A stretch of DNA of 64,000 nt from Janthinobacterium psychrotolerans (GTDB taxonomy: Bacteria > Pseudomonadota > Gammaproteobacteria > Burkholderiales > Burkholderiaceae_D): NCBI RefSeq assembly GCF_001677885.1, contig NZ_LOCQ01000054.1, positions 62,001-126,000 on the forward strand, in the 5' to 3' direction. A program made the translations under genes and the position numbers. Numbering within the stretch: position 1 is the stretch's first letter; every line of letters starts with the position of its first letter. The notes under the pieces are model-generated. The model was not told the origin of the DNA and did no database searches. It was given only the letters and a program-made list of their open reading frames with translations. This document shows, in pieces, positions 1 through 64,000 of this stretch.

Positions 1-1704
1 CTTGCCCAGCGGGAAGCGGGTATTCATTTCCACCCCGCGCGTGACGGCCTCATCGACGTTGATCGACTGGCCGAAGGCGTCGACCCTGGGCCAGTTGCCG
101 AAGTTCACGCAGCCAGGGCGGTTCGGCGATGGGCTGTAGCTGCAGTTGACCAGGCCGGTGCCGGTGGTGATCTTGTCCTTGAACTCGTTATTGAACACGG
201 AAAAGCTGGCGGTCCAGCCGGCCAGGTTATCAAAATAGGCGCCCAGTTCGGTGGTGGTGCTGGTTTCCGGTTTCAGGCCGGGGCTGCCGACCAGCGGGAT
301 CGTGCCCTGGCCGCCGAAGCCGTTGATGCCGGGCGACAGTTGCTCGACGCGCGGCGTCTTGTAGCCTTTGCTGAGGCCGCCCTTGACGGTCCAGTTCGGC
401 GTAGCGTTCCAGACAGCGTAGCCGCGCGGGCTGGTCTGGCCGCCGAAGATGCTGTGATCGTCATAGCGCGCGCCCAGGGTCAGCGCGAAACTTTCCAGCA
501 AGCGCCATTCGTCTTCCGCGAACAGGGCTTTTTGGGTGAATTCAAACATCTTCGGCGCCACGCCGTCGGTCATCTCGGCCTTCCACCACTGCGCGCCGAT
601 GGTCGACATGTGATTGCCCCACGGCAGCACCAGCTTGGTGTCGAAAACACGGCTTTCCACTTCCAGGGTGCGGGCGCTGCCGGCCGCGGCGCTAGGTGTG
701 CCCGGCGGTATGGTGCGGCCCAGAGTTTCCGTCTTGTTCACCATATAGCTGCTGTCCAGGGTGCCGAAACCGAGGCGGCCCGTGTGCGACAGGGTCCACT
801 GGTCGCGGTTGTATTTCTGCTCGGGGCCGTAGCCGCCCTGCACTGTCTTTGTACCCAGCTGGCTGTTCGAGTTGTCATAGGTCTGGCGGCCCGCTTCGGC
901 GTCCAGGGTGAAGGTATGAAAACGGTTGGGCGTGAACGCCAGGCGGCCGCCAAAGTTTTCCACGTCCGAACGCACGGGGTTGGCGCCCATTCTTGCGGGC
1001 TCTTCCGCGCCGGCCTGCGTTGGTTGGTGGATATTGGCCGCGTCACGGCGCTGCTTGCTGCCGCGCAGCGACAGGCCCAGGGTATCGGCAACAAGCGGTC
1101 CGCTCAGGTAAAACTTGCCCGCCTTGACGTCGCCGAACGACGATTCCTGCTGCACGGTGTAATCGGCGCCGACCGAGCCGATCCACTTCTTGCCCACCTT
1201 GCGCGTGATGATGTTGATCACGCCGCCCATGGCGTCGGAACCGTACAGGGTCGACATCGGGCCACGGATGATCTCGATGCGCTCGATGGCCGCCAGGGGC
1301 GGCATGAAGCTCGTCTGCGTGCCGCCAAAGCCGTTCGGCGTGACATTGCCGGCCGCGTTCTGGCGCCGGCCGTCAATCAGGATCAGGGTGTAGTCGCTGG
1401 GCATGCCGCGGATGCTGATGTTCATGCCGCCGGTCTTGTCGCCGGCCGCGCCGACGTCGATGCCTTCCACGCTTTCGAGCGCCTGGGTCAGATTGCCGAA
1501 GCGCTCGCGCGACAGCTCTTCGCGCGTCAGCACGGTGATCGAGGCAGGCGCCTGCTTGATGTCCTGCTCGAAGCCGGCGGCCGAGACCACCACTTCAGGC
1601 ATGGTGTCGGCGGCGATCACTTCGGCGAAGGCGGTGCCGGACAGCGCGGCCAGGCTCAGGGCAAGGATGGTGCGGCGCGGCAGGCGGGGGGTGCGATGAA
1701 ACAT
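1..1704 (-). CDS. TonB-dependent outer-membrane receptor (5' part, C-terminus outside window)
   Basis: The minus-strand frame stays open from an ATG at 1704 to the window edge, about 568 codons. The start has a signal peptide (MFHRTPRLPRRTILALSLAA, cleavage near AFA). A plug domain follows with the typical order of motifs: ITVLTREEL, a stretch like ESVEGIDVG, NISIRGMPSDYTLILIDGRR, and IERIEIIRGPMSTLYGSDAMGGVINII. Beta-barrel sequence follows, including an ARYDDHSIFGGQTSPRGYAV segment and LKPETSTTTELGAYF near the last third. This is the FepA/CirA-type layout, so import of a ferric siderophore or related metal chelate across the outer membrane is the likely role; the ligand cannot be read. The end of the barrel lies before base 1. 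The gene diverges from the two-component system at 1834. Confidence 0.88.
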   Translation of the reverse strand, partial: MFHRTPRLPRRTILALSLAALSGTAFAEVIAADTMPEVVVSAAGFEQDIKQAPASITVLTREELSRERFGNLTQALESVEGIDVGAAGDKTGGMNISIRGMPSDYTLILIDGRRQNAAGNVTPNGFGGTQTSFMPPLAAIERIEIIRGPMSTLYGSDAMGGVINIITRKVGKKWIGSVGADYTVQQESSFGDVKAGKFYLSGPLVADTLGLSLRGSKQRRDAANIHQPTQAGAEEPARMGANPVRSDVENFGGRLAFTPNRFHTFTLDAEAGRQTYDNSNSQLGTKTVQGGYGPEQKYNRDQWTLSHTGRLGFGTLDSSYMVNKTETLGRTIPPGTPSAAAGSARTLEVESRVFDTKLVLPWGNHMSTIGAQWWKAEMTDGVAPKMFEFTQKALFAEDEWRLLESFALTLGARYDDHSIFGGQTSPRGYAVWNATPNWTVKGGLSKGYKTPRVEQLSPGINGFGGQGTIPLVGSPGLKPETSTTTELGAYFDNLAGWTASFSVFNNEFKDKITTGTGLVNCSYSPSPNRPGCVNFGNWPRVDAFGQSINVDEAVTRGVEMNTRFPLGK

Positions 1705-1775
1705 TCAATCTCCAGGGTAACGGTTTTTTCAATTCAAGAATAGGAATCATTTACAATTGATGGTGCAAAGAAGTT

Positions 1776-1791
1776 CTTAAGAGCTTCTTAA
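1776..1791. promoter_or_regulatory. PmrA/QseB-type direct-repeat box
   Basis: The half-sites CTTAAG and CTTAAC are separated by five bases, giving an 11-bp period. This is the arrangement known for PmrA (BasR) and closely matches QseB-type OmpR-family regulators. The box lies 42 bp upstream of the response-regulator start and 72 bp upstream of the receptor start on the other strand. It could therefore serve autoregulation, receptor control, or both. The match is seen directly; occupancy is inferred. Confidence 0.6.
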
Positions 1792-1833
1792 CTAGTTGCA
1801 ACCAAGACACAAGGTAGTGAAAACACCAACACC

Positions 1834-2511
1834 ATGCGCATATTGCTGACAGAAGACGACCCGCAACTGGGCCGCGCCACCCAGATCGGCCTGGAACAAG
1901 GCGGCCACGCGGTCGACTGGGTCACCTCGGCCGAACAGGCGCACACGGCGGTGCGGCTGCATGACTACGGCTGCATCCTGCTCGACCTGGGCCTGCCCGG
2001 CCAGGACGGCATGGCGGCGCTGTCCATGCTGCGCACGCGCGGCTACCAGGGCGCAATTTTGATCGTCACGGCGCGCGACAATGTGGCCGGACGCATCGCC
2101 GGGCTGGATGCGGGCGCCGACGACTTTATCGCCAAGCCATTCGACCTCGACGAGCTGGCAGCACGCATCCGTAGCGCCTGCCGGCGCGCCGCTGGCCGCG
2201 TGCGCGAACACCTGGTCCATGGCGACCTGGTGCTCGATATCGCCGAACGGCAAGTGACGCAGGCGGGCACACCCGTGGCGCTGACCCTGAAGGAATTTCG
2301 CATCCTGCAGATGCTGGTGGAACAAAGCGGGCGTATCCTGAGCCGCGAACAGCTGGAAAAAAATCTTTATAGCTGGGGCGAGGAAGTGGAAAGCAATGCG
2401 ATCCAGGTGCATATCCATCACCTGCGCAAGAAACTGGGACGTGGCCTGATCCGCACCGTGCATGCGGTCGGCTATTGCAGCGACAAGCCCGCAGCGACAA
2501 TCGCCGCGTGA
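1834..2511 (+). CDS. OmpR-family response regulator, QseB/PmrA/TctD-like
   Basis: This 225-residue DNA-binding response regulator has a receiver domain at about residues 1-115, with acidic pocket E7/D8/D9, phospho-acceptor D51 in LLDLGLPGQDG and K101 in the AKPF motif. A winged-helix trans_reg_C domain covers about 125-220 (LTLKEFRILQMLVEQSGRIL, VHIHHLRKKLG). The usual C-terminal GYGY is GYCS here. The stop TGA overlaps the kinase ATG by one base, so the pair is translationally coupled. The PmrA/QseB-type box upstream suggests autoregulation. Family assignment to the QseB/PmrA branch is good; the stimulus and regulon are unknown, although the divergent metal/siderophore receptor is an obvious candidate target. 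Confidence 0.9.
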   Translation: MRILLTEDDPQLGRATQIGLEQGGHAVDWVTSAEQAHTAVRLHDYGCILLDLGLPGQDGMAALSMLRTRGYQGAILIVTARDNVAGRIAGLDAGADDFIAKPFDLDELAARIRSACRRAAGRVREHLVHGDLVLDIAERQVTQAGTPVALTLKEFRILQMLVEQSGRILSREQLEKNLYSWGEEVESNAIQVHIHHLRKKLGRGLIRTVHAVGYCSDKPAATIAA

Positions 2512-3869
2512 TGACCAGACCAAGCTGGTCGCTGCGGCGCACCCTGCTGGCGGGCCTGCTGGGGCTCACCGTCCTGCTGTGGGGCAGCAGCGCGGCCATC
2601 ATCTACGTGGAGGCGCAGCAGGAAAGCGCCGAACTGTTCGACCAGTCGCTGGTGGAAACCGGGCATCTGCTGCTGTCGCTGGTGGAGAACGACCTGCGCA
2701 ACCGGGGCGGCAAGGCCACCATCGACCTGCCGCTGCGCGGCTATCCGAACCCGCACCACTACCTGCGCTTCAAGGTACGCGACGCGCAGCAAAACGTGCT
2801 GTACCGCAATGACGGCGCCCTGAACACCTCGCTGTCGCGCAGCGCGCCCGATGGCCTGTCGTGGACTACCATCGACGGCCAGCAATGGCGCTTGTTCGTG
2901 CTGTGGGACGCGCCGCGCCAGCTGCAGCTGCTGGTTCTTGAACCGACCAGCCACCGCGACGACATCAGCAGCCGCTTCTTCTACAAGATCGCCGTGTTCG
3001 GCGCGCTGCTGGTGGCCCTGGCGACGTTGGTCATCTGGTGGAGCATCAACCGCGTGTTTCGCGCGCTGCGCGATTCGGCCCTGGAAGTGGCCGCGCGCAC
3101 GCCGAACGACCTGGGCGACGTCAGCCTGCACGGCGTGCCCAGCGAAGTGCACCCCTTGCTGCTGGCGATCAACCGCCTGTTCGGCCGGGTGCGCCATACG
3201 ATGGAATACGAGCAGCGTTTTACGGCCGACGCCGCGCACGAACTGCGCACGCCGCTGGCGGCCATCAAGACCAATCTGCAGGTGCTGCAGCGCGCGCGCA
3301 GCCCATTTGAACGCGATGAATTTATCGTCGGCTTGGGCATCAGCGTGGAGCGCGCCAGCCGGCTGGTCGACCAGCTGCTAACCCTGGCGCGGCTCGACCC
3401 GCAAGCGGGACCGGCCACCGTTTTGCGGCAAATCGACCTGGCCGGCCTGCTGGCGGAACAGGTCGAGTCATGGCAGGAACAATGCGCGCAGCGTGGTCTC
3501 GCGTTGAAGGTCGACCTGCGGCCGGCGCCGTGTCTGCTGGAGCCGGACAGCCTGCGCATGCTGGTGCGTAACCTGGCCGATAACGCGATGCGCTATACGC
3601 CGGCGCCGGGACGCATCACGATCAGCTGCGGCCAGCACGACGGTGCGTCTTACCTGCGCGTGACGGATACGGGGCCGGGCATTGCGGCAGCGATGCGCGA
3701 GCGCGTCTTCGAGCGCTTCGTGCGCCTGGCCGGCGCGCATATGCATGGCAGCGGACTGGGACTGTCGATCGTGCGGCGCATCGCCGACAGCCATCAGGCC
3801 AGCATCACGCTGGCTGCGGGAGAAGAAAATCGGGGACTGGCGGTGACGGTGAGGTTCCCGCCAGCCTGA
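2511..3869 (+). CDS. Sensor histidine kinase, QseC/TctE-like
   Basis: This 452-residue membrane kinase is the partner of the preceding regulator. I start it at 2511, where the ATG shares a base with the upstream TGA; a start 12 codons earlier would overlap more of that gene. Two membrane segments lie at about residues 10-32 and 157-178 and flank a periplasmic sensor of about 120 residues. The H-box FTADAAHELRTPLAAIKTNL has the phosphorylated histidine at H243. Further on come the N-box (LVRNLADNAMRYTP), DTGPGIA and the G-box GSGLGLSIV. The sensor resembles 2CSK_N domains of QseC/TctE kinases, but no ligand site can be assigned. Confidence 0.9.
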   Translation: MTRPSWSLRRTLLAGLLGLTVLLWGSSAAIIYVEAQQESAELFDQSLVETGHLLLSLVENDLRNRGGKATIDLPLRGYPNPHHYLRFKVRDAQQNVLYRNDGALNTSLSRSAPDGLSWTTIDGQQWRLFVLWDAPRQLQLLVLEPTSHRDDISSRFFYKIAVFGALLVALATLVIWWSINRVFRALRDSALEVAARTPNDLGDVSLHGVPSEVHPLLLAINRLFGRVRHTMEYEQRFTADAAHELRTPLAAIKTNLQVLQRARSPFERDEFIVGLGISVERASRLVDQLLTLARLDPQAGPATVLRQIDLAGLLAEQVESWQEQCAQRGLALKVDLRPAPCLLEPDSLRMLVRNLADNAMRYTPAPGRITISCGQHDGASYLRVTDTGPGIAAAMRERVFERFVRLAGAHMHGSGLGLSIVRRIADSHQASITLAAGEENRGLAVTVRFPPA

Positions 3870-3875
3870 AGGTCT

Positions 3876-4130
3876 TCAGGAGATATTCTGCCGCCGCGCC
3901 AGCGGCACATATTCGCCGGGCAGGCCGGCCGTTTCCAGCGCGTCGGCAAACGCCAGCAGGAACTTGGCCGGACCGTGTTCCGTGACCAGCAGGGAGGCGC
4001 CCTTGTGCCGCAGCAGCTTCAACACTTCCTGTTGGTGCGCCTGGTATTCGGGCGAATGGCCATAAAAGGTCTGGTACATTTCCAGCGTTTCCATGGCCTT
4101 GGCGGCCAGGATGAATTCGGGTTTGTCCAT
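3876..4130 (-). CDS. Small conserved-looking protein of unknown function
   Basis: This 84-residue cytoplasmic protein begins MDKPEFILAAKAMETLEM. I chose the ATG at 4130 because AGGAGAT precedes it at good spacing; a longer frame upstream lacks a ribosome site. The sequence is predicted mostly helical, with no signal peptide or membrane segment, and I do not recognise a family. It converges on the kinase gene with six bases between the stops. The 131-bp gap to the lipoprotein gene on the other strand holds their divergent promoters and one copy of the ACCGTACAAAAA motif also found upstream of the sugar locus. Confidence 0.6.
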   Translation of the reverse strand: MDKPEFILAAKAMETLEMYQTFYGHSPEYQAHQQEVLKLLRHKGASLLVTEHGPAKFLLAFADALETAGLPGEYVPLARRQNIS

Positions 4131-4158
4131 GATATCTCCTCGTGGTGAGTGGAAAAAA

Positions 4159-4170
4159 ACCGTACAAAAA
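4159..4170. promoter_or_regulatory. ACCGTACAAAAA motif (copy 1)
   Basis: The same 12 bases occur at 19937-19948, and a shorter version (CGTACAAA) at 19781-19788 inside the promoter of the sugar-acid operon. This copy lies between the small gene at 4130 and the SMP-30-like lipoprotein gene. It may be a shared operator or a chance match in an A-rich stretch. Confidence 0.25.
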
Positions 4171-4261
4171 GCTGTGACTGTCGATGCCATCATACGCCTG
4201 AATGCGGCGCTTGCGGTGCACGCTCAGGTAACATGACCACCTTCGCCTCACAGGACCGCCC

Positions 4262-5227
4262 ATGCCTTATTCATTTAATGCCCTGCCCTGGCTGCGGGCG
4301 TTCGCTCTTGCCCTGCCGCTTGCCTCGCTCACGGCCTGCGCCAGCCCGCCCGCGCCCGAGACTTTGTTCGTGGCCAGCGCGCTGACGGCGCCGCACTCGT
4401 TCACCAAGGGCATCGAAGGCCCGGCCGTCGATGGTGACGGCAATATCTACGCCGTCAATTTCGCGCGCCAGCAGACCATCGGCAAGGTCACGCCCGATGG
4501 CCAAGGCGAGGTGTTCCTCACCCTGCCCGGCGCCAGCATCGCCAACGGCATCCGCTTCGGCAGCCGCGGCCAGATGTACCTGGCCGACTATATCGAGCAC
4601 ACGATCTACGTGGTGGACCCGGTCACGCGCGCCATCGCCATTCATGCACGCGACGCGCGCATGACGCAGCCCAACGATATCGCCATCACGCAGGACGACG
4701 TGCTATATGCGAGCGATCCGAACTGGAAGGAAAACACGGGCCGCGTGTGGCGCATCGCGCGCGACGGCACGGTCACGCTGGCCTTGGATACCATGGGCAC
4801 GGCCAATGGCATCGAGGTCAGTCCCGATGGCAAGATCCTGTATGTGAACGAAAGCGTGCAGCGCAATATCTGGGCCTACGATATCGGCGCCGACGGGGCC
4901 TTGAGCGGCAAGCGACTGTTCCGGCGCTTCGACGATTTCGGCATGGACGGCATGCGGGTCGACGTGGACGGCAACCTGTACGTGACGCGCTACAGCAAGG
5001 GTACGGTGGTCAAGCTGTCACCGCAAGGCAAGCTGCTGCGCGAGATCAGCGTGCCGGGCGCAAAGCCCAGCAACATCAGCTTCGGCGGCCCGGACGGACG
5101 CACGGCGTATGTGACGGAAGTGGTGCAAGGCCGGCTGCTGCAGTTCCGGGTGGACCGGCCGGGGCTGGAGTGGCAGCGGGGGCAGGAGCGGAAGGTGTAT
5201 CCGCTGGCAGTGCCGGCGATAAAGTAA
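4262..5227 (+). CDS. SMP-30/gluconolactonase-like beta-propeller lipoprotein
   Basis: This 321-residue exported protein has a lipoprotein signal ending in the lipobox LTAC (about residues 23-26), so it should be anchored in the periplasm or outer membrane. The mature part has repeated propeller strands of the NHL/SMP-30 kind: EGPAVDGDGNIYAVNF, GIRFGSRGQMYLADY, NDIAITQDDVLYASDPN, GIEVSPDGKILYVNES and MRVDVDGNLYVTRY. Known members bind a divalent metal and hydrolyse sugar lactones, and the conserved Glu of EGP and the Asn/Asp positions are present. A lactonase role is plausible but not shown. It stands alone; the nearby PRISE reductase is on the other strand. A REP-like hairpin follows the stop. 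Confidence 0.75.
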   Translation: MPYSFNALPWLRAFALALPLASLTACASPPAPETLFVASALTAPHSFTKGIEGPAVDGDGNIYAVNFARQQTIGKVTPDGQGEVFLTLPGASIANGIRFGSRGQMYLADYIEHTIYVVDPVTRAIAIHARDARMTQPNDIAITQDDVLYASDPNWKENTGRVWRIARDGTVTLALDTMGTANGIEVSPDGKILYVNESVQRNIWAYDIGADGALSGKRLFRRFDDFGMDGMRVDVDGNLYVTRYSKGTVVKLSPQGKLLREISVPGAKPSNISFGGPDGRTAYVTEVVQGRLLQFRVDRPGLEWQRGQERKVYPLAVPAIK

Positions 5228-5247
5228 CGCCGGCCGGGTGGACGCAG

Positions 5248-5281
5248 GTAGGATTACGCGCTACGCGCTAATCCGACCTAC
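5248..5281. repeat. REP-like palindrome
   Basis: The segment folds as GTAGG-ATTACGCG-CTA-CGCGCTAATCC-GACCTAC, a near-perfect hairpin between two convergent genes. Read on the minus strand it begins GTAGGTCGGATTAGC, matching the head of the two elements at 13001-13091 (consensus GTAGGTYGGNTTAGC). It looks like a repetitive extragenic palindrome that may also act as a 3'-end structure. Confidence 0.6.
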
Positions 5282-5300
5282 GCGACCTGTCTGCGCCCTT

Positions 5301-6368
5301 TTAAGACGGAATCACCCGCTCTTCCTTCAACCGGTCAAACAAGGTGAAAAAAGCCTCCGGCGTATCCTGGTAATCGAGAAAACCCGCCTTGCGGCTCTTG
5401 CCCATGTCGGTCATCACTTCCATCGGCCGGCCAAGGTCGGCGTCGGTATGCCACCATGACGCGAGGCGGCTCACGTCCGCTTCCACCAGCCCGTGCTGCT
5501 GCGCGATGGCGCGCCACTGTTCTGCCGCGCCGTCCATGCGCCCGGCCAGCGGCGAGATGGTATCGGGCAGCTCGGCCGCTTCAATGCCGAAGTAGGCGGC
5601 CAGGCGCGGCCACAGCCACTTCCAGCGGAACACGTCGCCATTGACGATATTGAAGTCCTGGTTGGCCGCGGCCGGGCTGTCGGCGGCCCAGGCCAGCTGG
5701 CGCGCGATCTGGCCGGCGTCGGTCATGTCGGAAATGCCGTTCCACTGCGCGGAAGAACCGGGAAACACGAACGGCTGGCCGCTGGCCTTGCACAGGGTCG
5801 CGTAGACGGCCAGGGTCAGGCCCATGTTCATGGCGTTGCCCAGTGCATAGCCGATGATGGTGTGCGGACGGTGCACGCTCCAAGTGAAGCCGTATTCTTC
5901 GGCCGCTTCGAACAGGCGGTCTTCCTGCTCGTAATAGAAATTCTCGACATCCTGGCGGCCCTGCTCTTCACGGAACGGCGTGACCGGCACCGAGCCCTTG
6001 CCGTAGGCGTCGAACGGTCCCAGGTAGTGCTTCAGGCCCGTCACCAGCGCCGCGTGGCGCAGGTTCCCATTCGGCCCAAGGGCGGCCAGTACATTGGCGA
6101 CCATGGCGCCGTTGACGCGGATATTTTCTTTTTCAGTTTGCTGGCGCGCCCAGGCCGTGAAGAACACATGGCTGGCGTCGATATTGGCCAGTGCCGCAGC
6201 CACGGCCGCGCCATCGGTGGCGTCCAGCTGCAACGCGGTGCAGCCGGCCGGCACGGGGGTGCGTCCGCGCGACACGCCTGTCACTTTCCAGCCCTGCGCC
6301 AGCAAGTGGGTGGCCAGGTTGCTGCCGATAACGCCGCTGGCGCCGATAATCAATGCGTGCCTGTTCAT
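5301..6368 (-). CDS. PRISE-type SDR reductase (progesterone 5-beta-reductase/iridoid synthase-like)
   Basis: This 355-residue NAD(P)H-dependent enzyme starts at 6368, where GGAGGG precedes the ATG; a longer frame nine codons upstream lacks this. The Rossmann motif GASGVIGSN lies at about residues 9-17. The family's unusual catalytic pair can be recognised: the Lys of GLKHYLGPF and the Tyr within ENFYYEQEDRLFEA. VHRPHTIIGYALGNAMN is also diagnostic. PRISE enzymes reduce activated C=C bonds of enones (1,4-reduction). The natural substrate in bacteria is generally unknown. It diverges from a LysR regulator, which probably controls it. Confidence 0.82.
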   Translation of the reverse strand: MNRHALIIGASGVIGSNLATHLLAQGWKVTGVSRGRTPVPAGCTALQLDATDGAAVAAALANIDASHVFFTAWARQQTEKENIRVNGAMVANVLAALGPNGNLRHAALVTGLKHYLGPFDAYGKGSVPVTPFREEQGRQDVENFYYEQEDRLFEAAEEYGFTWSVHRPHTIIGYALGNAMNMGLTLAVYATLCKASGQPFVFPGSSAQWNGISDMTDAGQIARQLAWAADSPAAANQDFNIVNGDVFRWKWLWPRLAAYFGIEAAELPDTISPLAGRMDGAAEQWRAIAQQHGLVEADVSRLASWWHTDADLGRPMEVMTDMGKSRKAGFLDYQDTPEAFFTLFDRLKEERVIPS

Positions 6369-6403
6369 AAGCCCTCCAGAATAAACAACCATCATATAAC
6401 GGA

Positions 6404-6443
6404 CATGAATTCTTATCCGCGATACTATTTCAGCTTATTCATG
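6404..6443. promoter_or_regulatory. Inverted repeat CATGAAT-N26-ATTCATG in a divergent promoter
   Basis: The arms lie at 6404-6410 and 6437-6443, with centres about three helical turns apart, in the 92-bp gap between the reductase and its divergent LysR gene. The position suits binding of a LysR tetramer. The arms are short, so this is only a candidate operator. Confidence 0.35.
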
Positions 6444-6460
6444 AAAAAAATTCGCTCATC

Positions 6461-7363
6461 ATGTCCGACCATCTGAAAGGCATCGCCCCTTTTCTCGCCA
6501 CCGCCGACGCCGGCAGCTTTACCAGGGCGGCCGAACGGCTGCACCTGACCAGTTCCGCCGTCAGCAAGAGCGTGGCGCGCCTGGAACAGCGCCTGGGGGT
6601 GCTGCTGTTCGAGCGCAGCACGCGGCGCTTGAAACTGAGCAGCGCCGGCCAGGCCTATTACGCCACCTGCAAGCGCGTGCTGCAGGAACTCGCCGACGCG
6701 GAAAACGTGCTGGCCGAGCAGGAAGGCGAACTGGCGGGCGCGGTGCGCATCGGCGTGCCGGCGTCCTACGGGCGCATGCGCGTGATGCCGGCGCTGATCG
6801 CCTTGTGCGAAAAATATCCGCGGCTGCAGCCATCGATCGCCTTCAGCGACCGCTTTGTCGACCTGTTCGAAGAGCGCATCGATATCGCCGTGCGCATCGG
6901 CGCGCCGGGCCAGTGGCCGGCCACGCTGGGACAACTGCATCTCGGTGAAGAACGTTTGATCTTTTGCGCGGCGCCCGCCTACCTGGCGCGGCGCGGCACG
7001 CCTGCCGCGATCGAGGAACTGGAACGGCACGATTGCATCGCCTATGGCCGTGGCGATGGCACGGCCTCGCCGTGGCTGTTTGAACATGATGTAGGAGTGG
7101 AGCGGCGCGTGGTGACGCCGCGCTTGATCGTGGGTGACGCCGAAGCGCAGACGGCCGCCGTGCTGGCCGGCCTCGGTATCGCGCAGCAGGCGACGTGGCT
7201 GGTACGGGAGCACCTGGCGGCCGGCGCCATCGTGGAAGTGCTGCCAGACTACGCCACGCCAGGCTTGCCGCTGTACCTGGCGTGGCCGCTGGCGCGCCAG
7301 CTGACCACCAAGACGGGGACGCTGCTGCAGGAACTGAAGCAGCGCCTGTCGATTGGCGATTAA
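6461..7363 (+). CDS. LysR-family transcriptional regulator
   Basis: This 300-residue regulator has an N-terminal winged helix at residues 1-60 (FLATADAGSFTRAAERLHLT, SAVSKSVARLEQRLGVLLFE) and a LysR substrate-binding domain from about 90 onward. VRIGVPASYGRM marks the first strand and FEERIDIAVRIG the ligand cleft. It resembles the DsdC/AaeR-like group that controls a divergently transcribed oxidoreductase, here the PRISE reductase. It ends 11 bp from the convergent stop of the sugar-binding protein. The ligand cannot be inferred. Confidence 0.88.
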   Translation: MSDHLKGIAPFLATADAGSFTRAAERLHLTSSAVSKSVARLEQRLGVLLFERSTRRLKLSSAGQAYYATCKRVLQELADAENVLAEQEGELAGAVRIGVPASYGRMRVMPALIALCEKYPRLQPSIAFSDRFVDLFEERIDIAVRIGAPGQWPATLGQLHLGEERLIFCAAPAYLARRGTPAAIEELERHDCIAYGRGDGTASPWLFEHDVGVERRVVTPRLIVGDAEAQTAAVLAGLGIAQQATWLVREHLAAGAIVEVLPDYATPGLPLYLAWPLARQLTTKTGTLLQELKQRLSIGD

Positions 7364-7374
7364 TTCGTCAACAA

Positions 7375-8328
7375 TTAATACAGCACGTTCTTCGCTTCCG
7401 GCAGGTCGACATTGGCCTTGGTAACGATCACCACGCCGGTGTTGACGAAAGGCGCGACCTTCTTGCCTTCGATCAGGCTGACGATGGTTTTCACGCCCAG
7501 CGCGCCCATCGAGTAGGAGCCCTGCACGGCGGTCGCGTACAGGGTGCCGTCCTTGACGAAGTTTTTCAGGTCTTCATTGCCGTCAAAGCCGACGCCGATC
7601 ACCTTGCCGGCCTTGCCTGCCTGCGCAAGCGCGCGGCCCATGCCGACGGCCGTCGGCTCGTTGGCGCCGAAGATGCCTTTCAGGTCAGGGTTCGAGGCCA
7701 GCACGTCGGTGGTCTGGTTCAGGGCGGTGGCCATCTGCGACTGCGAGTAATAGGTGCCGACGATCTGCAGCTGCGAGTTCTTTTCGATATAGCGCTTGAA
7801 GCCGCCCACGCGGCCCGTCTCGGAACCGGCGCCGGCCACATACGACATCACGGCGATCTTGCCGGTCTTGCCGACTTGCGAAATCAAGGCCTTGGCGCTG
7901 GCTTCGCCGGCCGCTTCATTGTCGGTCGACAGGAAGGACTGGTAATAGCGCTTGCCGCTGTCGGCCACCAGGGAATCGATCAGCACCACGGGGATCTTCG
8001 CTTCCCAGGCTTTTTTCAGGGCCGGCACCAATGCATCCGGGTCCGAGGCGGCCAGCACGATGCCCGCCACCTTGCGGGTGACGGCGTTTTCCACCATGCT
8101 GACCTGGTCGGCAATGGCCGACTCCGAAGCCGGTCCCTGGAACGTCATGTTGTACCCCTTGGCCTCGGCAGCGCTGGCAGTGGCGCCCTTTTTCACGTTC
8201 TGCCAGTAGTTCGAGTTGGTCGTCTTGACGATCACGGCGATCTCTTTGGGCGCGGCGACTGCGGCGCTGGTGCTCAGTGCAAATGCTGCGGTCGTCAAGC
8301 CGAGCAAGATGGTGTTGAAGGTTTTCAT
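7375..8328 (-). CDS. Periplasmic sugar-binding protein of ABC importer (Peripla_BP_4)
   Basis: This 317-residue protein has a cleavable signal peptide (MKTFNTILLGLTTAAFALST, cleavage near AVAA). A type-1 periplasmic binding fold follows: KEIAVIVKTTNSNYWQNVKK, AGIVLAASDPDALVPALKKA, IPVVLIDSLV, GIFGANEPTAVGMGRAL and VIGVGFDGNEDLKNFV. These are the landmarks of ribose/galactose/fucose-type receptors. It is the last gene of the minus-strand importer set, 71 bp after the permease, and probably sets the substrate specificity of the locus. From the downstream enzymes I expect L-fucose, L-galactose or D-arabinose. Prediction of importer role is firm; the sugar is inferred. Confidence 0.88.
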   Translation of the reverse strand: MKTFNTILLGLTTAAFALSTSAAVAAPKEIAVIVKTTNSNYWQNVKKGATASAAEAKGYNMTFQGPASESAIADQVSMVENAVTRKVAGIVLAASDPDALVPALKKAWEAKIPVVLIDSLVADSGKRYYQSFLSTDNEAAGEASAKALISQVGKTGKIAVMSYVAGAGSETGRVGGFKRYIEKNSQLQIVGTYYSQSQMATALNQTTDVLASNPDLKGIFGANEPTAVGMGRALAQAGKAGKVIGVGFDGNEDLKNFVKDGTLYATAVQGSYSMGALGVKTIVSLIEGKKVAPFVNTGVVIVTKANVDLPEAKNVLY

Positions 8329-8399
8329 TGTCGTCCTCGTTTAATTATAGATTTAATGGATATGACTTCAGGTCTCACTAACTCACTAACAGTGCTGCT

Positions 8400-9374
8400 T
8401 CAGGCGCGGTTGCGCTTCTGATCGATCCAGACGGTCAGCAGAATGACCAGTCCGATAATGATTTGCTGGATAAAACTCGATACGCCGTTCATGTTCAGGC
8501 CATTGCGCAGAATGCCGATCACGAACGAACCGATGACGGTGCCCGAAATGGTGCCGATGCCGCCGATCAGGGAAGCGCCGCCGATCACGGCGCTGGCGAT
8601 CGCATCGAGTTCATACATCACGCCTTCGTTCGGCTGCGCCGTCACCAGGCGCGACATCAGCACGCAGCCGGTCAGGCCCGACAGGGCGCCGGACAAGGTG
8701 TACACCAGCAGCGTGACGCGGCCCACTTTTACCCCAGACAGGCGCGCCGCTTCGGCGTTCGAGCCGACGGCATAGATATGGCGGCCAAAGGTGGTGCGGC
8801 TGAGCATGACGGACACGGCCACGGCGATCACCACCATCAGCACCACCGGATACGGAATGCCGGGGAAGACCACTTCGGGGAAAGTGCCGCCCGTGTCGCG
8901 CTCGATGCGCCACAGCACGCCGTTACCGAGTTCGCCGAACGATTCGCCCAGGCCCGAAATGGCGCGCGCACCGGTCACCTGCAAGGCCAGGCCGCGGGCG
9001 ATCAGCATCATGCCCAGGGTGGCGATAAAGGGCGGCAGTTTGAGTTGCGTGATGCAGAAACCGTTGACGGCGCCGCACATGGCGCCCACCACGATGCCGC
9101 CCAACATGGCGACCGGCACCGGAATACCGCTCTTGACCAGCATGGCGGCGGCCACGCCGGCCAGCGCCAGCACCGAGCCGGAACTGAGGTCGATGCCGCC
9201 GGTGATGATGACGCAGGTGGCGGCGATGCCCAGATAGGCAATCGACGTCACCTGCAGCGCCACGCTCATGCCATTGCTGACCGAGAAAAACGCGTCGCTG
9301 GTCAGCGAAAACACCAGCAGCAGCAGGGACAGACTGCCCAGCGCGGCAAATTTTTGGATCAGTTCTTTATTCAT
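8400..9374 (-). CDS. ABC sugar transporter permease (RbsC/AraH family)
   Basis: This 324-residue inner-membrane permease starts MNKELIQKFAALG at 9374. A much longer open frame upstream only overlaps the ATPase gene and was not used. It has about eight to ten hydrophobic segments and the BPD_transp_2 signatures GGIDLSSGSVLALAGV, IATLGMMLIARGL and GVKVGRVTLLVYTLSGALSG. It forms the membrane channel with the ATPase encoded 20 bp upstream. One permease gene is normal for RbsABC-type systems, where it acts as a homodimer. Confidence 0.9.
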   Translation of the reverse strand: MNKELIQKFAALGSLSLLLLVFSLTSDAFFSVSNGMSVALQVTSIAYLGIAATCVIITGGIDLSSGSVLALAGVAAAMLVKSGIPVPVAMLGGIVVGAMCGAVNGFCITQLKLPPFIATLGMMLIARGLALQVTGARAISGLGESFGELGNGVLWRIERDTGGTFPEVVFPGIPYPVVLMVVIAVAVSVMLSRTTFGRHIYAVGSNAEAARLSGVKVGRVTLLVYTLSGALSGLTGCVLMSRLVTAQPNEGVMYELDAIASAVIGGASLIGGIGTISGTVIGSFVIGILRNGLNMNGVSSFIQQIIIGLVILLTVWIDQKRNRA

Positions 9375-9394
9375 TTTCTTGTGGCTTTCTGATG

Positions 9395-10906
9395 TTAATG
9401 CATTGCTGCCTGGCGGCCCGATGCGAGATGCATGATTTCCTCCTGCGACGACTCGCGCGTGTTGACGATGCCGCTGATGCGCCCTTCGTGGAACACGGCC
9501 ACCCGGTCCGTCATGCCCATGATCTCGGGCAGCTCGGAGGTGATCAGCACCACGCCGATGCCCTCCGAAGCCAGCTTGTCGAGCAGTTGATAAATGGCGA
9601 ACTTGGCACCCACGTCGATGCCGCGCGTGGGCTCGTCGAAGAAGATGATTTTCGATTCGCGGTACAACCACTTGCTGATGACGATCTTCTGCTGGTTGCC
9701 GCCCGACAGATTGCGGGCGATCTGCTTCGAGGTCGGCGTCTTGATGCCCAGCGCGGCGATGTACTGCTTGGCCACCGCCTCTTCTTTCGCAAAGTCGATA
9801 AAGCCGAAACGGTTGGACAGCGCCGACACATTGGTGAGCGTCAGGTTGGCCGCCACCGACATGCGGATCGCCAGGCCATGGCTCTTGCGGTCTTCGGACA
9901 GGTAGGCGATGCCGTGGTCGATGGCGTCGATGGGCGAATCGATCACCACTTCCGTGTCGCCCAGGTGGATGGCGCCGCTGGTGAGCGGATCGGCGCCGAA
10001 AATGGCGCGCGCCACTTCCGTGCGCCCTGCCCCCATCAGGCCGGAAAAGCCGAGGATTTCGCCGCGTTTCAGGTCAAAGCTGAGCGGGCCGAACACGTCC
10101 TTGCGGCACAAATCGGTCACGCGCAGCAGCACGTCATCGGTCGGTTTTGAATAGCGCTCGGGAAATTTTTCGTCCAGCGTGCGGCCCACCATTTTTGCCA
10201 CGATGGCGTCGAGGCTGATGGCGTGGAAATCGTCGGTGCTGACAAATTTGCCGTCGCGCAGCACCGTCACCCGGTCGATAATGTGCTGCATTTCTTCCAG
10301 CCGGTGCGAGATATACACCACGCTCACGCCATTGCGTTTCAGTTCATTGATGATCGCGAACAGCTGGCCCGTTTCGCTTTCCGTCAGTGACGACGTGGGC
10401 TCGTCCATGATCAGCACTTCGGTATTGAGCGACAGGGCCTTGGCGATTTCCACCATCTGCTGCTGGGCGCAGGACAGGTTCTTGACCAGTTGGCGCGGAT
10501 CGATGCGCAGCTTGAGCCGGTCCAGCAGGGCCTGCGCGTCGGCACGCATCTTCTTGCGGTCGATGAAAAAGCCGCGCACCGGTTCACGCGCCAGGAAAAT
10601 ATTTTCCGCCACGCTCAGGTGCGGGATCAGATTGAGTTCCTGGTGGATGATGGCGATGCCGGCCGCTTCCGCGTCGACGCTGCTGCCAAAGCTGCACACC
10701 TTGCCCTTGTAGACCAGTTCCCCCTCGTCGGCCTGGTACACGCCGCTCATCACCTTCATGAGGGTGGACTTGCCGGCGCCATTTTCGCCGCACAGCGCAT
10801 GCGCTTCGCCGCGGCGCAGGCTGAAGCTGACATTGTCGAGCGCCAGCACGCCGGGAAAGCGTTTGCTCACGCTATTGAGCGCCAGTATCTCGTCGGATTG
10901 ATTCAT
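9395..10906 (-). CDS. ABC sugar transporter ATP-binding protein (RbsA/AraG/XylG family)
   Basis: This 503-residue protein holds two nucleotide-binding domains in tandem, the normal build of carbohydrate CUT2 transporters. Domain one has Walker A GENGAGKST near residue 41, signature LSCAQQQMVEIAKAL and Walker B LIMDEPTSSL. In domain two the Walker A is degenerate (GLMGAGRTEVARAI), as usual in this family, while the signature LSGGNQQKIVISKWL and FFDEPTRGIDVG are intact. The start at 10906 is preceded by GGAGGAG. It powers uptake through the permease and binding protein encoded downstream. Confidence 0.92.
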   Translation of the reverse strand: MNQSDEILALNSVSKRFPGVLALDNVSFSLRRGEAHALCGENGAGKSTLMKVMSGVYQADEGELVYKGKVCSFGSSVDAEAAGIAIIHQELNLIPHLSVAENIFLAREPVRGFFIDRKKMRADAQALLDRLKLRIDPRQLVKNLSCAQQQMVEIAKALSLNTEVLIMDEPTSSLTESETGQLFAIINELKRNGVSVVYISHRLEEMQHIIDRVTVLRDGKFVSTDDFHAISLDAIVAKMVGRTLDEKFPERYSKPTDDVLLRVTDLCRKDVFGPLSFDLKRGEILGFSGLMGAGRTEVARAIFGADPLTSGAIHLGDTEVVIDSPIDAIDHGIAYLSEDRKSHGLAIRMSVAANLTLTNVSALSNRFGFIDFAKEEAVAKQYIAALGIKTPTSKQIARNLSGGNQQKIVISKWLYRESKIIFFDEPTRGIDVGAKFAIYQLLDKLASEGIGVVLITSELPEIMGMTDRVAVFHEGRISGIVNTRESSQEEIMHLASGRQAAMH

Positions 10907-10989
10907 GGTGTGTCTCCTCCACTCCACTGCGATTTAACGGCGCGCCGATGTCTGTGCATCGTGTTCCCGCGCCGGTCCTGCCTTGCCTG

Positions 10990-11856
10990 TTAGCCGTCGA
11001 TCAGTTCCGGATTCCATGCATGCACGGTCTGGGCCTGCTCACCGAGGCCGGTGATCCCGAGGCGCATGGTATCGCCCGGTTTCAGGTACACGGCCGATGG
11101 CTTCTGGCCCATGCCCACGCCAGGCGGCGTGCCGGTGCTGATGATGTCGCCCGGGTACAGGGTCATGAAGCGGCTGATATAGCTGACCAGGCTGGCCACG
11201 CCGAACACCATGGTTCTGGTATTGCCGTCCTGGACGCGCTTGCCGTTCACTTCCAGCCACAGGCCCAGGTTTTGCGGGTCCGCCACTTCGTCGGCCGTCA
11301 CCAGCCACGGTCCGATCGGGCCGAAGGTGTCGCAGCCCTTGCCCTTGTCCCACTGGCCGCCGCGCTCCAGTTGATACTCGCGCTCGGACAAGTCGTTCAC
11401 CACGCAGTAGCCGGCCACGTGCGACAGCGCATCGGCTTGCGACACATAGCGCGCGGTGGTGCCGATCACCACGCCCAGCTCCACTTCCCAGTCGCTCTTT
11501 TTCGAGTCCTGCGGCATCACCACCGCGTCGTTGGCGCCGATCACGGCGCTGGTGGCCTTCATGAACAGCACCGGTTCGGCCGGCACGGCCATGCCCGATT
11601 CGGCCGCATGGTCGGCATAGTTCAGGCCCACGCACAAAAACTTGCCCACGCCTTGCCATGGCGGCGCGATGCGGCCCGGGTTGGCCACCACTGGCAGGCT
11701 GGCTATATCGAGCGCAGCCAACGTCGCCAGTCCATCGCGGCTCAGCGTGGCGCCGGTAATGTCAAGCAGCACGCCGGACAGGTCCCGCACGGCGCCGTTG
11801 GAATCGATCAGTGCAGGTTTTTCAGCGCCCTTGGCGCCATAACGCATCAGTTTCAT
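10990..11856 (-). CDS. FAH-family 2,4-diketo-3-deoxy-sugar-acid hydrolase
   Basis: This 288-residue protein has the fumarylacetoacetate hydrolase fold. Visible motifs are VGLNYADHAAESG, the metal-binding acidic cluster in DWEVELGVVIG, GYCVVNDLSEREYQ, and ISTGTPPGVGMG near the C-terminus. In oxidative L-fucose and L-rhamnose pathways an enzyme of this family splits the 2,4-diketo-3-deoxy acid into pyruvate and L-lactate. The adjacent SDR would make that diketo acid, which supports this reaction here. The gene lies 21 bp after the SDR gene, in one operon. Activity on pentose analogues (pyruvate plus glycolate) is also possible. Confidence 0.83.
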   Translation of the reverse strand: MKLMRYGAKGAEKPALIDSNGAVRDLSGVLLDITGATLSRDGLATLAALDIASLPVVANPGRIAPPWQGVGKFLCVGLNYADHAAESGMAVPAEPVLFMKATSAVIGANDAVVMPQDSKKSDWEVELGVVIGTTARYVSQADALSHVAGYCVVNDLSEREYQLERGGQWDKGKGCDTFGPIGPWLVTADEVADPQNLGLWLEVNGKRVQDGNTRTMVFGVASLVSYISRFMTLYPGDIISTGTPPGVGMGQKPSAVYLKPGDTMRLGITGLGEQAQTVHAWNPELIDG

Positions 11857-11877
11857 TGTTGTCTTTCTTTGTAGTGA

Positions 11878-12633
11878 TTAATTTGACCAACCGCCATCGA
11901 TGACGTGCGTCATTCCAGTGGTGAAGGCAGATTCGTCGGAAGCCAGGTAGACGGCCAGCGCGGCGATTTCATCGGCCTTGCCGACCCGGCCCATCGGCTG
12001 GCGCGCGACAAAGGCGGCTTGTACGGTTTCCACGCTGACGCCCGTCGCTTCGGCCTGGGCGGCGATCCGATCCTTGAGCGAGGGCGACTCGATGGTGCCG
12101 GGGCAGATCGCATTGCAGCGGATGCCGCGCGTGACAAAGTCCGCCGCCACCGACTTGGTCATGCCCACCACGGCCGCTTTCGAGGTGCCGTAGATAAAGC
12201 GGTTCGGCGCGCCCTTCACGCTCGACGCCACCGACGACATATTGACGATGGAGCCGGCGCCTTTTTCCAGCATGCCGGGCAGGACGGCGCGCATCAGGCG
12301 ATACATGGAGCGGGCGTTGATGTCAAAAGAGCGGTCCCAGGCCGCGTCGTCGCAGTCAAGGATGGTGCCGCCGTCGACAAACCCCGCGCAGTTGAACAGG
12401 ATATCGACCGGGCCGATCTCGTTCACCAGCGCGGTGATGGCCGCGCCATCGGTCACGTCGAGCAGGCGCACGGTGCAGCCGGTCGCTTCTTTCAAGGCGT
12501 CGAGCTGGGCCTGGTTGATATCGGTGGCGATCACGGTCGCGCCTTCGCGCACGAATGCTTCGGCGGTGGCGCGGCCGATGCCCTGGCCGGCGGCGGTCAG
12601 TAGTGCGGTTTTGCCTTGTAGTCTGGCGGTCAT
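11878..12633 (-). CDS. SDR, probable 2-keto-3-deoxy-L-fuconate 4-dehydrogenase
   Basis: This 251-residue classical short-chain dehydrogenase has the cofactor loop TAAGQGIG (13-20), an aspartate at the end of strand two (ATDIN) that favours NAD+, the NCAG motif, catalytic S134, and Y148/K152 in YGTSKAA. The N-terminal segment with TAAGQGIGRATAEAF closely resembles characterised 2-keto-3-deoxy-L-fuconate and L-rhamnonate dehydrogenases. It would oxidise C4 of the 2-keto-3-deoxy acid before cleavage by the FAH hydrolase encoded next. It sits 22 bp downstream of the mutarotase gene. Confidence 0.85.
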   Translation of the reverse strand: MTARLQGKTALLTAAGQGIGRATAEAFVREGATVIATDINQAQLDALKEATGCTVRLLDVTDGAAITALVNEIGPVDILFNCAGFVDGGTILDCDDAAWDRSFDINARSMYRLMRAVLPGMLEKGAGSIVNMSSVASSVKGAPNRFIYGTSKAAVVGMTKSVAADFVTRGIRCNAICPGTIESPSLKDRIAAQAEATGVSVETVQAAFVARQPMGRVGKADEIAALAVYLASDESAFTTGMTHVIDGGWSN

Positions 12634-12655
12634 GCTTGTCTCCTGTTTTTTTGGC

Positions 12656-12985
12656 TTATGCCATATGAAATACGTGTTCCATCATCGCCCAGTGTTCCCC
12701 CTCGGCGCGCGAGGCCAGCGGTTCCTGGCATGGTGCGCAGAAGGTCCACCAGCGCCGCGTTTCGGGGTCGTCGGCGATGGCGGCCATGTCCGCCGCAAAA
12801 TCGTCGCCGTGGTATTCCCAGTAACCGAACAGCAGGTTTTCCGGCTCGCGCAGGAAGATCGAATAGTTCCTGACGTGCGCTTGCGCCAGCCGCTCCAGCA
12901 CCTGCGGCCAGACGGCCGCGTGCAGCGTTTTATATTCAGCGATGCGGTCCGGCGCAATGCCGATGACCATGCCCATTCTTTGCAT
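12656..12985 (-). CDS. L-rhamnose/L-fucose mutarotase family (DUF718)
   Basis: This 109-residue protein has the compact ferredoxin-like fold of RhaM-type mutarotases. Y18 is in EYKTLHAAVWP, with the motif RNYSIFL and the paired tryptophans of RRWWTFCAPCQEPL that line the sugar pocket. It interconverts alpha and beta pyranose anomers. Its place between the lactonase and the SDR in an oxidative fucose-type operon suggests L-fucose (or L-galactose) rather than rhamnose. The start is preceded by GAGGAG. A REP-like pair separates it from the upstream lactonase gene. Confidence 0.85.
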   Translation of the reverse strand: MQRMGMVIGIAPDRIAEYKTLHAAVWPQVLERLAQAHVRNYSIFLREPENLLFGYWEYHGDDFAADMAAIADDPETRRWWTFCAPCQEPLASRAEGEHWAMMEHVFHMA

Positions 12986-13000
12986 TTCTGCTCCTCTTTG

Positions 13001-13091
13001 TTGGCTTACGCCGGCCAGGGCCGGCTAAGCCAACCTACAATAACGTCGCAGTGCTTCGTAGGTCGGCTTAGCCGGCACGGCGTAAGCCGGC
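13001..13091. repeat. Inverted pair of REP-like palindromes (REPIN-like)
   Basis: Two hairpins face each other: 13001-13038 (TTGGCTTACGCCGG...CCTAC) and 13058-13091 (GTAGGTCGGCTTAGCCGG...). Each is itself palindromic, and one is the inverted copy of the other, with 19 bp between them. The shared head GTAGGTYGGCTTAGCC also matches the element at 5248. The pair sits inside the sugar operon between the lactonase and mutarotase genes, where it may stabilise or attenuate the transcript. Confidence 0.65.
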
Positions 13092-13106
13092 AAACACCAG
13101 CGACGT

Positions 13107-13934
13107 TTAATCAAAACCATAAAACCGGCAAGCATTGAGACCGAAAATATCGTTCCGGTCCTGCTGGCCCAGGTGCGCCAGCAAGGTTTCGCTGGCCGCC
13201 AGCCAGGCGCCGTAGCCGCCGGCCAGGTCCACCACCGGCCAGTCGCTGCCCCAGATCACGCGCTGGGCGCCGAATACTTGCAGTACGTGCGCCACGTAGG
13301 GCTGCAGGTCGCCGGTGTTCCAATCGGGTTTGGCTTCCGTCACCAGTCCGGACAGCTTGCAGTGCACATTCGGCAGCGCGGCCAGCTGCGCCATATCCTC
13401 GCGCCAGCGGCCAAATCGAGCGTCGGCAATCGGAGGCTTGGCCGCATGGTCAATCACGATGGCAAGTCGTGGGTACGCACGTGCGCATTGCAGCAGCGCC
13501 GGCAGATGGCGCGGCAGCACCAGCGCGTCCAGGCGTAAACTGTGTTCCACCATGGCGTTCAAGGCCGGCGCCAGCGCCGGATTGGCGATCCACTGATCGT
13601 CGCTGATATCCTGCAGCATCGGCCGCAGGCCTTTGAGCTTCGTGTTCGATGCCAGGCGGGCGATCGCCGCCGGCGCGTCGGGCGCCAGCAGATCGGTCCA
13701 GCCCACCACGGCGCGGATAAAATCGGCGCGCTCGGCCAGCGCCAGCAGCCAGTGGGTATCGTCTTCCGACGGCAGGGACTGCACCAGCACGGTTCCTTGC
13801 ACGCCATGTTCGGCCAGCAGCGGCGCCATATCCGCTGGCGCAAAATCGCGGTAGATAGCGGCCAGGGAAGGCGGCGGCCAGCCACCGGCGCGCGCGGCCA
13901 GTTGCCAGAAATGCTGGTGGGCGTCGATGCGCAT
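13107..13934 (-). CDS. Amidohydrolase-family sugar lactonase (L-fuconolactonase-like)
   Basis: This TIM-barrel hydrolase has about 275 residues. It starts with MRIDAHQHFW, where D4, H6 and H8 give the metal-binding HxH signature. VIDHAAKPP supplies a later histidine, and VIWGSDWPVVD the catalytic aspartate. These fit the amidohydrolase_2 group that includes L-fucono-1,5-lactonase and L-rhamnono-lactonase. Two ATGs stand side by side (13937 and 13934); the second has better spacing from GGAG. The start overlaps the stop of the sugar dehydrogenase gene. It would open the lactone made by that enzyme. Confidence 0.85.
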   Translation of the reverse strand: MRIDAHQHFWQLAARAGGWPPPSLAAIYRDFAPADMAPLLAEHGVQGTVLVQSLPSEDDTHWLLALAERADFIRAVVGWTDLLAPDAPAAIARLASNTKLKGLRPMLQDISDDQWIANPALAPALNAMVEHSLRLDALVLPRHLPALLQCARAYPRLAIVIDHAAKPPIADARFGRWREDMAQLAALPNVHCKLSGLVTEAKPDWNTGDLQPYVAHVLQVFGAQRVIWGSDWPVVDLAGGYGAWLAASETLLAHLGQQDRNDIFGLNACRFYGFD

Positions 13935-14950
13935 CATGCCGCTCCCTTTGGCACCGGCGCACGCGCGTCGATCAGGCCTGCGCCTTGCAAGGCCGTCCAC
14001 AGGGCGTTCGGTATCATTGTGGCGAACCAATCGAGGTTTTGCTTGAGCTGCGCCAGATCCTGGCCGCCAGGGATGCACGATGCGACGGCCGGATGGGCCA
14101 GTGGAAACTGCAGTGCGGCCGCCTGCAAAGGCACTTTGAATTCGCGGCAGATGGCGTCCAGCCGCGCCACGCGTTCAAGGATCTCGGTCGGCGCATCGGC
14201 GTAATTGAATTTGCCATTGCCGGCCAGGACGCCCGAGTTGAACGGGCCGCCGATCACGACGGCGTTGCCGCGTACCGCGCACAGATCGAGCAGCGGCGAC
14301 AGCGACGCCTGCTCCAGCAAGGTGTAGCGGCCGGCCAGCAAGGTGCAGTCGAGGTCGAATTCGGCCATCGCGCGCAGCACGATTTCGCATTCATTGACGC
14401 CCAGGCCCACGGCCTTGACCTGGCCCGATGCGCGCAGCTCGTCCAGCGCGCGAAAGCCGCCGCCATCCGTCAGTTGGCGCCAGTACTGCTGGTCCATTTC
14501 GCCATGCGTGACACGGCCGATATCGTGCACGAACAGGATGTCGATGCATTCGAGCCCCAGGCGCTGCAGGCTGTCGTCGTGCGAGCGCAGCACGCCATCG
14601 TAGGTATAGTCGTAATGCGGACGGAACGGCAGCGGTGAACAAAAACCGTCGTCACCGGCGCGCACGGAAGCGTCAGGGCGCATCAGCCGTCCGACCTTGG
14701 TGCTGATCACAAACTCCTTGCGTGGCCGCTGGCGCAGGGCCGCGCCCAGGCGGTGTTCGGACTGGGTGTAGCCGTAAAAGGGCGCCGTGTCGAAAAAGCG
14801 CACGCCGGCGTCCCAGGCGCCATCAAGGGTGGCGCGTGCCTGCGCTTCGCTGACCGGCTGGTACAGGCCGCCGAGCGGGGCGCAACCCATGCCGATGCAG
14901 GGCAGCGACAGGCCGCCACGTGGCAGCGTCAAGCGTTGAGTGACATCCAT
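13934..14950 (-). CDS. Aldo-keto reductase, L-fucose/L-galactose 1-dehydrogenase type
   Basis: This 338-residue AKR has the catalytic tetrad D54 and Y59 (FFDTAPFYG), K85 (ISTKVGR) and H142 (FVHDIG). The overall pattern is that of the D-threo-aldose/L-fucose/L-galactose dehydrogenase branch, which oxidises the anomeric carbon with NAD(P)+ to a lactone. L-fucose and L-galactose share ring stereochemistry, so either can be a substrate. The gene lies 10 bp after the dehydratase large subunit and overlaps the lactonase start, which indicates tight co-expression with the second step. Confidence 0.85.
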   Translation of the reverse strand: MDVTQRLTLPRGGLSLPCIGMGCAPLGGLYQPVSEAQARATLDGAWDAGVRFFDTAPFYGYTQSEHRLGAALRQRPRKEFVISTKVGRLMRPDASVRAGDDGFCSPLPFRPHYDYTYDGVLRSHDDSLQRLGLECIDILFVHDIGRVTHGEMDQQYWRQLTDGGGFRALDELRASGQVKAVGLGVNECEIVLRAMAEFDLDCTLLAGRYTLLEQASLSPLLDLCAVRGNAVVIGGPFNSGVLAGNGKFNYADAPTEILERVARLDAICREFKVPLQAAALQFPLAHPAVASCIPGGQDLAQLKQNLDWFATMIPNALWTALQGAGLIDARAPVPKGAA

Positions 14951-14960
14951 GACTCAGGCC

Positions 14961-16190
14961 TCAGGCGGCGCGCAGCGGGAAACAGCCTGGCCCCACCGCG
15001 TCGAATTGTTTATAGGTCAGCACGAATTCCTGGTGGCCCAGGTCTTCCGAGCGGCTCAGGGCGCCGTTGGCCACGTCCAGCACGGCGGTGACGATTTCGG
15101 CGCCCACCTCTTCCAGGCTCGCTTCGCCGGTGAGGATCTTGCCGGCGTTGACATCCATGTCGTCGGACAGGCGTTCAAAAGTTTGCGGATTGGCGCAGAC
15201 CTTGATCACCGGCGAAATGGCCGAGCCGACCACCGAGCCGCGGCCGGTGGTAAACAAGGTGATATGGGCGCCGCAGGAAATCAGTTCGACAATTTCGGCG
15301 TTGTCCGACACGTTCGGAAAGCCGAAGCGCGGCTCGCCATCGGGCACCACGTCAAGCAGGTACAGGCCGCCGCCGGCCGGCTGGTCGCCCGGCTTCAAGA
15401 TGCCGACGATCGGCGACGAGCCGCTCTTGGCGTAGGCGCCCAGGGACTTTTCTTCCTGCGTGGTCAGGCCGCCATCGGCGTTGCCCGGCGAGAAGCTGCC
15501 GTGGCCCATGATGGTGTAGTAGCGCGCGGCCTTGGCGACCGTTTCGACGATGGCGTTGCCCAGTTCCGGGCTCACGGCGCGGCGCTGCATATGGTATTCG
15601 CAGCCCACCAGTTCGCCCGTCTCTTCAAAAATGCAGGGGCTGCCGGCGGCGATCAGGGTGTCGAATGCCACGCCGACGGCCGGGTTGGCGCTGATGCCGC
15701 TGGTGCTGTCGGAGCCGCCGCAGATGGTGGCCACCACCAGTTCGTCCAGTCCCATCGGCACGCGGGTTTGCTGGGCCAGGTGCTCCAGCGCCCAGCTGAT
15801 CCACTCGACGCCACTGCTCACGCTGGGGCGGGTGCCACTGTTTTCCTGGATGGTGATCGTGTGCACGGGACGGTCGCTGTCGGCCACCGCGCTCGACAAG
15901 CCATATTTGTTGAAGCCTTCGCAACCGAGCGACACCAGCAGCACCGCGCCCACGTTCGGGTGCGTCAGCAGGCGGCGCATCACCTGGTCCGCGTATTCGT
16001 TGGGGAAGCAGCCCGTAAAGCCGATCAGGTGCACCGGCTGGCCGGGAAAGGCGTTGACCATCAGGCGCGCCACGTGATGGGCGCATTCGACCATATAGGC
16101 CACCACCACGATATTGCGGATGCCCTTGCGGCCATCGGCGCGCAGGTAGCCCGAGAGGACCGGAGCGGGCGTTGTCGTTGGAGCGTTCAT
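14961..16190 (-). CDS. UxaA-family sugar-acid dehydratase, large subunit
   Basis: This 409-residue protein matches the C-terminal catalytic part of altronate/galactarate dehydratases: GYLRADGRKGIRN, IGFTGCFPNEYAD, LLVSLGCEGFN, GGSDSTSGISANPAVG and CGAHITLFTTGRGS. I start it at 16190 (MNAPTTTPAPVL), where the ATG overlaps the TGA of the small subunit in an ATGA junction; the longer frame upstream is only the small-subunit gene read out of frame. In this locus it could dehydrate L-fuconate/L-galactonate, D-altronate, or more than one. It depends on the separate SAF-domain subunit encoded just upstream. Confidence 0.85.
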   Translation of the reverse strand: MNAPTTTPAPVLSGYLRADGRKGIRNIVVVAYMVECAHHVARLMVNAFPGQPVHLIGFTGCFPNEYADQVMRRLLTHPNVGAVLLVSLGCEGFNKYGLSSAVADSDRPVHTITIQENSGTRPSVSSGVEWISWALEHLAQQTRVPMGLDELVVATICGGSDSTSGISANPAVGVAFDTLIAAGSPCIFEETGELVGCEYHMQRRAVSPELGNAIVETVAKAARYYTIMGHGSFSPGNADGGLTTQEEKSLGAYAKSGSSPIVGILKPGDQPAGGGLYLLDVVPDGEPRFGFPNVSDNAEIVELISCGAHITLFTTGRGSVVGSAISPVIKVCANPQTFERLSDDMDVNAGKILTGEASLEEVGAEIVTAVLDVANGALSRSEDLGHQEFVLTYKQFDAVGPGCFPLRAA

Positions 16191-16534
16191 TGTTTGGCGT
16201 CCTTGTCCAGGAAATGGTGGCCGTCCTGGCCCAGGGTAAACGTGGGGATGTAGTCGCTTGCCAGGTTGTGCGTATGGATATGCTCGCCGATGGCGACGGG
16301 GGCCGTGATGCTGCCGATCAGGGCGCCATAGCGCAGCACCTTGTCGCCGACGGCCAGTGCGCGGCGCGCCACCTTGTGGCCGATCAGGATGTTCTGCGTC
16401 AGCGTGATATTCACGCCATCGATGGTGACGATGTCGCCGCTGGCCAGCGCGGTGCGGGCGATCATGCAATTGTCTTCGGGCGACATCAGCAGCAGGCTGG
16501 AGACGGGAGTGGCGAGGGGAGTGGCGTGGCTCAT
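16187..16534 (-). CDS. UxaA-family dehydratase small subunit (SAF domain)
   Basis: This 115-residue protein corresponds to the N-terminal SAF domain of UxaA. The signature GEHIHTHNLASDY supplies the histidines thought to bind the catalytic metal, preceded by VDK-like ALAVGDKVLRYGALIGSI. The gene overlaps the large subunit by four bases, so the two should be made in equal amounts. E. coli UxaA carries both parts in one chain; here they are separate polypeptides. It begins 28 bp after the GntR regulator gene. Confidence 0.85.
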   Translation of the reverse strand: MSHATPLATPVSSLLLMSPEDNCMIARTALASGDIVTIDGVNITLTQNILIGHKVARRALAVGDKVLRYGALIGSITAPVAIGEHIHTHNLASDYIPTFTLGQDGHHFLDKDAKQ

Positions 16535-16562
16535 TGCGCGCCCTCCCCGGCAACAACGGCGC

Positions 16563-17474
16563 TTACGACTGCGTCAGTTTTTCGCGCGTGCCGATCGACG
16601 CCAGCATGGTGCTGCGCGAGGAATTCAAGTGCGACTTCATGCAGTCGAGCGCCTTCGGTATGTCGTGCTCGGCCAGCGCCCGCAAAATCGCCAGGTGCTC
16701 CTGCACCGCATACTTGTTGCGGCCCTTTTCCTCGCCCTTGTCCCACTGGTAGTGATAGTGAAACACGAACGAGACGATATCGTAGAAGCCCTGCGCGAAG
16801 CGGTTGTTGAGCAGGCCGATCAGAAAGGTGTGGAATTCGCGGTCCAGCGCCGGAAAGGCATTGTGGCGCGTATCGATCTTGGCCGCCAGCTTCTCGTGCT
16901 GTTTGATCAGCCGCGCCAGTTCCGCATACGCCGGATCGCCGTGCGGCAGATGCGCAAAGTGCTCCACGGCCGCCATCTCGAACATGCGCCGCATGTCCGC
17001 CAGCTCGGTGGCGAACGAGCGGTCGAACGCGCACAAACGCCAGCCGCCGCGCGGCTTCTTTTCGATCAGGCCGAAGCGCGAAAAACCGATCAGAAATTCG
17101 CGCACGCTGACGGTACTGGCGCCCGCCTCGCGCGCCAGCTCGGCTTCCGAAAACTCGGCGCCCGGCGGCATGTCGCGCTGGTACACGCGTTCCATCAGCA
17201 CCTGCTGGATGCGCTCCGCGCCCGACTGCAGCTCGGCGATATCGAAGTAGTCGCCCGGTATCGGTTTCCGCAGCAAACGCCGCTCGGCCGGGCTGCTGAT
17301 CAGCCGGCGCGTCGACAGATACGCGATCGCGCTGCGGATCGCCGTGCGGCTGCCCTGGCAGATGGTGGTCAGGAACTGCTCCGTCGGCAGCATTTCGCCC
17401 ACTGCGACATTCTCTGCGAGAAATTGCAACAGCAGATTGGTACTGCGCTTGAAGACGGTGGCCGGTTTTGACAT
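16563..17474 (-). CDS. GntR/FadR-type regulator with FCD domain and apparent double winged helix
   Basis: This 303-residue regulator lies inside the sugar operon. The C-terminal part (about 150-290) is an all-helical FCD ligand domain, with the metal-site pattern DREFHTFLIG and a histidine in QEHLAILRAL. A GntR-like winged helix occurs at about 80-145 (EAELAREAGASTVSVREFLI, IEKKPRGGWRL). Unusually, residues 12-60 read like another one (MLPTEQFLTTICQ, SRTAIRSAIAYLSTRRLI). FCD regulators typically respond to a sugar acid or its keto-deoxy derivative and repress the catabolic genes. The upstream gap (93 bp) may hold an internal promoter. Confidence 0.82.
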   Translation of the reverse strand: MSKPATVFKRSTNLLLQFLAENVAVGEMLPTEQFLTTICQGSRTAIRSAIAYLSTRRLISSPAERRLLRKPIPGDYFDIAELQSGAERIQQVLMERVYQRDMPPGAEFSEAELAREAGASTVSVREFLIGFSRFGLIEKKPRGGWRLCAFDRSFATELADMRRMFEMAAVEHFAHLPHGDPAYAELARLIKQHEKLAAKIDTRHNAFPALDREFHTFLIGLLNNRFAQGFYDIVSFVFHYHYQWDKGEEKGRNKYAVQEHLAILRALAEHDIPKALDCMKSHLNSSRSTMLASIGTREKLTQS

Positions 17475-17567
17475 GGATGGGGGTGCTCGCTATGTCGGCG
17501 ACAGGAAAAGTGGAAAAGTGGGCCATTTTAGTCGATATCGTATCAAGTCGGCATGCGGACGGGGTCG

Positions 17568-18716
17568 TCATTGTTGTGCTCCTTGCTGAAGTTCCGGCGC
17601 GATCATGGCGCGCAGCTGCGGCTGGGCCAGGCCAGCGCCTAGCTGCCGCGCCAGCGCCACCACGGGCGCCATGCGGCGGCGGATTTTTTCGCCATGGTTC
17701 TGCGCGATGTCGGCCAGGCGGTGCGCCAGGAACGGGTTGCTGAAGCGCTCCTTGACCTGTTCCAGGTAGGCCGCGGCGGCAGCGCCTTCGCGCGCGCCCA
17801 TGGCGGCAAACACGGGCAGCACTTCGTCCTGCCATAGCGACTCGAGCGCGGCCAGCATGGCGCCGTCCTGCATCGCCTGCCGCACCGTCATCGAGGCAGG
17901 GCTGCCGCGTTCCAGCCACAGCTGGGCCAGATACGTGTGCCCCAGGTTCAGCAAGAACAGCTTGCGCTGCTCATATTCGCGCAGGCTGGCGGTGACCACC
18001 AGTTGCGGGTGGCTGCACGGCAGCACCATGCCCGCTTGCGCTTCGATGGCCCACAGCGCATACGGTTCGGCCACCGCGCCGATTGGTTCGATCGGCTCCG
18101 AGACGATGCGGTCGACCAGGGAATTGATCCACACGCAGCCCGTTTCCAGATAGGTAATAAAGGCGGCGTCGAGTTGCCACTGCCGCGCCAGATTGACGAT
18201 CAGTGCGCGCAGCACCGTGCCGTTGTCAACCACCAGCTCGCACGGGTAAATCGTGACCGCTTCGGCGCCCGCCAGAAAGCGGTCGCGCAGCAGCACCAGC
18301 AGCTTGGCGGGAAAACTCTGCGGCGCCACGTCGCCGTCGACCAGGCCGGCATGGTCGGCTTCAAACAGCTGATAGCCGCTGTCGCCGGTATTGGACAGGA
18401 TCACGCGCGCGGCCACGGCGGCGGCGCGTACCTGCGGCCAGTCGCTGCCGGTCTGCCACGCTTGCGTGACGGCGTGCACGCGCCGCTCGTCATCGACTTG
18501 CGCGCCATCGTGCCAGCCGCGGATGCGTACCGGATAGCCGCCGCTCTGGCGAAACGCGGCCACCCGCGCCGCGCCCTGGGCGCTGTTGGTCGTTTGCACG
18601 ATGGTGATATTGCCCAGCGCCTGGCCTGCTTGCGCCGCCTCGCTGACAAACAGGTCGGCATGCGCCTGCAGGAAGCGGCTGGTGCCAAATTGCAGAATGG
18701 GATTGAGCTCGCTCAT
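17568..18716 (-). CDS. Mannitol-dehydrogenase-family oxidoreductase, tagaturonate reductase (UxaB)-like
   Basis: This 382-residue polyol-type dehydrogenase begins MSELNPILQFGTSRFLQAHA, with FGTSRFLQAH near the N-terminus as in UxaB. It also has VILSNTGDSGYQLF, TIYPCELVVDNGTVLRALI, ETGCVWINSLVDRIV and the catalytic lysine region in EYEQRKLFLLNLGHTYLA. UxaB reduces D-tagaturonate to D-altronate with NADH, and altronate is the substrate of UxaA-type dehydratases, one of which is encoded downstream. The start lies one base after the stop of the Zn-dehydrogenase gene. At 382 residues it is shorter than E. coli UxaB (about 480), so its exact substrate is uncertain. Confidence 0.78.
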   Translation of the reverse strand: MSELNPILQFGTSRFLQAHADLFVSEAAQAGQALGNITIVQTTNSAQGAARVAAFRQSGGYPVRIRGWHDGAQVDDERRVHAVTQAWQTGSDWPQVRAAAVAARVILSNTGDSGYQLFEADHAGLVDGDVAPQSFPAKLLVLLRDRFLAGAEAVTIYPCELVVDNGTVLRALIVNLARQWQLDAAFITYLETGCVWINSLVDRIVSEPIEPIGAVAEPYALWAIEAQAGMVLPCSHPQLVVTASLREYEQRKLFLLNLGHTYLAQLWLERGSPASMTVRQAMQDGAMLAALESLWQDEVLPVFAAMGAREGAAAAAYLEQVKERFSNPFLAHRLADIAQNHGEKIRRRMAPVVALARQLGAGLAQPQLRAMIAPELQQGAQQ

Positions 18717-18717
18717 C

Positions 18718-19731
18718 TCAGACCTCGACGATGGCCTTGATGACGCCGGCCGACGGCTGCATCCAGTGGTCCAGCACATTGGTAAATTCGTCGAGCGTGG
18801 TGCGGTGCGTATTGAGCAGCGCGGTCGGCACCTTGCCCGCCTTCATGGCCGCCACCACTTCCTCGAAGTCGTCGACGGTGGCGTTGCGGCTGCCCAGCAG
18901 GGTGGTTTCGCGCTTGTGGAATTCGGGGTCGGAAAACGACAGGCGGTCGCGCACGATGGACACCAGCACATAGCTGCCGCCGTGGGCGACAAAATCGAGG
19001 CCGCGTTCCATGGCGGCGATATTGCCGGTGGCGTCGAACACCACGTCGAAGAATTCGCCATCGGTGGCGCTGGATAATTGCTCCTTGTCGTCCTCGCCCA
19101 GCTGCACCGTGCGCGTGATGCCCAGCGCGTCGCGGCAGAACTGCAGGCGGTCGGCGCGGCCATCGAGCACCGTCACCTCGGCGCCTTTCAAGGACGAGAA
19201 CAGCATCACCGCCATGCCGATCGGGCCGGCGCCCACCACCAATACCCGCTTGGCGGCATCGACCGCGCCGCGTTTCACCGCATGCGCGCCGATGGCCAGA
19301 AATTCGATCATGGCCGCGTCGTCGAGCGAGATGCCTTCGGTCTTGAACACAAAGCGTTCGGGCAATGCCAGGTATTCGGTCATGCCGCCATCGCGGTGCA
19401 CGCCCAGCACTTCGATGCGGGTGCAGCAGTTGGTCTTGCCCTGGCGGCAGGCCACGCAGGTGCCGCAGGACAGATACGGCATCACATACACCTGGTCGCC
19501 GGCGGCCAGGCGCGAGCCGGCCGGCGCGCTGTGGATATGGCCCGACAATTCATGGCCCATCACGCGCGGATAGCTGAGGAAGGGCTGGGTGCCGCGGAAG
19601 ATATGCATGTCGGTGCCGCAGATGCCGATACGGCGTATGCGCACCAGCACTTCGCCGGCGGCGGGGACAGGCACGGGCCGCTGCTCCATGCGCAGGCTGC
19701 CCGGCGTATCGCAAACGATACTTTTCATCAT
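18718..19731 (-). CDS. Zn-dependent medium-chain dehydrogenase, RspB/LgoD-like
   Basis: This 337-residue enzyme is the first gene of the locus. The catalytic zinc site shows as GICGTDMH and GHE, and the structural zinc as four cysteines in CGTCVACRQGKTNCC. The Rossmann motif is VVGAGPIGMAV. SDPEFHKRETTLLGSRNAT is typical of RspB and L-galactonate 5-dehydrogenase (LgoD). LgoD makes D-tagaturonate, the substrate of UxaB, and a UxaB-like gene follows after one base. The usual EPL/EPF triad reads EFL here, a change at a site near the zinc. Two adjacent ATGs (19731, 19728) are possible starts. Confidence 0.8.
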   Translation of the reverse strand: MMKSIVCDTPGSLRMEQRPVPVPAAGEVLVRIRRIGICGTDMHIFRGTQPFLSYPRVMGHELSGHIHSAPAGSRLAAGDQVYVMPYLSCGTCVACRQGKTNCCTRIEVLGVHRDGGMTEYLALPERFVFKTEGISLDDAAMIEFLAIGAHAVKRGAVDAAKRVLVVGAGPIGMAVMLFSSLKGAEVTVLDGRADRLQFCRDALGITRTVQLGEDDKEQLSSATDGEFFDVVFDATGNIAAMERGLDFVAHGGSYVLVSIVRDRLSFSDPEFHKRETTLLGSRNATVDDFEEVVAAMKAGKVPTALLNTHRTTLDEFTNVLDHWMQPSAGVIKAIVEV

Positions 19732-19769
19732 GGTCGTCTCTCTCGCCGGCCGGTCGTTGCCGGTGGCAT

Positions 19770-19799
19770 ATTATATTTAACGTACAAACCGACTGTGAA
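19770..19799 (-). promoter_or_regulatory. Sigma-70 promoter of the sugar-acid operon with GTAC motif in the spacer
   Basis: On the minus strand TTCACA and TATAAT are 18 bases apart, placing transcription start about 31 bp before the dehydrogenase ATG. The spacer contains TTTGTACG, which recurs as TTTTTGTACGGT at 19937-19948. A repressor bound there would block RNA polymerase. The operon's own FCD regulator is the obvious candidate. Confidence 0.6.
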
Positions 19800-20005
19800 A
19801 AAAATCCGTCTGTGCGGATTGTCTTTCCAGTCCTGCCAATGGCGCTTCTTGCTGCGCCGCACAACGATTTTTCCGTGCTGCCATAGTGTCCGAACGCGTT
19901 TATCTTGTTACAGTCGCTGTTCGGTTTTATAAATATACCGTACAAAAAAATGAAGGTCAACGGATTCTTTCAAGACTCTTTTTTGGTCCATCTGCTACAT
20001 TCCCG

Positions 20006-20037
20006 CTTGACCCTGACGCAAGGTCAGGCGCCATTGT
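20006..20037 (+). promoter_or_regulatory. MerR-type operator-promoter (TTGACC, 19-bp spacer)
   Basis: CTTGACC (20006-20012) and the inverted GGTCAGG (20022-20028) form a dyad around an 8-9 bp centre. TTGACC serves as -35, and a weak -10 (CATTGT, 20032-20037) follows after 19 bases. The over-long spacer with a dyad inside it is the hallmark of MerR-family promoters, so this is probably the autoregulated promoter of the gene at 20069. Confidence 0.5.
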
Positions 20038-20068
20038 GGATGTACGCAACGAAGACCAGGAGAAGACG

Positions 20069-21106
20069 ATGCTGTTGAAAATAGGCGAGCTGGCCAGGCT
20101 GACCGGCCTGACCGTGCGCACCCTGCACCACTACGACAGCATCGGCCTGCTCTCGCCTTCGGCGCGCACGCAGGCCGGCTACCGCCTCTACCAGCACAGC
20201 GACATGGACCGGCTGCACCGGATCATGGCGCTGCGCAGGTTCGGGCTGACGCTGGCCGAGATCGCAACCTCACTGGCCAGTTCCGACCTGCCCCTCTCCA
20301 GCATCGTGGCCAGACAGATCGCCATGCTGGACCAGCAGCTGGCGCAGGCAAGCGGCCTGCGCGCGCGCCTGCTGGTGCTGCAAACGCAGCTGGAGCAAGG
20401 ACAGGAACCGGAACTGGCCGACTGGCTGGTCACAATGGAGCAGATGAACATGATCGACAAATATTTTACGCAGGACGAAGTGCGGCAACTGCCGATGTTG
20501 AATGACGCGGCGGTGGAACAGGAATGGCAGGCGCTGGTGGCGCGCGTGCGGACGCTGATGAACGCCGGTGCCGCCGCCACCTCGCTTGACGCGCAGGCGC
20601 TGGCCACCGAATGGATGGTCAAGCTGGTGCGCGACACCAGCGCCCACCCGGGCCTGTTTGCACGCTTGAATACCATGCATGCGCAAGAACCGGGCATGCA
20701 GGCCAAGACCGGCATCGACGGGGAGCTGATGGGTTTTGTCACCAGCGCGTTTGGCGCCTCGCGCATCGCGCTGTACCGCCCTTTTCTCGATGACGATGAA
20801 TACGCGTATTTGCAGGCCAACTACGGCAAGCGCGCCAGTGAGTGGCCGGCCCTGATCGCCGCCGTGCGCGCCGCGCTTGACAGCGGCACGCCGGCCGATG
20901 ATCCGGCGGTGCTGGCACTGGCGCGGCAATGGCGGGAGCTGTTCCAGTCGTATGCGGGCACGAACCCGGCCACGCAGCTGAAATTTCGCCAGGCGCACCA
21001 GCAGGAACCGCGCCTGCTGCAGGGCAGCTTTGTCACCGTGGCGATGATCGGCTATCTGGCGCCGGCGATGGCCATCGTGGCGCAGGAAAGCCGGGGCGCC
21101 CTGTAG
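20069..21106 (+). CDS. MerR-family regulator with duplicated TipAS-like effector domain
   Basis: This 345-residue protein starts at 20069, downstream of AGGAG. Residues 1-70 are a MerR winged helix (KIGELARLTGLTVRTLHHYD, YRLYQHSDMDRLHRIMALRR), followed by the coiled-coil dimer helix to about 115. The C-terminal part holds two copies of one unit, at about 151-230 and 258-338. Both follow EWxALxAxVR...ALAxxW...P...QEPxxxxG...M. TipAS domains bind hydrophobic drugs, so a multidrug-type ligand is plausible. Neighbours do not include an obvious target gene other than itself; the operator upstream suggests autoregulation. Confidence 0.8.
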   Translation: MLLKIGELARLTGLTVRTLHHYDSIGLLSPSARTQAGYRLYQHSDMDRLHRIMALRRFGLTLAEIATSLASSDLPLSSIVARQIAMLDQQLAQASGLRARLLVLQTQLEQGQEPELADWLVTMEQMNMIDKYFTQDEVRQLPMLNDAAVEQEWQALVARVRTLMNAGAAATSLDAQALATEWMVKLVRDTSAHPGLFARLNTMHAQEPGMQAKTGIDGELMGFVTSAFGASRIALYRPFLDDDEYAYLQANYGKRASEWPALIAAVRAALDSGTPADDPAVLALARQWRELFQSYAGTNPATQLKFRQAHQQEPRLLQGSFVTVAMIGYLAPAMAIVAQESRGAL

Positions 21107-21139
21107 AATCGGCGCATGTTCAACGCCCGGGAAAAATCA

Positions 21140-22222
21140 ATGCGCCGCCTTGCTGTTTGTTTGCTGTCCCTGTCCATCATGCCGCTTGCCATGGCCGCCG
21201 ACGCTTCCCTGCAAGGCGTCTGGCAGGGCACGCTCGGCGGCGCCGATATCGTGGCTTGTTTCAACCAGCCGGGCAGCGGCTCGGACAGCAGCGGCAGCTA
21301 TTACTACACCCGCTACAAGGCACCCATCATGCTGTCCAAGGACCAGGGCAAGACCGCGTGGAAAGAAACCGATGCGAACAATCAGGTCACTGGCAACTGG
21401 AGCCTGAATCCGCCTCAGGGCGGCAACATCACGGGCAGCTGGACGCATCCGAAAACCGGCAAGTCGCTGCCGGTCGCCTTGAGGCTGCTGGCGGCGGCCG
21501 GCGGCCTCGATCACCCCACCTGCGCCAGCGATGCGTATAACACGGCGCTGGAAGCCATGCCGCCCCTCAAAACCGCGAAACCGACAAGCTTCGAAGGCCG
21601 CCAATACCGCAATCTGAGCCTGGCCGATGCGATAACGGTGGAGCTGCTGGCGCCAGGCGACGGCGTGGCCAAAATCAATGCGCAATTGCGCGAGGTGCTG
21701 CCCCAGAACAAGGCCGAGCTGGCCGGCTATTTCAAGGCGCGCCGCCAGCACCTGGGCCAGAACGGCTGGGCGGCCGAAGACGAAGTCCATGCCGACCCGA
21801 CGTACTGGTCGGCGCGCTGGGTCACGATCAAGTTCTATCGCTGGGCGGCCGGCTACGGCAGCAGCGGCATCTCGATGAATTACCGCACCTGGAACCTCAA
21901 GAGCGGACAGGAAACGGATGTCTGGACCTGGTTCGGCACGCGCGCCAGCCAGGGCGACGACAAGAGCGAACTGCCGTCGCGCCTGCGCCAGGCGCTGTTC
22001 AAGGATGCCGTGGCCGACCCCGAATGCAAAGGCGATTACCCGGGCAAGGGCCGCTACCACCTGACGCTGAAGGCGGACGGCGTGTCCTTCCGGGAGGACG
22101 CGCGCGGCAGCGGCTGCGAAGAGGATTTCCTGCTTCCCTACGATAAAGTCGCTCCCTTCCTCACGCCGCAGGGCCGCGCCGCGCTGAGCGACCTGCTGCC
22201 CAAGGCCACACCGAAAAACTGA
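21140..22222 (+). CDS. Secreted protein of unknown function, tandem paralogue A
   Basis: This protein has about 360 residues, with a signal peptide starting MRRLAVCLLSLSIMPLAMAA; an alternative start lies eight codons upstream. The mature part has an N-terminal beta-rich unit (LQGVWQGTLGGADIVACFNQ, SYYYTRYK) and a C-terminal unit with DAITVELLAPG, LREVLPQNKAELAGYFKARR, VTIKFYRWAAGYGSSGISM and GCEEDFLLPYDKV. Paired cysteines suggest disulfides and a periplasmic or extracellular site. I do not recognise a named family. It is followed after two bases by a close paralogue, indicating recent tandem duplication within one operon. Confidence 0.7.
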   Translation: MRRLAVCLLSLSIMPLAMAADASLQGVWQGTLGGADIVACFNQPGSGSDSSGSYYYTRYKAPIMLSKDQGKTAWKETDANNQVTGNWSLNPPQGGNITGSWTHPKTGKSLPVALRLLAAAGGLDHPTCASDAYNTALEAMPPLKTAKPTSFEGRQYRNLSLADAITVELLAPGDGVAKINAQLREVLPQNKAELAGYFKARRQHLGQNGWAAEDEVHADPTYWSARWVTIKFYRWAAGYGSSGISMNYRTWNLKSGQETDVWTWFGTRASQGDDKSELPSRLRQALFKDAVADPECKGDYPGKGRYHLTLKADGVSFREDARGSGCEEDFLLPYDKVAPFLTPQGRAALSDLLPKATPKN

Positions 22223-22224
22223 CC

Positions 22225-23325
22225 ATGGACCGAACGATGCGCCGACTTTCTTTTTTACTCGCCTGCCTGCCCGCACTGGCGCAGGCCGCCGCCACCGACA
22301 ACGGCGACCTTGCCGGCGTCTGGCAGGGCAAGCTGGGGAACAACGAGATCACCGCCTGCTTCAATTTGCCCAGCAAATACGACAACCGCGGCAATTACTA
22401 CTACGCGCGCCACAAGACGCCGATCGGCCTGCTGCAAGCCGAAGGCAAGCAGCCGTGGGCCGAAGTGACGGACGGCGACGACAAGACGGGCAGCTGGCAG
22501 CTGGCGCCGGCCCAGGACGGCCAATTGAGCGGCACCTGGCATCATCCAAAAAACGGCAAGACGCTGCCTGTCAAGCTGCAGCTGATACGCCCGCCGGCCG
22601 GCGAAGAGCAGCCCTGCGCCAGCAGCGCCTACAACGCCGCGCTCGAGGACTTTCCAAAACTGGTGACCAGCCGCGCCATGCTGTTCAAGGACAGCAAGGC
22701 CTACACCTTCCGCAGCCTGCGCCTGGCCGACCAGATCACGGTTGAATTGCTGACGCCAACCGCGCCGGCGCTGGCCAGTATCAACCAACAGCTGCGCGCC
22801 GTGCTGCCCAGGAACAAGGCCGACCTGGCCGAGTATTTTGACAAGCGCCGCAATTTCCTGCGCATGGATGGCAACGTGATGGAAGACGAAGTGCATGCGG
22901 AACCAACCTTCTGGTCATCGCGCCATGTGACAATCAGCTTTTACCGCTGGGCCGCCGGCATGGGCCGCAATGGCATCAGCAACCAGTTCCGTACCTGGGA
23001 TCTGCAGACCGGCAAGGAGGTCGATGTCTGGCAATGGTTCGGCACGAAATCGCAGGCAGGCAGCTACGACGTGAGCGCCCTGCCTCCCAAGCTGCGAGCG
23101 ACATTATTCAAGGATGTGGAGATCGGCGACGAGTGCAAGGCCGATTACCAGGGCCGGGGCTACTACCACCTGAGCCTGACGGAGACCGGCATGCGCTTCT
23201 GGGAAGAAGCGTATGGCAGCGGCTGCGAGCAGGATTTCAACGTGCCGTATGCGAAAGTAACGCCGTTGTTGACGGCGCAGGGACGGGCAGCGCTTGGCGG
23301 CGTACTACCGAAACCCGGGGCATAA
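22225..23325 (+). CDS. Secreted protein of unknown function, tandem paralogue B
   Basis: This 366-residue paralogue of the preceding gene begins with the signal peptide MDRTMRRLSFLLACLPALAQ. Aligned landmarks recur in the same order: LAGVWQGKLGNNEITACFN, NYYYARHKTPIGLL, DQITVELLTP, LRAVLPRNKADLAEYFDKRR, VTISFYRWAAGMGRNGIS, EVDVWQWFGTK and GCEQDFNVPYAKVTPLLTAQ. The two-base gap after copy A implies coupled translation. The conserved FYRWAAG and WFGT motifs probably mark the functional core, but no catalytic residues can be proposed. Confidence 0.7.
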   Translation: MDRTMRRLSFLLACLPALAQAAATDNGDLAGVWQGKLGNNEITACFNLPSKYDNRGNYYYARHKTPIGLLQAEGKQPWAEVTDGDDKTGSWQLAPAQDGQLSGTWHHPKNGKTLPVKLQLIRPPAGEEQPCASSAYNAALEDFPKLVTSRAMLFKDSKAYTFRSLRLADQITVELLTPTAPALASINQQLRAVLPRNKADLAEYFDKRRNFLRMDGNVMEDEVHAEPTFWSSRHVTISFYRWAAGMGRNGISNQFRTWDLQTGKEVDVWQWFGTKSQAGSYDVSALPPKLRATLFKDVEIGDECKADYQGRGYYHLSLTETGMRFWEEAYGSGCEQDFNVPYAKVTPLLTAQGRAALGGVLPKPGA

Positions 23326-23376
23326 AAGCAGGCGCCTGCACGCTGGAAAAATCACGATGGCGACGGCCGGCATTTA

Positions 23377-24585
23377 TCAGCGCGCCTGCGCCAGCACGGC
23401 GTCGCCGACCATTTCGGCCGTGGCCGCCGCCAGGGTCCAGCCCAGGTGGCCGTGGCCGGTGTTGTAGAACACGCCGGCGGCCCTGCCCGGCCCCACTTTC
23501 GGCAGCATGCCAGGCAGCATCGGGCGCAGGCCGGCCCACGGCACCACCCGCCGTGTGTTCACATCGGGGAAATGCTGTTCGACCCAGCGCTGCAAAGGCG
23601 CCACGCGGTCGGCGCGGATGTCGCGGTTTTCGCCATTGAATTCGGCCGTGCCGGCCACGCGCAGGCGGTCTGCCCCGAGGCGGCTGCTGACCAGTTTGGT
23701 GGCGTCATCGAGCAGGCTGACGGTGGGCGCCGCCGCGCGGCTGGCCGCGTCGTCCAGGTGCACGGTGATGGAATAGCCTTTGACCGGATACACATTCACA
23801 TGGTCTCCCAGCATGGCGGCCATGGCGCGGCTGGCGGTGCCGGCGCAGATCACGGCCGCATCGAACACCGTGCTGTCGGCATCGGTGGTGACCCTCACGC
23901 GGCCGTTTTCACGCTTCAATGAGGTGAGGGACTGGCTGTACCGGCACGCCACGCCACGGCGCAGGCAAGCCTCGGCCAGGCCCGAGGTGAACTTGTGGAT
24001 GTCGCCGGTGGAATCGCTGTCGGTGTAGTAGCCGCCAAAGAATTCGCCGGCCAGGGCCGGCTCGATGGCGCGCATTTCATCCGGCGTGACGGCGCGGCGC
24101 AGCAGCCCCGCTTTGGCCAGCAGCTGCGACACGCCGGCCGCGCGGTCAAAACCGGCGCGCTCGCGGTAGACGTGCAGGATGCCGGCACGGCGGTGGTCGA
24201 AATCGATGGCCTCGTCGGCTGCCCACGCAAACAGGTGTTCGCGCGCGGCGATCGCCATGCGCGCGGTGGCGATGGTATTACGTTCGTAGTGCGGCATGGC
24301 GGCCAAAAATTCGGCAAACCACGACAGCTTGTGCCAGCTGGGGCGCGGATGCAGCAGCAGTGGCGCGTCGCGCCTGGCCATCCATCTCAATGCGTTCAGG
24401 ATCGTATATTTGTGGTTCCATACTTCCGCGTGCGAGGCCGACAATTGCCCGCCATTGGCGAACGAGGTTTCCATCGCCGCATAGCGGTGCCGCTCGATCA
24501 GGGTCACGTCCACGCCCCGCTTCGCCAGCGCATAGGCGGTGGTCACGCCCGTGATGCCGGCGCCGATCACGGCCACCCGCGTCAA
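23377..24585 (-). CDS. FAD-dependent D-amino-acid dehydrogenase (DadA-like)
   Basis: This 402-residue flavoprotein has the FAD-binding GAGITGVTTAYALAKRG at residues 8-24, followed by IERH with the ribose-binding acidic residue. Later motifs are ANGGQLSASHAEVWN, STGDIHKFTSGLAEACLRRG, NVYPVKGYSITV and GLRPMLPGMLPKVGP with a C-terminal YNTGHGHLGWTLA. This is the DadA pattern: oxidation of D-amino acids to 2-oxo acids with electrons passed to the respiratory chain. It is the second gene after the HxlR regulator, with start and stop overlapping as ATGA. No alanine racemase gene is next to it, so the substrate may not be D-alanine. Confidence 0.85.
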   Translation of the reverse strand: MTRVAVIGAGITGVTTAYALAKRGVDVTLIERHRYAAMETSFANGGQLSASHAEVWNHKYTILNALRWMARRDAPLLLHPRPSWHKLSWFAEFLAAMPHYERNTIATARMAIAAREHLFAWAADEAIDFDHRRAGILHVYRERAGFDRAAGVSQLLAKAGLLRRAVTPDEMRAIEPALAGEFFGGYYTDSDSTGDIHKFTSGLAEACLRRGVACRYSQSLTSLKRENGRVRVTTDADSTVFDAAVICAGTASRAMAAMLGDHVNVYPVKGYSITVHLDDAASRAAAPTVSLLDDATKLVSSRLGADRLRVAGTAEFNGENRDIRADRVAPLQRWVEQHFPDVNTRRVVPWAGLRPMLPGMLPKVGPGRAAGVFYNTGHGHLGWTLAAATAEMVGDAVLAQAR

Positions 24586-25031
24586 GCTTGCACCTTGCGC
24601 ACCACGGTGTCGCCCACCTGCAGCACCCTGCCGTCATCGCCCTGTACCTGTAGTGTGCGCAAAGGTGCGCCGGAGCCGCGTTCAAGCAAAGTGGAATGGG
24701 CTTCGCCCGCTTCAAACAGCTGCGCCTCGCCCCACTGGCGCAGACCCACCACCACCGGGAACAACGCCAGCCCTTTGGGCGTGAGCACGTATTCCTGGTA
24801 GGCGGTGCCGTCCGACGCCGGCGCGATGGTAAAAATGCCCTCTTCCACCAGCCCCTGCAGGCGGTCGGCCAGGATATTGCGCGCCACGCCCAGGCTTTTT
24901 TGAAATTCGCCGAAGCGGCGCATGCCATCAAAGGCGTCGCGCACGATCAGCAGCGCCCAGCGCTCGCCGACCACGTCGAGCGCGCGCGCCACCGGGCAGG
25001 AATCGGACCGCAAACTTTTGCGCTTGGCCAT
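24582..25031 (-). CDS. HxlR-family transcriptional regulator
   Basis: This 149-residue winged-helix protein starts MAKRKSLRSDSCPVARAL. The near-N-terminal cysteine in SCPVARALDVVGERWALLIV is the conserved HxlR cysteine that can sense electrophiles or oxidants. The recognition region is FQKSLGVARNILADRLQGLV, followed by the wing (YQEYVLTPKG). A C-terminal extension of about 45 residues goes beyond the minimal HxlR domain. It is co-transcribed with the DadA-like gene and diverges from an MFS exporter. The palindrome at 25085 in the 90-bp gap is its likely operator. Confidence 0.88.
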   Translation of the reverse strand: MAKRKSLRSDSCPVARALDVVGERWALLIVRDAFDGMRRFGEFQKSLGVARNILADRLQGLVEEGIFTIAPASDGTAYQEYVLTPKGLALFPVVVGLRQWGEAQLFEAGEAHSTLLERGSGAPLRTLQVQGDDGRVLQVGDTVVRKVQA

Positions 25032-25084
25032 CGGGATCTCCAGGAATGAGTGGTTGCATTTTAAAACTTGTCGGCATAAACTCC

Positions 25085-25109
25085 AACTGGTTTTAATTTG
25101 AAACCAGTT
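25085..25109. promoter_or_regulatory. Perfect 9-bp palindrome, probable HxlR operator
   Basis: AACTGGTTT (25085-25093) and AAACCAGTT (25101-25109) are exact inverted copies around a 7-bp AT-rich spacer. The site ends 12 bp before the exporter ATG and is 54 bp from the regulator start. Binding would repress the exporter and probably the regulator. Confidence 0.65.
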
Positions 25110-25121
25110 TACAGGATACCT

Positions 25122-26303
25122 ATGCGCGATACCAACTCTCACACTGCCACCGTTTCCAGGCCGCTGGTCTGGCTGTTTGCCTGCGCCGCCGCGCTGTCGG
25201 TGGCCAATGTGTATTACGCCCAGCCCCTGCTTGACACCCTGGCGCAGGAATTCGGCATGCACCCGTCCAGCAGCGGCATGGTGATCACGGCCACCCAGGC
25301 CGGCTGCACGCTGGCGCTGCTGCTGGTGGTGCCGCTGGGCGATATGCTGAACCGGCGCCGGCTGACCTTGCTGCAACTGGGGCTGCTGGGCATCAGCCTG
25401 GCGGCGCTGGCCTGCGCCACTTCGACCGCCGCCCTGCTGGCCGGCATGCTGCTGGTGGGCTTATTGGGTACGGCCATGACGCAGGGGCTGATCGCCTATG
25501 CGGCCAGCGTGGCGCCCAGCCATGAACGGGGCCGCGTGGTGGGTACGGCCCAGGGTGGCGTGGTGATCGGGCTGCTGCTGGCGCGCACCCTGTCGGGCGT
25601 GGTGACGGATTTGGCCGGCTGGCGCGCCGTGTATCTGCTGTCGGCCGGCTTGTCGCTGGCCCTGCTGTTGCTGCTGTGGCGCATGCTGCCGCCACCGGTG
25701 GCGCCGGCCCGCAAACTGTCGTACGGCGCCCTGCTGGCGTCGATGTTTGATCTGCTGAAAACCCATCGCGTGCTGCGGGTGCGCGGCGTGCTGGCGCTGC
25801 TGCTGTTTGCCGTCTTCAGCATTTTCTGGAGCGCGCTGGTATTCCCTTTGAGCGCGCAGGGCTACAGCCATGCGGCCGTCGGCGCCTTCGGGCTGGTGGG
25901 TGTGGCCGGCGCGCTGGGCGCGGCGCGCGCGGGGGCGATGGCCGACCGTGGCCGCGCGCAATGGACCACCGGCGCGGCGCTGTTGCTGCTGCTCGCGTCC
26001 TGGCTGCCCTTGGCGTTTGCCGGCAGCGCGCTGTGGCCTTTGATCGCCGGCATTATCGCGCTGGACCTGGCCGGCCAGGCGATACACGTCACCAACCAAA
26101 GCCTGATCTTCAAGCACGACAGCGACGCCCACAGCCGCCTGGTGGCGTGCTACATGCTGTTTTATGCGGTGGGCAGCGGACTGGGAGCGATTGCCGCCAC
26201 CAGCGTGTATGCGCTGGCGCTCTGGCATGGGGTGTGCGCGCTGGGCGCGGCGGTCAGCTTGATGGCCTTGGTGTTCTGGCGGCTGACCTTGCCGAGCAAC
26301 TAA
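25122..26303 (+). CDS. MFS transporter (12-TM exporter)
   Basis: This 393-residue major-facilitator protein starts MRDTNSHTATVSRPLVWLF at 25122, with AGGA upstream. Twelve hydrophobic segments are visible, with the motif-A loop GDMLNRRRLTLLQLG between TM2 and TM3 and the motif-C-like GTAQGGVVIGLLLARTLSG in TM5, which is characteristic of drug/proton antiporters. VANVYYAQPLLDTLAQEFG in TM1 is typical of a widespread MFS subgroup next to HxlR or LysR regulators. Export of an HxlR-sensed small molecule is the simplest reading; substrate unknown. Confidence 0.87.
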   Translation: MRDTNSHTATVSRPLVWLFACAAALSVANVYYAQPLLDTLAQEFGMHPSSSGMVITATQAGCTLALLLVVPLGDMLNRRRLTLLQLGLLGISLAALACATSTAALLAGMLLVGLLGTAMTQGLIAYAASVAPSHERGRVVGTAQGGVVIGLLLARTLSGVVTDLAGWRAVYLLSAGLSLALLLLLWRMLPPPVAPARKLSYGALLASMFDLLKTHRVLRVRGVLALLLFAVFSIFWSALVFPLSAQGYSHAAVGAFGLVGVAGALGAARAGAMADRGRAQWTTGAALLLLLASWLPLAFAGSALWPLIAGIIALDLAGQAIHVTNQSLIFKHDSDAHSRLVACYMLFYAVGSGLGAIAATSVYALALWHGVCALGAAVSLMALVFWRLTLPSN

Positions 26304-26515
26304 CTGCTGGGGTCAGCCCCCCGTCACTGTTGGCGATGACCTTTACGTTAGCGGTGTTGAGGGTCTGCATGGTCGGCGAGCAGCTGCAACGCCGCCATCG
26401 GCATTTTCTCGGGCTCGCGTCTCCGGCCCGCCATTTTTACGTTTGTAAGCCTTCTGCATTGACATGCGTCGGACAGCTTAACTGAACGGGACCAGGTTCT
26501 GCCCCCTGCTTCAAC
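26304..26515. other. Non-coding interval with no recognised gene
   Basis: These 212 bp between convergent genes show no frame with coding character. They contain GGGGTCAGCCCCC near the left end and GGGACCAGGTTCTGCCCCC near the right end, two GC-rich partial palindromes. They could be remnants of a mobile or repeated element, but no terminal repeats or transposase fragment could be identified. Confidence 0.3.
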
Positions 26516-27211
26516 TCAATTGAGCAACGCCGTTGGCGAACCATGGCGATAGGTTTTCAATGCATCGGGCTCGATCTGGATCAGCGAGCCGCTGACCTTG
26601 ATCAGGTGCAGATCGGTCAGCTGGTGCAGCACGCGCGACAAGGTGGCGGGCGCCAGATTCAGGAACGACGCCAGCAGGCTCTTTTTCAGGTCCAGCTTGA
26701 CTTCGTTCGAGCGCTGCTGGTCCGACGCCTGCAGCAGGTATTCGACCACGCGCTGGGTGGCGTTCTGCACCGAGCAGCGTTCCACATTGCGGATAAAACC
26801 CATCAGGTGGTGCGACAGGCTGTTCATCATCTGGCGCGCGATGCGCGGCGACTGGTCCAGCAGGCGCAGCAGCGCGTGTGGCGGGATGCGCAGCAGCAGG
26901 CAGTGTTCCAGCGCTTCGGCGCAGAATGGATAAGGTTCGTCGAGGAAGATCATGGCTTCGCCAAAGCTCTGGCCGGGGCGGATCAGTTCGAGCACCTTGT
27001 CGGTGCCTTCCATCGAAAACACGCTCAGCTTGACGAGACCGAACACGACCACGTACGCGCCTTCCGCCACTTCGCCCTTGCGGAACAGGACCTTGCCTTT
27101 TTCCAGTTCGACACGCACCACATCCTGGCGCAATTGTTCGAGCTGCGAAGGGGAAATATGGCGAAACAGAGCTTGGCTCGACAACAAGCCGTCGACGTTG
27201 ACCTTATGCAT
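26516..27211 (-). CDS. Crp/Fnr-family transcriptional regulator without Fe-S cysteines
   Basis: This 231-residue protein has a cyclic-nucleotide-type beta-barrel at about 20-115 (VELEKGKVLFRKGEVAEGAY, GQSFGEAMIFLDEPYPFCAEA), a long dimer helix at about 120-150, and a Crp-type HTH at about 180-220 (LLASFLNLAPATLSRVLHQL). There is no N-terminal cysteine cluster, so it is not an oxygen-sensing FNR; it looks closer to the Dnr group, some of which respond to NO through haem. The recognition helix has A-x-L-S-R where FNR has E-x-x-S-R, so the DNA site may differ from the FNR box. The NarX/NarL-like pair nearby fits a respiratory or nitrogen-oxide context. Confidence 0.82.
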   Translation of the reverse strand: MHKVNVDGLLSSQALFRHISPSQLEQLRQDVVRVELEKGKVLFRKGEVAEGAYVVVFGLVKLSVFSMEGTDKVLELIRPGQSFGEAMIFLDEPYPFCAEALEHCLLLRIPPHALLRLLDQSPRIARQMMNSLSHHLMGFIRNVERCSVQNATQRVVEYLLQASDQQRSNEVKLDLKKSLLASFLNLAPATLSRVLHQLTDLHLIKVSGSLIQIEPDALKTYRHGSPTALLN

Positions 27212-27301
27212 GACACTCTCTTCATTTGATTAGCGAATAACTAAGTGTAATGGGAGGGCAAGGTCAAGACCATACGTCAAAGGGAGTAGGGGCAGCTAGC
27301 C

Positions 27302-27336
27302 AAAAGCGGCATGCAGATCAATTTTTGCGGCTTTTT
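27302..27336 (-). terminator. Hairpin displaced from the NarL-type gene by the IS
   Basis: AAAAGCGGCA (27302-27311) pairs with TGCGGCTTTT (27326-27335) in a 10-bp stem with one mismatch. Before the IS insertion it lay only a few bases beyond the stop codon of the response-regulator gene at 28395, so it is probably that gene's original terminator. A-runs and T-runs on both sides would allow bidirectional use. Confidence 0.45.
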
Positions 27337-27339
27337 ATT
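27332..27339. repeat. Target-site duplication, left copy
   Basis: TTTTTATT lies directly outside the left terminal repeat of the IS and is repeated exactly at 28392-28399. An 8-bp duplication is what IS1595-family elements make. Confidence 0.9.
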
Positions 27340-28391
27340 GGCTATGTCACCAGCAAATGTGGGAACGAGCCCAGCGTGGCCCTTAGCAAGCTTTCGGGGG
27401 ACAATATTCTTCGGGCGTCCAGTATCCAGCGCCAGCCCAGGTAGTTCGGCAGGTAGCGCGTGGCCACGCCATGAAAGGCGCGCAGCCAGCCACGCAGCCG
27501 GCTGTGATAGGCGTTGACGTTCTGCACATGCACCGTACCGCGCACGCGGATGCCGGCCCGCAAGTTGACGGACGCATGCTCGATGCCGATCTCCCTGGCA
27601 AACACGGGATAGGCCGGATGACCATCGCTCACCAACAAAATGTCACGGTCGATCACCGGCGGCAGGCAGGCGTGCAGCTTGGTTTTGGTCAGCTGGCCCA
27701 GGCCGGTCACGAAATCGACGGTTTGCCCGGTGCGGTCGCGCGCCACCAGCACGCACACCTGTTCATTGGAAATGCCCCGTTTGCCCGCGCAGCCACCACG
27801 TCGGCGTGCCGGACGCGTCATGTGTCTTGAACCTTTTTGCGACTCCAATACATACATCTCGTCAGCTTCTGCGATGCCGTGCAGGCAGCGTGGCCGGTCG
27901 GTCTTGGCCAGGGCGAGGAAGCGATGGCGCCAGCGAAAACTGGTGTTGCGATGGACATTTACGTCCGCAGCGGCCTTGCGCACCGAAAACGAGTTGAGCA
28001 AACAGTCGGCGTAGGCCAGCCATCGCTCCTTGTGGTGCAGATGCGCCAGCGGCGTGCCGCTCAAGGCATTGAAAGTTTTACGGCAAGGCACGCAGCGATA
28101 GCGCTGCAGGCCGTGGGCCTGGCCGTGGCGGTGGAAATGTGTCGATAAACATGCCGGACAATGCAGTTGCGCTTGTGCTGTCTGCTCGATCAGGAGGACG
28201 GCCGCATTCTGTGGCGCGCTGGTGCGCAATAAATCGCTGCTGGCAAGGCGCTGGCGGTGCGACAGTTGCGGAAATTGCCTGGCGAAGGCCTGCCACTGGG
28301 CGGTGTCCATGATCGGCTCCTGAAAGGAAATACCTGATCAGTCAGACATCAGCAACTGCGGCGCGTTCCCACAGCTTTGGGTGACATAGCC
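27340..28391 (-). mobile_element. IS1595-family insertion sequence, intact, 1052 bp
   Basis: The ends are 28-bp imperfect inverted repeats, 27340-27367 and 28364-28391. Both read GGCTATGTCACC at the outer part and GTGGGAACG at the inner part, differing only in the seven bases between. A perfect 8-bp direct duplication (TTTTTATT) flanks them, and a single full-length transposase gene fills the inside. Perfect duplication and an undamaged gene indicate a recent insertion. It landed on the stop codon of the NarL-type gene: the duplicated bases contain that TAA, so the regulator is not truncated but is now separated from its old 3' hairpin. Confidence 0.93.
27342..28310 (-). CDS. IS1595-family transposase
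   Basis: This 322-residue transposase has an N-terminal zinc ribbon (CPACLSTHFHRHGQ and RYRCVPCRKTF, two CxxC pairs), then an HTH-like segment (FSVRKAAADVNVHRNTSFRW). The DDE-type catalytic core has the acidic residues of ADEMYVLES and SDGHPAYPVF and the NVNAYHSRLRGWL motif typical of IS1595 enzymes. The frame ends within the left terminal repeat region (stop at 27342) and shows no frameshift, so it should be active. Confidence 0.92.
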   Translation of the reverse strand: MDTAQWQAFARQFPQLSHRQRLASSDLLRTSAPQNAAVLLIEQTAQAQLHCPACLSTHFHRHGQAHGLQRYRCVPCRKTFNALSGTPLAHLHHKERWLAYADCLLNSFSVRKAAADVNVHRNTSFRWRHRFLALAKTDRPRCLHGIAEADEMYVLESQKGSRHMTRPARRRGGCAGKRGISNEQVCVLVARDRTGQTVDFVTGLGQLTKTKLHACLPPVIDRDILLVSDGHPAYPVFAREIGIEHASVNLRAGIRVRGTVHVQNVNAYHSRLRGWLRAFHGVATRYLPNYLGWRWILDARRILSPESLLRATLGSFPHLLVT

Positions 28392-28399
28392 TTTTTATT
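28392..28399. repeat. Target-site duplication, right copy
   Basis: TTTTTATT repeats the bases at 27332-27339. On the minus strand it contains the TAA stop (28397-28395) of the response-regulator gene, showing that the insertion point was exactly at that gene's end. Confidence 0.9.
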
Positions 28400-29054
28400 T
28401 GCCCAGGTTGCGCTCGACAGCATACACGGCGATCTGTACCCGGCTGCTGAGCTTGAGTTTTTTCAGGATATTTTGCACATGGATCTTGACGGTGCTTTCG
28501 GCCACGTCGAGCTGGCGCGCGATTTCCTTGTTGCTCATGCCTTGCGCCAGGCAGGCCATCGCTTCGCGTTCGCGCGGCGTGAGCTTGTCGTAGTCGGCTT
28601 CAGGCGCGGCTTGTCCGCTGCGGAACTGCGACACCAGCTTGGCCGTCATGGCGTCGGCGATCACGGACTCGCCGGCGGCGGCGCGCAAAATCGCCTGGCC
28701 CAGCTGCTCGGCTTCGATATTTTTCAGCAGGTAGCCGCGCGCGCCGGCGCGCAGGGCCGCACCGAGGTCGGCCGCGTTCTCGGACACCGTCAGCATCAGC
28801 ACCACCATCTCGGGCCACTCCAGCAAGATCTGCTGCAGCGCTTCGACACCGGACAGGCCCGGCATGTTCAGGTCCATCAGCACCACGTCGGGCTGCAATT
28901 GGCCCGCCAGCGCAATGCCGTCAAGGCCATTGGCCGCTTCGCCCACCACCAGAAATTGTGGATTGCGCTGCAGCAGCAGCTTGACGCCGCTGCGCAGCAA
29001 GGTGTGGTCGTCGACCAGCAGGATGGTGATGGGGGCGTTGATTGTATCGTTCAC
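28395..29054 (-). CDS. NarL/FixJ-type response regulator
   Basis: This 219-residue regulator has a receiver domain (acidic pocket in LVDDH, phospho-acceptor Asp in VVLMDLNMPGLSG near residue 61, conserved Lys in YLLKNI) and a LuxR-type HTH at about 155-215 (LTPREREAMACLAQGMSNKE, DVAESTVKIHVQNILKKL). This is the NarL pattern, and the upstream kinase resembles NarX, so control by nitrate/nitrite or another respiratory signal is plausible. The IS1595 element is inserted at its stop codon without altering the protein. It follows its kinase by 24 bp. Confidence 0.88.
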   Translation of the reverse strand: MNDTINAPITILLVDDHTLLRSGVKLLLQRNPQFLVVGEAANGLDGIALAGQLQPDVVLMDLNMPGLSGVEALQQILLEWPEMVVLMLTVSENAADLGAALRAGARGYLLKNIEAEQLGQAILRAAAGESVIADAMTAKLVSQFRSGQAAPEADYDKLTPREREAMACLAQGMSNKEIARQLDVAESTVKIHVQNILKKLKLSSRVQIAVYAVERNLGK

Positions 29055-29078
29055 TGTGCTAAGTTACCTGGTTATCTG

Positions 29079-30311
29079 TTAGGCGGTCTGGCGCCGTGTT
29101 TCGGGCAAGGCCAGCGAGATCGTCGTGCCGCCGCCCGGCGTGCTGTCGATGACAAAGCGCGCGCCGAGACGCTCGGCCCGTTCCTGCATGATGCGCAGGC
29201 CGATCCGCACTTCGGTTTTCTGGTCGCGCATGTCGGCCGCAAAGCCTTCGCCGTCGTCGCGCACCTGCAACGAAAAATCGCGGCCGTTGTCGACCATGAC
29301 CTGCACCTTGCCGGCCTGCGCGTGCTTGCGGATATTCGACAGCGCCTCCTGCACGATGAACAGCACCTGCAGCTGCTGCTCGGGCGCCAGCGGCGCGCCG
29401 TTGCCCGTCATCTGCAAGGCGCTGGCGATGCCCGTCTGCAGTTCGAATTTGCCCAGCACTTCGGCCAGCTTGCTTTCCAGATCGCTGCCATGCCAGCGCG
29501 TGCGGAAGTTGACCAGCAGTTCGCGTACATCCTGGTAGCTCTGCTCGACGCCCATACGCATCAGCGGCAGCACGTCGGCCGCTTCGCCCAGTTCGCCGCG
29601 GCGCACCGAATCGTCGAGCATCTGCACTTGCAGGCTGATGAAATTGAGGCTTTGCGCGATGCTGTCGTGCAGGCCTTCTGCCAGCAGGCTGCGTTCGCGC
29701 GCGACGGCAAATTCCTTTTCGCGTGCGATCAGGCGCTGGTTGTCGATGGCGATGCCCAGGCTGTGGCCCAGGGTGGCCAGCCAGCCGTGCTGCTGCTCTC
29801 CCAGCACGGTGGTTTTGACAAAGTGCAGCGAAAAACTGCCGATCGGCTTGTCGCGCACCACGATGGGAAACACCGCAATCGCGCTGAAGCCTTCTTCCTG
29901 GCAGCGGAAGCGCTCGATCGCCCCGACCTTGCGAAAGTCGCGGATCTGGATCACGCCCTGCGCCACGGCCGCGCCGCACAGGCAGTCGTTATTGCGCATG
30001 CAGTGCTCTTCCTCGAGCATGGCGTCGGAGATGCCTTCATGAACGACGATATGCACGGTGTCGTTGTGCGGATCGAGGATGCGCACGGTGCCGCCCACGG
30101 CGCTGGAAAAATCCATCACATGGCGCAAAAAGCCGCGGCACAAGGCATCGATGGCGTGCTGCCCGGCCAGCAGGGCGGAAATGGCTTGCAGGGTCGCCAG
30201 CTGCCGCTCCTGCGCGGCGGTAAGGCTTGCCGGCGCCTGGGCCAGGCGGCGCTGGCGCCAGCGCGAGGCGGGCAGTTGTTTGCGGGAGGAGGAGCTACGC
30301 GGCAGGTGCAT
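29079..30311 (-). CDS. Soluble NarX-like histidine kinase (GAF + HisKA_3)
   Basis: This 410-residue kinase has no membrane segment. A GAF domain covers about 40-190, followed by a HisKA_3 dimerisation region with H215 in LLAEGLHDSIAQSLNFISLQ and an HATPase_c domain (VQEALSNIRKHA, VRDDGEGF, GLRIMQERAERLGA). The GAF domain carries C104, C110 and C112 (HCMRNNDCLCG) and C137, like the conserved cysteine cluster of the central module of NarX. The periplasmic nitrate sensor and TM helices of NarX are absent, so it must sense an internal signal, possibly redox or NO through the cysteines. A terminator just upstream separates it from the PfpI gene. Confidence 0.85.
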   Translation of the reverse strand: MHLPRSSSSRKQLPASRWRQRRLAQAPASLTAAQERQLATLQAISALLAGQHAIDALCRGFLRHVMDFSSAVGGTVRILDPHNDTVHIVVHEGISDAMLEEEHCMRNNDCLCGAAVAQGVIQIRDFRKVGAIERFRCQEEGFSAIAVFPIVVRDKPIGSFSLHFVKTTVLGEQQHGWLATLGHSLGIAIDNQRLIAREKEFAVARERSLLAEGLHDSIAQSLNFISLQVQMLDDSVRRGELGEAADVLPLMRMGVEQSYQDVRELLVNFRTRWHGSDLESKLAEVLGKFELQTGIASALQMTGNGAPLAPEQQLQVLFIVQEALSNIRKHAQAGKVQVMVDNGRDFSLQVRDDGEGFAADMRDQKTEVRIGLRIMQERAERLGARFVIDSTPGGGTTISLALPETRRQTA

Positions 30312-30329
30312 GACTGAATCGATTCATCC

Positions 30330-30358
30330 AAAAATCCCGGCGCGGCGGCACGCCGGGA
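30330..30358 (-). terminator. Rho-independent terminator of the PfpI gene
   Basis: On the minus strand TCCCGGCG pairs with CGCCGGGA around an 8-base loop and is followed by TTTTT. It lies 10 bp after the PfpI stop and 19 bp before the kinase ATG, so the two-component genes probably use their own promoter or depend on read-through. Confidence 0.7.
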
Positions 30359-30368
30359 GGAACAACAT

Positions 30369-30950
30369 TTACAGGCGGATCTCGGTACCGAGCAGCTTGA
30401 CGAATTGCGCCAGCCAGGCCGGATGCGCGGGCCAGGCCGGTGCCGTGACGAACTGGCCGTCCGTCACGGCATCGGTCACCGCGATGTCGGCATACTCGCC
30501 GCCGGCCAGCTTGACTTCGGGCGCGCAGGCCGGGTAGGCGGAAATGCGCTTGCCGCGAATGACATCGGCGGCGGCCAGCAGTTGCGCGCCGTGGCAGACG
30601 GCGGCCACCGGCTTGCCGGCTTCGGCAAAATGGCGCACGCAGGCGATCACCTTGTCGTTCAGGCGCAGGTACTCGGGCGCGCGTCCGCCGGCGATCATCA
30701 AGGCGTCGTAGTCGCCTGGCGATACGTCATCGAAACTGGCGTTGAGCGCAAACAGATGGCCCGGCTTTTCGGTATAGGTCTGGTCTCCCTCGAAATCGTG
30801 GATCGCCGTCTTGATGGTGTCGCCGCTTTTCTTGCCAGGACAGACGGCATGCACGGTGTGGCCCAGCATCAGCATGGCCTGGAACGGCACCATCGTTTCA
30901 TAATCTTCCGCAAAATCGCCGGTCAAAAACAGAATTTTTTTCGCTGCCAT
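30369..30950 (-). CDS. DJ-1/PfpI-family protein (protease/glyoxalase-like)
   Basis: This 193-residue cytoplasmic protein has the DJ-1 fold. The nucleophile is the cysteine of [19 protein letters not shown], and the partner glutamate lies in GDFAEDYE near residue 15. [15 protein letters not shown] is the third landmark. Family members act as glyoxalase III, deglycase-like or stress chaperone enzymes; this one is closest in pattern to YhbO/YraA-type stress proteins. It has its own terminator, so it is a single-gene transcript. Confidence 0.85.
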
Positions 30951-31193
30951 TTGGTTCTCCCATGAAAAAACGTTGCGTTAAAACCTAGCGTTAACATGCA
31001 CCACATGCACCACCAGCGTGCGCCCGACCCTCTTACCCCGTATCTTACTGCGATCAAGACCGCTTGCCTGCCTTTTCCAACATGATCAAACAAATTACAT
31101 TGCACTGCACAACAGGCAGCCGCCGCCCTGCCCGCACAAATGGCGGCAAGTTATGGCAACATCGAGCTCCCTCAATGTTTCAGTGGAAATGCC
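30951..31193. other. Divergent intergenic region, no gene seen
   Basis: These 243 bp separate the PfpI gene from the monooxygenase-like gene. A weak frame on the minus strand has no ribosome site or family features. No clear operator or structured RNA was recognised. Confidence 0.3.
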
Positions 31194-31493
31194 ATGATTT
31201 TTGAAATTGCCCATATCCAGATCAAGACCGGTAGCCACGCCGCCTTCGAAGCGGCCGTCACCCGCGCCGTGCCGCTGTTCAGAAGCGCGCAGGGCTGCGA
31301 GTCGATGCGCCTGGAGCGCTCGATCGAGCATGCGGATGGCTATCGCCTGGTGGTGGGCTGGACGACGCTGGAAGACCATACCGTGCATTTTCGCGGCAGC
31401 GAGGCATTCCAGTCCTGGCGCGCGCTGGTCGGTGAATTTTTTGCCGCGCCACCGCAGGTCGAACACATGAATACCGTGGTGGTCGGTTTCTAG
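31194..31493 (+). CDS. Antibiotic-biosynthesis-monooxygenase (ABM) domain protein
   Basis: This 99-residue protein starts MIFEIAHIQIKTGSHAAFEA at 31194. It shows the dimeric ferredoxin-like ABM fold: strand one (EIAHIQIK), the helix FEAAVTRAVPLFRSAQGC, the strand SMRLERSIEHADGYRLVVGW and the conserved W/F-containing tail SWRALVGEFF. Members include quinol monooxygenases such as YgiN and haem-degrading enzymes; many have no known substrate. The 18 codons upstream in the same frame lack a ribosome site. It ends six bases from the convergent pncB stop. Confidence 0.75.
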   Translation: MIFEIAHIQIKTGSHAAFEAAVTRAVPLFRSAQGCESMRLERSIEHADGYRLVVGWTTLEDHTVHFRGSEAFQSWRALVGEFFAAPPQVEHMNTVVVGF

Positions 31494-31499
31494 CAAATC

Positions 31500-32690
31500 T
31501 CAGGCTGCGGGGTGGTGAAACACCTGGCGCAAGTACGCCAGGAAAGTCTCGTCCTTGCACAGGGTCTTGCCCGGCGAATCGGACAATTTGGCCACCGACT
31601 GGCCATTGCAGCGCACCAGCTTCATGACGATATTGAGCGGTGTCAGGCCCAGGTCGTTGGTGAGGTTGGTGCCGATGCCAAAGCCGGTCATGATGCGGTC
31701 GGCAAAATGCTGGTACAAGGCGATGGCTTTGTCCAGGTCCAGGCCGTCGGAAAACACCAGCCGCTTGGTATTGGCGTCGATGCGCAGGGCAGCGTAATGG
31801 GCCAGCGCCTTTTCGCCCCACTCGACCGGATCGCCCGAATCATGGCGCAAGCCGTCGAACAGCTTGGCGAAATACAGGTCGAAGTCGGCCAGAAAGGCGT
31901 CCATGCCGACCACGTCGGTCAGCGCGATGCCCAGGTCGCCGCGGTACTCCTGCACCCAGTCTTCCAGCGCGGCCTTTTGAAAGTCGCGCAGGCGCACGCC
32001 AAACGACTGGAACGACTGCATGTATTCATGCGCCATGGTGCCGATCGGCACGATGCCGAGCTGCTTGGCCAGGTAGACGTTCGAGGTGCCCTTGAAATAC
32101 TCGGGTACTTCACGCGCCAGGCGCTGCACCACTTCGTCATGCCAGGCGCCGGAAAAACGGCGGCGCACGCCGAAGTCGGAAAATTCGAAGGGATGCTTGC
32201 GGCGCGGCACCTTGCCCAATTCCTTCAGCGCCGCCACCTTGGCGTCCAGGCGCGCGCGCCCTTCCGTCAGCGCTTCGTCGAGATTGAAACGGCGGAAATA
32301 CAGCTCGTTGACGATGTACAGCACAAAGATTTCAAAGCCCATCACATGCACTTGCGGCCCGGCCGCATGCACGATCAACTGGTCGCCATCGGTGCTGACG
32401 TCGATGAATTTGCGCTGGAAGCGAAACACCGTGAGGAAGTCGACAAAGTCGCTTTTCATGAAGCGCAGGGTGCGCAGATAGGCCAGCTCGTCGTCGGCGA
32501 ACGACATCGAGCACAGATGATCGAGCTGCTCTTCGACTTCCTGTTTCAGTTCGGCCAGCGGGAAGGCCGGCGTATTCCTGCAGACGAATTCGTATTCGGT
32601 ATGGGTATTCGGATGGCCATGCAGCAGGGCCTGCCACATCGTGAATTTGTACAGATCGGTTTCCAGCAGGCTGCGTACTATCGGGGTCAT
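31500..32690 (-). CDS. pncB: Nicotinate phosphoribosyltransferase
   Basis: This 396-residue enzyme makes nicotinate mononucleotide from nicotinate and PRPP with ATP hydrolysis (Preiss-Handler NAD salvage). The start [20 protein letters not shown] at 32690 has GGAGAAA upstream, and [11 protein letters not shown] is the family signature. Further landmarks are [20 protein letters not shown] (autophosphorylated histidine region), [19 protein letters not shown] and the phosphate-binding [10 protein letters not shown]. Length is normal for bacterial PncB. A nicotinamidase-type gene 85 bp upstream on the same strand provides the preceding step. Confidence 0.94.
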
Positions 32691-32775
32691 GTATTGTTTC
32701 TCCACTTTACGGTAGCCAGAATAGTACGCCTTTGCCGCGATTTCGGTTGTGCTCGCCTGCACGACGCCGTGTGCG

Positions 32776-33633
32776 CTAGGCGTTGGCCTGCCATTCCGGC
32801 AGGATTTCAGCGGACGTGGCCAGCCGCGCGCCGCGCGCCAGCATGGCGGCCAGAAAATCGCGCTGCTGGTCTTCAAAGCCTGGAACCGGGCTCATGCAGT
32901 CGGTCAGCAGCACCAGCTTGGCCAGCGCTTGCCTGCCCTGCCGCGCTTCCAGGTAGTCGGCGATATGTTCGGTGCTGGCCTTGACGCAGTGGCTGCCGGC
33001 CTCGCCACAGATATAAATCCGCTCGGCCGATACCAGCGTGTCGAGAAAGCCGGTATTGAGCTGGGTGGCCGGGTCCTGCGGGTCGGGCACTTCGGCCATC
33101 ACGGCCGAATAATGCTCGGTCCACGGGTTCGAACCCTTGGACAGCTTGGCTACCACCTGCAATTGCGCCACTTCCCAGCCGTTGTAGGCGGCGCGCACGG
33201 CGCCGTGGATATTCTGGCCCCAGGAGCCGATCTCGCAATGCACGGGCCACACCATCAGCTGGTAGCGCCCGGCGCTTTCCAGCGCATCGAGGTAGGCTTG
33301 CGCGCGCGGCAAGGCGCCGTCCGCGGCCGGCACATAGACGCCGTCGCGCAGCTGCTGCGCGCCGATCTGGGTAAATGGCGAAACAGGTTCACCGTTGCCG
33401 CTGCGCCAGAAGGTCGGGTGGGCGATATCGTAGCGGTGGTGGGCGTCGAGCGTGACGCTGATCTGCGTGAGGCCGGCGCCGCCATCGCGGATCAGGCCGG
33501 CCACGCGCAGCATGTCCTGGTGGGCGCCGGTCACGGGCAGGCTGGGCGCACAGCCGTCCGGCATCAGGTCTGCGGGCAGGTCGCAAAAATCGTTTTGCGG
33601 GTCGATCACAAGCAGGTGCAACTGGCGTTTCAT
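32776..33633 (-). CDS. Isochorismatase-family cysteine hydrolase, nicotinamidase-like
   Basis: This 285-residue cytoplasmic hydrolase starts [20 protein letters not shown], with the catalytic aspartate of DPQNDF near residue 11. [18 protein letters not shown] contributes metal-binding histidines, and [17 protein letters not shown] contains the nucleophilic cysteine. Being encoded directly upstream of pncB makes nicotinamide deamidation the likely role. It is longer than E. coli PncA (about 213 residues), with a central insertion of about 70 residues ([20 protein letters not shown] region), so the exact substrate is less certain than the fold. Confidence 0.8.
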
Positions 33634-33705
33634 GGCGATCCTCGTGCGTGTCGGGAATGTCGATGATAATAGGAACTTCGCCACCACGCCAACTCGCGCC
33701 CGCCC

Positions 33706-33942
33706 ATGCACCTTCCCGCCCGCAATCCCTTGAGCGCCAACAAGCTGCTCAATAGCAAATGGACCGCCGCCCTGCCCGTCAACAAGGAAAAACACTTTAT
33801 CGTCATCAAGGTGATCGAACCGGACACGCCGGGCGCGCCGGTAACGGAAGTGGAGCTGCAGGCAGTGCACTCGCAGCGCATCCAAACCTTGCCATGGCGC
33901 GCGCTGCGGGACGCCAGCGTGTGGCGCCAGGGCTGGGTGTGA
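33706..33942 (+). CDS. TIGR02450-type tryptophan-rich small protein
   Basis: This 78-residue protein has the conserved pattern LLNSKWTAALPVNKEKHFIV, VTEVELQAVHSQR and a Trp-rich end (LPWRALRDASVWRQGWV). This matches a widespread family of small Trp-rich proteins with no assigned function. No signal or membrane segment. Its TGA abuts the stop of the convergent gene at 33943 with no base between, so the two transcripts must overlap. Confidence 0.75.
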   Translation: MHLPARNPLSANKLLNSKWTAALPVNKEKHFIVIKVIEPDTPGAPVTEVELQAVHSQRIQTLPWRALRDASVWRQGWV

Positions 33943-34197
33943 TCAGGCGCCCGTCGAGTATTTGCGCTGGCGCGATGCGACCAGCGACTGCGCCGCGTCC
34001 GCCGCCTGCTCCTGCGCTTCCGCCTCGGTGGCAAACAGCTGGTCGGCCCTGACGCGCTGCTTGCTCGTTACATTGTAGCGGTGCATGGGATTGGGCGACT
34101 GCGTAAAGATGGCCACATAGGCGCCCCAGCTACCGCAGCCACGCAGGCGTTCGGCGGTATAGTCAATTTCATAACAGCCAACATATTTGATCGGCAC
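33943..34197 (-). CDS. Small protein of unknown function
   Basis: I start this 84-residue protein at a GTG (34197) that has GGAG eight bases upstream; a GTG 16 codons earlier lacks one. The sequence begins PIKYVGCYEIDYTAERLRG and contains GSWGAYVAIFTQSPNPMHRY and an Ala/Gln-rich helix (FATEAEAQEQAADAAQSLVA). No family recognised; no signal peptide. It converges base-to-base with the TIGR02450-type gene. Confidence 0.55.
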   Translation of the reverse strand: MPIKYVGCYEIDYTAERLRGCGSWGAYVAIFTQSPNPMHRYNVTSKQRVRADQLFATEAEAQEQAADAAQSLVASRQRKYSTGA

Positions 34198-34381
34198 GAG
34201 GTTTGCTCCATAAAAGAAAGATGGATTAATTCCGGTCGCGCTCACGCAGGAAGTTTACGGAAAGTCAAGGGACTATAAAATATATCACTTTTGCGGTGCA
34301 GCAAAGGGGCGCCACGACACGAATGTGGATTTACTTGATCTGCGGCCGTGAAATGGAAAACAGCCGCCAGGACAGGCGGCA

Positions 34382-34413
34382 GAAAGAAAAACGGCGCCGT
34401 GAGCACGGCGCCG
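34382..34413 (-). terminator. Rho-independent terminator of the azoreductase gene
   Basis: On the minus strand CGGCGCCGT pairs with ACGGCGCCG around a four-base loop and is followed by TTTTTCTTTC. It starts about 20 bp after the azoreductase stop. Confidence 0.75.
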
Positions 34414-34433
34414 CAAGGCAAGGCAAGACGCAA

Positions 34434-35039
34434 TCAGGCGGCCAGCGCTTCGATGGTGTTGCGGCCTTTGGCCAGGGTGGCGGCCAGGGCTTCTTCGCCC
34501 ATCGCCACGCCTTCGGCCTGCACGAAGGTGATGTCGGTAATGCCGATAAAGCCCAGCACCGCGCGCAGATAAGTGCTCAGGTGGTCATAGGCGGCAGCGG
34601 CGCCTTCGCTGTACACGCCGCCGCTGGCCGTGAAGATATAGGCTTTCTTGCCGGTGGCCAGGCCAACCGGGCCGGTCGCCGTGTAGTGGAAGGTGCGGCC
34701 GGCGCGGGCGATATGGTCGATCCACGCTTTCACGGTCGACGGCACGGAAAAATTGTACATCGGCGCGGCCAGCACCAGCACGTCGGCGGCCAGCAGTTCA
34801 TCGACCAGGGCGTCGGAAATCTTGATGTCGGCGGCCGCTTGCGCGCCGCGCTGGTCGGCTGGCGTGAAAAAGGCGCCCATCATCGCTTCGGTCAGGTGCG
34901 GCACCGGCTGGGCGGCCAGGTCGCGCGTGACGATGGTGTTGCCTTGCGCGGCCAGCTTGGCGACGAATTCGCCCGACAACTGGCGCGACAGGGAACCGTT
35001 GTTGCGCACACTGCTATTGATGTGGAGTACGTTTGCCAT
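34434..35039 (-). CDS. azoR: FMN-dependent NADH:quinone oxidoreductase / azoreductase
   Basis: This 201-residue flavodoxin-like enzyme has the FMN phosphate-binding start HINSSVRNNGSLSRQLSGEF, then VLAAPMYNFSVPSTVKAWID and the strand FTASGGVYSEG. These are the three FMN-contact regions of AzoR. It reduces quinones and azo compounds with NADH by two-electron transfer, protecting against electrophilic quinones. The gene diverges from a LysR regulator over a strong inverted repeat, an arrangement often seen for inducible AzoR systems. A clear terminator follows. Confidence 0.9.
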   Translation of the reverse strand: MANVLHINSSVRNNGSLSRQLSGEFVAKLAAQGNTIVTRDLAAQPVPHLTEAMMGAFFTPADQRGAQAAADIKISDALVDELLAADVLVLAAPMYNFSVPSTVKAWIDHIARAGRTFHYTATGPVGLATGKKAYIFTASGGVYSEGAAAAYDHLSTYLRAVLGFIGITDITFVQAEGVAMGEEALAATLAKGRNTIEALAA

Positions 35040-35093
35040 GTTCTGTCCTTTAAACGATGTGGGATGCGCTGCTGCGCTTGCACTTATCTTAGT

Positions 35094-35156
35094 CCACATC
35101 TAATATCGATGAAACCATATAAATTTCAATTTTTATTATCGATTTTTTAGATATGG
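35094..35156. promoter_or_regulatory. Large inverted repeat in the azoR/LysR divergent promoter
   Basis: The left arm 35094-35110 (CCACATCTAATATCGAT) and the right arm 35138-35156 (ATCGATTTTTTAGATATGG) are imperfect inverted copies: ATCGAT on the inside, and TTAGAT followed by GTGG or ATGG on the outside. The AT-rich 27-bp centre probably holds the promoters. The right arm ends 7 bp before the LysR start, which fits autorepression and induction of azoR by the LysR protein. Confidence 0.6.
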
Positions 35157-35163
35157 ATTGTGT

Positions 35164-36081
35164 ATGAGAGAGCCAGGCCAACCATCGCTGGACCAGCTGC
35201 GGGTGTTTGTCGCCGTCATCGACGCGGGCGGCTTCGCCCATGCGGCGCGCCAGCTGCACCGCACGCAATCGGTGATCAGCTACACCATCGCCAACCTGGA
35301 AGAGCAGCTCAATGTGGTGCTGCTCGACCGCGGCAAGCGCAAGCCGACCCTGACCGACGCCGGCAAGGCCCTGCTGGCCGATGCGCGCACGGTGGCGCTG
35401 AAGGTCGACGCCATGCGCGCGCGCGCCAAGGCGCTGGCCGGCGGGCTGGAAGCGGAAGTGTCGGTGGTGGTCGACGTGATGTTCCCGACCTGCGTGCTGG
35501 TGCGCATGCTCGAAGCGTTCCAGGCGCAGTTTCCCACCGTCGCCCTGCGCCTGCGCATCGAAGGCATGGGCATGGTCACGCAGCTGGTGATGGACGGCAG
35601 CTGCCACCTGGGCGTGGGCGGCTGGATGTCGTCCAGCGCCGACGCCTTCGAGCGCCTGGCCGTCGGCCATGTGCAGCTGATTCCGGTGGCCGCGCCGGCG
35701 CATGCGCTGGCGCAGATGGCCGGACCTATCTCGCCGGCGGTGGCGCGCGAACATGTGCAGCTGGTGCTCAGCGACCATAGCAGCCTGACCGCAGGCCAGG
35801 ATTTCGGCGTGCTGGGCCTGCGCAACTGGCGCCTGGGTGACCTCGGCTCCAAGCACGCCCTGCTGCGCGCCGGTCTGGGCTGGGGCAATATGCCCGAGTC
35901 GATGGTGCGCGACGACCTGGCCACCGGCCGCCTGGTACCGCTGCAATTGTCGGTCGACAGCGGCGAGAATTATCCGATCTACCTGATCCAGCGCGCCGAC
36001 ACGCCGCCGGGACAGGCGGGCAAGTGGCTGGCGGAGCGGTTTGCGGAGCAGTTGCCGCTGTTGCTGGAACACGGCTTTTAA
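35164..36081 (+). CDS. LysR-family regulator divergent from azoR
   Basis: This 305-residue protein starts MREPGQPSLDQLRVFVAVID. The winged helix at 8-66 reads AGGFAHAARQLHRTQSVISY and LEEQLNVVLLDRGKRKPTLT. The effector domain from about 95 onward includes VVVDVMFPTCVLVRMLEAFQ and CHLGVGGW. LysR proteins next to AzoR typically sense quinones or other oxidants. Its cysteines (in FPTCVL and GSCHLG) are candidates for redox sensing, but this is only an inference. Confidence 0.88.
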   Translation: MREPGQPSLDQLRVFVAVIDAGGFAHAARQLHRTQSVISYTIANLEEQLNVVLLDRGKRKPTLTDAGKALLADARTVALKVDAMRARAKALAGGLEAEVSVVVDVMFPTCVLVRMLEAFQAQFPTVALRLRIEGMGMVTQLVMDGSCHLGVGGWMSSSADAFERLAVGHVQLIPVAAPAHALAQMAGPISPAVAREHVQLVLSDHSSLTAGQDFGVLGLRNWRLGDLGSKHALLRAGLGWGNMPESMVRDDLATGRLVPLQLSVDSGENYPIYLIQRADTPPGQAGKWLAERFAEQLPLLLEHGF

Positions 36082-36132
36082 GACCGGGCGGTGGGCGGTA
36101 TCATGCGGAGTTCACTTCAACAAGGAATCAAC

Positions 36133-36360
36133 ATGGCCGGCATCGACGACTTCGTCAACAAGCAACAACCAGGCGCGCGCTTTGTCATCACGGCGCCGAT
36201 GCTGCGCATGACGCCGCAGCAGTTCGACAGCGTGGCGCAGGAATGGATGGAAGACGGCGGGCCCGGCTTCGATATCGCCGGCATCCCGCACCGCGTGGTG
36301 ATCGGCGGGCAGTTCTATATCGCCCGCGTCACCGTGCAGCGGCACGCCGAAGACGCCTAA
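36133..36360 (+). CDS. Small protein of unknown function
   Basis: This 75-residue acidic protein starts MAGIDDFVNKQQPGARFVIT after AAGGAA. It contains MLRMTPQQFDSVAQEWMEDG and PHRVVIGGQFYIARVTVQRH. No signal peptide or membrane segment, and no family recognised. The stop abuts the stop of the convergent cbpM-like gene with no intervening base. Confidence 0.55.
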   Translation: MAGIDDFVNKQQPGARFVITAPMLRMTPQQFDSVAQEWMEDGGPGFDIAGIPHRVVIGGQFYIARVTVQRHAEDA

Positions 36361-36696
36361 CTACTCGACGCCCAGCACGTGCAGGCGCCGCCGCAGGCGC
36401 GCCACTTCCTCCGACAGGTCGACCACCAGCGCCGCCAGGTCGGCGTTGGCGTCGAACACGGCTTCGATTTCGCGCAGGCGGCGCGCGCGGGCCAGGTCGA
36501 CGCTGGTAAAGCGCCAGCTGGCCGCCTGCACCGGCGGCGGGCCATCATGCAGCAGCACGCCGGTCTGCACGCGCTGCACCACCCAGTCCGGCTCCACCGC
36601 GCAGGCGCGCGCCAGTTCTTCCAGGCTCAGGGCGGCGTCTTCGAGCAGTACGCCGATCACATTGTTGGTCGCGAGGTTTGCCATGCGGTCTGTCAT
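36361..36696 (-). CDS. cbpM: CbpM-like chaperone modulator
   Basis: This 111-residue protein has a MerR_2-like helical fold: LSLEELARACAVEPDWVVQR, the conserved WRFTSVDLARARRLREIEAV and the C-terminal coiled coil LVVDLSEEVARLRRRLHVLG. CbpM binds the J domain of CbpA and inhibits its action on DnaK. Its gene directly follows the CbpA gene by two bases, as in other proteobacteria, which supports the assignment. Confidence 0.85.
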   Translation of the reverse strand: MTDRMANLATNNVIGVLLEDAALSLEELARACAVEPDWVVQRVQTGVLLHDGPPPVQAASWRFTSVDLARARRLREIEAVFDANADLAALVVDLSEEVARLRRRLHVLGVE

Positions 36697-36698
36697 GA

Positions 36699-37634
36699 TT
36701 AAGCTCCCAGCTTCTGGCGCGGATTGAAGGCCATCTCGCGCGCCATGGTTTGATACAGTGCGCGCGCCTTGTCATCGCGCGCAGGCGGCAGCACCACTTC
36801 GAGCAGCAGATACAAGTCGCCAGGCTCGCTGGCGGGAATGCCGCGCCCTTTGAGGCGCAGCTTGCGTCCGGTTTGCGATTCCGGCGGCACCGTCACCGAC
36901 ACCGTGCCCGAGGGCGTGGGCACATCGATCGCGCCGCCCAGCGCCGCTTCCCATGGCGTGACCGGCACGGTTTCGAACACATCGCGCCCTTCCACCCGGT
37001 AGCGCGGGTCCTGTTCGAAACGGATTTCCAGGTACAGGTCGCCGGCCGGCGCGCCGCCGCTGCCGGGATTGCCCTGGCCTTTCATGCGCAGCTGCTGGCC
37101 CTCCGTCACGCCTTTCGGGATCGTCACTTCCAGCGTGCGTTCGCGCGTGACGACGCGGCCCTGCGCATCGGCTTCGGGCACGCGCATGACGATGGTGCGC
37201 GTGGCGCCGTGATAGCTGTCGCGCAGCGCGATGGAAATCGCCGCATGGCTGTCTTCGCCCTGCATCTGGAAGTTGCTGTTGGCGCGGCGCCGTCCGCCCA
37301 CATGGGCGAACAGGTCGGCAAAGAAGTCGTTGTCGTCGACACCGGACGATTCGAAGCCCGCGCCCCAGTCGGGTGGCGGACGAAAGCCGCCACCGGCGCC
37401 TGGCCCGCCCTGGGCGCTTTGCTGGCGGCCCAGGTCGTCATAGGCGGCGCGCTTTTCCGCGTCGCCGAGCACGCCATAGGCCTCGTTCAGGGCCTTGGTG
37501 CGCTGGTCGGCATCGGTTTCCTTGCTGACGTCGGGATGGTATTTGCGCACCAGCTTGCGGTACGCCTTCTTGATGTCGGCCTCGCTGGCCGACTTGTCGA
37601 CCCCGAGTTCCTTGTAGTAGTCCTTGTAATCCAC
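36699..37634 (-). CDS. cbpA: CbpA-type DnaJ co-chaperone
   Basis: This 311-residue J-domain protein has the J domain at residues 1-70 with HPD at 33-35 (KYHPDVSK). A Gly-rich linker (GGPGAGGGF) follows, then two C-terminal beta-sandwich substrate domains (LEVTIPKGVTEGQQLRMKGQ, RGIPASEPGDLYLLLEV). There is no zinc-finger, so it is CbpA and not DnaJ. It stimulates DnaK ATPase and can bind DNA in stationary phase. Its modulator gene cbpM is two bases downstream. Confidence 0.92.
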   Translation of the reverse strand: MDYKDYYKELGVDKSASEADIKKAYRKLVRKYHPDVSKETDADQRTKALNEAYGVLGDAEKRAAYDDLGRQQSAQGGPGAGGGFRPPPDWGAGFESSGVDDNDFFADLFAHVGGRRRANSNFQMQGEDSHAAISIALRDSYHGATRTIVMRVPEADAQGRVVTRERTLEVTIPKGVTEGQQLRMKGQGNPGSGGAPAGDLYLEIRFEQDPRYRVEGRDVFETVPVTPWEAALGGAIDVPTPSGTVSVTVPPESQTGRKLRLKGRGIPASEPGDLYLLLEVVLPPARDDKARALYQTMAREMAFNPRQKLGA

Positions 37635-37735
37635 CGTGCCTGCTCCCCATGGTTGAATCGTCAGGAAAGATTACACGAATTGCCGCGCCCATGCAGTACG
37701 GCTGCATGCGCGCGGCGCAGGCCGGTCAGCAGCGT

Positions 37736-38365
37736 TTAACGTACCCGGCGCAAGGAGGAAATACGGCGCTCGAGGCCACCGTCGAGGCGGTGGTAGTTGC
37801 CCGGCCCCATCACCACGCAGCGGCCGCGGAAGTTGGCGTCGGCGCACAGTTCCCAGCGGCCGTAGTTGATGACGATGGACTGGGCGCGGTCGTTGAAACG
37901 GTAGCGGTTCAGGTCGCGCACCTCGCCATCGAGGCGCACCGGCTGGCCGCGCATGCCGGCGTCGGGAAACAGCAGCACGGCGCCGCTGTTGCCGGGGCGT
38001 CCCGGATGGTTGCCGCCATGGCCGCCATCGTGCCAGCCGCCGCCACCGCCACGGCGCACTTCGCGCACCGAGGAAATCGCGTCGTTCATGCCCGGCATGC
38101 TGGCGTAGCGGCCCGGCTGCAGCACACGGCAGCTGTTGCGAAAGTTCGCGTCCTTGCATACTTCCCAGTTGCCCGAGCGCACGATGATGCTCGAAGTCTT
38201 GTCGTTGAAGCCCAGCTGCGACAGATTGCTCACATCGGAGCGCACATGGACGGAGCGGCCGCGAAAGCCATCATCCTGGAACAGGGTCATTTCGCCTGCC
38301 TGGGCGGCGCCAGTGGCAAACAGGGCGGTCGTGCACAGCAGTGCGTGTTTGATTGGTTTCAGCAT
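37736..38365 (-). CDS. Secreted two-domain beta/gamma-crystallin-related protein
   Basis: This 209-residue protein has a signal peptide (MLKPIKHALLCTTALFATGA, cleavage near AQA). I start it at 38365, which has GGAG upstream. Domain one (about 25-103) and domain two (about 128-209) share the pattern F.D...RG..V, FND..SSI.V..G.WE.C.DANFR..C, PG.Y and ISS.R.V. A Gly-rich linker (GGGGGWHDGGHGGNH) separates them. Crystallin-type Greek keys often bind calcium and resist stress, but the usual N/D-N/D-x-x-S/T-S motif is only partly kept (NDKTSS, NDRAQS). A related three-domain gene lies 76 bp upstream. Confidence 0.78.
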   Translation of the reverse strand: MLKPIKHALLCTTALFATGAAQAGEMTLFQDDGFRGRSVHVRSDVSNLSQLGFNDKTSSIIVRSGNWEVCKDANFRNSCRVLQPGRYASMPGMNDAISSVREVRRGGGGGWHDGGHGGNHPGRPGNSGAVLLFPDAGMRGQPVRLDGEVRDLNRYRFNDRAQSIVINYGRWELCADANFRGRCVVMGPGNYHRLDGGLERRISSLRRVR

Positions 38366-38441
38366 CACAAACTCCATTTGTTACCTGCGGCCAGTGTAGT
38401 CCGGCGCAGCGGCCGCAAGTGTAACAAATGGCAAGCAAATG

Positions 38442-39446
38442 TCAGCGCACGCGTCGCAGCGACGAGATCTTGTTGTCGAGCGCATTGAGGCGCGCGTATT
38501 GTCCCGGCCCGATCACCTCGCAGCGACCGCGGAAGTTCGAATCGCTGCATACTTCCCACTGCCCTTCGTTGACGATGATGGAGCCGGCGCGGTCATTGAA
38601 GTTCTGGCGCACCAGGTCGTCCGTGTCGCGCTCGAGCACCAAAGGCTGGCCGCCCATATCCGCATCCGGGAACAGCACGATGGCGCCGCGCTGCTGGTAC
38701 TGCTGCTGCGGATATTGCTGGTACTGATCCTGCTGATACTGATCTTGCTGATACTGATTCTGCTGGTACTGGTTCTGTTCATACTGCTGCTGGCGGCGCG
38801 CTTCGCGCTCGTCGACCACGCGCGCCGACGAGACGCGCCCATCAAGGCCGCGTCCCAGGTCGTCGTGGCGGCCCGGCCCGAAGATGCGGCAGGTACCCTG
38901 GTAATTGGCGTCGCTGCACAGCTGCCAGTAGCCATTGCCGATCACGATGCTGGTGGTGCGGTCGTTGAAGCCGATGGTGGCGAAGTTGCCGTTGTCGCGG
39001 TCCAGGCGCGCCGCGCCGCCATTCTGGCCGGCGCCGGAATACACTTCCAGGCTGGCCTGGCGGCCATAGTTGCCACGGTCAGGACGGCCGTCATTGCGCC
39101 AGTCGTTGCGGCCGTCGCCGCGGCCATCGCGCCCAACTTCGCGCACCGACGAAATGGCGTCGTTCATGCCCGGCATCGAGCGGTATTCGCCTGGCGTGAG
39201 CGTCTTGCAATTGCCGCGAAAACCGGAGTCCGTGCACACGTCCCACGTGCCCGAGCGCACCATGATGCTCGACGCCTTGTCGTTGAAGCCCACGCGCGAC
39301 AAATCGTCGGCGGTCTCGCGCACGGTCACGGCGCGGCCGCGGAAATTGTCATCTTCGAACAGGGTCAGTTCGCCGGCCTGGGCGATCGCGGCATGGGTCA
39401 GGAAGGCGGCTGCGCACAGCAGGGCGTGGGTAAGCGGGCGGTTCAT
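38442..39446 (-). CDS. Secreted three-domain beta/gamma-crystallin-related protein with Gln/Tyr-rich linker
   Basis: This 334-residue protein has a signal peptide ending near residue 24 (AIAQA) and GGAGACATC before its ATG. Three crystallin-like domains lie at about 25-104, 131-211 and 254-334, each with the FND..SSI.V and C.D.....C patterns. The first linker is Arg/Asp/Gly-rich. The second (213-252) is a low-complexity run of QYQQDQ-type units, encoded by 15-bp DNA repeats. It is related to the next gene and probably arose by duplication plus domain gain. Function is unknown; an exported, disulfide-stabilised protective or matrix role is possible. Confidence 0.78.
   Translation of the reverse strand: MNRPLTHALLCAAAFLTHAAIAQAGELTLFEDDNFRGRAVTVRETADDLSRVGFNDKASSIMVRSGTWDVCTDSGFRGNCKTLTPGEYRSMPGMNDAISSVREVGRDGRGDGRNDWRNDGRPDRGNYGRQASLEVYSGAGQNGGAARLDRDNGNFATIGFNDRTTSIVIGNGYWQLCSDANYQGTCRIFGPGRHDDLGRGLDGRVSSARVVDEREARRQQQYEQNQYQQNQYQQDQYQQDQYQQYPQQQYQQRGAIVLFPDADMGGQPLVLERDTDDLVRQNFNDRAGSIIVNEGQWEVCSDSNFRGRCEVIGPGQYARLNALDNKISSLRRVR
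38691..38790. repeat. 15-bp tandem repeat coding for QYQQD/N units
   Basis: Units such as TGCTGATACTGATCT repeat about six times with a few substitutions, in frame with the linker of the crystallin-like protein. Whole-codon units mean that copy-number change would lengthen or shorten the linker without a frameshift. Confidence 0.7.
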
Positions 39447-39640
39447 GGGGATGTCTCCGTGGGTGATCAATACTGCCAGACGTGAGTGTAGCCGCCCGGC
39501 GAAAAAACGGTGTAACAAAGTATGGGAAAAACACCATCAATTGTTACCAAAGGAAATAGATACAAGCACAAGGCGGCCGGACAGGCACCCGAATTCACAG
39601 TAGAATCGCAGGTTCGACTCAGCCAGTGCCCTTTCATCCC

Positions 39641-41035
39641 ATGCCCCACACCACCGCGTTTACCGTGCCCGCCATCCGCCAGGAAGTATCGTCCCTGTGG
39701 AAGCTGGCCTGGCCCATCCTGATCGGCCAGCTGGCCACCGTCGGCATGGGCGCGGCCGACGTGGCGATGACGGGACACACCACGCCCGACGAGCTGGCGG
39801 CGGTGTCGCTGGGCGCGGCCATCTGGTCGATCGTGCTGGTCACCGTCAGCGGCATCATGATGGCGATCAATACGCTGGTGGCGCATGAAATCGGCGCCGC
39901 GCGCCACGGCAAGGTGCCGCACCTGGTGCGCCAGTCGCTGTGGAAGGCGCTGGCCGTCGGCATGGTGGCCTGCGTGCTGACCAATATGGCGGCGCTGGTG
40001 TTCGACCACCTGATGCTCGAAGCGCATGTGGCGGCGAAAGCCAAGCTGTTCGTGCACATCATCAGCTGCGCCCTGCCGGCGTTTGCCGCCTACCGCGCGC
40101 TGTACGGCTACAGCACCAGCATCAACCAGACCAAGCCCGTGATGGTAATTGCGCTGGCCGCGCTGGCGCTGAACATTTTCGTCAATTACCTGCTGATCTA
40201 CGGCCACTGGGGCATGCCCAAATTGGGCGGCATCGGCTGCGCCGTGGCCACCACCTGCTGCGTGTGGATGATGCTGCTGGCGATGCTGGCCTGGATCAAG
40301 TACGCGCCGGCCTACCGCGCCACCTATCCGTTCACGCACTGGGAGTGGCCGCAGGCGTCGGCCATCGGCCCCATGCTGCGCCTGGGCCTGCCGATCGGCG
40401 TGACGTATTTTGCCGAAGTGAGCGCGTTTGGCGTAATCAGCCTGCTGGTGGCGCGCTTTGGCGTGGTGCAGGTGTCGGCGCACCAGATCGCCCTCAATTT
40501 TTCGTCCGTCGTGTTCATGGTGCCGCTCACCTTCGGCATTGCGCTGGTCACGCGCGTCGGCCATGCGGTGGGCGAAGCCAATTTGCGCCGTGCGCGTTTC
40601 ATCTCGTGGGTCGGGGTGGCGATGTCGCTGGCGGCGGCCATCGTCTCGGCCGCCTGCATCACGCTGTTTCGCCACCAGATCGCGCAGGCCTATACGTCGG
40701 ACCCGCAGGTGCAGGCCCTGTGCGCGCAACTGCTGCTGTTCGCGGCGCTGTTTCAATTGTCCGACGCAACGCAAGTGGCCACCTCGTGCGCGATCCGCGG
40801 CTACAAGGTGACGCGCCAGCCGATGCTGATACAGCTGCTGGCCTTCTGGGGCTTTTCGCTGCCGATCGGCTATGTGCTGGGCCTGGCGCCGCAAGGCTTC
40901 ATCTGGTCGCCAAGCGCGCCGATGGCCGCCGCCGGCTTCTGGATCGGCCTGGTGACGGGGCTGACGGTGGCGGCCGTGCTGCTGACCTGGTATCTGAACC
41001 GTTTGTCGCTGGAAAGGCTGCGCGCGGCCATATAA
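39641..41035 (+). CDS. MATE-family multidrug/Na+ antiporter (NorM-like)
   Basis: This 464-residue inner-membrane exporter has twelve hydrophobic segments in two MatE halves. Landmarks are LAWPILIGQLATVGMGAADV in TM1, HTTPDELAAVSLGAAIWS, and in the second half LGLPIGVTYFAEVSAFGVIS and VSAHQIALNFSSVVFMVPL, all typical of NorM. It would expel cationic drugs in exchange for Na+ or H+. The ATG at 39641 has no strong ribosome site; a GTG five codons upstream is an alternative. No regulator gene adjoins it. Confidence 0.88.
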   Translation: MPHTTAFTVPAIRQEVSSLWKLAWPILIGQLATVGMGAADVAMTGHTTPDELAAVSLGAAIWSIVLVTVSGIMMAINTLVAHEIGAARHGKVPHLVRQSLWKALAVGMVACVLTNMAALVFDHLMLEAHVAAKAKLFVHIISCALPAFAAYRALYGYSTSINQTKPVMVIALAALALNIFVNYLLIYGHWGMPKLGGIGCAVATTCCVWMMLLAMLAWIKYAPAYRATYPFTHWEWPQASAIGPMLRLGLPIGVTYFAEVSAFGVISLLVARFGVVQVSAHQIALNFSSVVFMVPLTFGIALVTRVGHAVGEANLRRARFISWVGVAMSLAAAIVSAACITLFRHQIAQAYTSDPQVQALCAQLLLFAALFQLSDATQVATSCAIRGYKVTRQPMLIQLLAFWGFSLPIGYVLGLAPQGFIWSPSAPMAAAGFWIGLVTGLTVAAVLLTWYLNRLSLERLRAAI

Positions 41036-41181
41036 AACACGGAGTATTCCTGGGATATGCCGAAGGAAAGCCGGCAATCGATAGCGTATTCCGTGTCCCG
41101 CCCTATCGCATTGCCCGTCATGCTCTGGTATTGTTTGCCGTCAAGAATTAGCTTGACCTCTTTCCCACTACCGAGACATCC

Positions 41182-43398
41182 ATGCGTTTTATTCTTTGTT
41201 TTCTGGCCGCCATGGCCAGTGTTCCCGCTTCGGCCGAAAAGCTGACGCTCGAGCGCATCCACGCCGATCCGGCGCTGGCCGGCCCAGGCGTGCGCAACCT
41301 GAAGGTGTCGCCCGACGGCGAGCGCGTTACGTTTTTGCGCGGCCGCGCCGACAACCAGTTCCAGCTCGACCTGTGGGAATTCAAGCTGAAAGACAAGCGC
41401 ACGCACCGCCTGGTCGACTCCAGGGCGCTGGTGCCGCATGAAACCATCTCGCCGGCCGAACAGGCGCGCCGCGAACGCGAGCGCACGGCCAGCCTGGCCG
41501 GCATCCTGAACTACAGCTGGTCGCCGGACGGCAAGCAGCTCTTGGTGCCGCTGGCTGGCAATCTGTACCTGGTCGACGCGGCCAACCCCGAGAAAGCGCG
41601 CCTGGTCGCCAAGGGCAATGTGCTCGACCCGAAAATCTCGCCCAAGGGCCGCTACCTGTCCTTCGTGCGCGAGCAGAACCTGTTCGTGATCGACCTGAAA
41701 ACGGGCCAGGAACGCCAGCTGACCACCGACGGCAAGGACACCATCCACAACGGCGAAGCCGAATTCGTGGCGCAGGAAGAAATGGGCCAGCGCACCGGCT
41801 ACTACTGGGCGCCGGACGACAGCGCCATCGCCTACAAGCGCTACGACGAAGCGCCGGTGCCGGTGGTGCGCCGCTTCGAGATCTTCGCCGACCGCACCGA
41901 CGTGGTGGAACAGCGCTACCCTGCCGCCGGCGACGCCAACGTGCTGGTGCAGCTCCACATCGTCTCGCCGGCAACCGGCGTGCAGCGCCAGGTCGACCTG
42001 GGCAGCAACCCCGACATTTACCTGGTGCGCGCCGACTGGAGCGCGGACAGCAAATCGCTGCTGTACCAGCGCCAGTCGCGCGACCAGAAAACCCTGGAAC
42101 TGATCGCCGTCGACGCCGCCACCCTGGCACAGCGCACGGTGCTGACGGAAACGGCGAAAACCTGGGTCAGCATCCACGATGACCTGCGCTTCCTGGCAGA
42201 CGGCAAATCGTTTTTATGGTCGTCCGAGCGCACCGGCCGCAATCATCTGTACCTGTATGACATGAGCGGCAAGCTGCTGCATCCGGTCACGTCGGGCGAG
42301 TGGGGCATCGACAGCCTGCTGGCCGTCAATGAAAAAACCGGCAAGGTGTATGTGGCATCGAATCGCGACGCGGTGATCGACAAGCAGACCTACGCGCTGG
42401 CGCTCGATGGCAGCACGGCCGACAAGCCGCAGCGCGTGACGAAGGCCGACGGCTGGCACGACACCACCTTCGCGCGCAACGGCGCCGTGTTTGTCGACAC
42501 CTATTCCGATCCGGCCACGCCGCCGCAAGTGAGCATCCGCCGCCCTGACGGCGCGATGGTGGGCTGGCTGGAAGAAAACGCCTTGAACGCCAGCCACCCG
42601 TACGGCAAATACCAGGCCGATCACCTGCCGACCGAATACGGCAGCATCAAGTCCGACGATGGCCAGACCTTGTACTACTCCCTGGTGAAACCATCGAACT
42701 TCGATGCCTCGAAACGCTATCCGGTCTTCCTGTCGACCTATGGCGGGCCGCACTCGCAGCACGTGGCGCGCCGCTGGGGCAATACCTTCGACCAGTACAT
42801 GGCGCAGCAGGGTTTTGTCGTGTTTCGCCTCGACAACCGCGGCTCGTCGCGCCGCGAGCGGACGTTCACTGACGCCATCTACCATAACCTGGGCAAGGCC
42901 GAAGTGGCCGACCAGCTGGCGGGCATCGCCTGGCTGGGCCAGCAGAGCTTTGTCGACGCCAGGCGCATCGGCGTGTTCGGCTGGAGCTATGGCGGCTTCA
43001 TGAGCTTGCGCCTGCTGTCGGCCGCATCCGACAAGATCGCCGCCGGCGTGTCGGTGGCGCCCGTGACCGACTGGTCGCTGTACGACACCCACTACACGGA
43101 GCAATTCCTCGGCATGCCGAAGGAAAACGTGGACGGCTACAAGGACAGCACCGTGTTTGCCCACCTGGACGGTTTGCGCTCGCCGCTGCTGCTGGTGCAC
43201 GGCATGGCCGACGACAATGTGCTGTTCTCGAACAGCACCCGCCTGATCGACGCGCTGGTCAATCGCGGCGTGCAGTTCGACCTGATGACCTACCCTGGCG
43301 CCAAGCACGGCATCTCGTCGCGCGCCGGCCAGCGCCATGTGTACGCGAAGATCGCCGCCTTCTTCAAGAAGAACCTGAACGTGGACGACGCAAAATAA
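41182..43398 (+). CDS. Exported S9B dipeptidyl-peptidase IV-type serine protease
   Basis: This 738-residue protein has a signal peptide (MRFILCFLAAMASVPASA). An N-terminal eight-bladed propeller (about 25-480) includes WSPDGKQLLVPLAGNLYLVD and the DPP-IV double-glutamate motif EFVAQEEMGQRTGYYW, which anchors the free N-terminus of substrates. The C-terminal alpha/beta hydrolase domain has the triad S602 (GWSYGGFM), D677 (GMADDNVLF) and H709 (GAKHGIS). It should remove Xaa-Pro or Xaa-Ala dipeptides from peptides in the periplasm. A strong terminator follows 20 bp after the stop. Confidence 0.9.
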   Translation: MRFILCFLAAMASVPASAEKLTLERIHADPALAGPGVRNLKVSPDGERVTFLRGRADNQFQLDLWEFKLKDKRTHRLVDSRALVPHETISPAEQARRERERTASLAGILNYSWSPDGKQLLVPLAGNLYLVDAANPEKARLVAKGNVLDPKISPKGRYLSFVREQNLFVIDLKTGQERQLTTDGKDTIHNGEAEFVAQEEMGQRTGYYWAPDDSAIAYKRYDEAPVPVVRRFEIFADRTDVVEQRYPAAGDANVLVQLHIVSPATGVQRQVDLGSNPDIYLVRADWSADSKSLLYQRQSRDQKTLELIAVDAATLAQRTVLTETAKTWVSIHDDLRFLADGKSFLWSSERTGRNHLYLYDMSGKLLHPVTSGEWGIDSLLAVNEKTGKVYVASNRDAVIDKQTYALALDGSTADKPQRVTKADGWHDTTFARNGAVFVDTYSDPATPPQVSIRRPDGAMVGWLEENALNASHPYGKYQADHLPTEYGSIKSDDGQTLYYSLVKPSNFDASKRYPVFLSTYGGPHSQHVARRWGNTFDQYMAQQGFVVFRLDNRGSSRRERTFTDAIYHNLGKAEVADQLAGIAWLGQQSFVDARRIGVFGWSYGGFMSLRLLSAASDKIAAGVSVAPVTDWSLYDTHYTEQFLGMPKENVDGYKDSTVFAHLDGLRSPLLLVHGMADDNVLFSNSTRLIDALVNRGVQFDLMTYPGAKHGISSRAGQRHVYAKIAAFFKKNLNVDDAK

Positions 43399-43417
43399 AA
43401 GTCCGCGTCCAATGAGA

Positions 43418-43456
43418 AACCGCCGCACGGTCTTTCGACAGTGCGGCGGTTTTTTT
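43418..43456 (+). terminator. Strong rho-independent terminator after the DPP-IV gene
   Basis: AACCGCCGCAC (43418-43428) pairs perfectly with GTGCGGCGGTT (43441-43451) around a 12-base loop, followed by a T-run to 43456. It lies 15 bp before the end of the convergent csbD-like gene. Confidence 0.85.
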
Positions 43457-43470
43457 ACCTGGTGCTCAGA

Positions 43471-43656
43471 TTATGGCTTGCGGGTGATGGTTTCTACCGC
43501 ATCCTTGACGTCGCCAACTTTCTTCTGCACTTGGCCTTCGACCTGGTTTGCCAGGCCCTTGGCTTGCTGTTCTTCGCTGCCGACGACTTTGCCAGCTGTT
43601 TCCTGGATTTTACCGCCGACTTCTTTCAACTTACCTTCGACTTGATCTTTGTTCAT
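43471..43656 (-). CDS. CsbD-family stress protein
   Basis: This 61-residue hydrophilic protein starts MNKDQVEGKLKEVGGKIQET, followed by AGKVVGSEEQQAKGLANQVE, with the repeated K/Q/G pattern of CsbD/YjbJ proteins. Family members are abundant, largely disordered and induced by general stress; the molecular role is not known. GAGGAG precedes the start. It is a monocistronic gene. Confidence 0.88.
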   Translation of the reverse strand: MNKDQVEGKLKEVGGKIQETAGKVVGSEEQQAKGLANQVEGQVQKKVGDVKDAVETITRKP

Positions 43657-43820
43657 GATTAACTCCTCAATGTAGTTGGTCCATCTGTTCTCCAGCCCAG
43701 GGGCCGGTACTGCGGCTCAAACGCTGCGTTTTGCTTGCTGCGTTTCGATGAGTTGATATTACGCCCGAGGCCGCAAAAACTATGTACGGTTCCTAACACA
43801 TGGGAAAATATTGCTATCTT

Positions 43821-44453
43821 TCACTTATCCTTGCGCCAGACGGTAGCGAGCCACGGTTGCTGTTCACGCGGCAGGCCGGGCGGACGATAGTAATGGTCGA
43901 GCAAGCTAAAACCGGCCGCCTGCACATGCGCGCTCCAGGTATCGAGGTCGTAGTAGCTGCCATAGCGCGCGCCGCTCCAGCCTTCCTGGTTGTGGCCGCG
44001 CGGATTCGAACTGAACAGTACCCCACCCTCTTTCAGGCATCCATGCAGGGCGCGCAGCACGCCGGGCAAGGCGCTGCTGGGCACGTGGAACAGCACGGCA
44101 TTGGCAAATACGCCGTCAAAGCGTGCGGCAGGCAGGTCGAGGTCGAGAAAGTCCTGCTGCCAGACGGTACAGCCGCTGTAAGCCTGTGCCATCTCGACAA
44201 AGCGGGCCGAACCATCGACGCCGGTGGCATGATGGCCCAGTTCGGTGAACGCCTTCAGGTCGCGCCCGGGACCGCAACCGAGGTCGAGGATGTCCAAGGG
44301 CGCCACGCCATCGATGGCGTTCAGCAATGCCGCCATGTTCTGGCGCACATCGTGATCGCGCGTGCCTTCGAAGAACTGTTCGGCGCTGGCGTCGTAATGG
44401 TCGAGGGTGCGGCGGGTAATCGTGTGCAGCGGGTCATGCGGGGTATCGCTCAT
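43821..44453 (-). CDS. Class I SAM-dependent methyltransferase
   Basis: This 210-residue enzyme has motif I ILDLGCGPGRDLKAFTELGH at about 54-73, the acidic end of strand two (GVDGSARFVEMA), motif II-like DFLDLDLPAARFDGVFANAV and the post-motif ALRALHGCLKEGGVLFSSNP. The N-terminal HTITRRTLDHYDASAEQFFE is typical of a family in which Tyr/His residues bind a small acceptor. The substrate is unknown. GGGAGC precedes the ATG. It has no same-strand partner. Confidence 0.83.
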   Translation of the reverse strand: MSDTPHDPLHTITRRTLDHYDASAEQFFEGTRDHDVRQNMAALLNAIDGVAPLDILDLGCGPGRDLKAFTELGHHATGVDGSARFVEMAQAYSGCTVWQQDFLDLDLPAARFDGVFANAVLFHVPSSALPGVLRALHGCLKEGGVLFSSNPRGHNQEGWSGARYGSYYDLDTWSAHVQAAGFSLLDHYYRPPGLPREQQPWLATVWRKDK

Positions 44454-44567
44454 TATGGTGCTCCCGTAAAAGATGCCGCCATTTTAGACGTTCGCCAGCA
44501 TCCATGCGGGTTTGCGGCCGGCTTGAGCATGCTTGAAAATTATTTTGAATTATTTTCAAAAAAACCC

Positions 44568-44594
44568 TCAAGTTCTGGCCGAGGCCGCCGTTAA
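44568..44594 (+). promoter_or_regulatory. Sigma-28 (FliA) promoter of fliT-like gene
   Basis: TCAAGTTC-N11-GCCGTTAA closely matches the flagellar consensus TAAAGTTT-N11-GCCGATAA, with the same spacing. It lies 43 bp upstream of the fliT-like ATG. A nearly identical site precedes the motility gene at 50660. Confidence 0.8.
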
Positions 44595-44637
44595 TCTAGA
44601 CAAGCGTAAAACCATTGATAAAAATACAGGTGTGCTC

Positions 44638-44934
44638 ATGAACTCCAACGACGTGCTGTCGATGTATGAAAATATTGCCGGATTGACCAACCAGATGGTC
44701 GTGGCCGCACGTTCCGAGGACTGGGAAAGCTTGGACGCGCTGGAACATCAATGCGCCAGCGCCGCCAGCGCCACTCAGGTCGGCACCGTGCCTGCCCTGT
44801 CGGGCTCCTCGCGCATGCGCAAGCTTGAGCTGATCAAGCAGATCCTGGCCAACGACCGCGCCATCTGCAATATCACCGAACCATGGATGGCGCAGCTGTC
44901 CCGCGCCATGCCGGCGCCGCGCGCCCACCGCTAA
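44638..44934 (+). CDS. fliT: Flagellar chaperone FliT-like protein
   Basis: This 98-residue helical protein starts MNSNDVLSMYENIAGLTNQM, then shows MVVAARSEDWESLDALEHQC, the conserved RKLELIKQILANDRAICNIT, and TEPWMAQLSRAM at the end. This is the FliT pattern: a chaperone for the filament cap protein FliD that can also act on FlhDC. No other flagellar gene adjoins it, but a sigma-28 promoter directly upstream places it in the flagellar regulon. A terminator follows, so it is monocistronic. Confidence 0.78.
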   Translation: MNSNDVLSMYENIAGLTNQMVVAARSEDWESLDALEHQCASAASATQVGTVPALSGSSRMRKLELIKQILANDRAICNITEPWMAQLSRAMPAPRAHR

Positions 44935-44956
44935 GACCGCAGCAGCATAAGACGAC

Positions 44957-44978
44957 AGCGCCCACGGGCGCTTTTTTT
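44957..44978 (+). terminator. Rho-independent terminator after fliT
   Basis: AGCGCC and GGCGCT pair around a four-base loop and are followed by seven T. It lies 22 bp after the fliT-like stop. Confidence 0.8.
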
Positions 44979-45002
44979 ACGTCCGCCGGCGGCCGATTGC
45001 GC

Positions 45003-46112
45003 TCAGCGCGAAAAAGGTTCGGGCTCCGGCACCAGTGCCGGCTCATCGCGTTCAGCTGGCATATCGCCAGGCGGTACCGCCGGCGCGCTCTTGCGGCGAA
45101 ACGGCTTGCGCAGCAAGACCCAGTATTTCGATGGCGGCCGGGGTTCGGCCTGCCCACGCCCCTTGCGCTTGCGCACGACAGTCACGATGGCCCCCGCCAC
45201 CAGCAGGAACAGCAAGCTGCCCAGGCCCAGCCACAACATGCCATTGCCGCCGGCTTTCTTGTCCGCCGCCCCCGGCCTGGCCTTGACCTTGGCCTGCGGC
45301 GGCCCGGACACGGCGGCCGCTGCCGCTGCGGGCGCGGCCAGCGCCTGCTGCAAGGCCGAAACTTTGCCTTCCAGCACGCCAATCTTCTCATTCAAGGCCG
45401 TGTTTTGCCGGTCCAGCGCCATGCACGCTTCGGCCGGCATGCCGGCCGCTTGCGGCGCGCAGGCCGCTACCGGCGCAGCGGCGCGCCGCAACGGCGGCGG
45501 CGCCACCGGCGCCGCCGCAGGCCTGGGACGCAGTGGCGCCGCAATGAACATGGCCGGCGGGCGCACCATGCCTTCGGCGCGGGCGCGGGCGGCCAGCGCG
45601 GCGGCGTCCGGCACCTCGACCCGCTTGGCAACGGGCCGGGCCGCCACCGGCGGCGTGATGGCCTTGGGCGCCGGCGCGGGCACAAGCACCGGCGCGGGCA
45701 CGGGCACGGGGGGAGCTTGGGCCAGCCAGACGGTTGCCAGCCGCACCACGCTGCGGCTGCCATTGCCCAGCATCAGAAACACATGCACATGGCCGGCATC
45801 GATGGCTTGCCTGGTAGCGAGGTGGACAAAGCGCCGCCCATCGCGTTCCACCTGGCTGATCGCCAGGGTTTGCAGGGCGGGGTCCATGCTGATGCCGCCG
45901 CCCTGGTAGACATTGATCGAGGCCAGGCGCACCGGCAAGCCCTGCAGCTCATCGGGCGCCAGCGCCGTCAATTCGATATCGGCCGACAGTGGCTGGCCCC
46001 TGTGCGACTGCACGCTGATGTCGCCCAGTTCGGCAGCGAAGGCGGCCGGCATGGCCAGACAGGCAGTGGCGGCCAAGGTGGCGGTCCAGCGGGAAAAGAC
46101 GGGGCTAGGCAT
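45003..46112 (-). CDS. FimV N-terminal-domain membrane protein
   Basis: This 369-residue protein starts MPSPVFSRWTATLAATACLA with a signal peptide to about residue 26. Residues 27-130 match the FimV N-terminal domain (ELGDISVQSHRGQPLSADIE, VERDGRRFVHLATRQAIDAG). A Pro/Ala/Val-rich spacer follows, then a short coiled coil (DRQNTALNEKIGVLEGKVSA), a membrane segment near 300 (LWLGLGSLLFLLVAGAIVTV) and a basic cytoplasmic tail. True FimV has a LysM domain and TPR-rich cytoplasmic part and is over 900 residues, so this is a short relative. A role in envelope or pilus/polar organisation is a guess from the domain. Confidence 0.75.
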   Translation of the reverse strand: MPSPVFSRWTATLAATACLAMPAAFAAELGDISVQSHRGQPLSADIELTALAPDELQGLPVRLASINVYQGGGISMDPALQTLAISQVERDGRRFVHLATRQAIDAGHVHVFLMLGNGSRSVVRLATVWLAQAPPVPVPAPVLVPAPAPKAITPPVAARPVAKRVEVPDAAALAARARAEGMVRPPAMFIAAPLRPRPAAAPVAPPPLRRAAAPVAACAPQAAGMPAEACMALDRQNTALNEKIGVLEGKVSALQQALAAPAAAAAAVSGPPQAKVKARPGAADKKAGGNGMLWLGLGSLLFLLVAGAIVTVVRKRKGRGQAEPRPPSKYWVLLRKPFRRKSAPAVPPGDMPAERDEPALVPEPEPFSR

Positions 46113-46258
46113 GAAATGATCGCTTTGACAACGGAAGCATGGGAAAACGTTCTTTATTAACGGCAGGAAATTGAAAAAGCTTAGCTGGCTGCGGGCGCGC
46201 TGTGCGTTTCCGGCGCCTGGAGTACACTCGATCCACCATAAGCCATGAAAGGAATGCC

Positions 46259-47653
46259 ATGAGCAGCAGAATCGAACGCGACAGTTTCGGCCCGATCGAC
46301 GTCCCCGCCGGTCAATTGTGGGGAGCGCAGACACAGCGCTCGCTCGAGCACTTCCATATTTCAACTGAAAAAATGCCGCCCGAACTGATCGCCGCGCTGG
46401 CCACCGTCAAGCGCGCGGCCGCCCACGTCAACCTGGAACTTGGTTTGCTCGGCGGCGAAAAAGCTGTCGCCATCACCCAGGCGGCTGATGAGGTGCTGGC
46501 TGGCAAGCACGCGAGCGAGTTTCCGCTGGCCGTCTGGCAGACCGGCTCCGGCACGCAAAGCAATATGAACATGAACGAAGTGCTGGCCAACCGCGGCTCC
46601 GAGCTGATGGGCGGCCTGCGCGGCGCCGAGCGCCTGCTGCACCCGAACGACGACGTCAACCTGGGCCAGTCCTCGAACGATATTTTCCCGACCGCCATCC
46701 ATGTGGCCGCCGCGCTGGCCGTCGCCAATACCGTGCTGCCGCCGCTGCGCCAGCTGCGCACCACGCTGGAGGCCAAGTCCGCCGCCTTTGCCGACATCGT
46801 CAAGATCGGCCGCACCCATTTGCAGGATGCCACGCCATTAACCCTGGGCCAGGAATTCTCGGGCTATGCGGCGCAGCTGGAATTTGCCGAACAGATCATC
46901 GAAGCGTCGCTGCCGCCGCTGCTGCAGCTGGCCGCCGGCGGCACGGCCGTCGGCACGGGCCTGAACGCGCACGCCGAATTTGCCGACCGCATCGCCGCCG
47001 AACTGGCGCACCTGACAGGCCAGCCTTTTGCCAGCGCCAGCAACAAGTTCGCCGCCCTGGCCGCCCACGATGCGCTGGTGGCGGCCCATGGCGCGCTGAA
47101 AACCCTGGCCACGGCGCTGATGAAAATCGCCAACGACGTGCGCTGGATGGCGTCCGGTCCACGCTCGGGCCTCGGTGAAATCACCATCCCCGAAAACGAG
47201 CCGGGCAGCTCCATCATGCCGGGCAAGGTCAATCCGACCCAGTGCGAGGCGCTGACCATGCTGTGCTGCCAGGTATTCGGCAACGACGTGGCCATCACGG
47301 TGGGCGGCGCCTCGGGCAACTTCGAACTCAATGTGTTCAAGCCTTTGATCGCCCACAACTTCTTGCAAAGCGCGCGCCTGCTTGGTGACGGCATGCGCAG
47401 CTTCGACGAGCATTGCGCGCACGGCATAGCACCGAATCGCGAGCGCATCGCCGAACTGATGGAGCGCTCCCTGATGCTGGTGACGGCACTGGCGCCGCAT
47501 ATCGGCTACGACCGCGCGGCGCAGATCGCCAAGCAGGCGCAGCATGAAGGCACGACACTGAAGGAAGCGGCGCTGGGCCTCGGTTTCGTGACGGAAGACC
47601 AATTTGCCGAGTGGATCGTGCCGCTCGACATGACGCGCCCCAACAAAAGTTAA
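46259..47653 (+). CDS. fumC: Fumarate hydratase class II
   Basis: This 464-residue enzyme converts fumarate to L-malate in the TCA cycle and needs no iron-sulfur cluster. It starts [20 protein letters not shown] after AAGGAA. Conserved stretches are the site-B/active-site [53 protein letters not shown] and the superfamily signature [15 protein letters not shown] near residues 315-329. Full length and intact. It is monocistronic, with a GC hairpin at about 47700-47716 after the stop. Confidence 0.96.
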
Positions 47654-47754
47654 AGCGCCTTCCCGCATGCCCGCTTGCAGTCATGTAAACTAGATGTTTG
47701 GCCCGCCTGGCGGGCCGCACGTGTTAAAAACACATTACTGCAATTGAGGATAGA

Positions 47755-47976
47755 ATGCAAAAAGTAAGCTTTGATTTGACATCCGAGTTCGTCGAGCTGA
47801 ACCAGCTGCTCAAGCTGGTCGGCCTGTGCGACAGCGGCGGCGCGGGCAAGGTCATGGTCGACAGTGGCGTGGTCAAGGTCGATGGCAAGAAGGAACTGCG
47901 CAAGACCGCCAAAATCCGCGCCGGCCAGGTGGTCAGCGTGGCCGATATCCGCATTACCGTGGTGGCGCCCGCCTGA
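47755..47976 (+). CDS. S4-domain RNA-binding protein, YbcJ-like
   Basis: This 73-residue protein is almost entirely an S4 RNA-binding domain: FVELNQLLKLVGLCDSGGAG, then KVMVDSGVVKVDGKKELRKT and ragged basic residues to AGQVVSVADIRI. It matches the YbcJ group of small stand-alone S4 proteins that may bind rRNA or tRNA. GAGGATA precedes the ATG. The GKV..GVVKVDG.KE.RKT core is intact. Confidence 0.87.
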   Translation: MQKVSFDLTSEFVELNQLLKLVGLCDSGGAGKVMVDSGVVKVDGKKELRKTAKIRAGQVVSVADIRITVVAPA

Positions 47977-48078
47977 TGCCCTTGTAGCGTGCTCCTGTGT
48001 CAGATCAAAACCTGCCCGGCTGGATTGCCTATGTTTATATTATTGCCATATATTCATCAATGAGCGGAAAGGGATGCC

Positions 48079-48363
48079 ATGGACAACGCCGAGCACGGCA
48101 CACGCAGCCAGGAACGCCTGATCGCCGACTTGCGCCAGGTCATAGAAAACGCGGAAGACCTGCTGCGCACCACCGATAAATACACGAGCACCCTGTACCA
48201 GGGCGCGCGCGCCAAGCTCGAAGTGGCGCTGGTGGCGGCCACGGCCGAGCTGGCGCATTTCGAAGACGAACAACTGGCGCGCATGATGGAAGCGACCCTG
48301 GCGGCCAACGCGGCCTGCTGCGACCAGACCGGCGAAGCGCGCATCCTGCGCGCCTTTCAATAG
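48079..48363 (+). CDS. DUF883/ElaB-YqjD-like protein lacking the membrane tail
   Basis: This 94-residue protein starts MDNAEHGTRSQERLIADLRQ. Residues 14-40 (LIADLRQVIENAEDLLRTTD) match the N-terminal helix of ElaB/YqjD/YgaM ribosome-associated proteins. Those proteins end in a C-terminal membrane anchor; here the C-terminal half (LARMMEATLAANAACCDQTG) is soluble and has an unusual double cysteine. It may therefore be a cytosolic variant. AAAGGGA precedes the start. It ends two bases from the convergent MNIO gene. Confidence 0.65.
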   Translation: MDNAEHGTRSQERLIADLRQVIENAEDLLRTTDKYTSTLYQGARAKLEVALVAATAELAHFEDEQLARMMEATLAANAACCDQTGEARILRAFQ

Positions 48364-48365
48364 GT

Positions 48366-50006
48366 TCAGCCCGGGAGCATGGCGGTCAGCACGCCATGCT
48401 CGAGCCAGCGGCGCAACTGCCCGCCCAGGTCAAAATCCTCGTCCAGCCCAAAGGCAGCGTCCAGCGCCGCGCCAAAACATTCCCCTTGCAGCAAACACTG
48501 CAGCGCCGCATGGGCAGCCGCATCGAGCGCCATGACCTGCGCCTGCCATTGCGGCCGGCATACCAGGGCGTGCGCCGGCCAGTCCAGTTGCCGGGGAAAC
48601 GCTGCATTTTCCTGTTGATGCGCCTGCCATAACGCCGCCACTTGCCAGTCGGATCTGATCAGTGCGCACGCCGGGTGCAGGGCAAAGCGGGCATTTTCCA
48701 GTTGCTCGGGCAACAGGCTGGCCAGCACATCGAACGGCAAGCCTGGCGCGTCCGGCGCGTAATGGGCCAGGTGCAGCGCCCATTCCAGGCGCGCCATGTC
48801 GGGCAGATACGGCAGTTGCGCCACAGGAGGAAAATCGGCGAGGAAAGTGGGAAAGTCGCTGCCGAAACGGTTCAGGTCGGCGTCTTGCGAAGGATAACGG
48901 CGCCCGTATTCGCGCGCCATGCCCGTAAAAAATTCCTCGCCCACCAGCGCCAGCACCACCGGATAGGCCTGGCCCAGCACGCGGCGCCAGGTGGCGTTCA
49001 GGTTGCCCCGGTACAAGCCCAGGCGCTGCCCGACCAGCACGCCGCGGCACTGATTAATCGCATTATCGGCCTGGCCAGCATCGAGCAGCGCGTCGGCAAA
49101 CGCTTGCTGCTTGTGCGCCAGTTGCTCGCCCGGCGGCGGCGCTGTCACGCCAGTGCGCGAACCGCGCCATGGCGCCGCAGCATGATGCATTTGCTGCAGC
49201 GCGCGCGCCCGGTCGGCCTCGGCCAGCAACACCGCCAGCTCGGGCACATCGGTATCCCACTCGATCAGAGTCGGCACCTGGCCAAAGCGCTGCAAGGCCG
49301 CCTTATACAAGGCCCAGACCGGTTCGGCCACGGCGGCGCCATGGTGGTCGATCACGGCGAGCGGCGTGAGCAGGTGGCCGCCGAGGTGCAGCTCGCCAAC
49401 GATATCGGCGGGAATATCGCGCAAAGCCGCCAGCGCGTCCTCGCCGTGATTGCACTGGTTCACATACAGGTTATTGACGTCGAGCAACAGGCCACAGCCG
49501 CTGCGGCGCGCCAGTTCGGCCAGGAACTGCGCTTCGTTCATGGCGTCGGCGTGGAAGCGCAGGCTGGTCGAGACATTTTCCAGCAAGATGGGCCGGCGCA
49601 AGGCGTCCTGCACCCGCCCTACCCTGGCGCACAGCAGGTCCAGCGCGGCATGGTCCAGGGTCAGCGGCAGCAAGTCGTTGAATTGCCGTCCCGCCACGGC
49701 GCCCCAGCACAGATGCTCGGACACCAGCGCCGGTGCGATGCGCTCGCACAGCCTTTGTACCCGCTGCAGATGATCTTCGGAAAAACCGCGTGCCGAGCCC
49801 AGGCCCAGGCCCACGCCGTGCAGGCTCAGGCCATAGTCCTGGCGCACGGCCTGCAGCACATGCCAGTCGCGGCCCGAGCAGGACAGATAATTTTCGGTGT
49901 GTACTTCCAGCCAGTCGACTTGGGGCCGGCCGCCGAGAAAGTCGCGGTAATGCGCGGCGCGCAGGCCGACGCCCACGCCGCCCAGCGCGTGGACGGGCTG
50001 CGCCAT
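48366..50006 (-). CDS. Fused MNIO (DUF692, BufB-like) and DUF2063 (BufC-like) bufferin-maturation protein
   Basis: This 546-residue single chain joins two proteins that are usually separate. Residues 1-270 are the multinuclear non-haem iron oxidase domain, with likely iron ligands H63 (SLHG), H98 (SEHLCW), E143 (LLENVS), D176/N179 ([11 protein letters not shown]), H207 (GELHLGGH) and E249 ([10 protein letters not shown]). A linker of about 25 residues follows. Residues 295-546 are a DUF2063 partner ([36 protein letters not shown]). MNIO enzymes with such a partner convert cysteines of precursor peptides into copper-binding heterocycles. The precursor gene is 11 bp upstream. The start at 50006 was chosen because upstream codons lie in that gene. 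Confidence 0.88.
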
Positions 50007-50017
50007 GGCTTGCCGGC

Positions 50018-50320
50018 TTATGACTGCTGCTTGGCCGCAGCGGCTTTCTTGCCTGCCTTGACAGGCTTCAAGGCGCCGCCCGCCTGCTCGCAAGTTCCCT
50101 TGGCAACATACGCCCATTCGGTCGGCAAGTTGTCGCTGGCGGCCTGACCGGCGCAGGAATGGGCGCCGTCGGACGAGGCGCAATCATTCTGGCCGGCCTT
50201 GGCGACGCCATAGCATTTTTCCTTGTCGCCGGCGGCGGCATCATGGTCGGCAGCACTGGCAACCGAGGTGGCGCACAGGCCGGCCAGGGCGGCGGCAACG
50301 AGAGCGTGACGTTTGTTCAT
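50018..50320 (-). CDS. bufA1: Bufferin-type metallophore precursor (BufA1/DUF2282)
   Basis: This 100-residue secreted precursor has a signal peptide cleaved near SVASA (residue 23). The mature part has exactly four cysteines, C36 (EKCYGVA), C47 (NDCASS), C56 (HSCAGQ) and C77 (GTCEQAGG), in the DUF2282 order, with a Lys/Ala-rich tail. In described bufferins the MNIO enzyme modifies central cysteines to thio-oxazoles that bind copper in the periplasm. Its gene lies directly before the fused MNIO-DUF2063 gene. No DoxX-type or ECF sigma gene is adjacent, so regulation is not evident. Confidence 0.87.
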
Positions 50321-50459
50321 GGCAGTCTTTCGTAAAAGGAGTCGTATCCGATTTTACGCTGTCGCAGAAAAAGAAGGGAAGATCCTGCATGCACAAGCGC
50401 GCCGCAGCCAGGCCGGCAGCGGCGAAAGTGGCCTCAGCAGCCGGGGCTGCCTCGCAGAA

Positions 50460-50660
50460 TCAGGCCGTGGTATTGATGCGGTTGCCCAGGTGCGAAGGCA
50501 GGCTCGGTGCGGCCGGCATCGGCGGCAGGGCTTCGATCAGGGCGGTGGCGGTCGAGCTCTGGATATCCTGGGCTTTTTTCAGGACGGTCATGCCGACTTC
50601 TTGACGAATTCCAGTTTCAGCCATCGTGGTTGACAGTTGTGCAATGCTTCCGATGTCCAT
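50460..50660 (-). CDS. YjfB-like putative motility protein
   Basis: This 66-residue protein starts MDIGSIAQLSTTMAETGIRQ and contains VGMTVLKKAQDIQSSTATAL and the end LPSHLGNRINTTA, matching the small YjfB/putative-motility family. Its function is unknown, but a sigma-28 promoter lies 29 bp upstream of the ATG, which places it in the flagellar regulon. AGGAGAG precedes the start. It is followed by 139 bp before the bufferin gene. Confidence 0.82.
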   Translation of the reverse strand: MDIGSIAQLSTTMAETGIRQEVGMTVLKKAQDIQSSTATALIEALPPMPAAPSLPSHLGNRINTTA

Positions 50661-50688
50661 GAGTCTCTCCTATCAGTGTCTACCTGGA

Positions 50689-50715
50689 TTAACGGCCAGC
50701 CGGCGAAATACTTGA
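50689..50715 (-). promoter_or_regulatory. Sigma-28 (FliA) promoter of the YjfB-like gene
   Basis: On the minus strand TCAAGTAT-N11-GCCGTTAA matches the flagellar consensus and is the same as the fliT promoter at 44568 except for the last two bases of the -35 element. It fits exactly into the gap between the mobB stop and the motility gene. Confidence 0.8.
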
Positions 50716-50718
50716 GGA

Positions 50719-51267
50719 TTATTTTGACAGCGGTTTTTCCAGCCGCTGCAGCACCCAGCTTAGCACGCCGGCGCGATCATTCAAGTCCAGCCAGGCAACG
50801 CCGGCGCGCAGGTCGTGCGGCGCCGGCACGTCCGACGCCACGGCGATCACGGTCACATCATGAGGATACAAGGGCGCCTGCCCTACTGCCGGGCGAAACA
50901 CTTCCATTTTAGGGATGGGGTCGGTCTTGAAGCCTTCCACCAGGGTCAGGTCGGCCGGTCCCATGCGCGCCAGCTGTTGCGGCAAGGTCGGTTCGGGCGC
51001 GCCGCGCAGCTCATGCACGATGGCAAAGCGATACGGCGACGCCACCAGCACTTCGGCCGCGCCGGCCATGCGCAGGCGGGCGCTGTCTTTTTGCGGTGGT
51101 TCCAGCGCCAGGTCATGGTGGCTGTGCTTGATCAGATTGACGCGCAGGCCGCGCGCCGCCATTTCCTGCACCAGATATTCCAGCAAGGTGGTCTTGCCGC
51201 TGCCGGAACGGCCAACCACGCCCAATACCGGGTGGGCAGGCGCGGGGGCGGATGTCGCATGGTCCAT
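50719..51267 (-). CDS. mobB: Molybdopterin-guanine dinucleotide biosynthesis adaptor MobB
   Basis: This 182-residue GTP-binding protein has the P-loop [20 protein letters not shown] at about 19-38, the conserved NLIKHSHHD region, [20 protein letters not shown] and [20 protein letters not shown]. MobB assists MobA in attaching GMP to molybdopterin and may deliver the cofactor to enzymes. No mobA or molybdoenzyme gene adjoins it here. The end of the gene lies four bases from the downstream sigma-28 promoter. Confidence 0.92.
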
Positions 51268-51360
51268 CGTGGGCTTCCTTCCGTGAGATCGCCCATTATA
51301 CCGGCCAGCCCACTTGCGGCCAGGCCACTACAAGCGCTGGCTTGATGCAGACAAAGGGCC

Positions 51361-52761
51361 TCAGCCTTCGTGCGCCCTGTCGCCGGTGTCAAAGCCGTCA
51401 AGCCAGTTGACGGCGCGGCCATCGCCATGGTTGTCCTTGCGCCGGCGGCGCGCGATCGATTGCGGCGCCTTTTTGCCGTGGGTGGCGATGGCGTTGCGGG
51501 CGCTGCGGGCCAGGTGGCGGTGCGCGGCCACCGCACCGGCCTCGGCATCGGGCATGGGCATGGCCGGCCTGGCAGCGTCAAACCCGTCAAGCGCATGCCG
51601 TTCGCGCAACTCGTCCTCCCAGCACCTGCGCTGCGCGTGGACGCTGCCGGGCAGCGCGGGCGCCGGCCGTGGCAGGTCCAGGTCCAGCGCCATGCCCAGT
51701 CCTTTGGCGGCGGCCACCCGCGCACCCATGGCCGGCAAGGCGCCGTCGGCGCCACGGCAAAAGCGCTGCAGGATGGTTTTCAGGATCGAGGTATGGTCGA
51801 ACAGCTCATGGCAGACGCTGCCGGCGCTGATCAACGGCGACACCAGCAGCATGGGCACGCGCACGCCATACTGGCGAAACGCGGCGTCGTCGTCGACGGC
51901 GGCCGGTGGCGGCACATGGTCGAAAAAGCCGCCATGCTCGTCGTAGGTGATGACCAGCAAGGTGCGCTCCCAGCTTGGCCCGCGCGACAGCGCCTGGTAG
52001 ACCTGCGCCACCAGCGCCTGGCCGGCGCGCACGTCGGCCGGCGGATGATCGTCGTTGGCAAAGAAATGCGGGTCGATCCAGCTGACCGATGGCAGGCTGC
52101 CGGCCAGCGCATCGCCGACAAAGCCATAGCGGCGCCCATGCTCGCCGAACGGTTCGTAGAACTCGGACGAGCGGTAATGCTCGTCCGTCAGGGCCAGGGT
52201 CCACGGCTTCCAGAAGGAATAGAACTTCCAGCTGACCATATGGCGTTCGAGCTGGCGCACGAACGATTTGTTTGCATACAGCGGCACGCGCTTGCTGTCC
52301 TTGCTGCCGGCCGCGCGGCCGCTGACGGCGTACAGGCGGTTCGGCCAGGTGGCGCCAGGCACCGAACTATGGCAACGGTCGCAGACACAGAACTCGCGTG
52401 CCAGGAAATCGTACATGGGCAGGTCGGCGCCGTTGTAATAGCCCATCACCAGGCCGGGATCGGGGTCGTCGGGGTGGTGCAAGGCATAGTCGCTGACAAA
52501 GCCGCCGTTATGGCCGTGCACCTGACGCGCCACCGACGCGCCCGTATTGCGCGGCTGCTGCGACGGCTGCAAGGCCGTGCGCTGCAAATGGTGAACACCA
52601 TACGCCTTGCCCGCATGCAGGTTGACATGCTCGCTGCGCAAGCCGTCGATCTCGCCGCGCCCGCCTTCCAGGCTCAGATAACCGAGCATATGGTCGAACG
52701 AGCGGTTTTCCATCATCAGCACGACGATATGGTCGATGCGGGCCAAGCTGTTGATTGTCAT
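51361..52761 (-). CDS. Phosphoesterase-family protein, phospholipase C/acid phosphatase-like
   Basis: This 466-residue alkaline-phosphatase-superfamily enzyme starts MTINSLARIDHIVVLMMENR. The nucleophile region is VVLMMENRSFDHMLGYL. WPNRLYAVSGRAAGS, SVSWIDPHFFANDDHPPADV and VITYDEHGGFFDHVPPP supply metal ligands, followed by RVPMLLVSPL. This is the PF04185 pattern of phosphocholine-type phospholipase C and AcpA. No signal peptide or Tat motif is visible, though most relatives are exported. The C-terminal 100 residues are Ala/Arg/His-rich low-complexity sequence without a known domain. Confidence 0.82.
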   Translation of the reverse strand: MTINSLARIDHIVVLMMENRSFDHMLGYLSLEGGRGEIDGLRSEHVNLHAGKAYGVHHLQRTALQPSQQPRNTGASVARQVHGHNGGFVSDYALHHPDDPDPGLVMGYYNGADLPMYDFLAREFCVCDRCHSSVPGATWPNRLYAVSGRAAGSKDSKRVPLYANKSFVRQLERHMVSWKFYSFWKPWTLALTDEHYRSSEFYEPFGEHGRRYGFVGDALAGSLPSVSWIDPHFFANDDHPPADVRAGQALVAQVYQALSRGPSWERTLLVITYDEHGGFFDHVPPPAAVDDDAAFRQYGVRVPMLLVSPLISAGSVCHELFDHTSILKTILQRFCRGADGALPAMGARVAAAKGLGMALDLDLPRPAPALPGSVHAQRRCWEDELRERHALDGFDAARPAMPMPDAEAGAVAAHRHLARSARNAIATHGKKAPQSIARRRRKDNHGDGRAVNWLDGFDTGDRAHEG

Positions 52762-52872
52762 GCCTCCTCCGGTGCGCGCCCGCGGTGGCGCGTCCCAGGT
52801 TCGACTGGCGCCACACCAGCGGGTTCAGGGGCTCACGGCATTGCTTGACATGCAACAATCAACGGCCAGCCA

Positions 52873-53496
52873 TCAGTACGGCATGCGGTAGCGATAGCCC
52901 TTGAAACTGAAGATGGCCGCCTTCGGCTGCAGTTTTTCCAGCACCAGGCCCGGCGCCACTTCCTCGCCCTCGTGGCGCAGCACCTTGTCGATCAACAGCA
53001 GGCGGTCGGCCGGATCCTTCGAATAGATATAGCCACCGAGCGCTACCGGCGGAATCTGCCGCTGTATCGGTTCAGGCAAATCGCGCAGGCCGGGCGTGGC
53101 TTCTTCGGCCGGGGCCGTTGCCACGGCTGGCGCAGGTGGCGGCGTGACGGCCTTGACCATCGGCGCTGGCGGCGCTGCCTTGATGACCGGCGGCGCGGCC
53201 TTGACAACCACCGGCGCGGGCGGAACAACCGGCACCGGGACCGGCGCGACAGCCACCGGCGCCGCTGCCGGGACCGGGACCGGGGCCGGGGCCGGGGCCG
53301 CCACCGTCTTCGCCTGCCACCACCAGGCTCCCGCCGCCGCGCAAGCCAGGCTCAATCCCAGCCACAACGGCCAGCGCGGCGCGGCGCGCGTCGATGCCGC
53401 CGGCTGCAGTTGCACCTGCGGCGCATGGATGGACGGCAACTCGCCAAGCTGGCGCTCGGCTTGCGATTTTTTCAGTGCTTCAAGAATATAGGACAT
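52873..53496 (-). CDS. gspB: GspB-like type II secretion accessory protein
   Basis: This 207-residue single-pass membrane protein starts MSYILEALKKSQAERQLGEL, the signature of GspB. A membrane segment lies at about 42-60 (WPLWLGLSLACAAAGAWWWQ), then a long Pro/Ala/Val spacer crossing the periplasm. A C-terminal T2SSB domain (QIPPVALGGYIYSKDPADRL, GEEVAPGLVLEKLQPKAAIF) ends in GYRYRMPY. With GspA it is thought to help insert the secretin through peptidoglycan. Its ATG directly follows the gspA TAA. The rest of the secretion system is not in the window. Confidence 0.88.
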   Translation of the reverse strand: MSYILEALKKSQAERQLGELPSIHAPQVQLQPAASTRAAPRWPLWLGLSLACAAAGAWWWQAKTVAAPAPAPVPVPAAAPVAVAPVPVPVVPPAPVVVKAAPPVIKAAPPAPMVKAVTPPPAPAVATAPAEEATPGLRDLPEPIQRQIPPVALGGYIYSKDPADRLLLIDKVLRHEGEEVAPGLVLEKLQPKAAIFSFKGYRYRMPY

Positions 53497-55128
53497 TTAT
53501 TTCCCCACCACCGCGGCCGCCACGGCTGGCGCAGGCGACAGGCGCGGCTCCGTGTTGTCGCCCAGCTGCATCAGGCGCATGAATGTTTTCGGTCCCGGCA
53601 GGCCATCGGCCTTCAGGTTCTGGCTGAGCTGAAATTCGCGCAGCAGCCGCTGCATGTCCGCATCGAGCGGCAGGTTGGCGGCAGGCAGAGGCAAGCCATG
53701 CAGCTGCGCCAGGCGCGCCGCCAGCCAGTCCACATCCGGCCCTCGCGCACCTACCGGCACTTCGTCGCGCCAGTTGCGCGGCGCACGCCAGAACGTGACG
53801 AAGCTGCCATCGCTGCGCTGTGCCAGTTCGGCCACGCCGATGGTGACGGGCTGGCCATCGATGTTGACGCTGGCGGTGTCGCCCTGCACTTTGGCCAGCA
53901 GCGCCGGTTGTTCAGCGCCGCCATCCTTGCCATGCAGCACCAGCATGGCGGGACGGTCGAGCACGCGCAATTCGGCCATGCCGCCACGGCTTTGCAGGCA
54001 GCGCAGGCCAGCGCGCGCGGCCGCCTGGCAGGCGTCGCCGGCCGGCAAGTGTTCGCCCCACAGTGCCGCCAGCTGGCGCAGCACGGCATTGCGGTCGAGC
54101 ACAACGCCAGCCGGAGCCGGGACAGGATCTGGAGCCGATGCTGCAAGCTTGGCAGGCGGCACGGCCGCCACTGGCGCGGCGGCCTGTTGAACCGGCATAA
54201 AATGCCAGGCCAGTGCACCGCTGAGCACGGCGCCGGCCAGCACGCCGCCGGCCAGCTGCGGCCAGCGCCAGCCGCCAGCCATGGTCGCCGGCGCGCCAGC
54301 GCCCGCTTCGCCAAATACCTCCGCCGCCGCGCGCCGCAGGATCTGGCGCGTTACTTGCGGCTGGTTTTCCACATAAGCGCCCAGCAGGGCGCGGTCGCAC
54401 AGCAGGTTGATGCGGCGCGGCACGCCATGGCTGAGCTTGTGGATCCGCGCCATCAGGCGTGGCCCGAACGGCGCGCGCGCCGTGCTGCCGGCCACGGCCA
54501 GGCGGTGGTGGATATAGCTGGCCGTCTCCGGCTCCGACAGCGAACCCAGGTGATAGCGCGCGATCACGCGCTGCGCCAGTTGTTCCAGTTCGGCCCTAGC
54601 CAGCATGGCGCGCAGTTCCGGCTGGCCGATCAGGATAATCTGCAGCAGCTTGCGCTCGCTCGTTTCCAGGTTGGTCAGCAGGCGCAACTGCTCCAGCACC
54701 TCGGCCGACAGGTTTTGCGCCTCGTCGATGATCAGCACATTGTTCTTGCCCTGCGCGTGGCTGGCCAGCAGGTGCGCATTGATGGCGTCGACATGGCTCT
54801 TGACGCTGGCCGTCGCCGCTCCCGCAGCGGCCGGCGGCGCAATATGGAACTCTTCGCAGATCGACAGCAGCAACTCCTCGACCGACAGCTTGGGATTGAA
54901 GATATAGGCCAGCTGGCAGTTGTCGGGGATCTGCTCCATGAAGCAGCGGCAGACGGTGGTCTTGCCGGCGCCGATCTCGCCTGTCAGCAACACAAAGCCG
55001 CCGCCGCTGCCCACGCCATACAGCAGGTGGGCCAGCGCTTCGCGGTGGCGTTCGCTCATGAACAGGTAGCGGGGATCGGGGGCGATCGAAAACGGCGATT
55101 GCTTGAGCTGGAAATAATGCGTGTACAT
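53497..55128 (-). CDS. gspA: GspA/ExeA-like AAA ATPase with peptidoglycan-binding domain
   Basis: This 543-residue protein starts MYTHYFQLKQSPFSIAPDPR, as in ExeA. The AAA domain covers about 1-270, with Walker A GEIGAGKTT (50-58) and Walker B NVLIIDEAQNL; HGVPRRINLLCDRALLGAY is the sensor-2 region. One membrane segment lies near 305-325 (LAGGVLAGAVLSGALAWHF). The periplasmic part ends in a peptidoglycan-binding fold (MQRLLREFQLSQNLKADGLP). With GspB it supports secretin assembly in type II secretion. The gene pair forms a tight operon. Confidence 0.9.
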   Translation of the reverse strand: MYTHYFQLKQSPFSIAPDPRYLFMSERHREALAHLLYGVGSGGGFVLLTGEIGAGKTTVCRCFMEQIPDNCQLAYIFNPKLSVEELLLSICEEFHIAPPAAAGAATASVKSHVDAINAHLLASHAQGKNNVLIIDEAQNLSAEVLEQLRLLTNLETSERKLLQIILIGQPELRAMLARAELEQLAQRVIARYHLGSLSEPETASYIHHRLAVAGSTARAPFGPRLMARIHKLSHGVPRRINLLCDRALLGAYVENQPQVTRQILRRAAAEVFGEAGAGAPATMAGGWRWPQLAGGVLAGAVLSGALAWHFMPVQQAAAPVAAVPPAKLAASAPDPVPAPAGVVLDRNAVLRQLAALWGEHLPAGDACQAAARAGLRCLQSRGGMAELRVLDRPAMLVLHGKDGGAEQPALLAKVQGDTASVNIDGQPVTIGVAELAQRSDGSFVTFWRAPRNWRDEVPVGARGPDVDWLAARLAQLHGLPLPAANLPLDADMQRLLREFQLSQNLKADGLPGPKTFMRLMQLGDNTEPRLSPAPAVAAAVVGK

Positions 55129-55184
55129 GGAGACCCTGCGGTGGAACGATCAAAATGCGCAAAAACAATGGCAAACGGCCATAC

Positions 55185-55685
55185 CTAGCGGGTTTGTGCC
55201 GGCGGCAATGGCTTGTACTTGGCGCAATAGACTTTGGCCTTGGTGCGAAAGTAGACAATTTTACTGCCAGGCACCGAGCCACGGACGGGATAGGCGGAAT
55301 AATCGAGTTTGCCGAAGCGCAGGCCGGACGCGGCGCGGATGGCCGGCTCCAGCTTTTCCGGCGTGGTATCGGCCACCACGCCCATGAACACCAGGGGGCT
55401 GGTGTCGTCGCTGACGATCACGTCCGTTACTGGCGCACCCCACAGCACGGCGTCGGTGCGAAACCAGTAGGCGCCGCCCTCGTGCTTGTAGGCCGGGCCA
55501 AAGGCCGTCAGCAGATAGGCATAGAAAGACTTGTTGTCGATCTGGTCCAGGCACAGCACGGCGTTGCCCACCACCTGCCCGAAGGTCGATGGCGGCGGCT
55601 TGGGCTGCGCCTGCGCGGCCAGCGCCGGCAGCAGCGCCAGCACGGCCAGCGGCCGCCAGGCGGACGGCAAGCGGTGCGCGCGCAT
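55185..55685 (-). CDS. Exported protein of unknown function
   Basis: This 166-residue protein starts MRAHRLPSAWRPLAVLALLP, with cleavage of the signal near AAQAQ. The mature part contains FGQVVGNAVLCLDQIDNKSF, YAYLLTAFGPAYKHEGGAYW and KIVYFRTKAKVYCAKYKPLP. Two cysteines far apart may form a disulfide. I do not recognise a family. The start lies two bases after the stop of a tiny Lys-rich gene, so the two are probably co-transcribed. Confidence 0.65.
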   Translation of the reverse strand: MRAHRLPSAWRPLAVLALLPALAAQAQPKPPPSTFGQVVGNAVLCLDQIDNKSFYAYLLTAFGPAYKHEGGAYWFRTDAVLWGAPVTDVIVSDDTSPLVFMGVVADTTPEKLEPAIRAASGLRFGKLDYSAYPVRGSVPGSKIVYFRTKAKVYCAKYKPLPPAQTR

Positions 55686-55687
55686 GG

Positions 55688-55795
55688 CTAGCGCTTGCGC
55701 TCTTCTTTCTTGACCTTTTTCGCTTCCTTCTTTTCCTTCATGGTCTTTGCCGGTTCCTTCTTGGCTTCCTTCTTGCTGTCTTGTGCCTTGCTCAT
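55688..55795 (-). CDS. Tiny Lys/Glu-rich protein, 35 residues
   Basis: The ATG at 55795 has GGAG nine bases upstream, and the frame runs to TAG at 55690-55688. It starts MSKAQDSKKEAKKEPAKTMK; 17 of the 35 residues are Lys and most of the rest are Glu or Ala. It resembles histone-H1-like or disordered nucleic-acid-binding tails. Its strong ribosome site and the two-base gap to the next gene argue that it is real, either as a protein or as a leader peptide for that gene. Confidence 0.5.
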   Translation of the reverse strand: MSKAQDSKKEAKKEPAKTMKEKKEAKKVKKEERKR

Positions 55796-55902
55796 GGTGT
55801 ACTCCGTACGTGGGCGGGGATGCCTCGGGCATTATGACACTGCGCCGTGGAAATGCACGCAATCGCCCCATAAATAAGCGGCCGCACAAGGCGGCCGATG
55901 CA

Positions 55903-56187
55903 TCAGTGCAGGCAGAGGCGGCGCTTGGTCTTGTCGATCAGCGCCGTATCGTAGGGATACAGGTTTTCGATAAAGAACAGTTCCGTTTCCGCCTCGTCTT
56001 CCAGGCACATGGCGATCATCACTTCGCCATCGCTTTCGCGGCCCAGGAAATCCTTGGGCCAGCGGTTCTTGCGATGCGTGCGCATCAGTTCCATGCCCAG
56101 CGCCGCCAGGGGCTTTGAGACGCCGGCGGCCAGCGCCGCTTGCTGCCAGTCATCCCAATAGTCGCTTGTTGCTGCCTTGTCGTTCAT
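55903..56187 (-). CDS. Small cytoplasmic protein of unknown function
   Basis: This 94-residue acidic protein starts MNDKAATSDYWDDWQQAALA and contains LMRTHRKNRWPKDFLGRESD and EDEAETELFFIENLYPYDTA. It looks like a compact regulator or immunity-sized protein but I do not recognise a family. No signal peptide. It is the last minus-strand gene before the GlcNAc operon promoter region. Confidence 0.55.
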   Translation of the reverse strand: MNDKAATSDYWDDWQQAALAAGVSKPLAALGMELMRTHRKNRWPKDFLGRESDGEVMIAMCLEDEAETELFFIENLYPYDTALIDKTKRRLCLH

Positions 56188-56515
56188 GTGCTCTTCCAGC
56201 TTCCGGTGTAAAAGGCGGACTCTACTCCGGACGGCGCGCGCTGCCAAGCAGGTATTTGCGGGCGGTACGCGGCCAGCGGCACTGCCAGCATGAAAAATGG
56301 CCTTGAACAAGTCCACCTCAATACCATTATTAATCACAAGATAAAACCTTTTAAAACAAATACTTATATCAATAAAAGAGAACCGTGAATACGCCAGATA
56401 CAATACCACTTATATACCTGTTGACAGTCTCTCGCACCAACCCTATAGTGCTTTCAGCTTTTTCGCCGGCCGCAAAACAACAAGGCAGGCGCCATCCACC
56501 AGGGCTGGACCACAC
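56188..56515. other. 328-bp AT-rich control region of the GlcNAc operon
   Basis: There is no gene here. The middle (about 56310-56420) is strongly AT-rich, with ATACCATTATTAAT at 56321 and AATACCACTTATATACC at 56403, two similar ATACCA-containing stretches. The second lies directly before the -35 element of the kinase promoter. They could be operator sites for a GntR/NagR-like or other regulator, but no regulator gene is present in the window. Confidence 0.4.
56421..56449 (+). promoter_or_regulatory. Consensus sigma-70 promoter of the GlcNAc operon
   Basis: TTGACA (56421-56426), a 17-bp spacer and TATAGT (56444-56449) give a near-perfect sigma-70 promoter 67 bp upstream of the kinase ATG. 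Such strength implies tight repression when the sugar is absent. Confidence 0.8.
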
Positions 56516-57403
56516 ATGATCGAATACATAATCGGCGTCGACGGCGGCGGCAGCGGCACCCGGGTACGCCTGGCGCACCCCGACGGACAGGAACTGGCGC
56601 AGGGCCACAGCGGTCCGTCGGGCCTGGCGCACGGCATCGCGCACGCCTGGTCCGCGGTAGCGCAAGCCGTCGCGCTGGCCTTTCACGAAGCCGGCCTGTC
56701 GCAGCCGCCACTACGGCAGCTGGCCATCGGCCTGGGCCTGGCCGGCGTGCACAACAAGCAGTGGGCCGCCAGCTTTATCGAGCATAACCCCGGCTATGCC
56801 CTGGTGGCGCTGGAATCGGACGCCCTGACCACCCTGCTCGGCGCCCATGGCGGCCAGGCTGGCGCCATCGTGGCGATCGGCACTGGCAGCGTGGGCGAAG
56901 TGCTGCATGCCGACGGCAGGCGCCAGGAAGTGGGCGGCTGGGGCTTTCCGTCGGGCGACGAAGCCGGTGGCGCCTGGATCGGCATGCGCGCGGTCAACCA
57001 TGCACAGCAGGCGGTCGACGGCCGCGTACCGGCCAGCGCCTTTTCCAGCGCCATCGTCGACGCCTGCGGCGGCCACCGCGACGCCATGCAGGCCTGGCTG
57101 GCGGCAGCCACGCAAACGACCTATGCGCAACTGGCGCGCGTGGTGCTGGAACATGCCGCCAGCGACGCCGTTGCGCATGGCATGCTGATGGAGGCGGGCC
57201 GGCAGGTCGCGCTGATCGCCAGCGCGCTCGATCCTCAAGCCACCTTGCCGGTGGCGCTGTGCGGCGGCCTGGCGGCGCCCCTGCGCGCCTGGCTGCCCGA
57301 GACCCTGCTGCAAAGGGTGGTGCCGGCGCAGGGCGACTCGGCGGCGGGCGCCTTGCGCCTGGTGCGCATGACCTATACGCAAGGGAGCCAATCAGATGAG
57401 TAG
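56516..57403 (+). CDS. BadF/BcrA-type ATPase, probable N-acetylglucosamine kinase
   Basis: This 295-residue ASKHA-fold kinase has the phosphate-1 motif IIGVDGGGSGTRVRLAHPDG at 5-24, phosphate-2 AIVAIGTGSVGEVL and the adenosine loop VALCGGLAAPLRAWL. These are typical of GlcNAc kinases of the BadF/BadG group. It would make GlcNAc-6-phosphate from GlcNAc released inside the cell, supplying NagA, whose gene overlaps by eight bases. Glucosamine-kinase activity is an alternative. It is the first gene of a three-gene operon with a strong promoter. Confidence 0.85.
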   Translation: MIEYIIGVDGGGSGTRVRLAHPDGQELAQGHSGPSGLAHGIAHAWSAVAQAVALAFHEAGLSQPPLRQLAIGLGLAGVHNKQWAASFIEHNPGYALVALESDALTTLLGAHGGQAGAIVAIGTGSVGEVLHADGRRQEVGGWGFPSGDEAGGAWIGMRAVNHAQQAVDGRVPASAFSSAIVDACGGHRDAMQAWLAAATQTTYAQLARVVLEHAASDAVAHGMLMEAGRQVALIASALDPQATLPVALCGGLAAPLRAWLPETLLQRVVPAQGDSAAGALRLVRMTYTQGSQSDE

Positions 57404-58511
57404 TACTACGATCAAAGGCAATATCCTCACCCCAGCCGGCTGGGTCCACGGCGCCATCGCCTTCGGCGAGCGCGTGACCGGCGTCAAGGGCTCGTCGAGC
57501 CACCCGTCGCGCAACGACGAGGACTATATCCTGCCCGGCTTTATCGACCTGCACGTGCATGGCGGCGGTGGCAGGGACATCATGCAGGGCGGCGACGCGG
57601 TCCATGCGATCGCCGCCATCCATGCGCGCCACGGCACCACCAGCCTCCTGGCCACCACCATGACGGCGCCGGCCGAAGACATCGACATGGCCTTGAGCGC
57701 CATCGGCGCGGCGGCCAAACAGCGCCGGCCGAACGCGGCGCGCGTGCTGGGCGCCCACCTCGAAGGCCCGTATATCAACTCGGGCAAACTGGGCGCGCAG
57801 CCGAACTACGCGCGCGCCGCCACCATGGCCGAAATCGAACGCCTGCAAACCCTGGCGCAGCTGCGCGTGATCACGGTGGCGCCGGAAATCGCCGGCCACC
57901 TGGACCTGGTGCGCCAGCTGGCCGAGCGTGGCGTGCGCGTGCAGATCGGCCACACGCTCGGCTCGTACGAAGACGGCGTGGCAGCGCTTGAACACGGCGC
58001 CTCCGGTTTTACCCACCTGTTCAACGCCATGAGCGGCCTGCATCACCGCGAACCGGGCATGGTCGGCGCCGCCCTGGCCCACGCGCAGTATGCGGAACTG
58101 ATACCCGACCTGCTGCACGTGCATCCGGGCGCCATCAAGACGGCGCTGCGCGCAATTCCCCACCTGTATTGCGTCACCGATTCGACCTCCGCCACCGGCA
58201 TGCCGGACGGCGAATACATGCTGGGCCGCCACATGGTGCAAAAGTGCATGGGCGGCGTGCGCCTGCCCGACGGCACCCTGGCCGGCAGCACCTTGACGCT
58301 CGACCAGGCGCTGCGCAACCTGGTGGGGCTGGGACTGGACCTGGCCGACGCCTCGCGCCGCGTGTCGACCAATGCCGCCGATTACCTGGGCCTGCAGGAA
58401 CGCGGCCGGCTGGCTCCCGGCGCCTGGGCCGACATGGTCGTGCTCGACCGTGACCTCAATCTCAAGGCCGTGTATATAGAAGGAGCATCCTGTGACCTCA
58501 ATGATGCTTGA
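57396..58511 (+). CDS. nagA: N-acetylglucosamine-6-phosphate deacetylase
   Basis: This 371-residue amidohydrolase removes acetate from GlcNAc-6-phosphate. Landmarks are GFIDLHVHGGGGRDIMQG (H53, H55), HLEGPYINSGKLGAQ with metal ligand E123, VQIGHTLGS and FTHLFNAMSGLHHREPG with metal histidines, and the catalytic aspartate in CVTDSTSATGMPDGEY. It overlaps the kinase gene by 8 bp and the deaminase gene by 20 bp, giving strong translational coupling. Confidence 0.94.
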   Translation: MSSTTIKGNILTPAGWVHGAIAFGERVTGVKGSSSHPSRNDEDYILPGFIDLHVHGGGGRDIMQGGDAVHAIAAIHARHGTTSLLATTMTAPAEDIDMALSAIGAAAKQRRPNAARVLGAHLEGPYINSGKLGAQPNYARAATMAEIERLQTLAQLRVITVAPEIAGHLDLVRQLAERGVRVQIGHTLGSYEDGVAALEHGASGFTHLFNAMSGLHHREPGMVGAALAHAQYAELIPDLLHVHPGAIKTALRAIPHLYCVTDSTSATGMPDGEYMLGRHMVQKCMGGVRLPDGTLAGSTLTLDQALRNLVGLGLDLADASRRVSTNAADYLGLQERGRLAPGAWADMVVLDRDLNLKAVYIEGASCDLNDA

Positions 58512-59514
58512 AGAAGCCATGTCCGCCGCCGACTGCGTCGCCCTGCAACTGGCCAGCGACACGGAACGCTATGCGGAACTGGGCCGCAAATTGAGGAGCA
58601 CGCAGTTTTCCACCGCACTCACCATCGCACGCGGCAGCTCGGACCACGCCTGCAATTACGTGGCCTACCTGATCATGGCGCGCCTGGGCCGCGTGGTAGC
58701 GTCTTTGCCGATGTCGCTGGTGACCTTGAACAAGTCGCCGCTGAAAACCCGCGACACCCTGGCCATCTCGATCTCGCAATCGGGCCAGAGCCCGGACGTG
58801 GTCGAACCGATCACCTACTTCCGCGATGGCGGCGCGACCACCGTGGCGCTGGTCAACGATATCGATTCGCCGCTGGCCAACGCCGCCGAATGGGCGATGC
58901 CGCTACGCGCCGGCAAGGAAAAAAGCGTGGCCGCCACCAAGAGCTTTATCGCCAGCCTGGTGGCCGGCGCGCGCATGGTGGCGCAGTGGCAGAACGACCC
59001 GGAACTGCTGGCCGGCCTCGAAGCGCTGCCAGAATCGCTGCTGGACGCGACGCGCGTCGACTGGTCGCCGGCCGTCGAGGTGCTGGCGCCGGCGCGCAAC
59101 ATCATGGTGGTCGGCCGCGGCATCAGCTTCCCGGTGGCGCTGGAGTCGGCGCTGAAGTTCAAGGAAACCTCGGCCCTGCAGGCCGAAGCGTTCAGCGGCG
59201 CCGAGATCAGGCACGGCCCGATGGCGCTGATCGAGGACGGCTATCCGCTGCTGATCTTCGCCACGCGCGGCCCGACCCAGGCCGGCCTGCTGCAACTGGC
59301 GCAGGACATGCGCGGACGCGGCGCGAAAGTGCTGCTGGCCGCACCGGCCGACGTGCCTGATCGCGACCTGACCCTGCCCGTCGCCGCCAACCCGGACCTG
59401 GACCCCATCCTTGCCATCCAGTCCTTCTACGTGATGGCGGCCCGGCTGGCGCAAGCGCGCGGCATGGATCCGGATGCGCCGCGGCATTTGAGCAAAGTCA
59501 CCAGGACCAGCTGA
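58492..59514 (+). CDS. SIS-domain glucosamine-6-phosphate deaminase (NagB-II type)
   Basis: This 340-residue protein has two SIS domains like the isomerase half of GlmS: TIARGSSDHACNYVAYLIMA, AISISQSGQSPDVVEPITYF and SVAATKSFIASLVAGARMVA, then GRGISFPVALESALKFKETS and AEAFSGAEIRHGPMALIEDG. No glutaminase domain is present, so it should deaminate GlcN-6-phosphate to fructose-6-phosphate. The GTG start at 58492 is favoured by AAGGAG nine bases upstream; an ATG three codons later is an alternative. It completes the GlcNAc pathway with the two preceding genes. Confidence 0.9.
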   Translation: MTSMMLEEAMSAADCVALQLASDTERYAELGRKLRSTQFSTALTIARGSSDHACNYVAYLIMARLGRVVASLPMSLVTLNKSPLKTRDTLAISISQSGQSPDVVEPITYFRDGGATTVALVNDIDSPLANAAEWAMPLRAGKEKSVAATKSFIASLVAGARMVAQWQNDPELLAGLEALPESLLDATRVDWSPAVEVLAPARNIMVVGRGISFPVALESALKFKETSALQAEAFSGAEIRHGPMALIEDGYPLLIFATRGPTQAGLLQLAQDMRGRGAKVLLAAPADVPDRDLTLPVAANPDLDPILAIQSFYVMAARLAQARGMDPDAPRHLSKVTRTS

Positions 59515-59719
59515 GCGCCGGGGCGCACGCCAGGCGCCCTGCCCGGCCCGTTTATGTGACAATAGGCCATGTTGATCATGCTGCCCCTCTTGGCCCCGCG
59601 CCTGCGGAGTGGCAGAATGCCTGTTTTTCGCAAATATCCCTGCCCCCAAGCACAGCCGCCGCGCGATCCGCGGCAGAGCGTGCCGGAGCGTCTTTTTGTT
59701 ATTGATTGAAGGATTGACC

Positions 59720-61039
59720 ATGTCCAATTTCCGTCTCGCCCGTATCAGCCTGCTCCTGGCCGCCATCGGCCTCAATGTCCTGCCTGCCCTGTCGCACGCC
59801 CAGGATGCCAAGCCAGCCGCCGCAGGTACGCCTGCCGCCGCGCCAGCCGATACCGTGCGCCCTGAAATCTTCAAGCTGCTCGATCCGACGGCCGTCAAGG
59901 CATCGATGGACGCCAAGAACTACGCCGACGTGCAAAGCCGGATCGACCAGGCAGCGGCCATTCCAGCCCTGACGCCATACGAAACCTTCGTCATCAACCG
60001 CCTGCGCGTGGCGCTGGCCTCGACCACCAACAACGCGGCGATGGCCATGCCGGCGCTCGAAGCGGTGATCGAATCAGGCAAGCTCGACAAAAAATCGATG
60101 GGCGACTTCATCCAGGCGCTGGCCAACTACCACTACAACGCCAAGGATTATGCGAACGCGATCAAGTGGTTCACCCGCTACCAGACGGAAACCGGCGACG
60201 TGGCCACCGTGCGCCCCTACATCATCCGCGCCTACTACTTCAATAACGATTTCGCGCGCGCCAAGCAGGAACTGATGGCCGACCTGACCGCCAAGCAGCA
60301 GGCCGGCCAGGCGCCGACCCTGGAAGAACTGCAATTGCTGGCCAATACGGGTTCGAAAAGCAAAGATCCGGCCACCTACCTGATCGCCATGGAAAACCTG
60401 GTGCGCTACTACCCGTCGGACGACTACTGGACCGACCTGCTGGGCCGCACGCAGGGCAAGGCCGGCTATTCCGACCGCTTCGCGCTCGACGTGCTGCGCC
60501 TGCAATACAAGGCCGTCGGCACCATGTCGCCTGAAGACTACAGCGACATGGCCGAAATCGCCCTGACCGACGCCTTCCCGACGGAAGCGAAAAAAGTGCT
60601 CGACGACGGCTACGCCAAGGGCGTGCTGGGCAAGGGCGCCAACGCGGCCAAGCACAAGAAACTGCGCGACCAGGCCAACAAGGCTGCCGCCGACGATGCG
60701 AAAACCATCGCCACCGGCGAAGCGTCGGCCAACAAGAGCAAGGACGGTACCGGCCTGGTCAACCTGGGCTACGCCTACGTGACGATGGACCAGTTCGACA
60801 AAGGCATCGACCTGATTCAGAAAGGCATCGCCAAGGGCGGCCTGAAACGCCCCGAAGACGCCAAGCTGCGCCTCGGCTATTCGCTGGCCATGGCTGGCAA
60901 GAAAGACGAAGCGATCAAGGTGCTGGAAACGGTCAAGGGCGGCGAAGGCGTGGGCGACCTGGCCCGCTACTGGATCCTGTGGCTGAACCGTCCTGCCACG
61001 GCAGCGGCGGCACCGGCGGCAGCCCCTGCGGCCCAGTAA
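59720..61039 (+). CDS. Exported TPR-repeat protein of unknown function
   Basis: This 439-residue protein starts MSNFRLARISLLLAAIGLNV with a signal peptide ending near SHAQD; GAAGGA precedes the ATG. The mature chain is almost all helical repeats, including TPR-like units FIQALANYHYNAKDYANAIK, AYVTMDQFDKGIDLIQKGIA and LRLGYSLAMAGKKDEAIKVL. A low-complexity Ala/Pro tail (PATAAAAPAAAPAA) ends it. TPR proteins act as assembly scaffolds; here no partner is encoded nearby. A strong terminator follows, so it is monocistronic. Confidence 0.78.
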   Translation: MSNFRLARISLLLAAIGLNVLPALSHAQDAKPAAAGTPAAAPADTVRPEIFKLLDPTAVKASMDAKNYADVQSRIDQAAAIPALTPYETFVINRLRVALASTTNNAAMAMPALEAVIESGKLDKKSMGDFIQALANYHYNAKDYANAIKWFTRYQTETGDVATVRPYIIRAYYFNNDFARAKQELMADLTAKQQAGQAPTLEELQLLANTGSKSKDPATYLIAMENLVRYYPSDDYWTDLLGRTQGKAGYSDRFALDVLRLQYKAVGTMSPEDYSDMAEIALTDAFPTEAKKVLDDGYAKGVLGKGANAAKHKKLRDQANKAAADDAKTIATGEASANKSKDGTGLVNLGYAYVTMDQFDKGIDLIQKGIAKGGLKRPEDAKLRLGYSLAMAGKKDEAIKVLETVKGGEGVGDLARYWILWLNRPATAAAAPAAAPAAQ

Positions 61040-61060
61040 GTTTCAGCCATCACCGACAAC

Positions 61061-61095
61061 AAAGCGGCCCCGGTCAACACCGGCGCCGCTTTTTT
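61061..61095 (+). terminator. Rho-independent terminator after the TPR gene
   Basis: AAAGCGGC and GCCGCTTT form the outer stem, CCGGT and ACCGG the inner one, with a CAAC loop, followed by a T-run. It begins 21 bp after the stop. Confidence 0.85.
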
Positions 61096-61110
61096 CATGC
61101 CTCTTTATTC

Positions 61111-61773
61111 ATGCGGCACCCCATAAAAATGATCAACCCGACTCATTCCGAAGACAAGCTGACCGCTGCCTGGCAATTTCCTGACGCTCCCGATACCGCC
61201 TGCTACGCGACGACGGATGTAATGAACGGTGCGCCGGTCCAGCAGGTGTACCATGATTACGATGGGGACTGGCAATTCCATGGCGCGTCCCATGACGACA
61301 CGGCGAGTTCGGTCCAGATAGTCAGCCTGGCGGAGATGGTCAAGCATCACGACCTGCTCACGGACCTGCACGACTTGCCGTACGGATGGCGGGCGCAGTG
61401 GAACGACGGCGCGAGAAACTGGGATCGATTCAAGGACCATCCGTTTCCCACATTCGCAGACCATGGCTATTACCTGGAAGATGCCGTCTGGCTTGCCCGG
61501 TATCTGACGGACATACAGCCGCCGCCCGCCGAAGTGCGCGAGCATCTCGGCATCGCCTGCCACGTGAAAATCGTTTTCCGCTTCGCCCCGGAAGAGGCCG
61601 ACCGAGGCGATGACCAGTGCGAACGGTTGTGGGTGGAAGTGACGGCGATCGACCAGCAAAACGATGGCTATCTCGGCAGAATCGACAACCATCCGCATCA
61701 TGCAGCGGCCAGGCACGGCGATCTCGTCTCATTCCATTCCTTGCATGTGGCCGGTCTTTACAGCAAAGAATGA
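61111..61773 (+). CDS. Protein of unknown function, DUF2314-like C-terminus
   Basis: This protein has about 220 residues; starts at 61111 or 61129 (MINPTHSEDKLTAAWQFPDA) are both possible and neither has a clear ribosome site. The N-terminal half includes YHDYDGDWQFHGASHDDTAS and LHDLPYGWRAQWNDGARNWD. The C-terminal half (CERLWVEVTAIDQQNDGYLG, RIDNHPHHAAARHGDLVSFH) resembles DUF2314-type domains often found in immunity or regulatory proteins of bacteria. No signal peptide. The family match is tentative. Confidence 0.6.
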   Translation: MRHPIKMINPTHSEDKLTAAWQFPDAPDTACYATTDVMNGAPVQQVYHDYDGDWQFHGASHDDTASSVQIVSLAEMVKHHDLLTDLHDLPYGWRAQWNDGARNWDRFKDHPFPTFADHGYYLEDAVWLARYLTDIQPPPAEVREHLGIACHVKIVFRFAPEEADRGDDQCERLWVEVTAIDQQNDGYLGRIDNHPHHAAARHGDLVSFHSLHVAGLYSKE

Positions 61774-61845
61774 GTCGCGGCCAAAGCTTGCAGCTGCCAT
61801 TACCGCAACATGCTATAAGGGTGTTCGATTACAAATGGACTCGAT

Positions 61846-62244
61846 ATGCTCGACCACGTTTCCCTGACCGTTGTAGACCTGGAGCGCGCGGAGCGCTTCT
61901 ATGACGCCATCTTCGCCGCGCTCGATGTGCCCAAGGTGGGCAGCGACCATGCCGACGCCTGGATAGGCTATGGCGAGCGCAGCGATGCCGACTATCCCGG
62001 GCGCAGCTATTTTTCCGTGCGTCTCGGCCCCGCTCCTGACGACGCGCCGCGCCGCCACTATTGCTTCAAGGCGCCGTCGCGCGCCGCCGTGCAGGCATTT
62101 TGGCGAGCCGGCCTGGCACACGGCGGCCTCGACCTGGGCGAACCCGGCCTGCGCGACTATCACGCCAACTATTATGCCGCCTTCCTGTTCGATCCCGACG
62201 GCAACCGCATTGAAGCCGTCTGCCACCGCGCTGGTGCCGGCTGA
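61846..62244 (+). CDS. VOC/glyoxalase-fold protein
   Basis: This 132-residue protein has the paired beta-alpha-beta units of the vicinal-oxygen-chelate fold. It starts MLDHVSLTVVDLERAERFYD, with H4 as a likely metal ligand, and HYCFKAPSRAAVQAFW and AFLFDPDGNRIEAVCH provide the second histidine and the C-terminal glutamate. It resembles small glyoxalase/dioxygenase-type proteins; the substrate is unknown. The GLRDYHANYYAAFLFDPDGN segment is a typical family tail. Confidence 0.8.
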   Translation: MLDHVSLTVVDLERAERFYDAIFAALDVPKVGSDHADAWIGYGERSDADYPGRSYFSVRLGPAPDDAPRRHYCFKAPSRAAVQAFWRAGLAHGGLDLGEPGLRDYHANYYAAFLFDPDGNRIEAVCHRAGAG

Positions 62245-62349
62245 CAGGAGGTGAAAGCTTCTGTCGATTGCCGGCCAAAAGAAGCAAGCTGGTAGCGGCC
62301 GGAAGCGCAGGGAGCGTGTCAGTTTGCTGGTTCAGTTCACGGAGATTTT

Positions 62350-62913
62350 ATGCCATCAATAATTTCGCATGCTGTTGTTCCACTCGCAGTCGGCCTTGCC
62401 CTGGGCAGCAAAGCGATTCCGGGTCGCCTGCTTGTGATCGGCATGATTGCCGCGATGCTTCCTGACGCAGACGTCCTCGCATTTCACTTCGGCGTTCCCT
62501 ATGCCCACCAGCTGGGACACCGGGGCATCACGCATTCCCTGGCATTTGCGCTGCTGCTCGCCACGCTTGCCTGGATTTTTGCCAGGCAACTGGCTGCATC
62601 GCGCAAGCACGCATGTTTGTTCATGTTTTTTGCCACCGCTTCGCACCCCTTACTCGATATGCTGACAAACGGTGGACTCGGTGTCGCCTTGATTTGGCCG
62701 TTTTCAAATGAACGATTGTTTTTCCCGCTACGCGTCATAGAAGTAAGTCCTATCGGTATTCGACGGTTTTTCAGTGCCACCGGCGTCCGGGTTCTTCTGT
62801 CCGAGCTTCAGTGGATATGGATACCGTCGGCCATCGCCGCCGTCATTATTGTTGCCTGGAGGCGGATTTTTTATGCGTCAGAATGCAGAACGCCACAGGG
62901 TCCCGTCTCATGA
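62350..62913 (+). CDS. Membrane-bound metal-dependent hydrolase, YdjM/YvsG-like
   Basis: This 187-residue protein has four to five hydrophobic segments. Its start MPSIISHAVVPLAVGLALGS provides the family histidine near residue 7. DADVLAFHFGVPYAHQLGHR followed by GITHS is the conserved D-H-R-G-x-T-H-S metal site of the LexA-regulated YdjM group, and ATASHPLLDMLTNGGLG adds the later H/D pair. The function of the family is not established. It ends a few bases before the DUF4375 gene and may share its transcript. Confidence 0.8.
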   Translation: MPSIISHAVVPLAVGLALGSKAIPGRLLVIGMIAAMLPDADVLAFHFGVPYAHQLGHRGITHSLAFALLLATLAWIFARQLAASRKHACLFMFFATASHPLLDMLTNGGLGVALIWPFSNERLFFPLRVIEVSPIGIRRFFSATGVRVLLSELQWIWIPSAIAAVIIVAWRRIFYASECRTPQGPVS

Positions 62914-62973
62914 GCCATGCGCGATATCGCCGCACGGCCAGGCGCGGACATTCCTTATCCACAGAGAGAATTG

Positions 62974-63402
62974 ATGAAGTTTCTTGATGAAGCCTTTGAT
63001 CGCGCGTGCAGTCGTTACAGCGGCAGTAACTTCGATCAGCTCGATGAAGCTGACAAGATTTTGGTCACGATCTGGGGCCTGGAAGGCGACGTCAATAACG
63101 GCGGCTTCGACCAATACTATTTTAATAGTTCAGGCGATCTTGCCTTCCATGCGCCGGTGGCGCTACGGAGAATCGGCGCTCATCACATGGCACAAATTGC
63201 CGATGACGCAAACAAGCTGTTTGGGCCAAACGGCCCCGCACGCAACCCTGACGAGCGCGAAGCTCAGTTGCTCGCGATGGCGACGAACGGCAGCGAGCCG
63301 CACCGTTGGGACGAGCTTACGCGGGCGTTCCAATCCTACCCGGACGACATTTCTGCGCTGCTGGCGGCCTTTCTCGAAGCACGTAGTCATATACCAAAAT
63401 GA
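62974..63402 (+). CDS. DUF4375-domain protein
   Basis: This 142-residue protein starts MKFLDEAFDRACSRYSGSNF at 62974, with AGAGAGAA upstream; a frame 19 codons longer begins at 62917, three bases after the previous stop, and cannot be excluded. The signature DVNNGGFDQYYFNSSGDLAF is that of DUF4375 (DMP19-like) domains, followed by GAHHMAQIADDANKLFG. Such proteins are common in bacterial genomes near immunity-type genes; activity is unknown. Confidence 0.72.
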   Translation: MKFLDEAFDRACSRYSGSNFDQLDEADKILVTIWGLEGDVNNGGFDQYYFNSSGDLAFHAPVALRRIGAHHMAQIADDANKLFGPNGPARNPDEREAQLLAMATNGSEPHRWDELTRAFQSYPDDISALLAAFLEARSHIPK

Positions 63403-63487
63403 CTGCCGGCCCCGCTGTTGGCTGAGGGTACCGTCAGTGGTTGCCTTGGGGCCGAATGCAGCCCGATGCTGCCGTTAGAAAGAAAAT

Positions 63488-64000
63488 ATGAATACCAAAA
63501 CTCCTGCTGATTCAACCCAATGTCGCGCGGCCCTTCGGCTTGCCGTTTCGCTTGCGTTCGCGACAGCCCTGGCAGCGTGTGCCAGCAGCCCGACTATAGG
63601 GACCGCTATTACCCAAGCAAAGCTGGTGTATGTAGAGGACGCGACCATGTTCCGATCACGGCTTGATGAGACGCGACTGGCACAGACGGGATGCACATAT
63701 GAAAGCCGCGATCCCGCCGCGATGCTGGCACTGCGACGTCTGCTCGGGTCTGAGCAATTTGAGAATGAGTCCATCGTCCAGATGATTGAACCGCGCTATG
63801 CCTTGTACTTTGAAAAAGAGGACGGCAGCAAGCACTCGCTTCTTCTCGACCGCCAATACAGCGATTCACTACGACGACACGGAACATTTGACGCAAAACC
63901 GATAACCGTCGGAGGCAATTTCGCTTCGCAGTTAGTGCAATGGGCAGTGCAAGCGAACATCTCTCAATCAAACCCGCACTGCAACAGCCCTATTCTCCGT
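63488..64000 (+). CDS. Lipoprotein of unknown function (3' end outside window)
   Basis: The frame opens with ATG at 63488 (MNTKTPADSTQCRAALRLAV) after AGAAAGAAA and stays open to the window end, 171 codons. The signal ends in the lipobox LAACASS (Cys about residue 31), so it is a predicted lipoprotein. The mature part includes AKLVYVEDATMFRSRLDETR, YALYFEKEDGSKHSLLLDRQ and three further cysteines. Base composition is lower in GC than in most of the window. No family recognised from the visible part. Confidence 0.6.
   Translation, partial: MNTKTPADSTQCRAALRLAVSLAFATALAACASSPTIGTAITQAKLVYVEDATMFRSRLDETRLAQTGCTYESRDPAAMLALRRLLGSEQFENESIVQMIEPRYALYFEKEDGSKHSLLLDRQYSDSLRRHGTFDAKPITVGGNFASQLVQWAVQANISQSNPHCNSPILR

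Follow-up and report, generated by a model that had tools for sequence, protein, structure and literature searches.

A bufferin precursor gene adjoins a gene encoding BufB and BufC in one frame

The window, that is, the whole 64,000-nt stretch of the Janthinobacterium psychrotolerans contig NZ_LOCQ01000054.1 that was analyzed, carries on its minus strand a bufferin precursor gene and, after a gap of 11 nt, one long open frame that matches both the MNIO and the DUF2063 families, with the gene order precursor, MNIO, partner kept (Table 1). On the fusion protein, PF05114 scored 329 bits (cut-off 25) and PF09836, in the same frame, 72 bits (cut-off 27.2), both above the Pfam cut-offs, and the NCBIfam BufB model NF050167 was passed as well (350 bits against a cut-off of 310). 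The HvfC equivalog model NF050145 gave 35 bits and its cut-off of 142 was not reached, which indicates that the partner half is a relative of HvfC and not HvfC itself. Canonical bufABC clusters have separate bufB and bufC genes; as both are joined here in one frame, the locus was classed as a variant of such clusters. A sequence-only reading of the window had proposed a BufA1-type precursor adjoining an in-frame 546-codon MNIO-DUF2063 fusion, and the single frame, the profile scores and the short gap all bear this out.

The precursor was the only DUF2282 match found in the genome (PF10048, 80.9 bits against a cut-off of 22.4), and it scored 24.1 bits with the Buf2 precursor model NF050166, short of the cut-off of 60. 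Within its DUF2282 part lie the four ordered cysteines noted by the same reading, C36, C47, C56 and C77, at a spacing of 11-9-21; a fifth, C16, is located inside a likely signal peptide, which was judged by eye from a basic start, a hydrophobic stretch and an ASA-A site. The inverted repeat preceding the gene, a possible operator, resembles a dyad found at another locus, L111.

Table 1. Features of the bufferin locus in the window.
Feature	Position (nt)	Strand	Basis and remarks
BufB-BufC fusion gene	48366..50006	-	single open frame, ATG start, 546 aa + stop; Pfam and NCBIfam matches
RRE-like part of partner, about aa 441-543	48378..48686	-	partner model residues 151-253 align with TbiB1 5v1u_A
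DUF2063 domain, aa 300-389	48840..49109	-	PF09836, E 4.3e-20
Linker, aa 272-299, Ala/Pro-rich	49110..49193	-	variable among relatives; amino acids change faster than in either domain
MNIO/BufB domain, aa 10-271	49194..49979	-	PF05114, E 2.3e-98; fold matches TglH 8hi7_B, 3bww and MbnB 7dz9_A
BufA1 (DUF2282) bufferin precursor, 100 aa	50018..50320	-	PF10048, E 6.4e-23
7-bp perfect inverted repeat CGTAAAA-N14-TTTTACG	50331..50358	.	just upstream of bufA; repeat search; candidate operator

Predicted structure of the fusion protein

The AlphaFold2 model of the fusion, built with 62 fused sequences, formed a compact single body (mean pLDDT 95.4 and pTM 0.93 over 546 residues), whose sole weak internal stretch was found around aa 281-290 with a mean pLDDT of 77. 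For two halves of equal size, such values of pTM and pLDDT would imply a defined mutual position. The MNIO half matched TglH (8hi7_B, Z 28.3), 3bww (Z 27.8) and MbnB (7dz9_A, Z 26.2), and this TIM-barrel fold together with the conserved metal-site residues places it among the MNIOs, metal binding itself being predicted. None of the 62 fused proteins in alignment A1 deviates at Asn178, Asn179, Asp220, His222 or E249; this alignment was selected from the 115 fused rows of the tree described below as being less than 80% alike, with linkers of at most 75 aa and a short C-tail; alignment A2 comprised 60 of 93 selected partners. Judged by the 3bww alignment and the motif, N178, N179, D220 and H222 match the region of N175, D242 and H244 in HvfB, the loss of which is reported to abolish activity (PMC13419390), the exact Asn register being presumed.

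With the whole fusion as query, only MNIO-like barrels were among the fold matches listed, and the partner was therefore folded alone (pLDDT 95.3, pTM 0.90). Its best match was NGO1945 (3dee; Z 14.8, 191 residues, 3.8 Å), which a profile search also retrieved (E 1e-5), followed by the MNIO partner TglI (8hi7_A, Z 14.1). The next matches had Z 7.4 and lower and RRE proteins among them, the RRE-like part aligning with TbiB1 at Z 6.8 over 78 residues; MbnC matched at Z 6.4. In profile and fold, the partner half thus consists of a DUF2063 domain and then an RRE-type domain, as in PME type 1 partners (BufC/HvfC). TglH-TglI (8hi7) and MbnB-MbnC (7dz9, 7fc0) share these MNIO and partner folds with the window's protein, but each is made of two chains and has another substrate and product.

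PF09836 continues to be described in Pfam as a putative DNA-binding domain, a role proposed in the 2009 NGO1945 paper (PMC2954202), and a C-terminal half acting as a DNA-binding regulator would turn the protein into an enzyme-regulator hybrid. As the partner model matches TglI and RRE domains, and later work regards NGO1945 itself as an MNIO partner (PMC12452194), we consider this highly improbable and treat the C-terminal half as the MNIO partner.

The fusion is conserved in the family of the host and recurs elsewhere

Among 195 sampled genomes of the host's family, 116 match the fusion protein and at least 64 encode both domains in one frame, 56 of them by one spanning match among the matches listed and eight (G108, G043, G040, G120, G046, G018, G139 and G009) by frame inspection, three of which run into a contig end. 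Within the genus Janthinobacterium, 12 of 13 genomes were fused among the matches listed; in G005, an apparent counter-example of the same genus, only the partner half was matched and the contig ends at the junction (L032), so it counts neither for nor against fusion. Among relatives in named genomes, the best 80 of 208 were evaluated and every one was fused; they belong to Janthinobacterium, Duganella, Massilia, Rugamonas, Pseudoduganella and allied genera, and these nearest named relatives point to a Janthinobacterium-like member of the Oxalobacteraceae as the host. Two objections had been anticipated by the sequence-only reading, namely a stop or frameshift at the junction and close relatives with two separate genes, and neither materialized: tblastn detected no such lesion at the junction and no internal stop in the 30 fused proteins checked among the 56 with a spanning match (that of the window and 29 from relatives), and the close relatives are fused in the numbers just given. 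Since relatives carry the same in-frame fusion, an assembly or sequencing artefact at the junction has next to no probability.

Several apparent distant fusions with matches across both domains (e.g. G265, G338, G769, G596, G653, G718 and G889) turned out to be separate genes once their frames were checked. A plasmid search gave 353 matching records, the 20 listed being of Burkholderia glumae, with 49% identity and the halves annotated as separate genes. An Oxalobacteraceae-type fusion was found on a contig titled Bifidobacterium breve MAG (L170, CAMCSO010000029.1), which groups with Rugamonas-like rows and is probably mislabelled or contaminated. Rugamonas rubra ATCC 43154 (L160) encodes a fused bufferin enzyme and is also the source of the MbnABC structure 7fc0, so that this strain seems to combine the fusion with a methanobactin MNIO pair.

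Of the 288 loci classed, 137 were fused, 147 had the two genes side by side and 3 lacked a partner, and the 283 loci with a partner were reduced to 260 distinct rows for tree building (115 fused and 145 separate). The loci are mostly best-scoring matches, which biases them towards fused ones, and no fraction is therefore claimed for the order or class. L188, a second copy of the window's locus, is included in the 115 fused rows of the tree, linker and upstream-precursor tallies and was left out of those for the promoter motif, doxX association, Cys spacing and dN/dS. On the FastTree tree of all 260 rows, at least 11 changes between the fused and separate states were needed, nine of them forced by well-supported (starred) branches, compared with about 85 when the labels were shuffled. 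One clade, which includes the window and its family, holds 102 fused and 2 separate rows, and the remaining 13 fused rows are scattered over several places. An IQ-TREE tree of 80 rows chosen by hand from the 260 likewise needed 11 changes, 8 of them forced, and a single fused clade was rejected (AU p 0.000124). These tests do not separate gains from losses, and the tree positions suggest that the MNIO-partner fusion has arisen more than once. The single-chain MNIO-DUF2063 fusion is thus real, conserved and recurrent.

The expectation that BufB and BufC are normally separate proteins held in so far as separate pairs are common (145 of 260 rows) and evidently sufficient elsewhere, but fusion is by no means rare, being usual in the family clade (102/104), recurring outside it and having been printed once in 2009 (PMC2954202). 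As the separate pairs L033 and L034 lie within fused clades, fusion is also not indispensable; L033 (G062), whose neighbors in the family clade are fused rows, some with short linkers, may represent a fusion split back into two genes.

Within 1.2 kb upstream, 110 of the 115 fused rows have a DUF2282-type gene, compared with 100 of 146 separate cases. The fused proteins L078, L089 and L252 have none within this distance and may act on another precursor type. Among 102 parsed precursors of fused loci, the cysteine spacing was 11-9-21 in 78 and 11-7-21 in 24. A cysteine in the likely signal peptide, at residue 16 of the precursor, was present in 86 of these 102 and in 3 of 92 precursors of separate loci. 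Its distribution seems to follow the Oxalobacteraceae clade and not fusion as such, since the separate loci L033 and L034 of the clade have it and the fused L097, L106, L254, L257 and L263 outside the clade do not.

Linker and gene junction

Between the profile borders, the linker spans 19-101 aa in the 115 fused rows and has no shared sequence beyond its ends; with such lengths, the linkers look like plain tethers. Six rows, Herbaspirillum- and Herminiimonas-like genomes among them, have linkers of only 19-23 aa, little longer than the natural C-tail of separate MNIOs past the profile end (mostly 9-25 aa, range 6-59). In L036, L037, L038 and L254 the linker reaches 68 to 101 aa and is rich in Ala, Gly, Pro and Ser, so fusion linkers seem able to grow freely. 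Comparing the window with relatives in four pairs, dN/dS was 0.16-0.22 for the MNIO, 0.26-0.39 for the partner and 0.42-0.84 for the linker, the last value being noisy with 23-27 linker codons. The linker of the window is Ala/Pro-rich, as had been described from the sequence, but relatives differ from it in both sequence and length. The further suggestion that the fusion hints at how the partner docks gains little from the linker itself, because the junction is not conserved. In-frame ATG (codon 273) and GTG (codon 287) codons occur in the window's linker, through which the partner may be expressed alone.

In separate pairs, the partner profile match most often begins 4-17 nt past the MNIO stop. 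This tight packing, the almost unconstrained linker and the separate pair L033 inside the fused clade would all fit a neutral fusion, in which the genes were joined by chance and the product was then tolerated without any gain in stoichiometry or affinity. However, the MNIO and partner frames differ in 137 of 147 separate pairs, so that loss of the stop codon alone would not join them, and fusion has recurred and is retained in nearly all rows of the family clade. Weighing both, we give neutral fusion a serious chance that falls somewhat short of even.

doxX and the putative promoter motif

The locus is flanked on one side by a YjfB_motility gene (50460-50660, -), mobB and a phosphoesterase gene, and on the other side by a weakly DUF883-like gene (below the Pfam cut-off) and fumC, all of which are unrelated to bufferins. 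In agreement with the sequence-only reading, which had called the locus minimal, no doxX, ECF sigma or anti-sigma gene was found among these neighbors. The core-cluster gene doxX is thus absent from the locus, the genome's only PF07681 match being on another contig, and the genome's NrsF matches also sit on other contigs. Minimality is not a feature of fusion, however, as 44 of 114 fused loci have doxX next to them, and the presence of doxX or of the motif described next does not track fusion.

Of 196 regions upstream of bufA, 33 contain the sequence TGTAAGG-N15-16-CGACTA, against 0.0 expected from single-base shuffles, with L164, L123 and L045 among its carriers, and 62 contain a relaxed form, against 0.82 expected. 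This putative ECF-like motif resembles the sigma-F promoter GTAACC-N16-CGAA reported for the bufferin genes of Caulobacter (PMC3511200). In the window, the motif is absent upstream of 50320; the genome has no exact TGTAAGG-N15..17-CGACTA site, and a simple sigma-70 scan found no promoter-like sequence at the locus. Statistically, the 101 fused loci scored comprised 36 with doxX and the motif, 5 with doxX only, 1 with the motif only, 57 with neither and 2 cut by a contig edge, while the corresponding numbers for separate loci were 23, 44, 2, 25 and 1, doxX often being present there without the motif. Over 19 independent branch pairs, doxX and the motif agreed in about 9.8 and disagreed in 0.2 (median p 0.004, range 0.0002-0.11). 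Within fused loci, doxX and the ECF-like promoter motif are thus gained or lost together, which provides a testable clue to the role of DoxX in bufferin operons.

Fusion was not associated with loss of doxX or the motif (median p 1, with 4 independent pairs available on starred branches). With both absent from the window and no association with fusion, the minimality of this locus is a separate, lineage-specific reduction. NrsF was present in 22 fused sampled genomes and, among the matches listed, never within 10 kb on the same contig, several contigs being short.

Missing doxX, NrsF and ECF-like promoter, together with the empty sigma-70 scan, could also mark the locus as a degenerate remnant whose regulation was lost and whose genes are fading. 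We regard this as unlikely, since both domains are under purifying selection (dN/dS <0.4) in an intact frame and the reduced state is widespread among relatives: of the 101 fused rows scored for both traits, 57 have neither doxX nor the motif.

Proposed function and relation to known systems

With good confidence, we assign the locus to biosynthesis of bufferin-1 (BufA1), with BufB and BufC (PME type 1, DUF2063 plus RRE) in one polypeptide that most likely acts as a self-sufficient maturase. Judging from known relatives, the RRE part would hold the N-terminal region of the precursor, the tethered iron site would oxidize the central C47 and C56, probably to 5-thiooxazoles, the outer C36 and C77 would form a disulfide, and the exported modified peptide would bind and buffer copper. 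In Buf1, the central cysteines are reported to be modified and the first and last to form a disulfide (PMC12452194), and the bufferin 1 product was assigned as 5-thiooxazoles, for which absorbance near 305 nm is reported (PMC12668002).

A fixed 1:1 ratio of BufB to BufC would follow from the single-chain architecture. The tether would make partner binding intramolecular, offsetting weak enzyme-partner binding such as that seen for HvfB/HvfC, and would hold the iron cluster mixed-valent, the form in which it is active. According to the preprint on the latter pair (PMC13419390), MNIO enzymes rely on weakly binding partners; HvfB and HvfC were fused by hand because they bind weakly, and the linker-less fusion, which was needed to trap the active iron state, yielded markedly more product and mixed-valent iron than the co-expressed pair. 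The selective reason for fusion, if it was selected, is the least certain step of the proposal. A wider and rather doubtful reading, which we offer tentatively, is that MNIO-partner fusions form a class of their own among RiPP-modifying oxidases, one that evolved repeatedly, is self-sufficient and has made permanent what was a weak, regulated contact between two proteins, and that the Oxalobacteraceae operon was also freed from ECF stress control and doxX in several branches, leaving a formerly stress-induced copper buffer under other regulation.

Among known systems, the Buf1 clusters bufA-bufB-bufC(-doxX), e.g. Caulobacter CC3254-CC3257 and Cupriavidus gigPABT, resemble the window in the four-Cys DUF2282 precursor, the MNIO, the DUF2063-RRE partner and the gene order (PMC12452194, PMC3511200, PMC10304878), but in the window BufB and BufC are one protein and doxX, ECF sigma and NrsF (DUF1109) genes do not adjoin. 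The engineered HvfB-HvfC protein (PMC13419390, a 2026 preprint) is likewise a single chain with the MNIO first and the partner second; it is man-made, linker-less and acts on an oxazolin/EGKCG substrate, whereas that of the window is natural, has a linker and faces a DUF2282 precursor. MovX also joins an MNIO and a recognition domain in one chain, but the same preprint describes only a fused C-terminal RRE for it, whereas the window's protein has the full DUF2063-RRE partner. In the NGO1945 paper (PMC2954202), an N-terminal DUF692 domain is mentioned for 1 of 216 DUF2063 proteins of Pfam, with both domains in the same order as in the window; the passage names neither organism nor precursor nor function for it. 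Within the text examined from open PubMed Central papers, we came across no natural fusion of an MNIO with its partner in a bufferin cluster. The frequency and recurrence of the natural fusion seem to be new, the domain order having been in print for one case since 2009. Natural fusions are numerous, pair domains that belong together and cover linker lengths from 19 to 101 aa; they could serve directly as constructs for structural work, spectroscopy and docking of the precursor, and for asking whether the partner has a role beyond substrate recognition.

The genome encodes a second MNIO (L047:5425-6459, contig C5), which is preceded by a TIGR04222 protein whose tail is rich in Gly and Cys and, by this gene context, is assigned to a different MNIO cluster type.
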